DNA of 64,000 nucleotides from Planctomycetaceae bacterium (lineage in GTDB: Bacteria > Planctomycetota > Planctomycetia > Pirellulales > Pirellulaceae), in contig PBOG01000195.1 of the NCBI GenBank assembly GCA_002724245.1, positions 58,904 through 122,903 of the forward strand, given 5' to 3'. A program made the translations under genes and the position numbers. The first letter of the stretch is position 1; each line of letters opens with the position of its first letter. Below the pieces are notes generated by a model. The model did not search any database. It was not told where the DNA came from and was given only the letters and a program-made list of their open reading frames with translations. Shown here piece by piece: positions 1 to 64,000 of the stretch.

Positions 1-885
1 TGTGGCTTTGGAGATAACACTGCGTTCCAGTGGAGGGAGCGCAGTCAGGTCGAGATTGCCATTGCGGTGGGCATCCAGGACCTCGACGATCCCGAAAGAA
101 TGAAATGGCAGTCGGCCCGTTCGTAACTCGAAGTACGTGATCGCCAGAGAGTACTGGTCCGTGTTTTGTGAAGGTCGCTGGTTGATACATTCGGGTGCCA
201 TATAAGCGGGTGACCCGGCCATTTCGGTTCCCGTGAGTGTCGCCCATTGATCGCTAAAGAAGCGCGCCAGCCCGAAGTCACCGATCATCACTGATGCACC
301 TGTGAGCATAAGGTTTGCCGGCTTGATATCGCAGTGCTGGATACTGACCTGTTCGTTGTCCAGGAGGTGCTGTGGCGCATTCAAAAAGTCGATTCCCTTG
401 GCGGCTTCCGTCATCGCGTTCAGGAGCTCGTCCGGGGGGATCCCCTCATGGCCTTGCTCTTGGCACTCCTGCAGACGCTCGTGGAGGTTCTTGTCACAGA
501 GCAGTGTTGCGACCACCAGCTGTCGGGGAACGTTCTCGTACGATAACGTTTGTGTTTCGCTGGGAGATTGTGTCTCGCGATCTGATTCGGATTCGTGTTC
601 CTGTGGCGCGTCTTCTGGGGATAACAGCTTGTCGTCTAATACCTGGCCGGCTGAGTTCCGTAACCACAACGCGATGACTGAGGCCAGATGTGGGTGACGG
701 ATCGTCTTGATTTGCTGTACAGCGCGCAGTTCTTTAAGGCCTTGCTGGTCACGTAGATCGAGGAACTTGAGTGCTACTTGCGCACCACCCGGTGAGGTCG
801 CTCTCCAGACTTCACCGAACTGGCCACGTCCCAGGAACGAGTCAAGCCGATAACCGGGGACGGGTTGGTCACCTACTTTGAGCAT
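1..885 (-). CDS. Serine/threonine protein kinase, 3' end truncated by window edge
   Basis: My translation from ATG at 885: MLKVGDQPVPGYRLDSFLGRGQFGEVWRATSPGGAQVALKFLDL...; G-loop, VALK, HCDIKPAN, DFG and MAPE kinase motifs. Absent from ORF track because it runs off the edge. Confidence 0.93.
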   Translation of the reverse strand, partial: MLKVGDQPVPGYRLDSFLGRGQFGEVWRATSPGGAQVALKFLDLRDQQGLKELRAVQQIKTIRHPHLASVIALWLRNSAGQVLDDKLLSPEDAPQEHESESDRETQSPSETQTLSYENVPRQLVVATLLCDKNLHERLQECQEQGHEGIPPDELLNAMTEAAKGIDFLNAPQHLLDNEQVSIQHCDIKPANLMLTGASVMIGDFGLARFFSDQWATLTGTEMAGSPAYMAPECINQRPSQNTDQYSLAITYFELRTGRLPFHSFGIVEVLDAHRNGNLDLTALPPLERSVISKAT

Positions 886-1061
886 CTATTCGGATTCCCG
901 GCCAAGGAGGCGTAGAGGAAAGGGCAGGACCAGGGACAAGAGTTTATGGTCGACAAAACACAGCAAATCGTGACAGCCTGACGGTGTGTGGTTGCGGAAA
1001 CGTCGCCGCTGCAGATGCGCGGCAGTTATCCGGAACCGGTATGGCATCCTGACAAGTGGAA

Positions 1062-2066
1062 TCAGGGAGCCGTATTGACGTTTCGTGGACGAATCCAGGC
1101 ACCATTTCGAAACTGGGATTTGCGTGGATCGAATTCGGTAAGCGACTCCAGACGCAATGGCAGCGTGGGACTCGGAGACGTACGTTTAAACAGGTTTGAC
1201 CAGGAGTTGCCAGCACTTTTCACTTTGAAGGTAGCTGGGCCGGGAGAGACTGGAAAGAGGATCGCGAGTTCGAGTTTGATCACTTTTTGGAGTGTCAATG
1301 GAGTCAGTTTGCGTCGATTGGTCCCCGGCGTACAGGCGGTAACCAATTCGTGATGCTCGAGTATGTCGGTGTAACGTTGCAGATGCTGCTTGACCTCCGG
1401 ACGTTGGGCGATTCGCAAGGCTTCGGACTTGCTACCGCGCCGCAAGGCACGTAAGGCAGCCAGCAGCCGGTTTTGGATGTCGATTTGCTCTCGGTCAGAT
1501 GGACGAAAGCGGTCAGGTTCTTTGAGAATTGCCCGGTCTGCATCGGGGTCAAGCAGAAACAGCATTGCTCGAAAACGACGTTCTTCAGCTGGGTTCCGGG
1601 CGAGGCTGACCATGCCTAACAGGGAGCTGCGGCCCAGAGTTTCTGGTTCCAGAAAAGCGGCGATCAAATAGAGCCGCAGCGCAGCGTGGTGGGCATCCGG
1701 GTCCTTGCGTTTGACGGCCAGTTCTTCCGCCAGATCCCGGTAGCTGGCTGGCTCGTCGTGTTGCAGTGTGGCGAAATCGGCTGCCGAGACGGTGACCACG
1801 ATGAGGGCAATTTCGCTCCGTTCAAGCCGGCGGCGGGCTTTGGTTCCATCAGACCGAACTTCATCGAGGATGACCTGATTGTCATCCTGGCGAATCAAGA
1901 ATCCACGTATCTCTTCTCCGCTCTTGGTGGAAATTAGCACACCCTGCGCGGCGTGTGTAACGCACAGGCATAAGGCAATAGTCAACAACAACCGCAGCCA
2001 GCAGGTTGACAAGAGCCTGACGCCCGCGGTGGTGCGGGCGGTGTTGTCAAGGACGAGGTGTTTCAT
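1062..2066 (-). CDS. Hypothetical exported protein (334 aa) with small N-terminal beta-type domain
   Basis: ORF; hydrophobic signal-like N-terminus; ATGA overlap with upstream gene at 2063-2066. Confidence 0.8.
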   Translation of the reverse strand: MKHLVLDNTARTTAGVRLLSTCWLRLLLTIALCLCVTHAAQGVLISTKSGEEIRGFLIRQDDNQVILDEVRSDGTKARRRLERSEIALIVVTVSAADFATLQHDEPASYRDLAEELAVKRKDPDAHHAALRLYLIAAFLEPETLGRSSLLGMVSLARNPAEERRFRAMLFLLDPDADRAILKEPDRFRPSDREQIDIQNRLLAALRALRRGSKSEALRIAQRPEVKQHLQRYTDILEHHELVTACTPGTNRRKLTPLTLQKVIKLELAILFPVSPGPATFKVKSAGNSWSNLFKRTSPSPTLPLRLESLTEFDPRKSQFRNGAWIRPRNVNTAP

Positions 2067-5000
2067 TCGGTGTTCTCTGCCAGCAAGAGCCAGGTGCGCA
2101 ACAAGGCCGTTTCCCCGCTGCGAAGTTGGGCGACAAGTTCCGTTGTTTTTTCGTCTTCCTGGTGGAGTTGCTCGATGATCGCATCTGCTTGCGACTGAAG
2201 TTTAGCGTGCCTGCGGACGACATCGATGCATAACAGTCGTAACCACAGGCGTTGTAATCGTACCGTCAGGGCAAAGTCATTCGGCGAGAGATATTCTGCC
2301 GCGTCGATCTGTTTGTTGATTTGCATTGCGAAGTGGCGATTCGCACCGGTTACGGCAGGTTCCAGGATTCCAGCGGCATGCCTTGCCAAGGCGGCGAGTA
2401 CTTCCGATGGGGATGTCGCGCCCACGTACTGGGCCTCTGCAAGACCTCGCAAACGGGCCTGTGTCGCGTACGATTCGGTAAGCGATTCCTGCACACTGTC
2501 ATGAATCCCAGTCCCCGAATCGCGTGTTTCAGTATCGTCTCCAGAGAGCGCGTGGCGTAGTAATTGTTGTTGCAAATCGCGTTTCCAGGTTTCCAAGGAC
2601 CCGCCGCTTTGCTCCTCCAGGTCAAGCAGTTTTGCGACCACTTGGGACAATTTTGGGAGGACTTCCTGTTGGGCTGCGATGTGGTCCGCCAAAGCTAGTT
2701 TCAGGTAGGGTAGGTGTCGAAAAGAAGGCAGCGCGGCCAGCATGTAGTCAAATTCGACCTGCCCTTTGTTTTTTCCTGTGAGGTACCGTACCAGCCTGGT
2801 CGCTTGTCCGCCGGTCAGATCGGCATTCCGGGTCAAGTCGACCAGTTGTGACAAGGCGCTCTGGCGTTGTGCGAGCCGTGGCGCGGAGAGCACCTCCAAC
2901 GCACGTGCAATGTAGCGGTCCTGCCGGGTAATTTCGATGGCGCTGCGTGTTGTCCCCGACAATCCCACGTAGGGAGATCTGCCGCGGGGACTGGGATTGT
3001 CCAGGTTGCGTGTTGCTGGTGGAGCACCTGCCCGATGGAGTTGATCGAAGGTGGCGGTTCCCCTTTCTTTCTGGTCCAACGCACATGCCATCGTGTTGAG
3101 ATGGGCCAGTTGCAGAACATCATCGAGCAGCGCCCAGTCCGCATCCCGTGAGGATGGAGAGAGCCGATCAACAGCACTTGCAGCAGCTGACCAGAGGACT
3201 CGCCAGCGACCTTCCGGAGTGGCCGCTGCATCCGTTCCCAAGCTCACACGGACACGTTCTGACACATCCGCGGGTGTCAGTCTGGTACCGGCGGCCGGCT
3301 TTCCAGCACGCGCCAGCAGGAGGTCGGTGAGGTAGGAAACCAGTGAACGATTAGGAATTTCCTGGTACATCTCAAGCAACTTGAGCACTACTGCAGGATC
3401 GGGAGAACGGACACAACGCTCGACTGCGCTGCGGTAGACGTCCCATTCATCACCCACACGACGCAAAGCTTCGACCAGGAAGGCGACGTCCAGCCGGTCG
3501 ATTTCTGCTGCGTCCAGCCAGTTGCGTGCGTCCTGATAGGCGTATTCGCGCAGCTCGTGGATTTTCACCGGATGAAACGCGGCCGCCGCCGTCAGAACAT
3601 GAAAGAAATGTCGCGAAACGGCGGCCCGACATTGGCGGTGCAGTTCCTGTGGCGAAAGGCTGGCGTCGATTAACCAGCCAATTCGTTCGCCGGTCGCTTC
3701 GGCCAATGCTGTCGACCGCTGGTCAGAGAGACTGGGACGTGAAAGTGCTGTGGCCACGGTCTCGATCGTCCAAATGGTGAGATCGAAGGGTGCCTGGTCT
3801 TCCGGGTCGAGCGGCGTTTCGGGATCGAGAATTGTGTCCAGCAATGTATCGCGCAGTTGCTGGGCACTGGTGTCGGAGGGATCTCCTGCATAGCACCCGG
3901 CGAGCACATTTCCCAGCAGCTGGGTTCGGGTTGGAGCGTCGACATTTTCGATGGCCAGGCTGACGAGTCGCTGGTAGGCTGCGGAACGCGTCGTTTCGCT
4001 TCCGGCGCTCAGTTGCTCGAGTGGCTCGCGCCAGGCACTGTCGACTCCACGGGCCTGGGAAATTGCGGCATTCAGGGGTCCGTCGCGCCAGTCGTCTCCG
4101 GCGGTCGTGCGGTCCGTTGTCGCCGCAGCAGCGACCGGTGCTTCCGAGGTGTCTGCGGAGTCGGTGGCTTCCGTGTCACTAGCGGGGCGAGTCGCGCGAG
4201 GTTCAAGCTGCAGGATCTGATAAAGGAGCGCACTACAGATCCCCAGTAGCAGCACGAAGGTAAAACCGAAGAAGGTCATGGTTCGTCGGGCACTGCGCAG
4301 GCGGGTGACCTGGTTTGCCGCCAGACGCTCACTGATGACGGCATTGATCTGGTCACCGGACAAACCCCATTGTTGTCCTTCCTGGTGGAGTTGCTGCCGC
4401 ATGGTTCCATTGATGCGGGACCGATGTTCCAGAAGATCATCGAGCAGCCGGTCAATGAATTCGACCGCTCGTTCCTGTGTGATTGTGCGCACACCGGTAT
4501 CTTGGGCTACGGAGTGGATTGTTTTTTTGGCCAGGGCCATGGAGAGTCCCTCTCCTTGGACCCCAGCGTCCTGAAGTTTGCGGAGGATGCGGGGAGTAAT
4601 AATGCCATGCGGCTGCTGTTGCAAAACTTCACGCAGATGTTTTTCAAACGACTCTACACGCTCCCGCATCTGGGATTCCGTGACGACATCGGCGCGCTCC
4701 TCGGGCTGGGACTGCAGGTGGCCGATTGCCAGTTCGACCTCATCTTCCTCCAGCTTGTGGTCATTCGCGACGGCCGACAGCAGCAGGCGGCTTTGGGTAT
4801 TGATACCGCGATATTCCGCGAGAATGGGCGCTGCGGATGCCAGGAAAGCTCGTATTCTAGGATCGTCGGGCAAGTGGGGTGACGATTCCTGGTCGGATTT
4901 CTGCAGCCCTTTTTCATTGATGACTTGTTGGAGCAGGTGATCAATGTACACCGAGGAGAGCCGGTACTCCTTGAGACCGAGACGAGAGAGCTTCCGCACC

Positions 5001-5764
5001 ACGGCACGTGACAACGTATCGGTGCCTTCACAGAATTCGCGTGCGCGGTCGAGAAATTGTTCAGCGGGAATCCCTGGCGGAGTACTTTCCAAAGACGGCG
5101 GCGGGTTGTCGGTAGCTGGCGTGCCTGCCGATTTCCGTGGCGTGCCTGCCGATTTTAGTGGTACGCCGGTCAGGGACTCCAACAAATCGTGAACGGCAGC
5201 TGCGGCCAGTCCTGTTTCCAAGGCCAGTTTCTCCAGGTCGCTCCGCGTGAGAGTGACCGCAGCATCTTGCGTGACGCGTTGCCGGGCCTGTTCCAGAAAG
5301 GCGTCGATGTGGGCCGCGGTATCCCCAGTTGGTGCTGCCGGCGAGAGGGGTTCTGTGGCGGCCGTTTGTATGGAGGACGTTGCTGTCTGGACGGGCGCAG
5401 GTGGACTCACCCTTGGAGGTGCTGGCGCAGGGGGAGCAGGAAGGGGAGGCGGCTGGGGAGCAGTGGGTTGGCTTTTGGTCTGGGCAGCGGTTACAGGAGG
5501 AGGGTCGGCGACAGGTGCCGTCTCAGAAGGTGAGGCATTTGACTGCCTGGACGCTTGTTGGTGGAGCAGTAGTTGCACCACGATTTGCTGCTGCGCGTCG
5601 GGGATTCCCACTTGCTGCGCGATACGGGCAAGCTGGGTTTCCAGCTCCGGAGTCATTTCGGGCTGTTTGGCCAGGAGCAGGGCTGCTTGCTCCAGGAACG
5701 CTTGCGCCAAGTGATGCTCGTCGGCACGCTGAGATTGTTCGCGTTTATCGGGAGTATCCATCAC
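2063..5764 (-). CDS. Large single-pass transmembrane helical-repeat protein (1233 aa), hypothetical
   Basis: Long ORF; repeated ~45-aa helical modules at N-terminus, Pro/Ala-rich linkers, TM segment MTFFGFTFVLLLGICSALLYQIL, long helical C-terminal region. Confidence 0.85.
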   Translation of the reverse strand: MMDTPDKREQSQRADEHHLAQAFLEQAALLLAKQPEMTPELETQLARIAQQVGIPDAQQQIVVQLLLHQQASRQSNASPSETAPVADPPPVTAAQTKSQPTAPQPPPLPAPPAPAPPRVSPPAPVQTATSSIQTAATEPLSPAAPTGDTAAHIDAFLEQARQRVTQDAAVTLTRSDLEKLALETGLAAAAVHDLLESLTGVPLKSAGTPRKSAGTPATDNPPPSLESTPPGIPAEQFLDRAREFCEGTDTLSRAVVRKLSRLGLKEYRLSSVYIDHLLQQVINEKGLQKSDQESSPHLPDDPRIRAFLASAAPILAEYRGINTQSRLLLSAVANDHKLEEDEVELAIGHLQSQPEERADVVTESQMRERVESFEKHLREVLQQQPHGIITPRILRKLQDAGVQGEGLSMALAKKTIHSVAQDTGVRTITQERAVEFIDRLLDDLLEHRSRINGTMRQQLHQEGQQWGLSGDQINAVISERLAANQVTRLRSARRTMTFFGFTFVLLLGICSALLYQILQLEPRATRPASDTEATDSADTSEAPVAAAATTDRTTAGDDWRDGPLNAAISQARGVDSAWREPLEQLSAGSETTRSAAYQRLVSLAIENVDAPTRTQLLGNVLAGCYAGDPSDTSAQQLRDTLLDTILDPETPLDPEDQAPFDLTIWTIETVATALSRPSLSDQRSTALAEATGERIGWLIDASLSPQELHRQCRAAVSRHFFHVLTAAAAFHPVKIHELREYAYQDARNWLDAAEIDRLDVAFLVEALRRVGDEWDVYRSAVERCVRSPDPAVVLKLLEMYQEIPNRSLVSYLTDLLLARAGKPAAGTRLTPADVSERVRVSLGTDAAATPEGRWRVLWSAAASAVDRLSPSSRDADWALLDDVLQLAHLNTMACALDQKERGTATFDQLHRAGAPPATRNLDNPSPRGRSPYVGLSGTTRSAIEITRQDRYIARALEVLSAPRLAQRQSALSQLVDLTRNADLTGGQATRLVRYLTGKNKGQVEFDYMLAALPSFRHLPYLKLALADHIAAQQEVLPKLSQVVAKLLDLEEQSGGSLETWKRDLQQQLLRHALSGDDTETRDSGTGIHDSVQESLTESYATQARLRGLAEAQYVGATSPSEVLAALARHAAGILEPAVTGANRHFAMQINKQIDAAEYLSPNDFALTVRLQRLWLRLLCIDVVRRHAKLQSQADAIIEQLHQEDEKTTELVAQLRSGETALLRTWLLLAENTE

Positions 5765-5815
5765 CGTTCACTTGGGCTATTGAGTAACCGGTTCGCTCTA
5801 ACAGTAGTTGCATTT

Positions 5816-8473
5816 CTACGGAGTCAGTTGTCGAAATCGCTCACGCCAGGCCGGCGGCCCGTCTTTAGGGTGCAACAATTTGAATTGACGCAGCACTTGT
5901 TGTGCTCGGTTTTTGTCAATTTTTTGCAGACAGAGTATCTGATGGTACTTGGCCTCAAACCAGGTATCGGATGATTTCGCGGATCCTGCCAGGAGAGTTC
6001 TCCAGTGTGCCAGAGATTGCTCCGGGTTTCCGGCACGGAGTTGTACACGACCGGCCCGTTTGAGGTAGTTGCGATCCTTGGGAAAGGCGCTGACCAGTCG
6101 GTCGAGCAGCGTGATGGCTTCCGGGTACTTTTTCAGCGCGGTGGCGTACGAGGCCAGTCGCGACGCTGCGACACGGGCGTTCTTGCGACCGAGGATGGCT
6201 TCTCGACCCGCGCCTAGTCGCTGGCTCAGCTCGTGATAGATCTGATAGCCCGCCATTAACAGGGCTTGCCGTTGGGCACCAGCGGCGTTTGCAAGTTGGC
6301 GATCTACGGCTTGTGCCGACGAGACCAACGCTACCAGGCGATAGGTGGGCTGTGTCGTATGTTTCACGAGCCAATTTGCGTGTTCGCGAATCGAGTCGTC
6401 GCGTACGCGAGACTGCGCCACGCGCAACCACTGGTAATGATAATCGGCTAGAGTCGATTCGGTGGTGGGAAGTGGTTCTGCGAGAGGCTTTGCCCGGTCC
6501 AAAAATCCGGCGGCCAGTTCAACGAGCGGGTCTTTTGCGAGTAGTGACACTTCGGCGGCCAGTACCAGGACTTTGACACGGCGACGGGCGTCGCGGTTTG
6601 TGTCAGCCAGCTTGTCAAAAAGATCCGCGGCCTGGCGAACTCCGTTGGCGAATTTGGTGGCCTGTGTGGCGTTAGCGCGTTGGCTCGACCATTGTTGATG
6701 AAGTAGTGTGCACAAGTCGTATTGCGCGTCTAGGTAGCCATCGTCTTCGGGGCCGACGTTCTGCAGCTGGCGAATGACCTTCTGTGGAGAAGAGTCTCGC
6801 ATCAAACGCGCCGTCCAGCGGTCCGCCTGGCGCGCGTATTCGTGTTGGGGGTAATCTCGTTTGATACTGGCGAGTATGTTAATGGCTCGTGGCAGATAAC
6901 GGGCGTCGTCCTTGCCGAGGCGTTTGTAGCACACGAAGGCATTCCACAGCGCGTCGACAGCAATCGTCTCACCTGCTGCTTTCAGACCACTGACGGATTC
7001 TTCAAAGCCAGGCCCAGCCTCGGCCAGGTTCCCCAGGCGAAACTGGCACATCGCCAGGTCATAACGGCAACGACTACGGAGCGAGGCTTGTGAACTCGCG
7101 TCTTTACTCGCCAGGGCGATGGCGAGAATATCTGCTGCCTTCCGGTAGTCCTCTGGTTGCCGAGTTTGCTCTGCCGCAGTCAAGAGTTGTTGGCCTTTGA
7201 TCCATTGCAAAACCATTCCAGAAGCTGAGCCGATTTGAATCTGGTAGCGAGCAATCAGTCCCAGGATCAGCGTTCTTTGTTGGAGTCGTGCCAGTCCCTT
7301 CAATCCAAGATCACTAAGTGCGGCCTTCTGGGGAGTGTCTTTGGCAGCTCCGTACGCCGCCTGTACCAGCGCCAGACAGAGCCCCAGCTGGCCATTGGTT
7401 GCACTGCCAGAAAATCGGCTGATCCGTCGTTCCGCGTAAGCCAGCACTTCCTGCCAGGCTGCGGCGTGGCAGAGGCTCCGTACGTACCAGTGCGATCCTT
7501 CGTCCCGGATCGCGGGGGACACGGTGGCTTGATCGAGCCACTGAAAACAGATTCGACTATTGGCAACCTGGCCGGTGATGGCTTCTGCCAGACCCAGACC
7601 AATTACGGAGCGTGCCAGGTATTCGGTTTCCAGATTCAGCCAGTCCGAATCGATGTCTTTGAGTGATTCACCCGGTTCAATTCCCAGTAAAAGTTCGAAC
7701 AAACGTCTGGACTTGGCATAGAGCGGGCTGTTTTGATCGACGGATTGGAGAAACCCCTGGTAGTACAGGGACCAGGCGGTGACGTAGGTTGCGCGATTCG
7801 CAATTCCTTGCAGACGACGCCAGTCACTTTGCAGTAGCTGAAAAGCATCTTCAGTCGCAGGCACTTCACGGCTTGTGTCCGGATTGTCCGGGCTGTTCAA
7901 TCCGTTCCGTCGCCGGGCTCGTTGCAGGTTCGCGTCATAGGCGTCCAGCTGTTCCTTGAGTTGATCCGCTTGTTTGTTGAGTTGAGTTTGGAGCTGATCT
8001 AATGGAGGGCTGATCCGCGAGAGAATTCCCAGCGCTTTGCTGCGTGAATCTTGATCGGTCGAATTTCCGATCCATCGACTAGCCAGCGATTCAGCCCGAT
8101 TGTAATCCGCTTGCAGGAGCATGACCTGCAGCGAAGAGGTTTTGGCTTCAGGAAATCGTTTCAGCAAGACCGTGATGCGGGCCACTTGTTCCTGATAGCG
8201 TGCTGCATCAGCAGAATAACGCATCAGTTGACTGGCGTAGAGGTCGGCAATCCGTCGTGCAAGCCTGGTTGCCTCGTTGCCTTTTTGGACGGTATTCAGG
8301 GACTGTTCCAGATGCAGGATTTGCAGATCAACCAAGCCTAACCGGGCCAGAAAACGGTCGACTTGCTGGCGCGTTTGCAGGGCATCGTCTGCACCACTAG
8401 CAAGGCAGACGTTCGTTGCGATCAGTACGAGCGCGCAAAATCCGCGGCGGATTGTGGAGAGTAGACTATTCAT
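5816..8473 (-). CDS. TPR-type exported protein, hypothetical
   Basis: Start chosen at MNSLLSTIRRGFCALVLIATNVCLASGAD (signal peptide); TPR-like helical repeats; the longer ORF start at 8566 would overlap the upstream exbD. Confidence 0.85.
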   Translation of the reverse strand: MNSLLSTIRRGFCALVLIATNVCLASGADDALQTRQQVDRFLARLGLVDLQILHLEQSLNTVQKGNEATRLARRIADLYASQLMRYSADAARYQEQVARITVLLKRFPEAKTSSLQVMLLQADYNRAESLASRWIGNSTDQDSRSKALGILSRISPPLDQLQTQLNKQADQLKEQLDAYDANLQRARRRNGLNSPDNPDTSREVPATEDAFQLLQSDWRRLQGIANRATYVTAWSLYYQGFLQSVDQNSPLYAKSRRLFELLLGIEPGESLKDIDSDWLNLETEYLARSVIGLGLAEAITGQVANSRICFQWLDQATVSPAIRDEGSHWYVRSLCHAAAWQEVLAYAERRISRFSGSATNGQLGLCLALVQAAYGAAKDTPQKAALSDLGLKGLARLQQRTLILGLIARYQIQIGSASGMVLQWIKGQQLLTAAEQTRQPEDYRKAADILAIALASKDASSQASLRSRCRYDLAMCQFRLGNLAEAGPGFEESVSGLKAAGETIAVDALWNAFVCYKRLGKDDARYLPRAINILASIKRDYPQHEYARQADRWTARLMRDSSPQKVIRQLQNVGPEDDGYLDAQYDLCTLLHQQWSSQRANATQATKFANGVRQAADLFDKLADTNRDARRRVKVLVLAAEVSLLAKDPLVELAAGFLDRAKPLAEPLPTTESTLADYHYQWLRVAQSRVRDDSIREHANWLVKHTTQPTYRLVALVSSAQAVDRQLANAAGAQRQALLMAGYQIYHELSQRLGAGREAILGRKNARVAASRLASYATALKKYPEAITLLDRLVSAFPKDRNYLKRAGRVQLRAGNPEQSLAHWRTLLAGSAKSSDTWFEAKYHQILCLQKIDKNRAQQVLRQFKLLHPKDGPPAWRERFRQLTP

Positions 8474-8894
8474 TGTTTCCGAAGGGTACGTACGAGACGA
8501 TGGCAAAACCGGCCCGTTTGCAGGCTTGAACTGCCGCGGCGGCCATCCGGAATGGCGCCTCATCACTCACGCGTACAAATGCGCCGTCGTGTTTGTTTTC
8601 AAATTGCCGCAAGACATCGACCAGTTCTTCGGTGGCGCCGAATTCGCGGCTGCCCAGGCGAAAGACGAAGCGTTCGCCACTGCGAAGGACCTCGACAATC
8701 GCTGGTTCCAGGTCTGAGGCAGCACTGCTGGATTTTTTTTCTACCTTGATTCCAGAATCCAGATTGCGTTCAGTTTTGATGAAACTTGCTGTGGTCATGA
8801 AGAAAATCAGCAGCAGGAATACGACATCGATCATACTCGTCATCGACAGCTCGACCGCAGTGTCACGGCGATGTTTGCGATTGCTGAGTTTCAT
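8466..8894 (-). CDS. ExbD/TolR-family biopolymer transport protein
   Basis: MKLSNRKHRRDTAVELSMTSMIDVVFLLLIFFMTTASF: single TM with conserved Asp, typical ExbD N-terminus. Confidence 0.92.
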   Translation of the reverse strand: MKLSNRKHRRDTAVELSMTSMIDVVFLLLIFFMTTASFIKTERNLDSGIKVEKKSSSAASDLEPAIVEVLRSGERFVFRLGSREFGATEELVDVLRQFENKHDGAFVRVSDEAPFRMAAAAVQACKRAGFAIVSYVPFGNNE

Positions 8895-8946
8895 CGGGGT
8901 ACCTGCAAAACGAACCGTTAGGCCAAGTGGGCCCGGGCCAGTGCAA

Positions 8947-9363
8947 TCACCGGGGCACTTGGACCGCAAAAGAAACGCGTTTGATATTGAGTTGTTCGAG
9001 TGACCTGGCGATTTGGTTGGCAGCGCGGCTTTCGCCTCGCTGGTCAACACGCAATTCGATGTTGATTCGTCGAGGATCGTTGTCCACACGCGCCAGTTCT
9101 TCGTTGACCAGGGTCAGCACTCGGTCTGGTTGCAAGACGCGGCCCAGCATTACCAGCTGTCCATCCTGGCGTATGTTAATTGTCAGGGAAGAGATTTCTT
9201 TGTCACGGGATCCTTCTTGCTGCGGTAGTTCCAGCTGCTCTTCTTTGATTCGGGAAGCCTGGGTCACGGTCATAAAAAAGATCAGCAACAAGAACACGAT
9301 GTCGATCATTGGCGTCATGTTCATTCGCAAAAGGCGGCTGCCTGAACGTTTACTGAGTCGCAT
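8947..9363 (-). CDS. ExbD/TolR-family biopolymer transport protein
   Basis: MRLSKRSGSRLLRMNMTPMIDIVFLLLIFFMTVTQAS: canonical ExbD N-terminus. Confidence 0.95.
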   Translation of the reverse strand: MRLSKRSGSRLLRMNMTPMIDIVFLLLIFFMTVTQASRIKEEQLELPQQEGSRDKEISSLTINIRQDGQLVMLGRVLQPDRVLTLVNEELARVDNDPRRINIELRVDQRGESRAANQIARSLEQLNIKRVSFAVQVPR

Positions 9364-9405
9364 GATTCCATCGCCGTGGGGGAGGTGAAACGCGTGACGT
9401 GTCTG

Positions 9406-10245
9406 TCAGGACCGGCGTTGACCCAGGGGAGTCAGGATTTGTTCGACGCGTTTGCCAGCTTCTGCCACGATCGAGTCAATGCGATTGCGGAAAAAACTAA
9501 AGGCGATCATGGTCGGAATCGCCACGACCAAACCCATTAGCGTGGTGACCAGCGCCTGGCCAATTCCTGCAGCCAGCTGGTCAGGTTTGGCCATGCCACC
9601 CGATGCGGCGATTTGGTTGAATGCGTCGATCATTCCAAGTACTGTTCCGGTCAATCCCAGCATCGGTGCGATGGATCCGATCAAATTCAGGACTTCGGTT
9701 TTGCGGTAGAGGCGACCGGTTTGATCTTCCCCGGCCTCTTCTACAGCAGCTTTGTATTCGGCAAAGCCAAATTGGCTTCCTTGAAAGCGTTCCAGGCCGG
9801 CCAGAACAACGTGTGCGATCAGTGAGTCGTTGCTGGGGTCCTTGCAGAGTTCTGTCGCTTCTTCGAGTTGCCCGTCATGAATCAGTTCTTCCAGGTCAAG
9901 CACGAGCGTGTCTGGCATCATGGTTGTGTGGCGAATGTGGATGAAGTGTTCGACGACAAACCCCACCGCGATCATGGAAAGTAATCCGATCAATGCTCCG
10001 ACCAGGCCGCCATCGGCCAATGTGTCGAATAGACTGCGGTGTTTTCCGCTATCTGATGGCTCTGGAGCGGGGGCTTGAGGAGCCACCTCTGACAAGCTCT
10101 CCCCGGTACTACTTTCTTGACCGTAACTGAATGAGACTGGGCTAGCAATGGTCAGTGCCAAGAAAGTCAGCCCGAGTAGAAACCCGCGCACCAGCGGGCA
10201 GGTTTCAACGCGCTCAGTGAAACAGGAAACAGACTCAATGGTCAT
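9406..10245 (-). CDS. MotA/TolQ/ExbB proton channel family protein
   Basis: Signal-like N-terminus, TM segments and LNLIGSIAPMLGLTGTVLGMIDAFNQIA...GIGQALVTTLMGLVVAIPTMIAF signature. Confidence 0.95.
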   Translation of the reverse strand: MTIESVSCFTERVETCPLVRGFLLGLTFLALTIASPVSFSYGQESSTGESLSEVAPQAPAPEPSDSGKHRSLFDTLADGGLVGALIGLLSMIAVGFVVEHFIHIRHTTMMPDTLVLDLEELIHDGQLEEATELCKDPSNDSLIAHVVLAGLERFQGSQFGFAEYKAAVEEAGEDQTGRLYRKTEVLNLIGSIAPMLGLTGTVLGMIDAFNQIAASGGMAKPDQLAAGIGQALVTTLMGLVVAIPTMIAFSFFRNRIDSIVAEAGKRVEQILTPLGQRRS

Positions 10246-11393
10246 GGGGATTTCTCGGTTGGTTTTTTAACGTCGGTTTGTTCGCCTTGCTGGAGGGCAT
10301 GCCAGCTGCCGGAATAACGCGTTGACAATTCTCGCTGCAACGCAGCGCTCGCTCGCTCGTCCCCCGCATCGTGCAGTGTCTGTGCGGCGTAAGCCAGCCC
10401 TGCCGCGGCGATGTTGGGAAATGTCCGGTGGTGCAAGGCCGGGATTTTAAGCAGTAACAGTAAACCCTGACGCTGCTGAAGGGGGTCTTGTTTCAGCAGG
10501 TGGGACCGTCCCAGCCAGTAGAAGGCCAATGGACGCAAGCTGGGGTCGACGCGTGATAAGGCACTTTCCAGATTGAGCATCGCGGTTCCCGGTTGGCCCA
10601 TGAGAACCTCGCGTTGCACCTGCAAGATAGAGGCGAATTGCCTGGCTAGCGTCAATTTGCTGGAGGTGCTGACGGCCGCCAGTTCGGCTGCTGGGGCTGC
10701 GCTCGCGAACACCAGTGCCGTCTGGTACAGGTGTGCGGCAGGACAGGGAGTGGCTGTCATCTCGATCAATGTAGTGACCTGTTTCAGGGCACTGGCAGCC
10801 GCTGTGCGATCGAACCAGAGAGGCAAGAATTCTTTGCAGATTCCGGTCTCAGCATCGAATTGCAGGCGTCTCTTGCCAGGCAAAGGGATCGGCTGATCCC
10901 CTACTCCGCGGAGCAGGTGATAACACCGCAAGTAGGGTTCGACCGCGAGCGCCCGTTGTCCTGCCGCCAGGCGTCCCCACATGACTGCCTGCACGACCAT
11001 ATACGCGGTTTTGCTGCGCCGTGCCGAGTAGCGTGAATACAGGGTCTCGGCATGACGTAACAGCGCCGAGTAATCACCGACCTTCAAGCGTTGGCGAATC
11101 CGATAGAGGGGAGTGCCGAGTTCGCTTAGTAGTTGATTGAACCTGGCCTGATCATTGGAAATCTGTGCCTTCTCGATTTGGTCCCAGCCGAGGCGTTGAC
11201 CATTGTCCAGCCGAATATCGTCTTCGTTAAATTGCTCCACACGCCGGTTGGTTAGAATGGTGAGGTCGCGCAACACAATCTGGTCTGCAGCGCTGCGTTC
11301 CGTGTGCCAACCCAGACAACTACTGAGAAACACAGTCCACAGAACGAGTCGTGGTTTGCTGATCATGATGGGCCGCAGAAGATCCACGCTCAT
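10242..11393 (-). CDS. Hypothetical exported TPR-like protein, first gene of ExbBD operon
   Basis: ORF with signal-like N-terminus; ATGA overlap (10242-10245) with exbB. Confidence 0.82.
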   Translation of the reverse strand: MSVDLLRPIMISKPRLVLWTVFLSSCLGWHTERSAADQIVLRDLTILTNRRVEQFNEDDIRLDNGQRLGWDQIEKAQISNDQARFNQLLSELGTPLYRIRQRLKVGDYSALLRHAETLYSRYSARRSKTAYMVVQAVMWGRLAAGQRALAVEPYLRCYHLLRGVGDQPIPLPGKRRLQFDAETGICKEFLPLWFDRTAAASALKQVTTLIEMTATPCPAAHLYQTALVFASAAPAAELAAVSTSSKLTLARQFASILQVQREVLMGQPGTAMLNLESALSRVDPSLRPLAFYWLGRSHLLKQDPLQQRQGLLLLLKIPALHHRTFPNIAAAGLAYAAQTLHDAGDERASAALQRELSTRYSGSWHALQQGEQTDVKKPTEKSP

Positions 11394-11713
11394 GGCACTT
11401 GGGGTTGTGGGGGAATGATATTAGAATCGCGCGAACACGACTGGCTGCTGCGCTGCCCTGATTCCCGAACCACGCCACGCAGGCTGGGAGAAATGGTGTC
11501 CGGGCGGACTAGCCGGCTACCCGTCAATCCTATGCCTGGGCGCGGCGGAATGTCAAGTTTTCAGGGCTCGTGTGATGCTCGGGCGCTGTATTGCGATGCG
11601 AGATAGTGTCACGATGGGAGATGGTTCGGGTCGGTTTTCGAGAACGAGCCGACAACGGTTTCTAGTTTGCCTGCGCGAGCTGTGCCTGGGATTTTCGACT
11701 GACGATGATCTGG

Positions 11714-14153
<2,440 letters not shown>

Positions 14154-14157
14154 AAGA

Positions 14158-14463
14158 TCAGGCCTCTTTTCGTGAAGAGCGAGAATTGGTGGCGGGTTTC
14201 CCCGATGGTGTGTTTGACCCTTCCGGTGGTTCGCGGTCAGTGGCCATGATGCCGAAAGTTAACAAGGCGAGCAGACCTAGTTCGAGCGAAAGTAGTAAAA
14301 TCCCGTATTGATCGATGAAGTCCATCATCGCATGTTGGGGACTAGCATCTTCGCGGGAATGAATGGCCCGCCAGCTCATCACAAAATACGCAAACGCAGT
14401 GACCGAAAACAGAAATCCTACCAGGCCCATCAACGGGTACAGGGGGTTTTTATGTGTCTTCAC
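14158..14463 (-). CDS. Small membrane protein, hypothetical
   Basis: 101-aa ORF with two hydrophobic segments, immediately upstream of the cupin gene on the same strand. Confidence 0.65.
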   Translation of the reverse strand: MKTHKNPLYPLMGLVGFLFSVTAFAYFVMSWRAIHSREDASPQHAMMDFIDQYGILLLSLELGLLALLTFGIMATDREPPEGSNTPSGKPATNSRSSRKEA

Positions 14464-14494
14464 GACGGGTTACCTGATCCGGGCGGCGACGTGG

Positions 14495-14538
14495 TTCGTC
14501 CATCAGTCTGTTCGTCCATCAGTCTGTTTGTCCATCAG
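14495..14538. repeat. Short tandem repeat, unit TTCGTCCATCAGTCTG (16 bp), about 2.7 copies
   Basis: Two exact units (14495-14510, 14511-14526) and an imperfect third read directly from sequence. Confidence 0.9.
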
Positions 14539-14621
14539 ATCACAACCGGAATACCAACTCAATCCCGCTATCTCTCAATGCTGTTCAACCTGGGTGGGAA
14601 TTCTTGACGTGATATCGGTAG

Positions 14622-15695
14622 CTATGCCTGCCGGCGTTGCTGGTACATCCGCTGCAGCCAGTTGCGGCAGGAGTCGGGAGTCAGAGCGTATTCGTAATGC
14701 AAGTTGGCCTTCAGGTGTCCGAAGGGCCGTTGGGAAACCCAGTGGAGGTGTTGTGTTCGGGGGCCCAGCAGCAAGACGCGTTGCCCGGCAAACAGGGGGA
14801 TTTCTGCAGGCAGTCCCGTGTCGAGAATTTTGTACTCGCGGGCCAGGGGGTGTTCGATTCCTGGCAGTTGCAGGTTCCCTTGGACCGCCTGCCAACTGTA
14901 GAAGTCCCAGCGACCGGACACCTCGTCGGGACTTTGTTGAGGTCCAATTCCCCGCGCGACATCGATCGCGCCCGCGCTGGGCGGTACCGGTATCGATATA
15001 GCATTGTCGTTGAGTGCGGCCAGTAAAAGCGTTTGTAGCTGGTAGTTGTCTGCAATTCCGCTCATCCGTGCCTGCCATCCTGAGAAGGTTGCCGGTTCAA
15101 TCAGTAGCAGTCCGCCTTCAACGACGGCGAGCAGGCGAACCAGCCAACGCGCCGCCTGGTGGCGATCCATGATGTGCTTGAGTTGTTCCTGGAAACACTG
15201 AGCCATACTGCGCCATTGAGGACTGGTGGATAGTACCGCGATCACCGCCGGGGCAAAGCGGTCCAGGTCGTGCCAGGCTTTATAGAGTGCGGGAAATCGT
15301 TCACGATGCTGTTCCAGAACCGTCGGAAACTGGGCCTCCGAGTTGTCGTGGTCGGCTTCGCTCGTTGATTCTTCACTGTGCGCTGCACAGAGATCGTAGA
15401 GTTCGATGACTTGCGGCAGCAGTTCTCCAATCCGGAGAAACAGGGGACTTGCCAGCGGCTCTGGCGGGCAGCCGTGTTCGATCAAGGCGCCACAAATCAT
15501 GGACAGGCAAGTGGCCCTGATACCACTGCTGGTCGCGAAAACACGAGACAGTTGCTCCAAGGCTGCCTGGCGTTCGGTGAGGTCGGACTCCAGTGCGGTG
15601 CGCAACAACTGACCGGCGCAACTGGTGAGAGATGCCAGATCCGCTTGCGGGTCTTTCATGGAGGTCAGTAGCGCACGTACGTCTGATGCGAGCAT
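14622..15695 (-). CDS. Hypothetical protein
   Basis: Long ORF between same-strand genes and no competing gene; start placed at MLASDVRALL (ORF could extend to 15737). Confidence 0.7.
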   Translation of the reverse strand: MLASDVRALLTSMKDPQADLASLTSCAGQLLRTALESDLTERQAALEQLSRVFATSSGIRATCLSMICGALIEHGCPPEPLASPLFLRIGELLPQVIELYDLCAAHSEESTSEADHDNSEAQFPTVLEQHRERFPALYKAWHDLDRFAPAVIAVLSTSPQWRSMAQCFQEQLKHIMDRHQAARWLVRLLAVVEGGLLLIEPATFSGWQARMSGIADNYQLQTLLLAALNDNAISIPVPPSAGAIDVARGIGPQQSPDEVSGRWDFYSWQAVQGNLQLPGIEHPLAREYKILDTGLPAEIPLFAGQRVLLLGPRTQHLHWVSQRPFGHLKANLHYEYALTPDSCRNWLQRMYQQRRQA

Positions 15696-15924
15696 GGAAT
15701 TTCCGTGAATCAGGCGCCCGCGATACGAGTAGGACAAAGCGGCTTGTCGGCTTCATGCCGAAACAGTTTGATTATACGCATCCTGTGGTTTCAGCAACTC
15801 CAGACGAGGATGCGGGTGTGGTGGTGTTTTGCCATGCCTGTGAAGGAGTTCCAGCAAGTACTCGAGGACATTGCACGGGGTTGTTCTGCCAGCAAGAGGA
15901 CTGATCAGGAGAGGGCGCAGCTGG

Positions 15925-15930
15925 TATAAT
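15925..15930 (+). promoter_or_regulatory. Candidate -10 element TATAAT upstream of PQQ-type gene
   Basis: Perfect TATAAT 49 nt before ATG at 15979; -35 region (TGATCA, 17-nt spacer) is weak. Confidence 0.4.
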
Positions 15931-15978
15931 TCCTGTGTGCTTCCGCTCTCAGATGTTTAGCCGATTCAGGAGTTGCTC

Positions 15979-17277
15979 ATGAGCCGTCAGTTGTCTGGAA
16001 TGATCAGTCTCATCTGGATCGCCACAACGGTCGTGGCCCTGGCCGATGACTGGCCACAATGGCGTGGTCCACAGCGAGACGGTGAGTGGCGAGAGACAGG
16101 GATTGTCAGCCGATTTTCGAGTGACCAACTACCTTTGCGCTGGCGCGTACCGGTTGGATCCGGCTACAGTGGACCTACGGTAGCCAAAGGGCGCGTCTAT
16201 GTGACCGACCGTCTGCTGGATCCGCAACGAGAACGTGTGCTTTGCTTTGATATGGAAACTGGCAAAGAACTCTGGAAATTGACTTACGATTGTGTCTACA
16301 AGGGTATTGGCTATCAGGCAGGGCCGCGCGCAAGTGTTTCGATTGAGGACGGTCGGGCCTACGCTCTGGGTGCCATGGGTCATTTTCATTGCCTGGACGC
16401 AGTGCGGGGGACGGTGATCTGGAAGAAGGACCTGAACGCAGAATTTTCGATTGATATGCCGATCTGGGGTATCTCTGCCTCTCCGTTAATCTACGAAGAT
16501 CGGATCCTGCTGCAGATTGGCGGAGAAAAAGCCTGTGTCGTGGCCCTGCAGAAGTCGAGTGGAGAGACCTTGTGGACCGCATTGTCGGATGATCGCGCGT
16601 CGTATTCGGCACCCATTATGGTCCAACAAGCGGGGGTTGACGTGGCCTTGTTTTGGACGGGCGACAGCGTTGCCGGTCTCAATCCGTTAGATGGCAAGGT
16701 CTACTGGAGGTTCCCCTTTGCGCCAAAGAATATGCCCATCGGAATTGCCACACCGGTTGTTTCACAGAACGATGTGTTCGTGACCTCGTTTTACGACGGA
16801 TCGCTGATGCTGCGTTTGCAACAAGACCGACCGAACGCGACGCGCGTCTGGCAGAAAAAAGGACGCGATGAACGTAATACGGAGGCGTTACACTCGATTA
16901 TCAGCACGCCGGTGTTTCTCGGTCAGCACATTTATGGTGTATGTAGTTATGGGGAATTGCGCTGCTTGGATGCGAAAACAGGGGAACGCCTGTGGGAGGA
17001 TCTCACGGCGACTCCGAAAGCACGCTGGAGTACGATCCACTTTGTCCGCCATGGCAAGCAAACGTGGATGTTTAACGAGCGTGGTGAACTCATTATCGGC
17101 GAGCTCGCGCCCAGCGGCTTCCGTGAGATCAGCAGGACGCGTCTACTCGATCCCACACTCGAGCAATTACGGCAAAGGAAGGGTGTCTGCTGGTCCCACC
17201 CGGCATTTGCCAATCGACATGTGTTCGCGCGGAATGATAAGGAGATGGTTTGTGCCAGCCTGGCGGCGGCGGAGTGA
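15979..17277 (+). CDS. Exported PQQ-like beta-propeller repeat protein
   Basis: Signal peptide then DDWPQWRGPQRDGEW; repeated GxVxALDAxTGxxxW-type blades. Confidence 0.9.
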   Translation: MSRQLSGMISLIWIATTVVALADDWPQWRGPQRDGEWRETGIVSRFSSDQLPLRWRVPVGSGYSGPTVAKGRVYVTDRLLDPQRERVLCFDMETGKELWKLTYDCVYKGIGYQAGPRASVSIEDGRAYALGAMGHFHCLDAVRGTVIWKKDLNAEFSIDMPIWGISASPLIYEDRILLQIGGEKACVVALQKSSGETLWTALSDDRASYSAPIMVQQAGVDVALFWTGDSVAGLNPLDGKVYWRFPFAPKNMPIGIATPVVSQNDVFVTSFYDGSLMLRLQQDRPNATRVWQKKGRDERNTEALHSIISTPVFLGQHIYGVCSYGELRCLDAKTGERLWEDLTATPKARWSTIHFVRHGKQTWMFNERGELIIGELAPSGFREISRTRLLDPTLEQLRQRKGVCWSHPAFANRHVFARNDKEMVCASLAAAE

Positions 17278-17449
17278 ATTTCAGTGTGCTGCGGTGGCAA
17301 TTCAACAGGGATCATCGAGGCGTTTAAGTAATCAGCCCTGTCGGCTTGCGTTTGCTGACCAGCGCCGGGGGCGACTGTTGCTGCTCGGGAGTGCGGGCGG
17401 CATGATATTTTATGGGTTTAACTGGAAAAAGTGATACACGGGACGGGTA

Positions 17450-18193
17450 ATGAGCAGGACTGCTTCTTTTTGGCTGGCATTCGCACTGCTGTTCAGTGGT
17501 GTGATGATGATTTGGCAGATTTGGAAGCGGCAACAGCCTCGTGCGTTGGCGACAGCGGAAGTGCTGCAGTCCACCAGTGAACCACGCAGTGCCGGCGAGC
17601 AGGCGGCGTGGATTCACGATTTTGAGCTTACCGAACGCAGCGGTCGGACTTTTGATTCAGGGAAAGAAATGCCCGGACAGGTGTGGGTGACGAGTGTGTT
17701 TTTTTCCAGCTGCAATAAATCCTGCCGTCAACAGAATTCGATTGTCCAGGAACTTCAGAATCGTTTTCGCGAGCAGCGAGTCCGGTTCTTGAGTATTACT
17801 TGTGATCCGGAGACTGATACGCCAGGCCATTTGAGATCCTACGCACGCCAGTTTGATGCGGATCCCCAGCGGTGGTTGTTTCTCTCCGGTGATATGCAAT
17901 ACATTCGCCGAGTTGCTGCTGAACGATTTGAGATCGCCGCTGATAACGACGAAAAGCTGGGGCCAGGCCATTCTGATCAGTTCACGGTGACCGATAAATG
18001 GGGTAACAACCGCGGGCGGTTTATCTGGCACGATTCAGGCGCGGTGGATGCCTTGGAGCAACTCGTAGTTGAGCTGCTTGAAGAAGAAGAAGATCCGGCG
18101 AAAGAGCCTGCCGCCACGGACGCTACCGTGGGCGGACCGGGAGCGGAGGAAGATCCCCCTGAACCGACCGCGGCAGCGCCTGCCGGCAAGTGA
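17450..18193 (+). CDS. SCO1/SenC-family protein
   Basis: Thioredoxin-like fold with VFFSSCNKSC (CxxxC) and FLSITCDPETDTPGHLRSYARQF; N-terminal TM; low-complexity acidic/Pro/Ala C-terminus. Confidence 0.9.
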   Translation: MSRTASFWLAFALLFSGVMMIWQIWKRQQPRALATAEVLQSTSEPRSAGEQAAWIHDFELTERSGRTFDSGKEMPGQVWVTSVFFSSCNKSCRQQNSIVQELQNRFREQRVRFLSITCDPETDTPGHLRSYARQFDADPQRWLFLSGDMQYIRRVAAERFEIAADNDEKLGPGHSDQFTVTDKWGNNRGRFIWHDSGAVDALEQLVVELLEEEEDPAKEPAATDATVGGPGAEEDPPEPTAAAPAGK

Positions 18194-18255
18194 GACGACG
18201 GTAATGGACAGGCAAGGCCTGTCTGCTTCAGGACGCGTACTGAACAGGTGTTTTC

Positions 18256-18720
18256 GTGGAAACCGCGGTTGAAGTATTGCCGCATGTGAACGCCACCCTT
18301 AACGCAACAGCCGCGTTGCTGCTGTTGCGCGGCTATTGGCTCATCAAGCGGGGCCAGGAACACGCGCATATACGAACGATGTTGAGTTGCTTTGGGGTCT
18401 CGGTTCTTTTTCTGGTCTGTTATCTGGTTTACCACCAATTGTTATATGCAGTGACCGGACAGCGCGGGAAACCCTTTACCAGCCCGGTGTGGCTGATTCG
18501 CCAGGTCTATTTTGGAGTTCTGATATCGCACGTGCTGTTGGCAGTAACCGTTCCGTTTCTGGCGGGAATTACTATTTATCATGGCCTCCGCAACCAGCGC
18601 AAAGTGCATCGTCGATGGGCCCGGTGGACGTTTCCGATCTGGTTGTATGTTTCGGTGACAGGGGTTGTGGTTTATCTGATGCTGTACCATCTCTTTGCCG
18701 CTGCGGCGGTTCCGCTATAA
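18256..18720 (+). CDS. DUF420-family membrane protein
   Basis: LPHVNATLNATAALLLLRGYWLIKRGQEHAHIRTM and four TM segments, typical DUF420; GTG start. Confidence 0.88.
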   Translation: METAVEVLPHVNATLNATAALLLLRGYWLIKRGQEHAHIRTMLSCFGVSVLFLVCYLVYHQLLYAVTGQRGKPFTSPVWLIRQVYFGVLISHVLLAVTVPFLAGITIYHGLRNQRKVHRRWARWTFPIWLYVSVTGVVVYLMLYHLFAAAAVPL

Positions 18721-18811
18721 TTGAGGGATTGCCTGTTCGAATGGTGGAATTCTGGACGGGACGATTTTCAAGTTTGGGATCGGCTGGTACGACAGAGAGA
18801 GAGCGCTTGTT

Positions 18812-19138
18812 GTGGGTACCCGTTTTTCAAATCGCATCGCTACTGCCGGGCGCCAATCGCCTTGTTGGACGCGCGTCGCGGGGTGCCTGGTGGTCGTGCT
18901 GCTCTGTTGTGGTATGGCCGATGCGTGCCCTACCTGCAAAGATGCGCTGCACACGGATCCCGCCCAGGCCAATTTGATGCGTGGCTACTTTTGGAGCATT
19001 CTTTTTATGATGTCGATGCCCTTTGTGATTTTTTCTTCACTAGGGTCTTATTTCTATTTCCAGGTCCGCCGGGCTCGCTTGCTGCAATCTTCTCAGGCCA
19101 TGGGGCAACGACAACCCTCCGTTGTAGCCAGCGCGTAG
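18812..19138 (+). CDS. Small membrane protein with N-terminal CPTCKD motif
   Basis: GTG-start ORF; signal/TM, ADACPTCKDALHTDPAQANLMRGYFWSILFMMSMPFVIFSSLGSYFYFQVRRAR; downstream of and co-oriented with SCO1/DUF420. Confidence 0.72.
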   Translation: MGTRFSNRIATAGRQSPCWTRVAGCLVVVLLCCGMADACPTCKDALHTDPAQANLMRGYFWSILFMMSMPFVIFSSLGSYFYFQVRRARLLQSSQAMGQRQPSVVASA

Positions 19139-19217
19139 CCTGTAACGCGCGTCCGGACCGGATCGACTAGTCACTGAGTTCCAGCACCTGGCCGGTGTAA
19201 CTAATACCGCGCATACC

Positions 19218-20696
19218 TTAGCGCCGGTTCACCGTGGGGAAATTTTGTGGCGTATAGATGCCCCCATAACGAGTCCGCAATTCATCGCACCGTTTTTGCA
19301 GACGTGTCAGTTCTGCCGCGTAATTCGCGTCTGTGGCCAGATTCTGGACCTGGTCGGGATCAGCCTGGAGGTCGTGCAGGAATTCAAAAGTGGGCTGCTG
19401 CTGGAAATACCGCGCATAGACCCAGCGTTGCTCATGTACTCCTTCCCACTTGGGGATCGCCATGTGGTCAAAGAGATGCTCACAAAAGAAATCCTGCCGC
19501 CAGGATTTTGGAGCAGGCGCACTGAGTAGTGGCAGCAGGCTTTGTCCCTGGTGCTCCGACGGAGTCAGGCCTGCCAGGGCGGTGATGGTGGGCGCGATAT
19601 CCACATTGAGTGCCAGGGCCTGACAAACCTTGCCGCGCTGCGCTTTTTCCAGCCGTGGATCAAAGATGACCAGCGGTACACGAAGAGATTCTTCATAGTG
19701 TGACCACTTGCCTGCAAAACCGCGTTCCCCGGCGTAGTAACCATTGTCGCCCGAAAAGATGATCACGGTGTTGTCTGACATGCCGAGTTCGGACAGGGTG
19801 TCGAGGACGCGGCCCATCACCAGGTCGAGGCCACTGATCATCCGGTAGTAACCGCGCAAGTTGCGCTGGTATTTCTGGCGCGTGTCCCACCTCCAGAACC
19901 AGCGCTGCCGATTCATTGATTTGCGCAGGAACTCAGGCTGACGGGCAAAGATCTGTGGGTCGGACAACCGAGGTTCTGGAAGTTCAGTCTGTTGGTAGAG
20001 ATGTTCGACGGCGCGTGGCCAGGGAAAGTGATTGACCTTATCACTATCTTCGGCATGGGCTGCGTGGAAGCTGACGGACAGGCAGAAAGGCTGGCCTGAT
20101 GATTGTGCCCGTAGAAAGCCGATTGCCCGGTCTCCCGCCAGTTCGGTGATGTGGCGCGTGCGGCCGTTGGGTTGCTTCTTGAAATAGGGATTGCGATTCG
20201 TAGGAGAAAAAAAATCAAACATCTTCTCCCGCTCGGCGCGCGGGATGTTGACGCCGAACTTGCCGACGAATCCGGTGCGGTAGCCAGCGTCTTTTAACAA
20301 GCGAGGGTAGCTGACATCGGTCAAGTTGCGAGCCAGCGGAGGTGTTCTGAAGGTGAATTTATGAGTTCGCTCAAACATGCCAGTGAATAAGGTTGCGCGA
20401 CTCGCCGCACAGATAGAAGTGGTGACGAACATATTCTGGAAACGGACACCATTCTGAGCCAGCCGATCAATCACAGGCGTTTTCAGCACGGGATGGCCAG
20501 CACAACCCAGCAAGTCGGCACGGTGATCATCGGACAGAAAGAAGATGACGTTGGGCCGTTCACGGGCAAACGCATTGTTTTGCAGGGTCCAGAGAGCGAT
20601 CCAGAGGGAAACCAGTAACAAGCAGATGGCAGTGTCCGCTCTACGGGAACACGCGGGATTTCTGCTGGGTGGCTGTGCGGTGGATATTCGTAGCAT
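19218..20696 (-). CDS. Exported sulfatase
   Basis: RPNVIFFLSDDHRADLLGCAGHP...TSICAASRATLFTGMFERTH; sulfatase core with Cys-type active site, and IIFSGDNGYYAGERGFAGKW. Confidence 0.95.
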   Translation of the reverse strand: MLRISTAQPPSRNPACSRRADTAICLLLVSLWIALWTLQNNAFARERPNVIFFLSDDHRADLLGCAGHPVLKTPVIDRLAQNGVRFQNMFVTTSICAASRATLFTGMFERTHKFTFRTPPLARNLTDVSYPRLLKDAGYRTGFVGKFGVNIPRAEREKMFDFFSPTNRNPYFKKQPNGRTRHITELAGDRAIGFLRAQSSGQPFCLSVSFHAAHAEDSDKVNHFPWPRAVEHLYQQTELPEPRLSDPQIFARQPEFLRKSMNRQRWFWRWDTRQKYQRNLRGYYRMISGLDLVMGRVLDTLSELGMSDNTVIIFSGDNGYYAGERGFAGKWSHYEESLRVPLVIFDPRLEKAQRGKVCQALALNVDIAPTITALAGLTPSEHQGQSLLPLLSAPAPKSWRQDFFCEHLFDHMAIPKWEGVHEQRWVYARYFQQQPTFEFLHDLQADPDQVQNLATDANYAAELTRLQKRCDELRTRYGGIYTPQNFPTVNRR

Positions 20697-20854
20697 AGCG
20701 GTACTTTCCAGGCGGAGTCGTTGGTTTGAGAAAGAATGGTGAGCCGAACGTCTGGCAATTGAACCTGCCAGCGGACGTGTTTTCCTGGGTATTGCTGAAA
20801 CGTTATTTCAGATCACGTACGGCGTGCGTCGCTGCGGTCGTGGGCGGGTTGCGA

Positions 20855-22492
20855 CTAATCCAGGGCAACGAGTTTACCGGTGGCGGCGGACCGATAGCCA
20901 GCCAATAAAGCTGCTGTCGCGTGGCTTGCCAGTTCCGCCGGTACATCGCTGGCGCGACCAGCCTGCACGCAATCCAGGAAGTGTGTAAAGTCATCTTTTG
21001 CCGGTGCGGCAGGCATTAACCATGCATGTTTGGGGGCAGGGACGTGTTCAGGTTTCTTGGGCCCGCCCCACATGCCCATTGGATCCTCAGGGTCGGTTTG
21101 CGGCGGTGACCAGGCTGGGGCATCTGACCAGACGGCCAGCCGCGGACGGTGTGCGTCGAACGTTTCCAGCGAACGCGTTCCAATCAGGGTGGTTTTGTCC
21201 AGCCCCGAATCACGATTGGACTGCCAGCCGCTGCGACCCGCCGAGAGAGTGGCGATCATGCCACCCTCCAGTTCCAGGATCATCTGACCAAAATCTTCCA
21301 TGTTGTTGTTCTGATGCTCTCGGAAAAAGAAATTTCCAGTTGTCGCACCAACCCGTTGGATTCGTTTTCCGGTGAGCCACAGCAGGGAAACAAGGCAGTA
21401 GACACCGACATTGGTCAGTTCACGTTTCGCTTCCATCAATTCGTAACGATCAGGGACAGCCGTTTCCTGTCGTACTTGCGGTTCCGCAGTTCCCGGAGTG
21501 CCTTTGGCAAAACAGAGGTCGGCGTGAAACGCGGTTAACTTTCCCAGCCGACCGGTTTCCAACGCGGTCCGCATGCGAGCGGCGGCTGCCGAACGTACCA
21601 GGCTCCACATTTGGGTTACGACGCGGGCTTGGGCCGCTGCTGCCATGATGGCTTGCGTGTGGGTTGCGGTTCCAGCCAGCGGTTTATCCAGGTAGACATG
21701 CTTGCCGGCTTTGAGTGCCTCAACGATGATCGGTCCGCGACGGATCGGTTCTGCGCAGATGCTAACGACATGGACGTCTTCGCGCCGCAGGGCCGCGTCC
21801 AGTGGTAGTACTGGAATCCCCAGTCGACGGGCCATTTGTTCATTGAGTTGGCGTCGGCGGGGCGAAATATCATCCTGATCGGTCATGCCGACTGCTCGGC
21901 AGCGGCCGCCTTGCAGCAGCGAGTCGGCGTAACCTGGCTGATGCGTGTGGTCACCAGAAACCAACAGCAAACCGTAGGGGGGGGCTAGCGGAATGGGAGC
22001 CTCTGCTACAGCTGACAAACTATGTGTTGGAGTCTGCGAGGACGGATTCGATTCGGCCATCCAGATTGTTCGTAATTGATCCAATAATTCGGTGGCCCGT
22101 GGGGCGAGTGGCGGTTGGTGATCCGCAGTGGCCAGATTGCCGTGCGTTGCCTCAGATTGCCAGGCGAGAGTGCCATGATTTCCCCAGAGGACAAGTTCCA
22201 CGATTCCCTGATTGGCGACTGGTGTGCCGATCGAGAGCAACGCGGACGTACCAGAAGTGAAGCTTGCGAGAATGCTGATTTGACCGTTTTCCACGCTGCC
22301 TATCACGATCACGTTTTGTACACGACTGTTAAACCAGCTTTCTGCCTGGTGCAGCAGCCAGGCAGCAGTGACCTGAAGTTCGCCGTGGTCGACGACCGTA
22401 TGCGCGATGACACGGAGCGCGACAGGTCTGCCGATTTGTCCGGTCTGGAGTCCGCGCGTTGTCGTCTGGACGACATCGGAGAGTGAAACCAT
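20855..22492 (-). CDS. Gfo/Idh/MocA-type oxidoreductase with unusual N-terminal extension
   Basis: C-terminal 2/3: VHVVSICAEPIRRGPIIVEALKAGKHVYLDKPLAGT (LDKPLA motif) and C-terminal substrate domain; ~170 extra residues N-terminal. Confidence 0.85.
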   Translation of the reverse strand: MVSLSDVVQTTTRGLQTGQIGRPVALRVIAHTVVDHGELQVTAAWLLHQAESWFNSRVQNVIVIGSVENGQISILASFTSGTSALLSIGTPVANQGIVELVLWGNHGTLAWQSEATHGNLATADHQPPLAPRATELLDQLRTIWMAESNPSSQTPTHSLSAVAEAPIPLAPPYGLLLVSGDHTHQPGYADSLLQGGRCRAVGMTDQDDISPRRRQLNEQMARRLGIPVLPLDAALRREDVHVVSICAEPIRRGPIIVEALKAGKHVYLDKPLAGTATHTQAIMAAAAQARVVTQMWSLVRSAAAARMRTALETGRLGKLTAFHADLCFAKGTPGTAEPQVRQETAVPDRYELMEAKRELTNVGVYCLVSLLWLTGKRIQRVGATTGNFFFREHQNNNMEDFGQMILELEGGMIATLSAGRSGWQSNRDSGLDKTTLIGTRSLETFDAHRPRLAVWSDAPAWSPPQTDPEDPMGMWGGPKKPEHVPAPKHAWLMPAAPAKDDFTHFLDCVQAGRASDVPAELASHATAALLAGYRSAATGKLVALD

Positions 22493-22635
22493 GGTCGATA
22501 TCCGAAAGAGGCAATGTCCATAGACAGAAGCGCGTGCCGACAGGACGGAGGCACGTCACCCACGAACAGAGTTATCGCCGGCCAGCGCGGTCAATTCAAG
22601 CGGCAGTGAAATTTCCAGCCAGTCACCTGGTCATG

Positions 22636-23034
22636 TTATGGGCCGTCCGTGCCAAATCGATCGGGTAACAGGAGACGCAGTGAGACCTCTCGTGTCTCAG
22701 GGACAGGCTCTTCTTGCACGAGCAGGATTGGCAGATCTGCGCAAAATTCGGCCAACACCTGACGGCAGGCGCCACAGGGAGTCACGCCAGTACGACTGGC
22801 GATGGCCAGTGCTTGAAAATCCCGGTACCCCTCCACGACAGCGTTTCCCACTGCCACCCGTTCGGCGCACTGGGTCAGACCGAGTGAGCGGTTTTCCACA
22901 TTGCAGCCACGCACAAAGCGGCCCTCTGCCGTGAGTAACGCAGCGCCGACGGTGAAGTCTGAATACGTTGCGTAGGCCCGAGCACGCGCCTCTTGTGCGG
23001 CCAGAATCAATTGCTGACGAGTTGCATCATCCAT
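22636..23034 (-). CDS. cdd: Cytidine deaminase
   Basis: GCNVENRSLGLTQCAERVAVGNAV and GVTPCGACRQVLAEFC zinc-binding motifs. Confidence 0.96.
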   Translation of the reverse strand: MDDATRQQLILAAQEARARAYATYSDFTVGAALLTAEGRFVRGCNVENRSLGLTQCAERVAVGNAVVEGYRDFQALAIASRTGVTPCGACRQVLAEFCADLPILLVQEEPVPETREVSLRLLLPDRFGTDGP

Positions 23035-23080
23035 CGGTTCAGATCACGGGAGTGCCGACTTTTATGGTGCGGTAGTTCTG

Positions 23081-23114
23081 GTGCGTAGCGTTGTGGTGCG
23101 TAGCGTTGTGGTGC
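23081..23114. repeat. Short tandem repeat, unit GTGCGTAGCGTTGTG (15 bp), about 2.3 copies
   Basis: Exact copies 23081-23095 and 23096-23110 plus GTGC. Confidence 0.9.
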
Positions 23115-23215
23115 AGATGGTCGGTGCCTCGTGGCCGCACCGCGGAGAGAAGTCACCCTGGGCCAGCGGAACGGCGTCTGCGAGACTGATCCGGTTGTCG
23201 AACGCGGATAGCCAA

Positions 23216-24883
23216 CTACTCAAGGAACTCCAGATCAGCATCCGGGCGTACTGACTTGTACCAGCGTTTCCAGGCAGTTTGGGCTTGTTTTTTCTGGACT
23301 TCACTGGGTGTATCGGGCATCCCCACGCCGGCGAATCTGCGACTCACCAGACGTAGACCGTCGCGGGCGGCCAGGACGACGCGCAGGTCCGGGTCACTGA
23401 GTGCGTAGATCAGCGCGGGAACTTCTGACAACCCTCCCCCGCGCGCCACTCCGCGGACGGCAAAAATCCTTTTCTCGTAGGACGGATCGGCAAATAACTT
23501 GGCCAACCGATTGAGCTGCCGTTTACGTTCGGATTCGACTTCGCTGAACTTGACATCGCGGGGAATCTCATCGAGTTTGGCCGTCTCTTTGATTCGCAGT
23601 AACGCCGTTTCCAGGTCGACCACCGCTTTCACCTTGATTACGGCGCCATCTTCATCGACTTGGAGATTCGAGAGATCAGCAGGCAAACCGCGACCCCCTC
23701 GAAGCTTGCCACCTTGGAGTGTCTTGACGAGATCTCGAGTGGCGCGGAGCAGGAACAGAATCGAGAAAGCCGTATCGACTTCGGTACCCTGGTTCGCTTC
23801 TTCGTCCCCTCCGAGTGACCAGCCTCCCCCATCTTTTTCGTTACGTTGGAGAAACTCAACTCCCTGGTTATACCAGTTCGGCTCATCTTCAAAGTCGCGG
23901 GTGGCAAACTCGCGCAAGGCCTGGTGCCGTTCCATACCGTACAGGTAGTAGGACTGCCAGTGGTTTGTCTCTGTTTGACAACGCTGGCGGAAGAAATTTT
24001 CACCGTCCTGGATCGAGCGGCGCAAGACACCCATTTCAATCGAGTGGGAACTCGCCGCAGTCTTCTTGGTTTCTTTCGCTGCTTCAACTTTCTTGAGCGG
24101 CCCCTTCTTCTTTTTCGGATCGGGCCGACGCGTGACATGGTCTTCGATTCCCAGTACCTGGGCCGACATGTAGATGCTGCCCATCGCACCAACCACCATC
24201 GAAGGCGTGATCCGTCCGGCATTTTGACCGGGTGGATCGTCCTGACTCTGGGCCACGCGATTGTAGCCACCAGGGTCTTTACCGAGATACGACCAGGCAC
24301 CACTGACATCCTGCGTACGCATCAGCCATTTGCACGCTCTCTCCAGCGAACTGCGATTGACGGAAAACAGGTTGCCATCCTTGCCCACATTGTGTGCCGT
24401 CCAGGAGGCAAGTACGCCATACTGAGTACAAGAGGTATCCCCGATATTGCGGTTGGAATAACTCCAGGAGCCGTCGCTGCGTTGCTTGTTGCCGAGTTCC
24501 CTGAGCATGGACTGAATGGTCTGGCGGTGTTGTCGCGGGTCCAGTTCACACAACAAGAGGATGGCAATCGATAATTCGTAGACTGCCTTATGATCTTCGG
24601 TTTGGATTTCTTTGCAGCCCTTTGCGGCGTCTTGTACAAACGCACTGGATTTGTATTTCGTACCGTACTTCTTGTCTGCCTTGATCATGGCCAATGCCAA
24701 TAAGGCTTTGTGCCCCGGCCGTTTCTCCGCGGCTTTTTCCAGGAGCCCGATGCCCGACAGCACCATTTTCTTGACCACCGGACTCATTGGTGTGTGCGCC
24801 TTGACGTCACCCGGCAGTAGCCATGCCAGGCACCAGAGGATGGCGGTGGTAGCGAGCCAGTGGGGGCGCAGGATCTTGTTCAT
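23216..24883 (-). CDS. Exported prenyltransferase/squalene-cyclase-like alpha-barrel protein with C-terminal HEAT-like segment
   Basis: LGNKQRSDGSWSYSNRNIGDTSCTQYGVLASWTA, DVSGAWSYLGKDPG, DGGGWSLGGDEEANQGTEVDTAFSILFLLRATR (QW-like repeats); start at MNKILRPHW (signal peptide). Confidence 0.8.
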   Translation of the reverse strand: MNKILRPHWLATTAILWCLAWLLPGDVKAHTPMSPVVKKMVLSGIGLLEKAAEKRPGHKALLALAMIKADKKYGTKYKSSAFVQDAAKGCKEIQTEDHKAVYELSIAILLLCELDPRQHRQTIQSMLRELGNKQRSDGSWSYSNRNIGDTSCTQYGVLASWTAHNVGKDGNLFSVNRSSLERACKWLMRTQDVSGAWSYLGKDPGGYNRVAQSQDDPPGQNAGRITPSMVVGAMGSIYMSAQVLGIEDHVTRRPDPKKKKGPLKKVEAAKETKKTAASSHSIEMGVLRRSIQDGENFFRQRCQTETNHWQSYYLYGMERHQALREFATRDFEDEPNWYNQGVEFLQRNEKDGGGWSLGGDEEANQGTEVDTAFSILFLLRATRDLVKTLQGGKLRGGRGLPADLSNLQVDEDGAVIKVKAVVDLETALLRIKETAKLDEIPRDVKFSEVESERKRQLNRLAKLFADPSYEKRIFAVRGVARGGGLSEVPALIYALSDPDLRVVLAARDGLRLVSRRFAGVGMPDTPSEVQKKQAQTAWKRWYKSVRPDADLEFLE

Positions 24884-25207
24884 GGGTGCCTTCTCCAGGC
24901 CATCTTCTACAGCAGACGGGGTTTCCGATACGGTGCGCGGAGCCAACCTGCACTGACTACTCGATCCTACCGCTGAGAGGAACCCCTGTCAATTCTGCCT
25001 GATTTGACGGAAGTCGTGTGTTGACAAGCCTTTGCTGTTGTTGCGGCGGTTTATTTGGAGCGCGGTTACTGGCCTCGTGCCTGTCACTTGTACTCCGCTG
25101 GATTTCTTTTAGGTTTGAAGTAATGACTGACCTGTTCAACCGGATGACTACTGCGCGGGGGAGGCGGTTCTGTTGTCACCGAGGATGCTATTGCAGTACA
25201 AAACCCC

Positions 25208-26437
25208 ATGAACGAGCCTGACGGAGCAATATCGGAGAGTACGACTCCACTCCCTTTTGCGGAGTTGTCGTTCGGCTCACAGCAACGGGCCACGTTGATG
25301 CTGGTGACCGGCTGCTATCGGTCGGGGACCACACTGTTGGAGAAGCTGTTACATAGTCACCCGGCGATCTGCATCGGGTCTCAGCCCTTTCCAGTCAGCT
25401 ACTTTTTCGCCAAGCAGGCTTTCCTGGATCATCGAGGTTTGCGACGTCGCTACCCGCTAGGGCACTTGTTTTGCGATGCCGCGTACACTGCTGCGGAGCT
25501 GGATGCGTTTCTGGAAAGTCTGCAGATTCGCCAGTCGGACATTGATGCGATTTTTCAGCGGCTGTCGGGTTACCGGCTCGGGCACTGGACACCCGAGGTA
25601 CTGTCATTTCATCAGGAACTGTCGCCAGGCCTGTTCCCCGCATTTTATCGAGAGCTGCACGAACGGCTGGCGTCATTACTGGACGGGGAGCGAGCGCTTT
25701 ACTGTGGCAGCAAGGAAGTCCTCTGTGAAGAGTTTATTCCCTTTGTGTTAGCGCGCGGTGGTAAAGCCGTCGTGAGCGTTCGCGATCCCCGAGACATGAT
25801 CGCCTCACTGGATTATGGATCTCGTGATAACCAGACGGGTGACCATCGGCCCCTGCTATTCAGTTTGCGGGCCTGGCGGAAAAGCGTAGCGTTGCTACTT
25901 GCCTGTCAGCATGTCCCCAACTTTTCCTGGGTGCGTTATGAAGACGTGGCACGGGATCCTCAGCGCGCGCTGAATCGCTTGCGGTGTCGCTGGGAAGTGC
26001 CTGACGCGGACTACCCATTGGCTGATTCCATTATGAGCCAGGACGGGGAATGTTGGAGCGGGAATTCGTCGTTTGCAGATGCGGTTGGCGTGACGACCGC
26101 TTCGGTAGGCCGGTTCCATCAGGTGCTACCCACAGAGACACTCAAGTACATCGAAGCCTGCTGCGGACCTGAGATGCGGTTGCTCGGATACGAATTGACA
26201 TCAGCGAAGCCTCCAAGCCGGCATGATCTGGAAACTTATCGAGAGCCGTTTGCCAATCTGCATGGCAAGTTTCCCCACGATTACAGTACCTCGCCCGCAC
26301 GAATTGATCAGGAATGGGCGCGTTTGCAACTCCTACAGCAGGACCAGTCCGCAATGTCCGAACATGATTTGCGGTATTGGTTTGTTGATCCTCGCGCCTA
26401 TCAATCCTTGCGGAATGTCGTCAACAAACCGGAATAG
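25208..26437 (+). CDS. Sulfotransferase-family protein
   Basis: LVTGCYRSGTTLLEKLLHSHP (PAPS 5'-loop) and VVSVRDPRDMIASL (3'-phosphate motif). Confidence 0.9.
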   Translation: MNEPDGAISESTTPLPFAELSFGSQQRATLMLVTGCYRSGTTLLEKLLHSHPAICIGSQPFPVSYFFAKQAFLDHRGLRRRYPLGHLFCDAAYTAAELDAFLESLQIRQSDIDAIFQRLSGYRLGHWTPEVLSFHQELSPGLFPAFYRELHERLASLLDGERALYCGSKEVLCEEFIPFVLARGGKAVVSVRDPRDMIASLDYGSRDNQTGDHRPLLFSLRAWRKSVALLLACQHVPNFSWVRYEDVARDPQRALNRLRCRWEVPDADYPLADSIMSQDGECWSGNSSFADAVGVTTASVGRFHQVLPTETLKYIEACCGPEMRLLGYELTSAKPPSRHDLETYREPFANLHGKFPHDYSTSPARIDQEWARLQLLQQDQSAMSEHDLRYWFVDPRAYQSLRNVVNKPE

Positions 26438-26662
26438 ACTGGAAAAAGTCCGATACCGGTGCGGACTGGTTTTCTGTTAAGTTTGTTCTCAATTGCTCCC
26501 TCTTACCTCTGTAGGAGGGGCCGGTGGAGTCCAATGATGGAACCGGGCCATCCGCTGGATGGTGGGGATGGAGAGTGTTTCACCAGTGACAGGTTGGATT
26601 TATTCTTCCCAGGTGGTACGGACACAAAAGCGACCTGGCTTCAAAGGCGTACGACAACCAGC

Positions 26663-27616
26663 ATGTGTGATTATTCAATTGTCATTCCCTGTTATCGCAG
26701 CGGTGCCTGGTTGTCAGAACTGATCCAGCGGGTTGAGCGGGCGTTGGCTAACGTACCTGGGTGTTTTGAAGTTCTGCTGGTGAATGACGCTTCACCGGAC
26801 GACACCTGGCAGGTGATTGAGTCATTGGCGGGCCAGTATGGATTTGTCCACGGACTCGACATGATGTTCAACACGGGGCAGTTTCGCGCGACTCTGTGCG
26901 GCATGGAACATGCGGTGGGAAATCAAATTGTTCTCATGGACGATGACCTGCAGCACCCGCCGGAAGCCATTCCCGACTTGATTGCCGCGCTCGACGCACA
27001 TCCAGAATGGGATTGCGTGATGGCGCGTTTTAAATCGCCACGCCATGGACTGCTGCGGCGCGTGGGCAGTCGAGTGGCCGCCGAATTGTTTTGTTATCTC
27101 TACGGACGTCCGCGAGAAATTGCGCCGAGCAGCTTTCGAATTCTGCGTCGTCCGTTGGTCGAGACCATTTGTCGACACGGTACCGTAAACCCTCTGATTG
27201 GACCTTTGATTTTTCGATCGACTCGTCGTTTGGGTAACATCGATGTGGAGCACCAGTCGCGTCCGCAGGGACGCAGTGGCTACTCGATTTCTCGATTGAC
27301 ACGGATTGTCTGGCAAAGCATTTTTTCGACCTCGACATTACCACTTCGGCTGGCGAGCGGGCTCGGATTCTGCTCGGCTGTGGGCAGTTTCGTATTGGGT
27401 GTTGTCTACTTTTTGCGCTGGTGGTTTGGAGTCATTTCCGAGCCGGGTTTTATCACCACCGTGTTGTTGATCATCTTTTTTGGAGGGCTCACGCTGGCAT
27501 CGGTGGGCCTGCTGGGTGAATACCTGGTGCACATTATGGAAGAGGTGCGCCGACCTGTGCGTTACGCGATTCGAGAGCGGACGCCTGTGGGAAGTAGAGA
27601 CGGTGTGGACGCTTGA
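26663..27616 (+). CDS. Glycosyltransferase family 2, membrane-anchored (GtrB/DPM1-like)
   Basis: MCDYSIVIPCYRSGAWLSELIQRVERAL...EVLLVNDASPDDTW...VLMDDDLQHPPEAIPDLI; two C-terminal TM helices. Confidence 0.94.
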   Translation: MCDYSIVIPCYRSGAWLSELIQRVERALANVPGCFEVLLVNDASPDDTWQVIESLAGQYGFVHGLDMMFNTGQFRATLCGMEHAVGNQIVLMDDDLQHPPEAIPDLIAALDAHPEWDCVMARFKSPRHGLLRRVGSRVAAELFCYLYGRPREIAPSSFRILRRPLVETICRHGTVNPLIGPLIFRSTRRLGNIDVEHQSRPQGRSGYSISRLTRIVWQSIFSTSTLPLRLASGLGFCSAVGSFVLGVVYFLRWWFGVISEPGFITTVLLIIFFGGLTLASVGLLGEYLVHIMEEVRRPVRYAIRERTPVGSRDGVDA

Positions 27617-27802
27617 ACGATTGGCGAATCGTCCGTGACGGTCCCGCAGCATTCGCGCCACCAAAGAGCAGCGCCCCCAGAGAGTCTTGTGCGTTCCTTC
27701 GTTGGATCCCACGAATAACCGCGCGCGATGTCGCAGTTCCGTCGCAGTGCAGATCAGGGATTGCAATCAGATGCTGAGCGGGCCACTGGGGCACCAGTCC
27801 AG

Positions 27803-29206
27803 CTAGATCATCAATGAAGTCAAGGGTTTACCTTCACTTAGACGCATGGGGCGATCGTTCTGATCTAGGATCTCATGTTCCGGATCCAAGCCCAGCAGAT
27901 GGTAAATCGTTGCGGTCAGGTCGGCCGGGGAGACTGGGTCGCTCTCCGGATAGGCACCGATTTTGTCTGAGCTGCCGTAGACTTGTCCGCCGCGAATGCC
28001 GCCGCCAAACAGGAGCACTGAGAAGCAGTGTGGCCAGTGTTCACGGCCCTGCGTTTTGAGGGTAATACGGGGGGTGCGGCCGAACTCGCCGGCCACGACG
28101 ACCAGCGTTTCTTCCAGCTGTCCTCGGTTTTCCAGATCGGTGATCAACGCTTCCAAGGCCTGATCAAAAGGCGGTATGAGGTCGTCGGCAAGCGCTTCGC
28201 AATTATCCCAGTGGCTATCCCAGGCATACCCTTTTTTGCCTTGTGTCCGCAGCCAGGTTGCTTGCGCCAGGCGAGTTCCGGCGTCGATCATCCGTCGAGA
28301 CAGCAGGACAGATTGGCCAAACAAATTGCGCCCGTACCTTTCCCGTTCAGCGGCATCAGCGGTGGACAAGTCAACCGCCTGCCGTACGGCTTCGCTGCTG
28401 ACGACATCGAGCGCCCGGCTTTGGTTTTGTGTGAGGCTGCGCGCCAGGGAGTTGTTTTCCAGGAATGTGACCTGATTGTTGACTTGCTCGATCAATCGCG
28501 TGCGACGTCGCAGGACGTCCGTTGGACGATTTGCCACCAAGGGTAGATGGTCGAGCTTGAAATTGTCATCGTTGGGATTGCCGCCGGTTTGTAGTGGGTC
28601 GTATTTGCCGCCCAGGCGACCGCCTGATTGACCAGCGCGTCTGCCGCTACCGGCGTCGAGGCGGCGCGGAGCCAACACAAAAGGAACCATCGGGCCGGGA
28701 CCCGGGTCAACCTTGGACAAGGCGGCGCCGAGGTGTGGATGGTCGGTGCGGTTGCCGAAGTTGGCATCGCCTTCGCTGCCATCGTAGTCGTAGCCCGTGA
28801 ACATAATGTAGCCACCACCCGCATGACCGCTCCACTTGTGTGTCATCGATCGGATTACCGTGGCGCGATCCATCAGCCTGGCCGATCGCGGCAGGTGTTC
28901 GGTGATCCGTTGGCCCGGTAAGGAGGTGCCAATCGTTTGAAAATCACCACGGACGTCAGAGGGCGCATGGGGCTTGGGATCGAAGGTGTCGTGGTGGGAC
29001 ATGCCACCGGAGAGAAACAGGACGATACAGTTCTTGGCTTTGCCAAAACTGGCAGGTTTCGATGCGTTTGAGGCTTTGGCCGAAGTGGGTCTGGACAGCA
29101 GGCCAGGGAGGCTCAAGCCAGACAGTCCCAGACCTCCAATACGCAGCATCTCACGTCGGGCGAGCTCTTCACCGGGCTTGGCCGCGGGGCCATACAGGTT
29201 CAACAT
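27803..29206 (-). CDS. DUF1501-family protein
   Basis: ARREMLRIGGLGLSGLSLPGLL...AKNCIVLFLSGGMSHHDTFDPKPHAP...VVVAGEFGRTPRI; classic DUF1501. Confidence 0.95.
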   Translation of the reverse strand: MLNLYGPAAKPGEELARREMLRIGGLGLSGLSLPGLLSRPTSAKASNASKPASFGKAKNCIVLFLSGGMSHHDTFDPKPHAPSDVRGDFQTIGTSLPGQRITEHLPRSARLMDRATVIRSMTHKWSGHAGGGYIMFTGYDYDGSEGDANFGNRTDHPHLGAALSKVDPGPGPMVPFVLAPRRLDAGSGRRAGQSGGRLGGKYDPLQTGGNPNDDNFKLDHLPLVANRPTDVLRRRTRLIEQVNNQVTFLENNSLARSLTQNQSRALDVVSSEAVRQAVDLSTADAAERERYGRNLFGQSVLLSRRMIDAGTRLAQATWLRTQGKKGYAWDSHWDNCEALADDLIPPFDQALEALITDLENRGQLEETLVVVAGEFGRTPRITLKTQGREHWPHCFSVLLFGGGIRGGQVYGSSDKIGAYPESDPVSPADLTATIYHLLGLDPEHEILDQNDRPMRLSEGKPLTSLMI

Positions 29207-29516
29207 CTTGCTTTCCTTGCGAAACCGTTTTCAGTGCCAGAACGGGGGACGTTTCGTGCAGCCAAACAGGCCGGATTCTGGGCCAAGTGACGTATTCACA
29301 CAATACATGAAACCGGACCCGCGCTCAAGACGCATCAATATTTACTGATATAACGGGTGGGCTGTTGGTCGCCGAGGGCGGCTGTCGTTATCATCGGCAC
29401 ATCCGGTGTGGTCTCTGCATCGAGTCGCGAAACGGCGGTATTGGGTAGTTTTTCACGGGCAAACGGCCGCAGTCCCACCTGCCCGATCACGCGTCTGGGG
29501 ACGAAAAGTGGCTGCC

Positions 29517-30314
29517 ATGCAGATCGTCTGGCTCACCGACATCCATCTGAATGGCGTTACTGATGAGGTAACCGACGATCTGCTGACAGCGGTTGCTGCG
29601 CACCGTCCGGCGGGTGTGCTGATCGGGGGCGACATTGCGGAGGCGCCTGATGTACGTGAGTATCTGTTACGAATTGCCGCCGGCTTGGATTGTCCTGTCT
29701 ATTTTGTCCTGGGAAACCACGATTACTATTTCGGATCGGTCCAACATGTCCGCCAAGAGGTCAGTCGGTTATGTCAGTGTCATCCACAGCTAACGTATTT
29801 GACGGATGCGCAGCCAGTGCAGTTGTCAGAGTGTAGCGCTTTGGTCGGCCACGACGGTTGGGCCGATGGTCGGTGCGGTGATTACCACAATTCGCGCGTT
29901 GTCATGAGCGATCACCGGTTGATTACAGAACTTGCGGGTACAGAAGCGGAGACTCGTTTGTCCTTATTGCAGAAATTAGCGGGAGAGGCTGCAGACCATA
30001 TCCGCCGAGTACTGCCGCAGGCTCTAACGCGTGCACAAGAGGTTCTCTTGTTGACCCATGTGCCGCCCTTCCGCGAAGCCTGCTGGCACGAAGGGAATAT
30101 TGCGGATGACCAGTGGGCGCCCCATTTCAGCAGCCAGGTGATGGGTGAGACGATTGTTGACATTATGCGTTCACGACCGACGCAACGGTTGACAGTGCTG
30201 TGCGGACATACACATAGTTCCGGAGAGTTTGTGCCCATTCCCAACGTCCGGGTTGTCACCGGGGCAGCCGAGTACGGTTGCCCCGGCATTTGTCGTGTCC
30301 TGACAGTCTCTTGA
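29517..30314 (+). CDS. Metallophosphoesterase
   Basis: MQIVWLTDIHLNG...VLIGGDIAEAP...YFVLGNHDYYFGS...LLTHVPP...VLCGHTHSSGEF; calcineurin-like motifs. Confidence 0.95.
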   Translation: MQIVWLTDIHLNGVTDEVTDDLLTAVAAHRPAGVLIGGDIAEAPDVREYLLRIAAGLDCPVYFVLGNHDYYFGSVQHVRQEVSRLCQCHPQLTYLTDAQPVQLSECSALVGHDGWADGRCGDYHNSRVVMSDHRLITELAGTEAETRLSLLQKLAGEAADHIRRVLPQALTRAQEVLLLTHVPPFREACWHEGNIADDQWAPHFSSQVMGETIVDIMRSRPTQRLTVLCGHTHSSGEFVPIPNVRVVTGAAEYGCPGICRVLTVS

Positions 30315-30472
30315 GCGGGTTTCACCGCGGGTGCTGCGTCGGCGGCCTCTGGTACGCGCAGGCGGTTTCGGCTGTTAGGATAACAGGCCAATTATGTTTG
30401 CTGCAGCAGATTGTTCGTTTGCGCACTTTGCCCTTTATCTTCGGCCCTTTTTCTTCGTCGGGAGTTGCTACT

Positions 30473-31636
30473 ATGGCAACCACGCAGACTGAATTTGAAG
30501 TATTACAAACTGAGTTGGCGGCGGGTGGTGTCCCGGCAGTACTGGAACGTCTGGTCGAGCAGCTCCGTGCCAAGAGTCGCTATCACGAGTTGTTTGAAGC
30601 ACTCAAGATGAAGGTGCGTCTGGAGATTGGGTTACCCGTGCAGTACGACGAGTCGGGTGACGAGTTGGACGAAGCAACTCGCCTCAAGCTGGAAGAAGGG
30701 CTTGTTGACGCCTGTCGCGAAGTAGGCATGTTGATGATTCGAGATGGTGCCATTCGCGAGGCGTGGATGTATCTGCGGCCCGTGGGCGATCGCGCTGCCG
30801 CTGCTGCTGCACTCGCGGAAGTTGAGTCCACCGATGAGAACCTGGACGAAATGGTAGAAGTCTGCCTGCACGAAGGTGTTGATCCGGCTCGCGGATTCCG
30901 GCTGGTGTTGGACCACTATGGAACCTGTAATGCCATTACCACTTTTGAAGCCACATTGCAGCAGCGGACTCCCGCAGAACAACGGCATACGGCGGGTATG
31001 CTGGTCGAACATTTACATGGTGAGTTGTTGGCTTCGGTGAAAGCCGACATTGCGCAAAATGAGGGCGCTGAACCGGAGGCCCAGACACTGCGCGAGCTCG
31101 TGTCAGACCGTGACTGGCTGTTTGGCGAACACCGGTACCATTTGGACACCACGCACTTGGCGTCCACCGTTCGTTTTGCGCGATTGTTGGAGGATGAACA
31201 GCAACTGCGTTTGGCGCTTGACATGACTGAATACGGACGCCGCTTGAGCGACCAATTCCAGTACGAAGGAGACGAGCCGTTTACGGACATCTATCCCAGT
31301 CACGCGCTGTTTTATCAGGCGGTGTTAGGGGAGAACCTGGAAGAGGCGTTGGAGTTTTTTCGGCAGAAAGCCGAGACGGTAGATGCGTATGAATACGGTC
31401 GCTCTGCGATTGAAATTTACATTGATTTGTTGGCTCGTTTGGGACGCCTGGATGAGGCAATCGAGGCGACGATTCAGTACAGTTCCCCTGATGCGCAGCC
31501 GATCGGCCATGCACCAAGTCTCTTGGAGTTGAGCGATAAGGCGGGAAATTACGACCGTCTGCTCGACCATTGTCGTGACCACGATGACCTGCTGGGATTT
31601 GCCACGGGCCTCGTTCGAGGACAGCCTGAGGCATAA
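30473..31636 (+). CDS. Hypothetical helical-repeat (TPR-like) protein
   Basis: ORF from ATG 30473 (MATTQTEFEVLQTELAAGG), alpha-helical throughout; likely native start downstream of ORF-track start. Confidence 0.78.
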   Translation: MATTQTEFEVLQTELAAGGVPAVLERLVEQLRAKSRYHELFEALKMKVRLEIGLPVQYDESGDELDEATRLKLEEGLVDACREVGMLMIRDGAIREAWMYLRPVGDRAAAAAALAEVESTDENLDEMVEVCLHEGVDPARGFRLVLDHYGTCNAITTFEATLQQRTPAEQRHTAGMLVEHLHGELLASVKADIAQNEGAEPEAQTLRELVSDRDWLFGEHRYHLDTTHLASTVRFARLLEDEQQLRLALDMTEYGRRLSDQFQYEGDEPFTDIYPSHALFYQAVLGENLEEALEFFRQKAETVDAYEYGRSAIEIYIDLLARLGRLDEAIEATIQYSSPDAQPIGHAPSLLELSDKAGNYDRLLDHCRDHDDLLGFATGLVRGQPEA

Positions 31637-31657
31637 TGCTGGTGAGTTGATCGTGTT

Positions 31658-32836
31658 TCAGTGTTGGCCAGCTGTGTGGTCGTCGGGTTGGGCAGCGAAG
31701 GAATCAGCTCCAGCGATATGGTCGTAGCGGTCTCTGGATGCGGTCCGCCCGTGCAGATAATAGTCTTCACCGAGTGGCTCGCAGGACAGGTCGTGTAATG
31801 GGATGCCCGCGTCGACATGCGCGGATCCGGTGCCTGCGACGGCGGAGATGGCGTCAGTGCCGCCGACCAGTCGGGGTGCCAGGAAAAGATGGAGTTCGTC
31901 GATTGATTGGCTGTCCACGAGGCTCCCCAACACCTGGGCTCCGCCTTCAACCAAAACATGGGTCATGTCGCGTTGGCCCAGTATCTGCCAGAGTTGCTGC
32001 AGGCGTTGGATCGGGTTGGGGTCGGCCAATTGCAGCACTTCGCAGCCAGCACTTGTCAACTGCTTCACCCGCTCGGAGTCTGCGGCGGGCCCGGTAGCCA
32101 CTAGTAGAGGGGTTTCCCGCGCCGTCTGTACGAGTTGACTTTCCAGTGGCAAGCAGGCACGCGAGTCGAGCACCACTCGTGTTGCGATACGTGGCCCCGC
32201 GGGTCGCGCCGTGAGAAGTGGGTCATCGGTAATCGCGGTTTGTCGCCCCACGACGATGGCGTCCATCCGTCCCCGCAGTTGGTGCACGCGCTGCCGTGAT
32301 GCGGGTCCGGAAATCCATTGACTGTGGCCAGTACGCGTGGCGATCTTCCCGTCTAGACTCATGGCCCACTTGGCATGAATCCACGGCTCGCCGGTTGTCA
32401 ACCGTTTGATGTAAGGCGCGTTCAGATGACGCGCCTGTGCGGCTAGCAATCCTACTTCGACGGTGATCCCCGCCGCCTTCAGTTCCGCGATGCCCTGTCG
32501 GTTCACTTGCGGGAATGGATCGGATTGGGCGATCACAACGCGGGTGATGCCGGCGGCCTGGACTGCCTGGGTGCAGGGGGGCGTTTGGCCATGATGGCAG
32601 CAGGGTTCCAGGGTTACGTAGAGAGTGCCCCCGGCCGCCTCCGCGCCCGCTGCACGCAACGCGTTGATTTCTGCATGGGCCTGTCCGTAGTGTTCATGCC
32701 AGCCCTCGCCGACTACTTGCCCGTTACGTGTCACCACGCAACCGACTAGCGGATTGGGTTCGGCAGTTCCCTGACCACGCGCCGCCAGGTCCAGGGCCCG
32801 TGACATAAAGTCGAGATCGGTGTCGGTGTCCGCCAT
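31658..32836 (-). CDS. ribD: Bifunctional riboflavin biosynthesis deaminase/reductase RibD
   Basis: AEPNPLVGCVV, HAEINAL, TLEPCCHHGQTPPC deaminase motifs; KWAMSLDGKIATRTGHSQWISG reductase motif. Confidence 0.96.
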   Translation of the reverse strand: MADTDTDLDFMSRALDLAARGQGTAEPNPLVGCVVTRNGQVVGEGWHEHYGQAHAEINALRAAGAEAAGGTLYVTLEPCCHHGQTPPCTQAVQAAGITRVVIAQSDPFPQVNRQGIAELKAAGITVEVGLLAAQARHLNAPYIKRLTTGEPWIHAKWAMSLDGKIATRTGHSQWISGPASRQRVHQLRGRMDAIVVGRQTAITDDPLLTARPAGPRIATRVVLDSRACLPLESQLVQTARETPLLVATGPAADSERVKQLTSAGCEVLQLADPNPIQRLQQLWQILGQRDMTHVLVEGGAQVLGSLVDSQSIDELHLFLAPRLVGGTDAISAVAGTGSAHVDAGIPLHDLSCEPLGEDYYLHGRTASRDRYDHIAGADSFAAQPDDHTAGQH

Positions 32837-33033
32837 GGCAGCAACTCGTGAATCTGCGACGTGAAGGACTTGGGGGCACAGATTCTGGTGCCGGAATCTG
32901 TTTCAGTCTGGAGCAACCTGTCTTTGACCGCTTGCCGGGTCCGGGTCCTTTGCCAATGCAAATCTGGGTTTCCGGGTTTGACAGGCCAGCGAACGCCCGC
33001 CAGGACACCGACTGTCCGGGGCGGTTGTGCCGG

Positions 33034-35199
33034 CTAATCCATACCGGGGACCCAGAGTTTTGATTCTTTGGGTTTCTGTGTGCTGTCGGAGGTGGCTCTA
33101 TCGGAATCTGGAGTCCAGAGTGTTTGCGATTCGTCTGCTTGTGCTGGGGCAGTCGCGACGGGGGTTGCCAGCCCTGCCGGATTGGGCATGGCTTGACTGC
33201 CTTGTGGCAGCATTCCGTACGATTCCAGAATCTTGTAGAGATTCTCCGAGACTCCAGGTTCTTCCAGGTGGTGTGTGCGAACTTGTTCAAAGATCTGTTG
33301 GGCCAGTTCCGATTCTCTCCGTACGATTCGCAGAGAGAGCTCATTGAGCAGCCAGGTGGCGGGAGAATTTTCTGCCGCCACAGCCGCGTCTCGCGCCAAA
33401 TGGAGATACTCGACGGCCTGGTCGCTACTGCCAGAGAGATTCGCCAGCATTCCGTAGACTTGTGCTTTATCAAGTTCCCCGGTGTTTTCAAAGTTGTCGC
33501 GGCGAATCAGCTCCAGGCCGGCTTGCCGGGCAGCCCGGCTGGCTTGTCGTGTCGCGGCCAGCTGCAGTGAGGCGAGTAGTTGGTCCTCGCTCAACTCGGT
33601 AAACGGAAGCCGACAAATCCGGACGATCGAAAGCTCTTCCAGTTTGAGTCCGTCAAGCTCGAGTACGTCGGCCTCCGGTAAATCCAGATTGCGACGCAGT
33701 TCGTTGAAATCCAGTTCCCATTGGTTTTGTTCGGCGGCCAGTTCCAGCAACAAGACGGCTGCCAGCAAACGCACCTGATAGCTGGCGTCACCGGTGACGT
33801 CACGTGGTGTTTTGTCGTCTAAAATGCTGAGTGACGTTGCGGGCCACTTCTGGAACATCATTTCACGTCGCTGCTCATCCATCAGTGTTTGTTGCACATC
33901 ACGCGGCGTATCGTCTGGCATTCGCCAGTTCCAGGAGAGCGCTTGACGAATTGCTGAAACGCTACCGACGGTTTCCTGGCTGCCGTCCGAGCCTTTTTCG
34001 TCACCCAGTTTGGATTCCAGCAGGTCACAAGCTGCTGAAAAACCATCGTCTTTGACAGTGACGAATTCGATTCGCGCGTCACGGTCGGTCTCTTTGCCGA
34101 ACAAGTAGGCCACACCGACCATGTTGGGAACGGTTTCGCGTGTCAGGTCCACACCAGATTTGGGTAGGGATCGATCGAGCAATCCAAATACGTGACGCGG
34201 CGGAGGGCCATCATCGGTTTCTCCGTCAGGTGGATCGAAGGGGATCCGCGTCAGCTGGTCATCGGACAGAAAACGCTCCGACAGTTGCGAGGCGTCCGTG
34301 ACTGTCCAGGTCAAGCGAATCTCGTCGAGTTGCTGTCGATTCGTTTCGACATCCAATAACTGGGCGAGGGCTTCTGCTTCCAGACGTTCATCGAGTTCCA
34401 GCGACTCTAAAGCGGCAAACCTCCGCCAGGCAGCGATGGTTGCTGGCAGGTTACCCAGATAGCCACGAGCGATCGCCAGGTTCTTGAGTACCGCTCGTTG
34501 TTGGGGAACCTTGTCGTCGAGAGAACTCAATTGTTCCACCGCAAGTCGCCAGCGTCCACGCGACCAGCAGCGGATGGCGGCAGCAAATTCGCCTTGCCAG
34601 GCGACGTCTTCTGGGCACGGTAGTGGGTCGAGGCTGTCTCTGAGTAGTAAGGGGATTTTCGGGTCGCGATGAAGTCCCGCGACGAGCGAGGCGAGTTCTT
34701 CGTTGGCACCCTGACTGGCGGCGTTAGCAAACATCAGATGTCCGCGGGCCCCCAGGAGATCACCTGTTTGCAGCAGCGCTCGTCCGGTCGAGACAAGTGC
34801 GCCAAACAACTCGACGGGCATGTCGCCTTCCAGGTGCTCCAAGGCAAGTTGCACTTGGCTGACCGCGTCGGTGACCTTGTCTTCCAGCAGCGTCAGTTCA
34901 GCTCCCAGGGCAAGCGAAGCCGGATTTTCGGGAGCGGCCTGCAGGAGACCGTCGACGGTCGCACGGGCGTCGTCCAGTTCGTCGCGGCTGATCTGAATGA
35001 CCGCTTTCAAATGCAGCAGACAGGGAAGTTGTGGGTTTTTCTTGAGCAGCTGGTTGAGTTGTCCCAACGCTGCGACCCGCTGTTTGCCCTCCAAGGCGCG
35101 TTGGACTTTGTCCAATTCCTGAATGATATTCCGCGAGCAGCAGAACTTGACTTTCTTGCCGCTGCCACAGGGACAGAGTGAGTAGGCGTCCAGAGCCAT
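33034..35199 (-). CDS. SEC-C motif / TPR protein
   Basis: Start at MALDAYSLCPCGSGKKVKFCC (SEC-C motif), followed by TPR-like repeats and degenerate LWxP motifs at the C-terminus. Confidence 0.85.
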   Translation of the reverse strand: MALDAYSLCPCGSGKKVKFCCSRNIIQELDKVQRALEGKQRVAALGQLNQLLKKNPQLPCLLHLKAVIQISRDELDDARATVDGLLQAAPENPASLALGAELTLLEDKVTDAVSQVQLALEHLEGDMPVELFGALVSTGRALLQTGDLLGARGHLMFANAASQGANEELASLVAGLHRDPKIPLLLRDSLDPLPCPEDVAWQGEFAAAIRCWSRGRWRLAVEQLSSLDDKVPQQRAVLKNLAIARGYLGNLPATIAAWRRFAALESLELDERLEAEALAQLLDVETNRQQLDEIRLTWTVTDASQLSERFLSDDQLTRIPFDPPDGETDDGPPPRHVFGLLDRSLPKSGVDLTRETVPNMVGVAYLFGKETDRDARIEFVTVKDDGFSAACDLLESKLGDEKGSDGSQETVGSVSAIRQALSWNWRMPDDTPRDVQQTLMDEQRREMMFQKWPATSLSILDDKTPRDVTGDASYQVRLLAAVLLLELAAEQNQWELDFNELRRNLDLPEADVLELDGLKLEELSIVRICRLPFTELSEDQLLASLQLAATRQASRAARQAGLELIRRDNFENTGELDKAQVYGMLANLSGSSDQAVEYLHLARDAAVAAENSPATWLLNELSLRIVRRESELAQQIFEQVRTHHLEEPGVSENLYKILESYGMLPQGSQAMPNPAGLATPVATAPAQADESQTLWTPDSDRATSDSTQKPKESKLWVPGMD

Positions 35200-35622
35200 A
35201 GAAGGTGCCCTTCCCCTCGACAATGACGGTTTGATTTGAAGTAAAACAGGCTGTCGCGAAAGCGATTGCATCCTAGCAAACCGCTTCCGCGTTGACGAGC
35301 GGGTGCCCCTGTGCAAGAGAACGGGGAACGCGTCGCAGTTCCTGGAACTGGCAACGACGCGTTTTTTCCGGCAAACCAGGGTTCGGGTTGGCAGTGGTTC
35401 GCGGATCGACAAAGTGGCTGGATTTGGCCCCGCGCGACCAGGCCTGCCGTCAGGGGCAAGGCGGGCAAAGGGAACTGCGCACCGTAGAAGTCCGAGTGTG
35501 ACTGCCAGATGACATGGTCGTCAGATGGCATTGCAGGCCAGGCCGATTCCGGCACAGGTAAGTGGGTGGTAAGATTCAGGTGCTGATTTCACTCGTTCCG
35601 GTTTTCCTGGTTAGGGTTGTCC

Positions 35623-36885
35623 ATGTCATTCCGCGCGGTTGTGGTCTGTTGTTTACTGGTGCTGGGGTGGTCGGTGTTTTCAGCTGCCCCGATGACAGCG
35701 TTGTTGCGCGGTGCTCAGGAATCTCCGGCAGAGTCAACTGGGAACTCCACCGAATCTAGTGCCCCGGCGACCAGTGATGCGGACGCGGACGAGCCGGCCG
35801 CAGGTGCCCCGAGTGCTGATGCGGAGAGCACCGAGTCATTGGATCCGCAGGAGTGGATCCGTGCGTGGCTCAGTCCGAAAGGAAATTTGGTACTGCTGGC
35901 AGTCTTGATTGTGAGTATTGCGGTACTGGGGAAATCGGCGGATTGGCTGGTCGACCTGGCGGTCGGTTTGTCGCTGCGACTGGGACTCCCACGGGTGATT
36001 GTCGGTGCCACGATTGTCAGTTTGGGCACCACGGCGCCGGAAGCTGCCGTTTCGGTGCTGGCTGCGATCAATGGTTCGCCCGGGCTGGCTATGGGGAATG
36101 CCGTCGGTTCGATCATTTGCGATACAGGCCTGATTCTAGGGCTGGCTTGTTTGTTGAAGCCGCTTCCTTTTACGCGGTCGGTAGTCAATCGACAGGGCTG
36201 GGTCCAGTTTGGTTGTGGAGTCCTGTTGGTCGCTCTGAGTATTCCCTGGGACGATCCCTTGAATATGTTCCGTGAGGGTGGGGGTGGCACCTTGTCTCGG
36301 TCAGCTGGATTTGTGCTGGTAGCACTGTTGTTGATCTATATGGTCTGGTCGGTTCGATTAGCGCGTGGCGAGGCGGCGACGGCCGAGGAAGAGATCGAAA
36401 GCGACGAGCGACCAGTGATCCTGGTGCTGGTTGCCTTGCTTGCCGCGGTGGCCCTGGTCGTTGCCAGTTCGATGTTCTTGATTGGATCTGCGACCCTGCT
36501 CGCCGAACGCTTTGGGGTGCCTGAGAGCGTGATTGCCGCCACCATGGTGGCGTTTGGCACCTCGCTGCCGGAACTCTGTATCGCCATGGCGGCGGTTCGC
36601 AAGAACCAAGGGGAATTGGCGGTCGGGAACATTGTCGGCGCGGACATTCTCAACGTCTTGTTTGTGGCGGGCCTGTCTGCCGCAGTGACCCCGGCGGGTT
36701 TGCGGGCAGAGTATCATTTTTTCCAGATGCAGTTTCCAGCGATGTTGTTCATTCTGCTGGTCTTTCGATGTGGGATCTGGCAGGCGTCTGATGATCGCTT
36801 GAAACGTCCCTTTGGGGTCGTCTTGTTGTCGACGTACCTGGCGGTCACTTTCTTGTCGTATTTCCTGGGTGTCCAGATGCACTAG
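35623..36885 (+). CDS. Calcium/sodium antiporter family protein
   Basis: GLPRVIVGATIVSLGTTAPEAAVSVLAAINGSPGLAMGNAVGSIICDTGLILG and GVPESVIAATMVAFGTSLPELCIAMAAVRKNQGELAVGNIVGADILNVLFV: paired alpha-repeats. Confidence 0.94.
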   Translation: MSFRAVVVCCLLVLGWSVFSAAPMTALLRGAQESPAESTGNSTESSAPATSDADADEPAAGAPSADAESTESLDPQEWIRAWLSPKGNLVLLAVLIVSIAVLGKSADWLVDLAVGLSLRLGLPRVIVGATIVSLGTTAPEAAVSVLAAINGSPGLAMGNAVGSIICDTGLILGLACLLKPLPFTRSVVNRQGWVQFGCGVLLVALSIPWDDPLNMFREGGGGTLSRSAGFVLVALLLIYMVWSVRLARGEAATAEEEIESDERPVILVLVALLAAVALVVASSMFLIGSATLLAERFGVPESVIAATMVAFGTSLPELCIAMAAVRKNQGELAVGNIVGADILNVLFVAGLSAAVTPAGLRAEYHFFQMQFPAMLFILLVFRCGIWQASDDRLKRPFGVVLLSTYLAVTFLSYFLGVQMH

Positions 36886-36988
36886 TCTGACATTCCTGCC
36901 GGTTCACTATGGAAGCCGGAATCCGGGTTGACTGGTCAGGCTTCTTTGTTTTCGATCGGTGGACAGTTTCGGTCGGAAGGACGATCTG

Positions 36989-37813
36989 ATGACATCAGGT
37001 TCCTCGCATTCTCCCGTTCACGCGCACAACCGTCGCGCCTGGGATCAAAGGGTGCAGAACCGCGAACGCTTTACCGCGCCGGCCCGCGAAGAAGATTTGG
37101 CAGATCCTCTCAAGACCGTCGATGCGGTGGGCTGGCTGGGAGGGGACATTCGGGGCCGGCGCTTGCTCTGCCTGGGTGCTGGCGGTGGCAAGCATGGGCT
37201 AATTTACGCAGCCGCTGGTGCGGAGGTGACTGTCGTCGACATCAGTCCGGCGACGTTGGAGCTCGATCGCGAAGGAGCGCGTGAGCGGAAGCTGCAGGTG
37301 CATACCGTCGAGGCGTCCATGGACTACCTGCCGATGTTTGACGCGGGGCATTTTGACATCGTCATTCATCCGGTCAGTACTTGTTATGTGCCTGACATTG
37401 AGCCCGTCTATCAGGAGGTAGCTCGGGTGACCCGCCCCGGTGGCTTGTACATCAGTCAGCACAAGCAACCTGCGAGCCTGCAGGCCGATGTGCAACCCTC
37501 ACCGGCGGGTTACGAACTGAGTGAGTCCTATTATCGCGCCGGCCCACTACCGCCTGTTGTGGGCAGTTTGCATCGAGAGGAAGGCACACTCGAGTTCTTG
37601 CATCGTTGGGGACAACTGGTGGGGGGGCTTTGCCGTGCGGGTTTTGTGATCGAAGACTTGACCGAGCCGATGCACGCAGATTCGACTGCCGCTCTGGGGA
37701 GCTTTGGCCATCGTAGCTGTTATGTTCCTCCTTATGTGCGGATGAAAGCCCGCCGCGTCGGCGAACTGACGGACAAGAGTTCCGAGCCGTCAGAGCGATT
37801 GTGGACGCCCTGA
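36989..37813 (+). CDS. Class I SAM-dependent methyltransferase
   Basis: RRLLCLGAGGGKHGLIYAAAGAEVTVVDISPATLELDRE (motif I/II); VTRPGGLYISQHKQP. Confidence 0.88.
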   Translation: MTSGSSHSPVHAHNRRAWDQRVQNRERFTAPAREEDLADPLKTVDAVGWLGGDIRGRRLLCLGAGGGKHGLIYAAAGAEVTVVDISPATLELDREGARERKLQVHTVEASMDYLPMFDAGHFDIVIHPVSTCYVPDIEPVYQEVARVTRPGGLYISQHKQPASLQADVQPSPAGYELSESYYRAGPLPPVVGSLHREEGTLEFLHRWGQLVGGLCRAGFVIEDLTEPMHADSTAALGSFGHRSCYVPPYVRMKARRVGELTDKSSEPSERLWTP

Positions 37814-37965
37814 CGAATGGTCGGCCCGCGAAGTCTCGGGTGGTGTGTCGTATTTCTCGGGAGAGCGTTTCAGGTTGATGCATCAGAGTGACGCACAATG
37901 TCGGGAATGACAGGTGGACAGATGTCGAGCAGGCCCGTCGCGGGTGGCGGAATCGGGGGAGGCAA

Positions 37966-39432
37966 ATGATGGCCAGACGGCGGTCCGGAGACGTCCTGGA
38001 AAAAGTCAATGACGTTTGTTGGCGGATTCCTCGGCAAGACCGAATCGGCATGCGTGTTGAAGGCTTGATTTATGCCGACGATCGATTGATCACCGATATT
38101 CGTGATGATCCAGCGGTCGATCAGGTGGCCAACGTGGCCTGTCTTCCCGGTATCCAACGCGCCAGTCTGGCGATGCCGGACATTCACTGGGGTTATGGTT
38201 TTTGCATCGGCGGTGTGTGTGCCACCGATCCGGAGGAAGGTGGGGTCATCTCACCCGGCGGCGTGGGCTATGACATTAATTGCGGTGTTCGTCTCTTACG
38301 TTCCAACCTCGATTGGAATGAAGTTCGTCCGCGGCTGCGTCAACTGGTCGATACCCTTTTTCGGGATGTCCCTGCCGGTGTCGGCCGTACTGGAAAATAC
38401 CACTTCAGCCCAGCAGAGTTGCGACAGCTTCTGGGTGCAGGTGTGCCGTATTTGCGGACGCGTGAGTTGGCGACAGACGAAGATCTGGAATACGCCGAAG
38501 CAGGAGGCTTTCTGGCGCATGCGGAACCGGAGCTGGTGAGCGAGAAGGCCATTCAGCGTGGTACGCGCCAGTGCGGGACACTCGGGTCGGGAAACCATTT
38601 CCTGGAAGTACAGGTCGTGGATGAGATTTGTGATCCGTTAGCGGCCCAGGTGTTCGGTTTGCGCAAGGATATGGTTTGCGTCATGATCCACTCCGGTTCG
38701 CGCGGACTGGGGTACCAGGTTTGTGATGATGCGCTGGTTGACTTGCGAGGTGTTCCCGAGGCCTACGGGATTGATTTGCCTGATCGACAGTTAGCCTGTG
38801 CCCCTGTCAACAGTCCACCGGGCCAGCGGTATCTGGGAGCGATGTGTGCCGCGGCCAACTATGCGTGGTGCAACCGACAGCTGTTGTCCTGCCAGGCACG
38901 CGAATCTTTTGCCACAGTATTTGGTCGTTCCTGGCAGCAGCTCGACATGCAACTGGTTTATGACGTGGCTCATAATATTGCCAAGTTGGAGGAGCACCGT
39001 GTGGGCGACCGTGTACGTCCCTTGTGGGTGCACCGCAAGGGAGCCACCCGGGCGTACCCCGCTCATCATCCGGAATTGCCTGCAGCCTATCGGGCGCTCG
39101 GTCAGCCCGTGTTGATTCCAGGTGACATGGGACGGGCCAGTTGGGTGCTGGTGGGGCAAGCGGGCAGTATGGAGCAGACATTCGGGACCTGCTGTCATGG
39201 AGCAGGTCGACGGTTAAGTCGCCGCGCTGCTGTCAAACAGGCACAGGGACGGCGGATCGACCAGGAACTGGCAGAGCGCGGTGTGATCGCGCGAGCTCGC
39301 AATTGGCGCGGACTTGCCGAAGAGCAACCGGCCGCGTACAAGGACGTCGATCACGTCGTTGACGTCGTGCACCGCGCTGATTTAGCACGTAAAGTAGCGC
39401 GTTTACGACCCATTGGCGTTGTCAAGGGTTGA
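37966..39432 (+). CDS. rtcB: RNA-splicing ligase RtcB
   Basis: MPDIHWGYGFCIGGVCATDPEEGGVISPGGVGYDINCGVRLL, HSGSRGLGYQV, HRKGATRAYP, GSMEQTFGTCCHGAGRRLSR. Confidence 0.97.
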   Translation: MMARRRSGDVLEKVNDVCWRIPRQDRIGMRVEGLIYADDRLITDIRDDPAVDQVANVACLPGIQRASLAMPDIHWGYGFCIGGVCATDPEEGGVISPGGVGYDINCGVRLLRSNLDWNEVRPRLRQLVDTLFRDVPAGVGRTGKYHFSPAELRQLLGAGVPYLRTRELATDEDLEYAEAGGFLAHAEPELVSEKAIQRGTRQCGTLGSGNHFLEVQVVDEICDPLAAQVFGLRKDMVCVMIHSGSRGLGYQVCDDALVDLRGVPEAYGIDLPDRQLACAPVNSPPGQRYLGAMCAAANYAWCNRQLLSCQARESFATVFGRSWQQLDMQLVYDVAHNIAKLEEHRVGDRVRPLWVHRKGATRAYPAHHPELPAAYRALGQPVLIPGDMGRASWVLVGQAGSMEQTFGTCCHGAGRRLSRRAAVKQAQGRRIDQELAERGVIARARNWRGLAEEQPAAYKDVDHVVDVVHRADLARKVARLRPIGVVKG

Positions 39433-39458
39433 TCTGTCTGTTGTTCGGTCAGTCGCAA

Positions 39459-39481
39459 CACCGTGGTATTTCACCACGGTG
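39459..39481. terminator. Perfect 9-bp hairpin CACCGTGGT-ATTTC-ACCACGGTG between convergent genes
   Basis: Read directly; lies after rtcB stop and overlaps the stop codon of the convergent LptE-like gene; no T-tract, so terminator function is inferred. Confidence 0.6.
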
Positions 39482-40040
39482 ATTCCATCTGGCCGACCAC
39501 CTGCTGGGCGATTCGAACGAAAATAGCATTTTGCGCGGTGAGCATGGATTGACCGGCTTCGGGCACAAAGTCGGACGCTTGTCCCAACGCGATGGAAAGT
39601 GTGGGCAGCGGCATCGTTACCGGTTTCATCAGCGGATTGCCACGTTGGTCAATCCAGGTGTATTCGACGGCGATATTCCATTCGATGTCACGAGGATTGT
39701 CATTGGCATTTTCGACCAGAACCCGTTTTCGTTCTGAAACGATACGACCTCTCAATACACTATCCGCGTTGGTTTGATTGACGACTTTGTAGGGCGTATC
39801 CTGTTCGATCTGTTTGGCGATTGCTTCGGTGAGGCGTTCCCCGAGCTGGCGGCGAAAACTATTCGAGGCGACCAGGGGGATATGGACAGTGCGGATGTCC
39901 GTTGGATAGAGCGAGGCAGCGCCCCATTGGTACCCAGCACATCCCAGGGAACCGCTGAGAATCAGCATCAACGGCTGGATGAAGATGAGAGGTGGACGCA
40001 CGCAATTACCTCCGTGCGTTGCCGAGAGGACTGGTGGCAA
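39471..40040 (-). CDS. LptE-like outer-membrane LPS-assembly lipoprotein
   Basis: LSGSLGCAGYQWGAASLYPTDIRTVHIPLVASNSFRRQLGERLTEAIAKQIEQDTPYKVV: lipobox and LptE-type architecture. Confidence 0.8.
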   Translation of the reverse strand: MPPVLSATHGGNCVRPPLIFIQPLMLILSGSLGCAGYQWGAASLYPTDIRTVHIPLVASNSFRRQLGERLTEAIAKQIEQDTPYKVVNQTNADSVLRGRIVSERKRVLVENANDNPRDIEWNIAVEYTWIDQRGNPLMKPVTMPLPTLSIALGQASDFVPEAGQSMLTAQNAIFVRIAQQVVGQMESPW

Positions 40041-41274
40041 TCAGTGGTTTGGCAGTCGTGTCGTCAGGAAAGATCTTCACGAGCCAGGGGACTGCTTGTG
40101 GCGGGGAGTCAGGTTGATCAGCTATTTGCGTCAAGCGGTCGCGGGCCTGCTGCGAGAAAGGTGTTTCCGGATAGTCTTCCAGTAGTTGCTGGTAATGCAA
40201 ACGCGCTGACTTGTACTGCTTTCGCTGATCATAAAACTTTCCTGCGTTCCAGCCGCGCTCTGCTAAACCAAGACGTACTTGGGCATAGGCTTTGTTGAGT
40301 GTCTCGTGTTCACGCTTGGCGAGTTGCGGAAATTGCCTGTGGATCTGTTTCAAGAGCTTTTCCGCCCCCAGTAGAGGCTCCGCTGAATAGTCGGGGCCTT
40401 CGTAGATTTGCAGTTTGGCCTGGATGCCGTAGAGATGTGCGTGGAACTGATGTTCGCTACTGGCGAAGTGGGTACGGAGGTCGGTGAAGTACTGGTCTGC
40501 CTGGTGATAATCAGCTTGTTCCAGGTAGGCGACTCCTGCGGCCAGGGTCGCGTCGTCGGCCAATCGGCCGGTCGGATCATCGAACCGAATCCGGTCATAA
40601 ATTTTTACCGCGTGTCCGAAATCGTCGCGCAGTGGTCGAGTCTGATCGGTCCAATTGAAAGCGTAAAATGGCCGCGCCTGCTTTTCGTTCACGGAGAGCC
40701 AATACTGGGAGATCGTGAAGCGACGTGCTTCGACTCGATCGAGGTGCCTGGTCTCAGGGTATTGCTTGAGCAGTTGTTCGTAGGTCAAATTGGCCCGCGG
40801 ATAGTGATTCCCGAAATAATAGCTTTCGCCAGCCATAAACAGGGCATCCTGCTCAAGTTCAGAGTCTGGCCACAGCGCGCCCGCTTTCTCGTACTGTTCG
40901 GCCGCAGTGAAAAAAACGTCGTCACCTGTGGTTTCCAACTCTGGCTGAGCTCGTTGTGCACTGGCTTCACGAAATGTGTTTTCGGCCAGCCGAAACTGCT
41001 GGCGTGCTTTTTCTGTCTGGGGTCCGGAACCGGAAATGCGTTGAAATGTCTTGCTGATTTTATCGAGTGGCTTAACCTTCTCGTCTGCGGGAACTTCCTC
41101 CTCGATGTTTTCCTGTGAGACTTGGACTACATCATCAGACGTCCACTGACTCAAAGGTTTCTGCGACAGGGAATCGTAGTTTGTCTGTGGTTGAGAAAGC
41201 GTGGAGCAACCGATCACTGACAACAGGCTGGTCAGCGTCGTACTGATACAGTAGCGAGTTCCTGACTCTCGCAT
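40006..41274 (-). CDS. BamD/YfiO-like TPR lipoprotein
   Basis: Start at MRESGTRYCISTTLTSLLSVIGCS (lipobox); YEKAGALWPDSELEQDALFMAGESYYFGNHYPRANLTYEQLLKQYPET. Confidence 0.82.
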   Translation of the reverse strand: MRESGTRYCISTTLTSLLSVIGCSTLSQPQTNYDSLSQKPLSQWTSDDVVQVSQENIEEEVPADEKVKPLDKISKTFQRISGSGPQTEKARQQFRLAENTFREASAQRAQPELETTGDDVFFTAAEQYEKAGALWPDSELEQDALFMAGESYYFGNHYPRANLTYEQLLKQYPETRHLDRVEARRFTISQYWLSVNEKQARPFYAFNWTDQTRPLRDDFGHAVKIYDRIRFDDPTGRLADDATLAAGVAYLEQADYHQADQYFTDLRTHFASSEHQFHAHLYGIQAKLQIYEGPDYSAEPLLGAEKLLKQIHRQFPQLAKREHETLNKAYAQVRLGLAERGWNAGKFYDQRKQYKSARLHYQQLLEDYPETPFSQQARDRLTQIADQPDSPPQAVPWLVKIFPDDTTAKPLIATSPLGNARR

Positions 41275-41393
41275 GCAGGCGATCCTTCTGGTCGATGGGA
41301 ATATATGGAGGGGGAATATGCGGAGGCGTCGCTGGGCATTCCAAATTGCCAGGCCGGCCGTATCCCGGTTGTTGTCGTTACAGAGTGGTTGGT

Positions 41394-42158
41394 TTACTGC
41401 CGTTTGTGGGGTTGTCCGTCTAACCATTGGTGCATGCGGGGTCGGTGTCCGAGGAGATGGCACAGGTACCGGCTCAGTACTCCACGCATTTCACCTGCCA
41501 CGCGTGGCGTGAGCGGCGCCGTATGCTGGACGGATGTTTGCTGTTCGGTGTACTGTCGCATCGTGGCGATGACTTCTCCTGACACACTAACGACCTGATG
41601 CTGGCCGATGCGGCATTTGCCACACAAGACACCACCGGCCAATTGTCCAAACGCAACTCGTTTTGTGTTTTCGATGCACTCACCACAGCCGACACAGGCA
41701 TCCAGCATCGGCATATGACCCAGTAAGCGGAGTGCGTTGAGTTCAAAGCGGAGTAGATCCGCACGCCATTCCGACTCGTTGTCCAGGCTGAACAGGAAAT
41801 CATTTGCGATTTGGAATAGTTCTAAGTGCGGGTCTCCTTCATCCGTAAGGGAACGTAGCAATTCGGCGACGTAGTAACCTGCATAGAGACGAGGCAGGCT
41901 ACGGGCTGCAGCGCGAAAACGCCGTTCGAGTTTGGCTTCAGTCAGCAAATGCAGTGCGTCGGACGATTTGCGGAGGAACACTATGCGACACAAGGACAGC
42001 AGGTCAAGAGCAGACTCAAAGGGGCTCTTGAGACGCCTGGCGCCCTTTGCCAGAGCACTTATTTTCCCGAAATCCTCGGAAAACAGGGTGACAACACAAC
42101 TGGTTTCACTGAAATCGATGACCCGGATCACCAAGGCGCGTGATTTCTCGCTAGCCAT
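41394..42158 (-). CDS. recO: DNA repair protein RecO
   Basis: EKSRALVIRVIDFSETSCVVTLFSEDFGKISALAKGARRLKSPFESALDLL; CVGCGECIENTKRVAFGQLAGGVLCGKC zinc region. Confidence 0.95.
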   Translation of the reverse strand: MASEKSRALVIRVIDFSETSCVVTLFSEDFGKISALAKGARRLKSPFESALDLLSLCRIVFLRKSSDALHLLTEAKLERRFRAAARSLPRLYAGYYVAELLRSLTDEGDPHLELFQIANDFLFSLDNESEWRADLLRFELNALRLLGHMPMLDACVGCGECIENTKRVAFGQLAGGVLCGKCRIGQHQVVSVSGEVIATMRQYTEQQTSVQHTAPLTPRVAGEMRGVLSRYLCHLLGHRPRMHQWLDGQPHKRQ

Positions 42159-42532
42159 GCTGCACCTGTATCACTTCGCCCCAGGCAGTGGAAGACACTC
42201 TCGACATCCATTGTGAAATGCGCACGCTATGCAGTTTCCCGATATTTCCAGTCGGCTTGTTACAGCCAGGGTTTGCGCAGGTTTCCATTGCAGTCGTGAA
42301 AATCGGGTTTTCCGGCATAGTATTAGAGCGCGACGCGGATTCTGTCGAGCCACATCGCGGCGGATCATACCCGCTGGGGTGAGGATCGTTCGAGAGTGCG
42401 GCTGTGGCGTGACTGAACGCGGGGGCGTCTGGCTGGCCGTTGTGAAACAGGCAGTTTCCCTATCACAATACCCATCTGGAGGAGTCCGCGAATTCCAGGG
42501 CTCCCATCAGTCTTCTGAGTTGGGATGAATCC

Positions 42533-43090
42533 ATGCGTTGGTATCGTGAGCCGTTGCTGCATTTCGTTTTTCTGGGAGGGCTGGTGTTCCTCTACCATGA
42601 GGTTCGCCGTCCAGCACCGCCACCCACTGAACTTCCGATTGTCATTACCCAGGATGACGTGAATCAGCTACGCAGTCGCTGGGAGACTGAGCAGGGGCAA
42701 CCGCTGCCCGTAGCACAACTGAGCGGTCTGGTGCAGCGGATGGTCCACGAAGAGATCTTGTTTCGCGAGGCGGTGAAGGTGGGGCTGGCGCAAACCGATC
42801 CGGTCATGAGACGGCAGCTGATTGCCAGCATGGAATCACTGTTGCTGGAATTCGCAGGACAAGCGGAGCCGAGCGATCAGGAATTACGGATCTTTCTTGA
42901 ACGACCTGGGAACGGGTACCCGACGGCAGTCCGCGAAGAGGATTGGGACCAATTGCGGCCACAGCTGCGGGAAGATTGGTTACGTGCGAGCAAGCAGCAG
43001 GCACTCGAGGAAATGATTACTTCGTATCGGCGAGACTATGAAGTGATACTGCCTGCTTCGCTGGCGCCAGTTCTGGAGGTGACACCATGA
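42533..43090 (+). CDS. SurA/PpiC N-terminal-like membrane-anchored protein lacking a PPIase domain
   Basis: MRWYREPLLHFVFLGGLVFLYHE TM anchor then helical region ITQDDVNQLRSRWETEQGQPLPVAQLSGLVQRMVHEEILFREAVKVGL; ATGA overlap with the next gene. Confidence 0.8.
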   Translation: MRWYREPLLHFVFLGGLVFLYHEVRRPAPPPTELPIVITQDDVNQLRSRWETEQGQPLPVAQLSGLVQRMVHEEILFREAVKVGLAQTDPVMRRQLIASMESLLLEFAGQAEPSDQELRIFLERPGNGYPTAVREEDWDQLRPQLREDWLRASKQQALEEMITSYRRDYEVILPASLAPVLEVTP

Positions 43091-44082
43091 AGTGGTTTGG
43101 ATTCTGGGTCATTGGCGTTCTGACTGCAATCTTCTCGCCTTGCGGCATCGCCCATGAGTTGCGACCTGCTTATCTGGAATTGCGAGAAGTCGTTCCTGGC
43201 GAATTTGCGGTTACCTGGAGAACGCCTTACAAGGCAGGGCAGCCAGCTCTACTCCCCGAATTGCCTGAAATCTGTCGCCAACGTGGGCCAGCTCAAGTTG
43301 AACAGCGGCCGGATGCTTCGGTTCATCGTTGGCGTATTGCCGTCTCGGCAGTTGCACTGCGTGGGGCGGTCATCGAGTTTCCCGGACTGACGCCCGAATT
43401 GATGGATGTGCTAGTCCGTGTCGTGTGGCGAGAGGGGCCTGGATGGACATCTGTTGTACGGGGCGCAGGAGGGCTGAGAATTCCTTACCAGCCGACGGCC
43501 CGTTCGACCGTATCGCGGTACATGGTACTTGGTGTCGAGCACATCTGGTTTGGGTTTGATCATTTGTTGTTTGTCTTGGGCCTGCTGTGGATTGTGCGAG
43601 GCTGGCAGCGACTGGTTGGTACCGTGACGGCGTTTACTCTGGCGCACAGCATCACTTTGACGCTGGCAGTGACGGGTAGTATGCGTTTGTCGGCTGCGCC
43701 GGTTGAAGCAGTCATCGCGTTAAGTATTCTCTTGTTGGCATGTGAATTGGCCCGGAATACGCGGGGTTTGACATCACGGCACACCTGGCTGGTTGGGTTT
43801 GGGTTTGGACTGTTGCATGGTTTTGGATTTGCGGGAGCCCTGGCGGAGGTCGGATTGCCGTCAGGAGCCATGTTCTGGGCCCTGGCAGGATTCAATCTGG
43901 GTGTCGAGTTCGGCCAACTCGTGTTTGTGTTGGCACTCGTGTTCTGCCGCCTGATGTGGCGCCATTGGGTGGTGCGTTCGGATGGCTGGCGCTCAGATGG
44001 CTGGTTCGTGCAGCTACCGGTTTATGGGATGGGCACTGTTGCGGCGTTCTGGTTCTTCGAGCGGTTGGCCGCGTTTCCTTGA
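43087..44082 (+). CDS. HupE/UreJ-family membrane protein
   Basis: GVEHIWFGFDHLLFVLGLLWI...TAFTLAHSITLTLAV...GFGFGLLHGFGFAGALAEVGLP signature. Confidence 0.92.
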   Translation: MKWFGFWVIGVLTAIFSPCGIAHELRPAYLELREVVPGEFAVTWRTPYKAGQPALLPELPEICRQRGPAQVEQRPDASVHRWRIAVSAVALRGAVIEFPGLTPELMDVLVRVVWREGPGWTSVVRGAGGLRIPYQPTARSTVSRYMVLGVEHIWFGFDHLLFVLGLLWIVRGWQRLVGTVTAFTLAHSITLTLAVTGSMRLSAAPVEAVIALSILLLACELARNTRGLTSRHTWLVGFGFGLLHGFGFAGALAEVGLPSGAMFWALAGFNLGVEFGQLVFVLALVFCRLMWRHWVVRSDGWRSDGWFVQLPVYGMGTVAAFWFFERLAAFP

Positions 44083-44123
44083 CCCGCACTGAATGGTGGC
44101 CGACCATGGCGCAGCGGACGTTT

Positions 44124-47100
44124 TCAGTCAGCAGTCACTACGCGCACGTAACACCGGACGACTTCACCTGCGATTTCATGCTCACTGGCCTCGACAGCAT
44201 CCAACGCTTCAGTGTCGAGGCTTCTGGAGAGGGTTTCCCCCACGATGAAGTCATGGTTTTCGGAGATGGCTGCCAACAGTTCTGAGGATTCGGTGGCGAT
44301 ACCGATTTCAATCCGATCTGTAAATTCGCAGTCCAGCTGCTTGCGACGGTCTTGCACCAGCCGCACCAGATCTCGGGCGAGTCCTTCTCGGACAAGCTGT
44401 GGCGTCAGTTCCGTGGCCAGTACGACGACACAGGATTCGCCTTGGGCGGCTGCCCAGCCTTCTCTGGCCTGCAAACGAAATTGCAGATCTTCTTCGTCCA
44501 GTACGAGAGATTCTTCGCCAACGTCAATCGTGACCTGGCCGCGGTCGCTCAGTTCGGCCAGGAGCGCACGTCCATCGCAGTCCAGTAGCCGTTTCTTGAG
44601 ATGCGGCATCAGCTTTCCGATACGTGGGCCCAGCCGCTGAAAATTAGGTTGAATTTGGTAGCGGATGTACTCATCAGCCTGTTCTGCGTAAGCCAGTTCT
44701 TTGACGTTTAATTCCTCACGGAGCAAGTCGTCATGTGCTTCCAGCCAGGATTGGTGTTCCGTTGTTGCCAGGATGACTTCCACTTTTGCCAGAGGCTGTC
44801 GTACTTTGAGCCGGGATTCCATTCGAGCCTTGCGCCCCAGCGACGCAATTTCTCTGAGTAGTTGCATGCGCTCCGAGAGTTCGTGATCGATGGATGCCTC
44901 GATGCTGGTGGGAAAGTCGCAGAGATGGACGCTTTCCAACACTTGGTCGCCGAATCCAGCGGAAAGATTTTTCCAGAGCGTTTCCGCGAGAAACGGTACG
45001 AATGGTGCGATCAGTTTGCTGGTTGTCAACAGACACTCGTACAGTGTCCAGTAGGCGTCTTGTTTCTCGGGGGAGTTCAGATCGTCTTGCCAGAATCGAT
45101 CGCGACTACGGCGGACGTACCAGTTGCTAAGCGCGTCGACGAAGCGTGTGAGCTGTTGACAGGCACTGTAGTTGTCGTAGTTGTCCATCGCCTGCGTGAC
45201 AGTACTGACCGTCTGATTTAACTCGCTGAGAATCCAACGATCTAGTTCACCTCGGCTTTCAGGTGGACGGACTGCTTCGGCAGCCAGCAAGTCTTGATGG
45301 GTTAGTTGCCCCTCATTCGACCAGGACTCCTGGACAGACAGAGCTGAGGTTGGATCAAATCCGTCGATGTTGGCGTAAATCACAAAAAAGCTGTAAACGT
45401 TCCACAGTCGCAGCAGGAATTCGGGAATACTGTCTTTGATCGCCTGTTCGCGATAGCGGATCGATGACCAGGGAGTTTGATTGGCGAAGAAATACCAGCG
45501 CAGCGCATCCGCTCCGTGCCGGTCGAGGATCTCGCCCGGTTCGCGGTAATTGCGTTTACTCTTGGACATCTTCGTGCCATCCTCGCCGAGCATGAGCCCC
45601 AGTACCACGCAGTTGCGATACGGATGGGGTAACTCGGGGGCAGGTGCGGCGTCGGATTTGTCAGGTTTTTCATCGAACAGCAGTGTGCTGATTGCCAGCA
45701 AGCTATAAAACCAGCCGCGCGTCTGGTCGATTGCTTCACTGATGAAATCCGCCGGAAATTGCTGTGCGAAGGAGTCCTGTCCCTGGTGCGGGTATCCCCA
45801 CTGGGCAAAGGGCATCGCGCCGCTGTCGTACCAGCAGTCAATGACTTCGGGCACGCGGTGCATTTTTGCCCCTGCCGCATAGGGGGAATCGTAATAGACC
45901 GCATCGATGTACGGCTTGTGGATTTTCAAGTCTTCGGGCAGCTGTGGATGTTCTCGTTGTGCCTGTTCCCAGACCTCGATGCCACCAATGCCCGGTTTCT
46001 CCAGCAATTCACCGTAGCTGCCAATGGCTTCCATGCGACCCGTTTCTGAGCAGACCCAGATCGGCAGAGGCGTCCCCCAATAGCGTTCTCTGGAGAGGGC
46101 CCAGTCGACATTGGATTCCAGGAAGTTGCCGAATCGCCCATCCCGAATATGTTCCGGCATCCAGCGAATGTTGCCGTTGTTGGCCAGCATCCGGTCTTTG
46201 AACTGCGTGGTGCGAATGAACCAGCTGTGTCTGGGGTACTGGATCAGGGGGTCGTCTTCCGCACGCCAGCAGAAGGGGTAATCGTGGGAGTACTGTTCCT
46301 GGTGGAAGAGCAAGCCGCGTTCTCGCAATCCTCGGGTAATGGGTTTGTCGGCGTCTTTAACCCATTGCCCTGCATATTCTGGAAGTGCTTCGGTGAACTT
46401 GCCATCGGGACCGACGGCGCAGATCAGCTCAGGGCCTTCACCGTCACGGAAACGCGCGCGATCTGCCTGGAGCACCTCGTAATCGACTTCTCCGAACGCG
46501 GGAGCTTGATGGACAATCCCAGTGCCACTTTCGGTTGTCACAAAATCCGCGGGCAGAACGCGCCAGCCGAGAAATTCAGCACCGCCGTCGAGGAGTTCTC
46601 CCTGCTGAGTCCCCAGGGACTGGTAGTAACAGTCAAATGGAGGATGGTAGCGTTGGCCGACCAGTTTTGCCCCCGGAAAGGTCTCAACGATCGACAACTC
46701 ACGTTGCACTTTGGCTGAGACGGCGGGGACCAGATCGCGAGCCAGAATCAAATATTGATTCGATTCCGGGTCGGCAACCCGCGCATATTCAAGTTGCGGA
46801 TCCACCGCCGCGAACTGATTACTCGGCAATGTCCAGGGGGTTGTTGTCCAGACCAGGAGGGCGGTGTCGGGCTGATCGAGCAAGGGAAAACGCACGTAGA
46901 CACTGGGGTCGGCAACTTGCCGGTAGCCCTGGCCGACTTCGCCACTTGACAATGCGGTACCGCCTTGCGCCCACCACCAGACGATTTTATGGCCCTGATA
47001 CAACAGCCCTCGATCAAAGAGCGTTTTCAATGACCACCAGACACTCTCGACATAGCTCTGATGATATGTGACGTAGGCATCATCGAGATGGATCCAGAAT

Positions 47101-47516
47101 CCCAGGCGTTGCGTCAACCGTTCCCACTCTTGCATGTATCGCCAGACGCTCTGCTGGCATTTGTGGATGAACGGTTCGATTCCGAAAGCCTCGATTTCCT
47201 CCTTGGAATGAATCCCCAGTTCTTTGCAGACTTCAACTTCGACAGGCAGACCGTGTGTGTCCCATCCGCCTTTGCGCTCGCATCGGTAGCCTCGCATCGT
47301 CTTGTAGCGAGGAAATAGATCCTTGATGGCACGCGTCAGACAATGCCCGGGATGAGGCATTCCGTTGGCTGTTGGCGGGCCCTCATAAAAGACGAACCGC
47401 GGCGCATCATCGCGCCGCTGCAGCGACTTTTCGTAAACCTGTTGATCGTCCCAGAATGCGAGGACTTGTTCTTCGAGTTGCGGAAACCGGACATCAGAGG
47501 GGACAGGTTCAAACAT
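44124..47516 (-). CDS. ileS: Isoleucyl-tRNA synthetase
   Basis: [63 protein letters not shown]; start at [22 protein letters not shown]. Confidence 0.96.
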
Positions 47517-47594
47517 CGTATGTTGGCGATCACATGCTCGGCGGAATGACAAACAGCTGAGTAAACCATGCCGAGCAGTTAACCGCAATCGCGG

Positions 47595-47867
47595 TCAGGG
47601 TGTGATTCCTTCCTCCGGGAGCTCGTCGTCATCGTCCTCCTCGAAATCTTCGTCCGAATCGGGAAGTGTGCCAAAGTCGTCTTCGACCCCGTAGTCGTCC
47701 TCAAGCTCTTCCTCAAAGTCATCGTCGAAGTCGTCATCAAAGTCGTCTTCGTCAAAGTCGTCGAGATCTTCCTCGTCGTCGGCCATGACCACGGCTGGAG
47801 ACTCATCCGTTGGTTTCGCCACACCCACCTTTTCGTCTTCCCGAGGAGACAACTCGGTCCGTTGCAT
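47595..47867 (-). CDS. Hyper-acidic small protein (90 aa)
   Basis: ORF with ATG; DDEEDLDDFDEDDFDDDFDDDFEEELEDDYGVEDDFG...; upstream of ileS on same strand. Confidence 0.72.
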   Translation of the reverse strand: MQRTELSPREDEKVGVAKPTDESPAVVMADDEEDLDDFDEDDFDDDFDDDFEEELEDDYGVEDDFGTLPDSDEDFEEDDDDELPEEGITP

Positions 47868-47973
47868 TTATTTGCCCTTGTCAACAAATGGACTGATCAA
47901 CATGACAGCGATACCAATTTAATTCACAGTGCACCGGGGCGAAAACAACTTTCCAAGCTTCCGGGAATCGAAC

Positions 47974-48002
47974 TAAATAGAGACAACGCAAACGGTTGTC
48001 AA
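47974..48002 (-). promoter_or_regulatory. Candidate promoter for acidic-protein/ileS operon: TTGACA-N17-TATTTA with internal inverted repeat
   Basis: Minus strand TTGACAACCGTTTGCGTTGTCTCTATTTA; GACAAC/GTTGTC inverted repeat overlaps the -35 and spacer. Confidence 0.45.
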
Positions 48003-48308
48003 GCGGCGGTTGGGTTGACAGCGGTACCCTGGCAGCGTGTTGTCGGTATCCAGCGGTGGCTGGAAGGCCGGTTCTATGGCCAGGCTCGCTGGCCCTTGGC
48101 CGGCAAAAGGTGACTTGTCTGTGGTGCTTTGAGTTCGGCAGGATGAACGGGATCGTAGCGGGACGTGTGGTTGAATATGGGCGGCTCGATGAGATCGGGG
48201 AACCGTGCCCTGCCTGCGCGAGGCCTGTTTGTGCAGGGGGAGGGGTTCGTTCTTGCTAGTGTCTGGTAAGAAATCAGGAGATGGGTCGCCGGCTGGCTGA
48301 GGCTGGCG

Positions 48309-48348
48309 AAAAAAAATAGGACAGGCCAGCAAGTTGCATGACCTGTCC
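48309..48348 (-). terminator. Rho-independent terminator: GGACAGG...CCTGTCC stem followed by TATTTTTTTT on minus strand
   Basis: 7-bp perfect outer stem with additional inner pairing, T8 tract immediately 3' on minus strand. Confidence 0.82.
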
Positions 48349-48405
48349 CAACACGGGGGGTTCAATCGGTACTTTCCGGGAGAGCCGATATGCAGTCGGC
48401 CCTTA
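48309..48405 (-). ncRNA. Candidate small RNA, ~97 nt, with own promoter and intrinsic terminator
   Basis: Minus strand: TTGACA(48439-48434)-N16-TACTAT(48417-48412), then structured sequence, ending in hairpin 48319-48348 followed by T8 (48316-48309). Confidence 0.6.
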
Positions 48406-48411
48406 GTTTCC

Positions 48412-48439
48412 ATAGTAGGTGACTGGATTCGAATGTCAA
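48412..48439 (-). promoter_or_regulatory. Candidate sigma70-type promoter of small RNA (TTGACA-16-TACTAT)
   Basis: Perfect -35 hexamer and 4/6 -10 hexamer at 16-nt spacing; spacer holds palindrome ATTCGAAT. Confidence 0.55.
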
Positions 48440-48908
48440 AATAAAAAGCCTGGAGAATTTGGGTAAATATTATTTCGGGCACGGAATTTCTGTTTTCAGT
48501 GGTGCCGGACCGGTTTGCCCCGCAGTTTGTCCTGGTTGCTGGCGAAGTTGCTGCAGGGCCGCCTCACCCACCTGCCAGGGCTCTTTTGTTGCCGCCTCGC
48601 GCCGTGCGGCAATTTTATATTTGAGTCCTGTCGCCAGCAGCTAAAATGGAACCAGGGGCTTTACGCTTTCTGATGTCTTCCCCGGCGGATTACAGACAAA
48701 CGGGTTACAACGTGCTGTGTGGCAGTGCGCAGAGACACGTGGTTTTGCACTGGATCGGGATGGCAATGGTTTTCGCGGTTTATCTGTAGCGGCTTGCTCG
48801 CAGGGTCCGCTCGCGGTTGTCTGCTCCGCACTGAAACCGCAGGTGTCGCGGTCACAAGAGGCATACGTTCGCTTTATCGAACTCACTCGGTATTCCAAAG
48901 GAGCCGTC

Positions 48909-51900
48909 ATGGTACGTCATCACTGCTCGAGCGTGGGAATTTTTTGCTTTGCGCTGTTGCTCGATGTGACGGTACCTCTGCGGAGCCAGGAAATTGGCTT
49001 TGTGGAGTCGTTTGCTCTGGCCCCAGATCGCCAGGTGGCCTTGCGGCAACTGACGCCAGGGACCGAGGACTACTACTACTACCATTGTCTGCAGTTGCAG
49101 CACCTCGAGCAGTTTGGTCGTGTGGAACAGTTACTGGCCGACTGGAGCAGGCGTCATCGCAATTCGTCCCGGATTCGGGAAATCCTGCATCGGCAAGCGC
49201 TGCTGACTTATCCAGAAACTCCGCAAGAAACGCTCCGTTACCTGCGTCAGCAACTTCGAGTCAATCTGTCACACCAACGGGAACGTGTGGGAGCCGAGCC
49301 GAATCTGGCGACGTTGCTTGACCCAGCGTTGCTGACCCGCGCGCAGTGGACGCAACGGGCTCTACAGCGACATCAAAATCTCGCTGGTTTTGAGGATCAA
49401 GCACTGGGTGCGTTGACCGCGGAGCCTTTGAATGCAACCCGCCGTCGTCACTTGCTGGCAAGGTTGCAACGCCCGGACCACCCAGGCCTGGTCGACCTGG
49501 TGGTCGAAGATCTGAATCATCCGACAAGCAAGGGATTCGGTTCACTCGGATTGCACAAACTCCTGTTGCGGTCTCAGTTAGAAGCCTGTTTGCGACAGAA
49601 GTCCGAATTGTTGAATCAGGCCGGATTTGTCGAGGCATATGTACGTAAGCTATGGCCGAATCCGGACACGGATTGGCGACATGACACGGTGCAGCGGGAG
49701 GCCTACCTCGACCGGCTGTGGGCTTTCGTCTCCCGCTTGGATCCCGTGCACAATTCACTACGGGCGCACGTCGCGTATCACCGATTGGTAGTTGATCGCG
49801 CGCGGGGAGTTTATGACAAGGAGCAGTTTCGCCAGTACGTGCGTTTACCGCGCAATGTGAATTACATTAACCGTGACTTCCTGAAAACAGGGAATCGTGC
49901 ACGCCACGCGGCGAACTTGAAACAGGAATTTCGACCGCTAACCTTGTTGCCTCCGATTGGCAACGACGAGCCGCTGGTGCGCAGTTATTTGCAGTCGTTG
50001 TTGCTCGAGGCACCTGACTATCAGGAGTACGAGGCGTACCTCGACGACGCCTATCTGAAGCGTGTATTTGCAGAAGTCAAAATTGTGCATGGAGTGGGTG
50101 ATGCCGAACAGTGGGTATCGCTGCTCTCACCAGGCCAATACGAAGAACTCAAGCAGCGGGTGGATCTCGATTTTGCTTTTACCAACAAGCAGCAGTTTGC
50201 CGGGCCCGAACCGGTGCAAATCGACATGTATGTGAAAAATGTCGATAAATTACTTGTCAAGATTTATGAGGTCAACACGCAGAGTTATTACCGAGAGCAC
50301 GGGAAAGAGGTCGACACCGATTTCAATCTGGATGGTTTGGTCGCGCATCATCGGCAACAGTATGAATACAAGGACCCCGCTTTACGGCGCGTGGTGCGCC
50401 ACTTCGATTTCCCTCAGCTCGATCAGCCAGGTGTTTACGTCGTTGACTTCATTGGCAACGGACGCAGTAGTCGAGTTGTCGTTCGCAAAGGCCGTCTGCG
50501 ATATGTGATGCGCAATAGTACGGCGGGACATGTGTTTACGGTCCTCGATGAGAACCATCAGCCGGTTCAAGATGCGCGTTTGTGGATGGCCGGTCGGGAA
50601 TACAAGCCCAGGGAAGATGGGCACATCGTTACGCCTTATGGCCAGCGTGCCGGACGCCTTCCGATTGTGTTGTCGCACGGAAATCTCGCTTCGTTGGCAC
50701 AGTTGCAGCACCGACAAGAAGAGTATCAGTTGCGGGCTGGCATCTATGTCGACCGAGAATCGCTGGTGAGTGGTCAGAACGCGCAGGTGCTGGTCCGCCC
50801 TGGGTTGTTTCTCAATGGCGTGCCGGTCACGTTGTCGATCCTGAAAGATCCTGAGTTGGTGATTACATCTCAGGACCATGACGGCATCTCGACAACCCAG
50901 ACGGTGAGGCCATTTGCGCTGTTTGAAGACCGTGAGTCCGTGCATGAATTTCGCGTGCCCCCGCGGCTGTCCGAGCTGCAGTTTACGTTGCGCTGTCGGC
51001 TCAAGAATCTCTCCCGCAATCGTGAAGAAGATCTCTCTGTGGATACTTTATTCACGGTCAATGGAATCAGCACTACAGATAAGACCGAAGACCTGCATCT
51101 GGTGCAGGCGGCAGAAGGATATTGGATGGAATTACGGGGGCGTAATGGTGAAGGTTTGAGCCAGCGGCCTGTCCGGCTGGAAATCAAACACATCGATTTT
51201 CGAGATCCACTGAAGGTGACATTGAAGACTGACCCACGGGGGCAAATCGAGCTAGGTTCTCTCGACAAGATTGAACATATCCAGGGCGAGGGCCCGGAAG
51301 GGACTGCACGGCAATGGGTGTTGCGCGGTGCTGCTGATCGCCGACACCAGTCGATTCATGGCGCCGCTGGCGAGACGATTGAACTGATAGATCAGGTGGT
51401 TGGTGGGGCTCCGCTGCAGCCACCCCGTCGGGCCGACTATTCCTTGCTGGAAATCCGTGGCGACACCTACGTGACGGACCGATTTGAAGCCTTGAAACGA
51501 GTGGCCGGCGCGCTGCGCATCGAGGGACTACCGGCAGGAGATTATGACCTCCTGCTGAAACGGACTGGACAGCGGATTCAGCTGCGCGTTTCCGAGGGAG
51601 TCCGTCGCGAAGACTATCTGTTGGCAGACCAACGCTACCTTGAATTGCGTGGGCAACGTCCGCTGCGGATTGTTGCGTTAGAGGTGGGGGAGCAAGAGGT
51701 TCGCATTCAGCTTGGTGAGGTGACGCGTTTTGCCCGCGTTCACGTTTTTGCGACTCGTTATCAGCCAGCGTATTCGGCGTTTGACCATTTGGCGCGGGTC
51801 TACGATGCGGAGCCATTGAGGCGCCGTCTGGCTTCTCTGGAAACACGTTATGTTCAGGGCCGCATGATCGGTGATGAGTATCGGTATATCCTCGATCGAC

Positions 51901-54900
51901 GCCAGGCACGTAAATTTCCCGGTAATACGTTGCGGCGGCCCAGTTTGTTGCTCAATCCTTGGCCCATCGGTCAATCGAAGACCCGCCGCCAACGGGCCCG
52001 CCAGGGAGATGACTTTGCAGCTGCGGGTGATACGGCAGCCGAGTCCGAGGCCAAGGATGAAGCGCAGCCAAAAATGGGGGGAGGGCCCGAGGCCGAATTC
52101 TCCAATCTCGATTTTCTTTCGCAGGGTACGGTTGTCCTGACGAACCTCGTTCCCAACGAGCAGGGTGTGGTCACCATCGCGCGCGATCGCCTGCAAGGCA
52201 AGCAGCAGTTGCACGTGCTCGCCATCGATCCGCGCGGGACCAGCTATCGCTCAGTGGCGTTGCCACCACGGCCAGCGCCGCAGTTGGCCGATTTGCGGCT
52301 GACGCGCGGTCTGGATCCACTGCAGAACTTCACCCAGACCAGGCCCGTCACGAAACTTGCTCCTGGAGAGACTCTGGAAATTGCCGACTCGGCGCAGGCG
52401 AAACTCGAATCTTACGACAGCCTGACCAAAGTGTTTCAGTTGTGGGAGGAATTGTCGGCACCGGCGGACCTGCAGTTTGTGCTGAAATGGCCTGCTCTGG
52501 ACAAAGAGCAAAAACGCGCGCGTTATGCCAAATACGCTTGCCATGAACTGAACTTCTTTCTGTTTCACAAAGACCGGCCCTTTTTTGACACCGTGATTCG
52601 GCCGTTTCTGGAGAACAAACGGGACAAACAGTTTGTCGATCGCTGGTTACTGGGCCATGATCTGGGCGGGTATTTACGACCCTGGCATTTTTCCCAGCTT
52701 AACGTACTGGAACGCGTTTTGCTGGGCCGTGCACTCCCGGAACAACGTGCCAGCCTGACGCTGGATCTCAGGCAGCGTCAGGCTTTGGTTGTGACGGATC
52801 CGGACCATCTTGATTACCTGTTTGACGAGGCAATCAAGAGTGACGATTTGAATACGCAAGGCCTGGCCTTAGGCCTGGGCGGCATGGGTGGTGCTGGAGG
52901 CTTTGGTGGCGGGATGGGGGGTGGCGCACCGGGTGGGGGTGGCGGGGGCTTTTTCGGCGGCCCGCCGACTGCTCCCAAGCCGGGTAACGCAAACGGAAAA
53001 CCTGAGCCGCGGGCAAAGGAGAAACGTGCCAGTAACCGATCGCGCCGCAAAGCAACGCCCGGCGCTGCAGCCGCGCCACCCCAGTCGCGCGCCGCAGACA
53101 AAATGGCGGGGGGTAAGGCCGGTGAAGTCGCGAACGGGGCGCGTGCTGCGGGACGTTTTTTCCAGGAGGATCGCCGCGGCCGTCAGGTCCGGCAGTTGTT
53201 TGAATCGATGGACAAAACCCAGGAGTGGGTTGAGAACCACTACTACAAACTTCCCGTATCAAAACAGGCGGCGGACCGGATCGAGATCAACCGCTTTTGG
53301 GTGGATTATGCGGAACATGATCCGCAGCAGCCCTTCGTTTCCACCCATCTTGCGGAAGTTGGCGAGAGTCTTTCCGAACGTCTGTTTGCTTTGGCAGTAC
53401 TCGACCTGCCTTTTGTCTCGGCGGAGCAGGAAGTGGTGTTGGCTGACGGAAAAATGACACTCACTGCAAATTCGCCTGCAGTCGTGTTTCACAAAGAGAT
53501 TCAACCTGCTGCAGTACCGGACAAGGTGACGCGTCTACTGGTCAGTCAGAACTTTTACCGTCAGGGTGACCGCTATCGCTACGAAGACGACGTCCAGCAG
53601 CAACGCCTCGACAAGTTTGTTACCGAGGAGTTTCTGGTTGGTGTGCCGTATGGTTGCCAGGTCGTGGTTACCAACCCGACGTCCGCACCCCAGAAACTGA
53701 ATCTGCTACTGCAGATTCCTGCAGGGGCGATCCCTGTTTTGCGGGGCGATTATACGCGTACCGCGTCGATGGCCCTGGGGCCGTTTCATACCGAGACCGT
53801 GGAGTATGCATTCTATTTCCCGGAGGCCGGCAAGTTCGCGCATTTTCCGGTGCATGTTTCGCGTGATGGGCAGTTGCTGGCGACGGCCGCGCCATTCCAG
53901 TTTCACGTGGTTCCCAGTCTTACCAGACAGGATACCGAATCCTGGGCCTATCTCTCTCAAGAAGCAGAACCGGCGCAGCTTTTGGCCTATCTCAGTCAAA
54001 CTAATTTGCACCGGATTCCACTGGAGCAGATGGCCTGGAGAATGCGTGACCGGGACTTCTTCCTGCAGGTTATTGAGCTGCTTTCGGCGCGTCACGTCTA
54101 CGATTCGACGCTCTGGTCGTACGCACTGCTGCATAACGTGCCGTCTGCGATCAGGTCGTTCTTGGCGCATCAAGAGGACTTCATCAAAGTCTGTGGCGCT
54201 GCGCTGGAAAGTCCCTTGATCGAGGTAAATCCGGTGGTACGCAAAACCTATGAGCAGCGTGACTATCGCCCCTTGGTGAATGCCCGCCGGCATGTGTTGG
54301 GAGGCCGTCGCCAGATTCAGAATCAGCAACTGCACGCCCAGTATCATCGTTTACTCAAGGTGCTCAGTTATCGCAAAACGTTGAACGACGATGACCGAAT
54401 GGCGGTGGTTTACTACCTGTTATTACAAGATCGGATTGCCGAGGCGCTCGACTTGTTTGCAGCGGTGGATCCCGAGAATCTGCAGACTCAGGTCCAGTAC
54501 GATTACTTTACTTCTTACCTGGCTTTTTTCTCTGCAGACCCGCAGACGGCGCGCGAGGTAGCGGACCGGTACGTTGATTTTCCCGTTGCCAGTTGGCGTA
54601 ACGCCTTTGCGGCGATCCGCAGCCAGTTAGAGGAGTTCGAGAGTGGCCGGGTGCAGCTGGTCGATGGAGAGGACCGTGGTCAGCGGCAAACCGAACGGGC
54701 AGCCCGTCAGCCGGTACTCGACTTTACCGTGGAAGCACGCCAGATTCGCTTGAATTATCGCAATCTGGCGGAGGTACGCGTGAACTACTACGAAATGGAC
54801 ATTGAACTGATGTTCAGCACCACGCCTTTTGTCCGCACTTATGATGAAAGCTTGAGCTACATTCGACCGAATCACACACAATCCGTGGAGTTGCCGCGCG

Positions 54901-55304
54901 ACCGGTCTACGTGGGAAATGGAATTGCCACCCGAATTACACAATCGCAACCTGTTGATCGAGATTGAAGGGGATGGACAGCGCCAGACGCAAACTTATTT
55001 TGCCCACAGTCTGGACGTCCGGTTGTTCGAGAATTACGGACAGCTGCAGGTGTTGCAACAGCGGGAAAAGCGGCCGCTTTCCACCGTCTATGTCAAAGTG
55101 TATGCCCGTCTCAAAAACGGCCAGGTGCGGTTCTACAAGGACGGGTATACCGATCTCCGTGGACGGTTTGATTACGTGTCACTGAATACGAACGACCTGG
55201 AGCAGGTAGAGAAGTTCTCGGTCCTGCTGTTGAGCCCCGAGCAGGGCGCTGTGGTCCGGGAGGTAGCACCTCCTCGGCGCCCGGTCACACCGGTTCAACC
55301 GTAG
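48909..55304 (+). CDS. Very large exported protein (~2130 aa), MG2/alpha-2-macroglobulin-like N-terminal features, hypothetical
   Basis: Uninterrupted ORF; start chosen at MVRHHCSSVGIFCFALLLDVTVPLRSQ (signal peptide); YVKNVDKLLVKIYEVNTQSYYREHGKEV resembles MG domains; Gly-rich linker. Confidence 0.88.
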   Translation: MVRHHCSSVGIFCFALLLDVTVPLRSQEIGFVESFALAPDRQVALRQLTPGTEDYYYYHCLQLQHLEQFGRVEQLLADWSRRHRNSSRIREILHRQALLTYPETPQETLRYLRQQLRVNLSHQRERVGAEPNLATLLDPALLTRAQWTQRALQRHQNLAGFEDQALGALTAEPLNATRRRHLLARLQRPDHPGLVDLVVEDLNHPTSKGFGSLGLHKLLLRSQLEACLRQKSELLNQAGFVEAYVRKLWPNPDTDWRHDTVQREAYLDRLWAFVSRLDPVHNSLRAHVAYHRLVVDRARGVYDKEQFRQYVRLPRNVNYINRDFLKTGNRARHAANLKQEFRPLTLLPPIGNDEPLVRSYLQSLLLEAPDYQEYEAYLDDAYLKRVFAEVKIVHGVGDAEQWVSLLSPGQYEELKQRVDLDFAFTNKQQFAGPEPVQIDMYVKNVDKLLVKIYEVNTQSYYREHGKEVDTDFNLDGLVAHHRQQYEYKDPALRRVVRHFDFPQLDQPGVYVVDFIGNGRSSRVVVRKGRLRYVMRNSTAGHVFTVLDENHQPVQDARLWMAGREYKPREDGHIVTPYGQRAGRLPIVLSHGNLASLAQLQHRQEEYQLRAGIYVDRESLVSGQNAQVLVRPGLFLNGVPVTLSILKDPELVITSQDHDGISTTQTVRPFALFEDRESVHEFRVPPRLSELQFTLRCRLKNLSRNREEDLSVDTLFTVNGISTTDKTEDLHLVQAAEGYWMELRGRNGEGLSQRPVRLEIKHIDFRDPLKVTLKTDPRGQIELGSLDKIEHIQGEGPEGTARQWVLRGAADRRHQSIHGAAGETIELIDQVVGGAPLQPPRRADYSLLEIRGDTYVTDRFEALKRVAGALRIEGLPAGDYDLLLKRTGQRIQLRVSEGVRREDYLLADQRYLELRGQRPLRIVALEVGEQEVRIQLGEVTRFARVHVFATRYQPAYSAFDHLARVYDAEPLRRRLASLETRYVQGRMIGDEYRYILDRRQARKFPGNTLRRPSLLLNPWPIGQSKTRRQRARQGDDFAAAGDTAAESEAKDEAQPKMGGGPEAEFSNLDFLSQGTVVLTNLVPNEQGVVTIARDRLQGKQQLHVLAIDPRGTSYRSVALPPRPAPQLADLRLTRGLDPLQNFTQTRPVTKLAPGETLEIADSAQAKLESYDSLTKVFQLWEELSAPADLQFVLKWPALDKEQKRARYAKYACHELNFFLFHKDRPFFDTVIRPFLENKRDKQFVDRWLLGHDLGGYLRPWHFSQLNVLERVLLGRALPEQRASLTLDLRQRQALVVTDPDHLDYLFDEAIKSDDLNTQGLALGLGGMGGAGGFGGGMGGGAPGGGGGGFFGGPPTAPKPGNANGKPEPRAKEKRASNRSRRKATPGAAAAPPQSRAADKMAGGKAGEVANGARAAGRFFQEDRRGRQVRQLFESMDKTQEWVENHYYKLPVSKQAADRIEINRFWVDYAEHDPQQPFVSTHLAEVGESLSERLFALAVLDLPFVSAEQEVVLADGKMTLTANSPAVVFHKEIQPAAVPDKVTRLLVSQNFYRQGDRYRYEDDVQQQRLDKFVTEEFLVGVPYGCQVVVTNPTSAPQKLNLLLQIPAGAIPVLRGDYTRTASMALGPFHTETVEYAFYFPEAGKFAHFPVHVSRDGQLLATAAPFQFHVVPSLTRQDTESWAYLSQEAEPAQLLAYLSQTNLHRIPLEQMAWRMRDRDFFLQVIELLSARHVYDSTLWSYALLHNVPSAIRSFLAHQEDFIKVCGAALESPLIEVNPVVRKTYEQRDYRPLVNARRHVLGGRRQIQNQQLHAQYHRLLKVLSYRKTLNDDDRMAVVYYLLLQDRIAEALDLFAAVDPENLQTQVQYDYFTSYLAFFSADPQTAREVADRYVDFPVASWRNAFAAIRSQLEEFESGRVQLVDGEDRGQRQTERAARQPVLDFTVEARQIRLNYRNLAEVRVNYYEMDIELMFSTTPFVRTYDESLSYIRPNHTQSVELPRDRSTWEMELPPELHNRNLLIEIEGDGQRQTQTYFAHSLDVRLFENYGQLQVLQQREKRPLSTVYVKVYARLKNGQVRFYKDGYTDLRGRFDYVSLNTNDLEQVEKFSVLLLSPEQGAVVREVAPPRRPVTPVQP
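52860..52978 (+). repeat. Glycine-rich low-complexity linker inside the giant ORF
   Basis: Encodes GLALGLGGMGGAGGFGGGMGGGAPGGGGGGFFGG. Confidence 0.85.
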
Positions 55305-55312
55305 CCTCTGGT

Positions 55313-56956
55313 TCAAGTCTGAAAACGGCGGATGACGTTGGCGGTAATTTGCGCGACGGCCGGATCGACCGGCAGGGAAGAAGGCCAGCAGATCGAGCCG
55401 ACGGAAAAGACCGCGCCTCCACCCGCCGGCTCGTGGATCACCATGTCGGCTCCGCCGCCGTCTGGATTGAGGCCTTTCGCGAGTACCTTCGTGTTGGCGG
55501 GCGAACTGGCGGAGACTTTGTCGGTTTCGTGGCCGCAGGCACCGCCGGGGATCCGTTCGTGCAGACTGCGTTCGCCAAATGTCTGCTCGGCCTTCAGCCC
55601 GGTGCCTGCGAACACCCAATGGTCGGCATCGATCACGCGGTAGGGGGCAGCGGTCATAATCCCGCGCTCGTCATAGACGACACCCAGCAGGTTGGCTTCT
55701 GATTCGTGGCGCAGATGAAAGCGGCTTTCGTACGACGTGCCCGGTACCCGCAGCTTGCGCATGTCGTCGTTGCGGTAGATGCATGTCTGCTGGTCCAGGA
55801 ATTCAACGTCGCCATTGAGGCCGTTTCCCCCTAGGTACATCAACCGCCCACCACGTTCAAAGACCCAGGCCTTCAACTTGTCGTACATCTGCTGTGACCA
55901 GTATTCGGGATGGGTGCTGATAATCAGCAGGCGGTACTGATCGAGGTCGAGCGTGTCAAAATGGAACTGGGTTTCCGCGTACAGGTCGTAGTCAAATCCC
56001 TGGCGTTCCAGCCAGCCGAACAAACGCCATTCGGCGGCCGCCAGATGACAGCCAGCGCGCCCGACGATGGGATCGGTGATGCAGGCGCCCTCCGGGATGT
56101 GGCTGATCGGCTCGGGCCGGTCAAAGGAGAGGGGATCGTAGTCGTGCTTATCGTAGTTGATGTGGCTGGGATCGGTGTAGCGACGCAATTCCAGCCGGGC
56201 GTTGACCGTCGGCGTCTCGGGTAGGCTGTCGGGATGGATGTAATTGCTGCGCCCACCGAAGTTGTTGTAGGCATTCCAGGTAATGTTCGATGCCAGTACC
56301 GCAATCGGCGCCGTGGGCTGGACGGGGGCCACAATCCAGGGGAAGGAAAAAAATCTCCCGGACTCTGTGCGGGCATGGAAGTAATAGAGCCCCGAACGTT
56401 CCGGTGCGGTGGCAAATTGTTTGTGGGCCGGGCTGGTGTAGCCGAACTTGTTCCACTGGATACCCGTTTGCGTGTAATCGCCGTCGGGGCTTAATTGGAC
56501 GGTCGCGCGTGGCCCGTGTTCATCAAACCAACCAATCGGGCGTACCAGCTCTTTTTCCCAGCCGTATCGCCAGAGTGACAAGTGGTAGGCTTCATCGGAG
56601 TGGACGCGAAATTCGGCCCGTTCGCCCCCGCGGACCCACTTCGGCCAGGCGTAGCCGAGTAGATCATCTTTGAGCAGCCGGAAGTGATGCGGGTGTTCTG
56701 TGGGGACCGTCAGTTCGCCCCGTTTGGAGCCGTACCCCTGGCGGGCCAGGGTAACGCGGTAGGTCCCGGCAGGAATGTCAGCATGGACGGCACCCGAGGC
56801 GCGGGACCGTACTTCCAGGCTGATCTGGTCGTTCTCCAGTTCCACCTGGGTGTCCGGCAGAGCCACATAACGTTCGTCGCTTACGTATCCGATCAGCATG
56901 GGTCGTTTCCGGTGTGCGGGAGCAGTTTCAGAGACCTGCGCAACATACGGTCTCAA
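55313..56956 (-). CDS. N,N-dimethylformamidase beta-subunit-like protein
   Basis: IAVLASNITWNAYNNFGGRSNYI, FDYDLYAETQFHFDTLDLDQYRLLIISTHPEYWSQQMYDKLKAWVFERGGRLMYLGGNGL; possible alternative start at 56899. Confidence 0.82.
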   Translation of the reverse strand: MRPYVAQVSETAPAHRKRPMLIGYVSDERYVALPDTQVELENDQISLEVRSRASGAVHADIPAGTYRVTLARQGYGSKRGELTVPTEHPHHFRLLKDDLLGYAWPKWVRGGERAEFRVHSDEAYHLSLWRYGWEKELVRPIGWFDEHGPRATVQLSPDGDYTQTGIQWNKFGYTSPAHKQFATAPERSGLYYFHARTESGRFFSFPWIVAPVQPTAPIAVLASNITWNAYNNFGGRSNYIHPDSLPETPTVNARLELRRYTDPSHINYDKHDYDPLSFDRPEPISHIPEGACITDPIVGRAGCHLAAAEWRLFGWLERQGFDYDLYAETQFHFDTLDLDQYRLLIISTHPEYWSQQMYDKLKAWVFERGGRLMYLGGNGLNGDVEFLDQQTCIYRNDDMRKLRVPGTSYESRFHLRHESEANLLGVVYDERGIMTAAPYRVIDADHWVFAGTGLKAEQTFGERSLHERIPGGACGHETDKVSASSPANTKVLAKGLNPDGGGADMVIHEPAGGGAVFSVGSICWPSSLPVDPAVAQITANVIRRFQT

Positions 56957-57039
56957 AGCGGTTTGTCAACGTACCGCGGGACGTTCAGTAAGTTGGCGAA
57001 TCGGTATCGCGATTACCAGAATTCTACGGCGATCCAGAC

Positions 57040-58362
57040 TTAGGTGACCAGGCGTTTTTCGCAGTTTACCATCAGCCAGCAGGCGGTCGTGATCAGATAG
57101 ACTCCGGCGACAAAGAAAAATAATCCACGGAAGTCGTACTCGTTCTTGATCCAGGCCATGATCGGTCCCGCGGCAAACAAGCCGGCAGCACCGACCGTGT
57201 TGACCATGCCGAAGACGCGACCTGCGGCGGGGCCGCCGATGTCGGTGACCGTACCCCACCAGGTCGGTTGGCTCATATCGCTGAAGAATTTACACAGGAA
57301 CAGGATTCCCATGATGGTCTTGCCGTCTTCGAACAGCAGGCTGCTGCAGATTAATCCTGCCGCGATTATCTTGCACCCTCCGGCGATCAGTCGGCGAGCC
57401 CAACGCCGGTTGCCAATCACTTTAATCAGCCAGTCGTTGAGCATCCCGCCACAGAGTCCTCCGAGGGCACCCCCGAACAGGGGTAAACTGGCAAACAGGC
57501 CCATTTCACCTGCGCTAAAGTTCTTTTCTTGAACCAGGAAAGTGGGCATCCAGAAGACGAACAGATTGTCGGCGAAGGTGCTGGCGAATGAGGCGCCGAA
57601 AAACGCAAACAGGTTCAGGATGTTAGAGACCGACCAGTTCCAGCGAAGCGGTCGGTCGGCGGTTACCACGGGTTCACCCTGTTCGATGAATGCCACTTCG
57701 GCCTCGTTCACTTTAGGGTGTTGGCGTGGTGTGTTGCGAAAGAGAAAGATAAACGCCACGGCAAAGATCACGCCGCTGATGGCAGTGGTGACCAGGGCTG
57801 TTTGCCAGGTTATACCCAGCCATTCCATCAGTAGTGTTGCAATGATCAAGGAAGAACAGGCGCCACCGGCGCGGCCGGCGAACGACGAAATGAAACCCTG
57901 TTGCGAGGTTCGTGTGGCCCGGGGGATCCAGCTTTGGGTAATCTTGCCCAGGCAGGGGTAGCAGGGAGCCTGGACCAGTCCCATGGCCAGGCGAATGGTG
58001 GCCAGTCCGTAGTAGGCGGTGACCACGGCGGGCGCTGCGGCGACGATCGACCAGAGGATTGCGCTGCAGGGAATCACCAGGTGGGGCCCCAGCAGGTCGC
58101 CTGCCAGTCCACCCGGGAATTGCCCCAGTCCATAGGTGATGCCGATCAGCCCATCCAACCAGCCGACCTGCTGTTCGGTCACGACGCCGTCTTCTAGCAG
58201 GTACGGTTTGATCACTCCCCAGGAATAGCGATGGACGTAGTTGATGTAGCTGGCCAGTGCTGCCAGGCTAAAAATCACCCAGCGGACATTGGTCGGCCGT
58301 GATGGTGGCGGCACCCGGATTTCACTGGGTGCTGTCGACGCGTCGTGGAGAGGAGCAGCCAT
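57040..58362 (-). CDS. MFS transporter
   Basis: About 12 hydrophobic segments; YINYVHRYSWGVIKPYL, GITYGLGQFPGGLAGDLLGPH; start at MAAPLHDAST avoids overlap with upstream gene. Confidence 0.93.
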   Translation of the reverse strand: MAAPLHDASTAPSEIRVPPPSRPTNVRWVIFSLAALASYINYVHRYSWGVIKPYLLEDGVVTEQQVGWLDGLIGITYGLGQFPGGLAGDLLGPHLVIPCSAILWSIVAAAPAVVTAYYGLATIRLAMGLVQAPCYPCLGKITQSWIPRATRTSQQGFISSFAGRAGGACSSLIIATLLMEWLGITWQTALVTTAISGVIFAVAFIFLFRNTPRQHPKVNEAEVAFIEQGEPVVTADRPLRWNWSVSNILNLFAFFGASFASTFADNLFVFWMPTFLVQEKNFSAGEMGLFASLPLFGGALGGLCGGMLNDWLIKVIGNRRWARRLIAGGCKIIAAGLICSSLLFEDGKTIMGILFLCKFFSDMSQPTWWGTVTDIGGPAAGRVFGMVNTVGAAGLFAAGPIMAWIKNEYDFRGLFFFVAGVYLITTACWLMVNCEKRLVT

Positions 58363-58417
58363 AGTGCGTCTCGCGGACGGTGTCCAGGAAAAAGATTGCC
58401 AGGTTAATTGAACATCC

Positions 58418-59608
58418 TCAGCAGCATTCACCGGGACCGCAGCAGTCGCTGACGGGCAGCTGGGTGAGAGTGTCACGCCCCGCCTTGGTCTCACCTGCAG
58501 CGCGGACTGTGTTGCGGCGTCCGTCGAAAGGGGCCGCGGTCTGCGGATCGACAGCTTGCTGGGGAGCGATCCGGATCACCTGGTCGCGGTAGGGGACTTG
58601 TTCATACAGGGTAAACGTCTGGTCGCCGACCGCCTGCGGTACACCGCGCGTCAGGGTGTTGCCCTGGTCGTCGGTGACAGCGGCAAAGGGACCCCGGTAG
58701 ACGACCGCCTGACCGAGGTCCTGTTCGGATTGTGGTGGGTGCTTGAAGGCCTGCACCGTCAGGCTGCGAAATTCGATTCCCTCGACGGTTGCCCAGGCTT
58801 CGCTTTGGCGTGAGAGAATCTCCATGCCGTGAAAGCCGGCAGCGGCAAACGCGTCCAGGAAAGCTGCTTGCTGGAACGCACCGCTGATACACCCGCTCCA
58901 CAACTGCGGATCGTTCTGTAAATGCATGGGAACGGGTTCGTCGCTGACAATGTCACTGATGACGGCACGGCCACCACTGCGCAAGACACGAAACACTTCG
59001 CTGAACAACTGCTGGCGAGCCGCTGGGGCAACGAGGTTCAGCACGCAGTTGGAGACGACGACATCGACCGAGTCGCTGGCCACCATCGGGGATTCTGCCC
59101 GGCAGCGGTCGGCCTGTTGTTGCGCCGCCAGCCAGTCATCCGTGGAGCCGATGGGATGCTGTTGGAGGTAGCTCTCCCAGCGATCGAGATCGAGTGCCAG
59201 ATCCTGAATCCGTCCGCGATGAAAGTGGACATTGTCCCAGCCGATCGCCGTACTGATTTGCGGCTGGAAGCGACGTGCCAGTTGAAGCATGTCCTGGTTG
59301 ATGTCGACGCCGATGACCCGACCTTGTTGGCCCACGATTTGTGAGGCGATATAGCAGACTTTGCCGCCACCGCTGCCCAGGTCGAGCACGGTTTCACCAG
59401 GGCGTACGTAACGCGAGGGGTCCCCACAGCCGTAGTCTTTCTCGATCAGCTCTTGAGGCAGTACTTCCAACCAGCGGGTGTCGTACTCGACTGGACAGCA
59501 GAGTGCTGCTTCAGGTTGCGCCGAAGCGGCCGAATAGCGATCGGCAACTGCTTGTTCGACATCGACAGTGGCCGGTGGTTGGGATAGTTGGTTGAGCGCC
59601 GAATTCAC
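58418..59608 (-). CDS. ArsM-like SAM-dependent methyltransferase with paired-Cys motifs
   Basis: LCCPVEYD, KDYGCGDPSRYVRPGETVLDLGSGGGKVCYIASQIVG, VVVSNCVLNLV, C-terminal DCCGPGECC. Confidence 0.85.
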   Translation of the reverse strand: MNSALNQLSQPPATVDVEQAVADRYSAASAQPEAALCCPVEYDTRWLEVLPQELIEKDYGCGDPSRYVRPGETVLDLGSGGGKVCYIASQIVGQQGRVIGVDINQDMLQLARRFQPQISTAIGWDNVHFHRGRIQDLALDLDRWESYLQQHPIGSTDDWLAAQQQADRCRAESPMVASDSVDVVVSNCVLNLVAPAARQQLFSEVFRVLRSGGRAVISDIVSDEPVPMHLQNDPQLWSGCISGAFQQAAFLDAFAAAGFHGMEILSRQSEAWATVEGIEFRSLTVQAFKHPPQSEQDLGQAVVYRGPFAAVTDDQGNTLTRGVPQAVGDQTFTLYEQVPYRDQVIRIAPQQAVDPQTAAPFDGRRNTVRAAGETKAGRDTLTQLPVSDCCGPGECC

Positions 59609-59661
59609 AGAAGGCTCCTTGGGTTCCTCAACAGGTGACTGGGAGTGGAGCGAGCAGGAGG

Positions 59662-60411
59662 CTACTCTCCGATTTCCGCCATCGCTTCATCGGGAATATT
59701 GAAGTTCGCGGAAACATTCTGGACATCGTCATGGTCGTCGAGCTCTTCCATCAATTTGAGCACTTTACGCGAGGTCTCGACGTCTAAATCCACCGTATTG
59801 TTCGGAATGCGGGTGATCTGCTTAGCTTCGACCGCCACTTCTGCCGCGGCCAACGCAGCCGAGACGTCGGAAAACGTCTCCGGCTCACAGGTGACGTGGA
59901 ACTTGCCCTCTTCGGTGCGGACATCGTCGCCGCCGGATTCCAGGACGGTTTCCATCAACAGTTCTTCGTCGGTTGCCTCCGCATCGATGACAAACAGGCC
60001 TTTGCGTTCGAACAGGTAGGCCACACAATTACTACTGCCCAACTTGCCACCATGGACTTCAAACACTTTGCGGAGTTCTGGTGCGGTCCGGTTGCGATTG
60101 TCGGTGAGAATGTCACACATGACGGCGACGCCGCCCGGTCCATAACCCTCGTAGATGACTTCTTCGACCCGTGCCCCGGCCAACTCTCCGGTCCCTTTCT
60201 TGACCGCGCGGGCGATATTCTCTTTAGGCATACTGACCGCGCGGGCATCGGCAATCGCGGTGCGCAGGCGAATGTTGGTTTCCACATCGCCTCCTCCCAT
60301 CTGGGCCGCGACGATGATCGCCTTGGAGAGTTTGCTCCAGACTTTGCCACGCTTGTTGTCGATCAGCGCTTTTTTGTGTTTGATGCCTGCCCAATGGGAA
60401 TGGCCTGCCAT
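59662..60411 (-). CDS. yebC: YebC/PmpR-family protein
   Basis: MAGHSHWAGIKHKKALIDNKRGKVWSKLSKAI...MPKENIARAVKKGTGELAG...YEGYGPGGVAVMCDILTDNRNRTAPELRK. Confidence 0.97.
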   Translation of the reverse strand: MAGHSHWAGIKHKKALIDNKRGKVWSKLSKAIIVAAQMGGGDVETNIRLRTAIADARAVSMPKENIARAVKKGTGELAGARVEEVIYEGYGPGGVAVMCDILTDNRNRTAPELRKVFEVHGGKLGSSNCVAYLFERKGLFVIDAEATDEELLMETVLESGGDDVRTEEGKFHVTCEPETFSDVSAALAAAEVAVEAKQITRIPNNTVDLDVETSRKVLKLMEELDDHDDVQNVSANFNIPDEAMAEIGE

Positions 60412-60426
60412 GAATTACACCTCAGA

Positions 60427-62718
60427 CTAGGTATCAGTAGTACGGAATTGACGGAGCTTTGTCTGCACAGACTCGATTTGTTGAAGATTGTTTTCTGCTT
60501 TGAAAACGGCTAAGGCGCGCTCCCAGGTGGCCTGAGCTTTTTCTAGGTGTTCTAGTTTCAGATAGGCGTCTCCCAGGTGGTCCAGGATGACCCCGTCGGC
60601 GGTTTGTGCCACCGCTTTTTCCAGTTCGACTGCCGCCTGCTGGAATTGTCCCAGACGGTAATAGACCCATCCCAGGCTATCGCGATAGGCTGCATTGTTG
60701 GGTTCGGCTGCTACCGCCCGTTTGACCATCAGCAGAGACCTGGCCAGATGTTTGTTTTGATCCGCCCACAGGTAGCCCAGGTCATTGAACGCACCGATGT
60801 CCTCGGGAAATTCATCGAGAATTTCTTCCAGCCAGCGTTCCGCGGAGGGAAAATCACCCTCGCGCAGCGCGAGGGTAGAGAGGATGAAACGCGCTTGTCG
60901 ACAGATGCGACGGATCTGGTCGTTGTCGAAGCGGGAATCAAATTTGTCGAGGAAGGCCAGGTACTGCCGTTTCGCGTCGTCATATCGTTTTCCCCTGTAC
61001 AAAACCCAGGGGATCTGGCTTTGTGCGACGAACTGGTCAGGTTTGATATCGATAGATTTGCGAACTGCCTGGAGGGCTGGTTCGACTTGCTGGTCGGCGA
61101 CCAGCGCATCGGCCAGCAGAAGATACAATAGCGGTTGCTTATCCTGGTTCGTTTGTGCTTGCAGGGCCGCGCGGAATGCCTCGGCGGCCTGTGGAAAACG
61201 CTTTGCCTGATACATCCGTCGCCCCCAATTACTGCAGCGTTGGACATTGGCCACAGGGGCCAGGCGGCGAGTGGTCTCGAACCACTTGTCAGCCTCCTCG
61301 AAACGCTGGGCAATGGCCGTCAAGATGGCCATCACATACGCGGCCCGCGTGGCGATTTTCACATCCTCAGGCGCGTTGTCCTGCGCATACGCCAGGAGAC
61401 GATCGAGCACCTGTCCCTCGTCCTGCTTAACCATTTGCATCAGCTGCGCGTTGAGTGATTCCAGTTGCGGATCCTGCGCGACGGTTTCGGTCAGGATGCG
61501 ATAGAGAGATCCGATCGCATCTTGCTGTAGATAAATACGCACCAATCCGCGGTTCAGATTGACGGCAGGCTTTTGTTCGCGCAGTTTTTGAAACAGGGTT
61601 TCCGCTTCGGGCAGGCGTCCCTGGGAACGCCAGGATTCTGCCAGATAGATGCTCAGAGGCCGGTTGTCAGTTTGGGTTTTGTAAAGTTCGGCGAGTTGTG
61701 CCTCCAGCCTGGCGAGTGCTTGCTGCTTGTCACCTGTCTGCACCAGCAGCAGACGTCGCAGTAGCTCGTAGGGGCTGGTGCCGGCGTCTGTTTGGCCACT
61801 CTCCAGATACTGCTGGAGTTGTGCCAGCGCCTCTGGAATGTTCTTGCGCACCGCTTCGACACGTGCCCGACGAAACGCCAACAGAGCGGGATTGGGTTGT
61901 CCTTCATCTGCCTTCGCGAACATCTCGAGCGCCGCATCGAATTGTCCACTTTGCAAATAACCGTTGGCCAGCAGCAGACAGGTCGCGTTTTTGGTTCCCA
62001 GGAGCCTTTTCAACTGGCGCGAGGAAATCGAATACTCCATGGGTTTCTTGATCGCCTTGCGAACCAAATCGAAGTATTCAATGGACCGGTCCGGTTGCTT
62101 CAAGATCAAGCAAAGCCGGCCCATTTCAACATGTTGCACCACCCACCTCAGACTGGGAGATTTCGTGCCCTGGATTTTTGTTAGTCGCTCGTACAGCTGA
62201 AGTGCACGCCGTGGTTGATTGTTTCGTGTCAGATGGACTGCCAGTTGGGTCAGCAATTGAGGATCGGACAGGCCTTGTTCGGCGGCGATCACGGCGTAGC
62301 GATAGCCTTCTGCCTGGCGGTTGACGCTGGTTTGGAATGCCAGGGGAACGATGCGTTCCATAATCGGTACGGCGGTGGGATGGTACCGCCAGGCACGCTG
62401 GTAGCGGCGCAAGGCATTTCCCAATTCGCCCCGCTGCATGAGCATCCGCGCGTGCGCCAGGAGCGCTGTGGCGTGTACGACATCGGTGTCGCGCTCGGAC
62501 CGTGGTTGGCGCGAGATGAGGGGGAGCGGCCGTTCGTCAAACAGGTCCCCGACGGGTTCGGGGGGCTGGTCTGCGCTGGGGGAGATTGCGTCGGTGGCAT
62601 CGGCGGATGGCTTTCCCGCCAGCATCGCGGCGCCCCACGCCGCCATCACTAACCCTGCCCAAATCCTTGGCACGTTGGCGAACTCCTGATTCAGCAAGTA
62701 TTTAGGACAACACTGCAA
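60427..62718 (-). CDS. TPR-repeat protein
   Basis: Multiple TPR units, e.g. RSLLMVKRAVAAEPNNAAYRDSLGWVYYRLGQFQQAAVELEKAV; signal-like N-terminus. Confidence 0.9.
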   Translation of the reverse strand: MQCCPKYLLNQEFANVPRIWAGLVMAAWGAAMLAGKPSADATDAISPSADQPPEPVGDLFDERPLPLISRQPRSERDTDVVHATALLAHARMLMQRGELGNALRRYQRAWRYHPTAVPIMERIVPLAFQTSVNRQAEGYRYAVIAAEQGLSDPQLLTQLAVHLTRNNQPRRALQLYERLTKIQGTKSPSLRWVVQHVEMGRLCLILKQPDRSIEYFDLVRKAIKKPMEYSISSRQLKRLLGTKNATCLLLANGYLQSGQFDAALEMFAKADEGQPNPALLAFRRARVEAVRKNIPEALAQLQQYLESGQTDAGTSPYELLRRLLLVQTGDKQQALARLEAQLAELYKTQTDNRPLSIYLAESWRSQGRLPEAETLFQKLREQKPAVNLNRGLVRIYLQQDAIGSLYRILTETVAQDPQLESLNAQLMQMVKQDEGQVLDRLLAYAQDNAPEDVKIATRAAYVMAILTAIAQRFEEADKWFETTRRLAPVANVQRCSNWGRRMYQAKRFPQAAEAFRAALQAQTNQDKQPLLYLLLADALVADQQVEPALQAVRKSIDIKPDQFVAQSQIPWVLYRGKRYDDAKRQYLAFLDKFDSRFDNDQIRRICRQARFILSTLALREGDFPSAERWLEEILDEFPEDIGAFNDLGYLWADQNKHLARSLLMVKRAVAAEPNNAAYRDSLGWVYYRLGQFQQAAVELEKAVAQTADGVILDHLGDAYLKLEHLEKAQATWERALAVFKAENNLQQIESVQTKLRQFRTTDT

Positions 62719-62907
62719 CTACAGCCTGGGCACAAGCCGCTAGTTTACCAGACGTCAATGTGCCGTTCCATGTGTCCTCCAGTGGAGCCGATCTGTCCCG
62801 GCGGTGCCCTTCTTCCGGTGAGAATACGCTGTCACTGCGCAGCTCGGACGAGAACGTCCGTGTGACCGCATTGTCGCTGGGCCAGTGGCTGCGTACGATG
62901 TGGCGGC

Positions 62908-63843
62908 ATGACTCGTTCCCCTACCCCTCAGACTGCTGCGGCGCCGATTGATGCGACTTCGGCTTCGCTTGTATTGCTTACTGCCGCACTGTGGGGGGGC
63001 ACTCCCGTTGCGATTCGCTTCGCCTCCGATGTCATCCCTCCTGTGACCATGGCGGGATTGCGGTTTGTGATTGCCACTGGGTTCATGCTTGTCTGGTGCC
63101 GGTGGGAGCGAACTGGTTTAGGTCTGAGTCGCAAGCAGCTGAGCTGGGCGTTTGGATTAGCCATCATCCTGTTTTTGCAGATTTCCAGTTTCAACATCGG
63201 TGTCCAGCTCTCCAACTCCTCGCACGGCGCAATGTTGATCAACACGTTCGTGTTTTGGGTGGTGGCGTTTGAGCATTTTGTCACCCGCAGCGATCGGTTG
63301 ACGGTGCGTAAATTGACGGGGTTAATTGTGGCGGGCGCAGGGGTTGGCTTGATTCTCACCGTCGATCAGGTTGCGGGCGCCGGCGTGGCATCTGTTGATG
63401 CGCCGTCGCTGGCCGGTGATCTGGTGTTAATTCTCAGTGCCGTATTGCTGGCGATCCGGATTACGTACACCAAACACGCGTTGCAGAAGATGGAAACCGG
63501 AAAACTCATCTTCTGGCAAGACTTGCTGGGGGTTGGCTTGTTCTTGGGGTACGGAGTGCTTGGGGAGTCGTTTCGATTGGCTGATCTGACGTCCGTAGCG
63601 ATTTGGGGATTGTTGTATCAGGGAGTCGTGGTAGCAGGTTTTTGTTTTGCCATGCATGCGAGTTTATTGCGCAAACACTCTGCATCCCAGTTGGCCGTAT
63701 TCAGTTTTACAACACCGTTATTCGGTGTCATGTTGGCGAGCCTGTTGCGGTCCGACCGGTTGTCGGCCTGGCTGCTTGTTTCAGCGGTCTGTGTTGCGCT
63801 GGGGATCTACCTGGTCAACAGCGGAAAAAAGAAGGCAGCCTAG
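62908..63843 (+). CDS. EamA/DMT-family transporter
   Basis: ALWGGTPVAIRFASDVIPPVTMAGLRFVIA and second EamA repeat; about 10 TM. Confidence 0.93.
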   Translation: MTRSPTPQTAAAPIDATSASLVLLTAALWGGTPVAIRFASDVIPPVTMAGLRFVIATGFMLVWCRWERTGLGLSRKQLSWAFGLAIILFLQISSFNIGVQLSNSSHGAMLINTFVFWVVAFEHFVTRSDRLTVRKLTGLIVAGAGVGLILTVDQVAGAGVASVDAPSLAGDLVLILSAVLLAIRITYTKHALQKMETGKLIFWQDLLGVGLFLGYGVLGESFRLADLTSVAIWGLLYQGVVVAGFCFAMHASLLRKHSASQLAVFSFTTPLFGVMLASLLRSDRLSAWLLVSAVCVALGIYLVNSGKKKAA

Positions 63844-63890
63844 GCCACCATCAACGCATTTGGTTTACCTGGTTGCGCGGCAGGGACGCG

Positions 63891-64000
63891 TTAGGAGGTA
63901 CCACTTTCCGATGCGTGTCCCGCGGCGACAATTTCAAAGATATAGCCATTCGGTTCGCGGAAAAAAAACCGCTCGAAAGGAGTTGGTCGTTGTGGCGGGA
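63891..64000 (-). CDS. VOC/glyoxalase-family protein, C-terminal fragment at window edge
   Basis: My translation of minus strand: ...PPQRPTPFERFFFREPNGYIFEIVAAGHASESGTS*, FFREPNGYIFEI typical of VOC C-terminus. Confidence 0.7.
   Translation of the reverse strand, partial: PPQRPTPFERFFFREPNGYIFEIVAAGHASESGTS

Follow-up and report, generated by a model that had tools for sequence, protein, structure and literature searches.

Positions 48309-48406 of the window (the whole stretch of planctomycete DNA analysed here, 64,000 nucleotides long) very probably contain, on the minus strand, a real stand-alone small RNA (sRNA) gene, as judged from its sequence and that of its relatives. The gene is a member of a conserved planctomycete family, and its product probably acts in trans, with a C-rich seed that would not depend on Hfq. 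Here, we describe the predicted parts of this RNA, the family to which it belongs, and the arguments for and against the possible modes of action. The features of the locus are as follows.

48434-48439, minus strand: -35 box TTGACA, read from the sequence and identical in the same-genus genomes G001 and G002
48412-48417, minus strand: -10 box TACTAT (within CTANNNT), read from the sequence; many relatives have CTANNNT at a set distance from the C-run
48309-48406, minus strand: predicted small RNA of about 98 nt (fold z-score, three same-genus genomes, covariance model)
48381-48403, minus strand: predicted 5' hairpin (hp1) of 8 bp, with compensatory changes in three species and a pairing probability of 0.998
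48367-48378, minus strand: predicted small second hairpin, CGG-AAAGUA-CCG, from the minimum free energy fold
48351-48366, minus strand: unpaired AUUGAACCCCCCGUGU, a putative antisense seed that contains the family core CCCCCCGUGU
48317-48350, minus strand: predicted intrinsic terminator hairpin of 15 bp with one bulge (fold; covariation across 35 members)
48309-48316, minus strand: terminator T8, read from the sequence

Along the minus strand, the elements run in the order TTGACA, a 16-nt spacer, TACTAT, a segment that begins GGAAACTAAGGGCCGACTGCATATCGGCTC, then CCCCCCGTGT (48360-48351), and finally the terminator, whose T8 reaches 48309. The promoter given in the preliminary description, TTGACA-N16-TACTAT, is present base for base at 48439-48412; it agrees with the consensus at 10 of 12 positions and is the sole promoter match in 1.5 kb (shuffled sequences average 0.7). 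The 5' end of the RNA is deduced from the -10 box (about 48402-48406), and the 3' end from the T-run.

For the 102-nt RNA, the predicted folding energy is -37.2 kcal/mol, which gives z = -3.7 relative to dinucleotide shuffles; the predicted fold consists of the 5' hairpin, the tiny second hairpin, the unpaired AUUGAACCCCCCGUGU and the 15-bp terminator, in that order. The stop hairpin had been described as a 7-bp stem followed by T8; the T8 is there, but the stem is longer than thought, with 15 pairs and one bulge. The letters of two 5' stems that were supposed to compete, GCCGA/TCGGC and ATCGG/CCGAT, are likewise present, but the competition is not, and with it goes the proposed switch-like pattern: a fold constrained to AUCGG/CCGAU is 4.9 kcal/mol less stable, the predicted probabilities are 0.002 for this stem and 0.998 for the 5' hairpin, and in the sister species G001 the alternative stem lacks a partner. 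The most informative part of the RNA, overlooked in that description, is the unpaired CCCCCCGUGU, which is the element that defines the family. Its predicted probability of being unpaired is 0.72-0.99 in the window copy, and the C-run is only about half unpaired in the predicted mean over family members.

Promoter, 5' hairpin, C-run and terminator are all kept at the syntenic position in G001 and G002. Within the genus the -10 box reads TACTAT or TAGGAT, and hardly any change is seen in CCCCCCGUGU or in the terminator across the three genomes. The 5' hairpin varies in sequence and keeps its pairing: of the eight pairs, two carry changes on both sides and four are invariant, a covariation that comes from three sequences and is equalled by the shuffle control in 60 of 500 cases. 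By eye, the second hairpin also shows two pairs changed on both sides (CGG/CCG in the window, CAA/UUG in G002), and it is absent in G001. The minus-strand open reading frame that crosses the locus, METKGRLHIGSPG, had been judged non-coding, and the relatives agree: the frame stops inside the RNA in G002 and is disrupted by 2-nt indels in the third species, and a coding reading was rejected for this lack of conservation.

How far does the family extend? Judging by gene content, the taxonomic family is probably the Pirellulaceae or a planctomycete family close to it. A first covariance model, covering the whole RNA and built from the three species, returned weak matches; what most of these had in common was limited to the C-run with GUGU and the terminator, and these two parts were thereby recognised as the family core. 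The 5' hairpin was also tried as a search core and rejected; a pattern scan of the genome contigs gave 19 unrelated matches, and the sequence of this hairpin is not conserved. Searching with the pattern CCCCCCGTGT-N26-50-T6 brought up 16 additional loci in the taxonomic family that have genuine terminator hairpins, plus two in f17, a second family of the order, while the reversed control gave almost no matches. The 3' core was then given a covariance model of its own, trained on 21 sequences (alignment A5), in which CCCCCCGUGU is invariant but had been required by the search pattern; close variants of it occur in the further members that the model found. The taxonomic family is represented by 241 genomes, of which this model matches 131 at E<=0.05 and 124 at E<=0.001, spanning 47 of the 68 genera, and about 105 of the matching genomes lie outside the training set. 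There is one match per genome, except for weak second matches in two genomes. The 3'-core model left over 100 of the 241 genomes unmatched, and its strict filters may miss divergent copies. We conclude that a conserved, usually single-copy sRNA family is predicted in at least half of the genomes of the taxonomic family. The preliminary description had proposed that an unannotated gene for a small RNA lies here, equipped with a promoter and an intrinsic terminator, and had named conservation or covariation in relatives as a check; syntenic copies, a family recognised by a covariance model and the covariation of the terminator (see below) bear it out strongly.

Of 392 genomes drawn from the phylum, three had matches at E<=0.001, one of them beyond the order, so that the sRNA family appears to be mainly confined to this lineage. 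The match outside the order (L137:1501-1566, E = 1.2e-4) is a possible distant relative, and its locus has a promoter-like TTGACT-N17-TATCTT, GGCTTTCTCCCC and a terminator.

About 50 member loci were examined for shared parts. Most have a motif close to GGCUUUCUCACCCCCGUGU immediately 5' of the terminator; one clade has UUAAGCGUCCCCCCGUGC in its place, and the genus of the window has GGCUCUCCC, then an insertion, then CCCCCCGUGU, a shortened form of GGCUUUCUCACCCCCGUGU. The flanks of the motif vary among clades, while CCCC-GUG is constant. Among 35 members, seven of the eight modelled terminator pairs have changed on both sides and 95% of the cells are paired, with 44 cells of double change against 7.9 in shuffles and 1 to 3 in slid versions of the stem; the alignment was fitted to the model and leans towards structure, and the first MAFFT alignment agrees on seven of eight pairs. 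A stable 5' hairpin is predicted in this genus and in the majority of the other members that were read, across many clades, not all. In genus g42 (L042-L050), the loop of this hairpin often holds GGA, a CsrA-like motif, as seen by eye.

Evidence for a promoter extends beyond the genus as well. Of 53 members, 29 have a CTANNNT box 43-78 nt 5' of the C-run, compared with 2.2% of control windows, and TTGACA-N16-TANNNT recurs in family f17 as well as in several genera besides that of the window. The search for a full -35/-10 pair was weaker, with a value of 0.05 or less in only 10 of 52 members, since in most of them no -35 box can be recognised; the -10 box alone is clear. At the other end of the gene, (C)GTGC(GC) follows the T-run directly in many members (for example L044, L052, L120 and L133), and TGC or TGG lies within 5 nt of the terminator T-run in 26 of 52 members, against 8% after other T-runs; the window copy has no such sequence. 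Both the CTANNNT and the post-T-run patterns were picked after the sequences had been viewed, and the members are related, so the p-values are optimistic. Locus L077 (about 1501-1650) also has clustered CCCCCCGTGTATTCACGGGGGG-like palindromic repeats, which are unrelated to the sRNA.

The family is uncatalogued, in that it has no Rfam entry: Rfam 15 gives no match at the gathering cut-off for the window or for 14 further member loci. The small SRP RNA and 6S RNA, which are stable, resemble the predicted RNA in being small and single-copy, and an identity with either was considered and rejected by covariance models. Bacterial small SRP RNA (RF00169) has no match at the locus, in line with the earlier remark that no 4.5S SRP apical motif is seen, and the only match of the genome lies elsewhere (G000:C35:26001-26093); the same holds for 6S RNA (RF00013), with its only match at G000:C215:11507-11705. 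The best sub-threshold match, the Bacillus sRNA ncr1241 (RF02451), likewise has a small hairpin followed by a terminator hairpin, but its score of 16.5 bits falls short of the cut-off (60 bits), and with E = 6.3 it is at chance level. The Rhodopirellula-1 motif, reported from Planctomycetes by computation (Weinberg 2010, PMC2864571), was compared by description only; as described in that report, it differs in being likely cis-regulatory, in occurring also in Proteobacteria and in apparently having no Rfam number.

The closest functional parallel comes from the Firmicutes, where RoxS uses its C-rich regions to pair with targets rich in G and Hfq is generally not required (PMC5419742). The planctomycete RNA shares with RoxS/RsaE its short length, a predicted exposed C-rich stretch and an apparent independence of Hfq; it differs in having a single CCCCC(C)GUG element adjoining the terminator, and in its phylum. 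RoxS/RsaE gave no Rfam match to the window sRNA, either at the gathering cut-off or at E<=10. Hfq was found in none of 30 relatives by a search that does find it in controls. With its own promoter, an intrinsic terminator and no fixed cis gene, the predicted sRNA is of the trans-acting intergenic kind. Considering the conserved single-stranded C-rich element, the lack of a detectable Hfq and the resemblance to RoxS, we infer that it acts in trans by base pairing, and pairing through the C-run is somewhat favoured as the mode of action. The sigma-70-type promoter would give a transcript of about 98 nt that runs from a 5' hairpin through an exposed C-rich stretch to an intrinsic terminator; the 5' hairpin may shield the 5' end, and the terminator hairpin may stabilise the 3' end. 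The exposed stretch, which reads CCCCCCGUGU in the window and usually GGCUUUCUCACCCCCGUGU in the family, would pair, with no need of Hfq, with short G-rich mRNA sequences, most likely around ribosome binding sites, and would thereby lower translation or alter mRNA decay, as RoxS/RsaE do in Firmicutes.

A search for targets of the C-run, covering long complements and the gene starts of the window, found no conserved one. The genome itself shows no excess of the complement AACACGGGGGG (85 sites, against 89 for the reversed control), and looking for near-perfect complements in five g42 genomes recovered mainly the sRNA gene itself. Target prediction against neighbouring genes had been suggested as a check, and the pairing turned out to be not specially good: RNAduplex gave no signal over 31 gene starts of the window, one gene (25208, plus strand) reaching -23.4 kcal/mol, which is unremarkable for 31 tests.

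The main rival to base pairing is that the RNA binds a protein, with GGCUUUCUCACCCCCGUGU or CCCCCCGUGU serving as the site for an RNA-binding protein or for RNA polymerase, which would be sequestered or modulated as by 6S or CsrB; we regard this as possible and distinctly the less probable. The conserved motif can, at about 18 nt, be longer than a plain seed needs, and this could also mean protein binding. Its persistence across 47 genera, nearly always in single copy, points the same way, as do the lack of enriched mRNA complements, the failure to find Hfq in 30 relatives and the GGA loops of some g42 members. Against it, however, a true 6S RNA is encoded elsewhere in the genome, the window copy has no GGA loops, repeated binding sites like those of CsrB are lacking, and the flanks of the motif vary by clade while CCCC-GUG stays constant.

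A role in cis is improbable. The sRNA lies between a divergent giant open reading frame (48717-55304, plus strand; 2195 aa, no Pfam-A match) and, in its own orientation, an acidic open reading frame of 90 aa that is followed by ileS, identified by its synthetase domains in Pfam. Perhaps, then, the hairpins act on the downstream operon as a leader or attenuator, with ligand-controlled read-through; the two share a strand, and ileS is also nearby in other genera (g77, g39, g5 and g71, for example). However, the T8 is 442 nt from the next same-strand open reading frame, no antiterminator was seen, and Rfam gives no T-box or other leader match. Moreover, the neighbours in the g42, g59 and g73/g75 clades are other genes, often on other strands: protein-kinase-like in g42, aldehyde-dehydrogenase-like in g59 and deacetylase-like in others, as named from reading translations. 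Since the neighbours differ between clades, a leader role for ileS is unlikely, and such variation fits a trans-acting gene. The very acidic 90-aa open reading frame itself (47595-47867, minus strand; DDDFDDDFEEELED) has no Pfam match and is conserved in the same-genus genomes (62-90% identity), and similar acidic frames occur in other genera.

The bleakest reading, that an ordinary terminator and a chance promoter produce an RNA with no function, draws on promoter and terminator scans that are near chance when each is considered without comparative data, but is hardly credible given the conservation, the covariation, the near-single-copy presence over 47 genera and, as was noted at the outset, the absence of any minus-strand gene upstream that would need the terminator.

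Very few sRNAs have been catalogued in the whole PVC group (eight in table 1 of PMC9029176). A near-single-copy sRNA that spans 47 genera, has no Rfam entry and occurs in hosts apparently without Hfq offers a handle on post-transcriptional regulation in planctomycetes. More tentatively, the RNA may be a lineage-wide, Hfq-independent regulator, core to the family, whose C-rich motif controls many mRNAs or binds an RNA-binding protein. If so, it would be such a regulator in a phylum where regulation by sRNAs is nearly unexplored, and one that can be traced beyond the taxonomic family.
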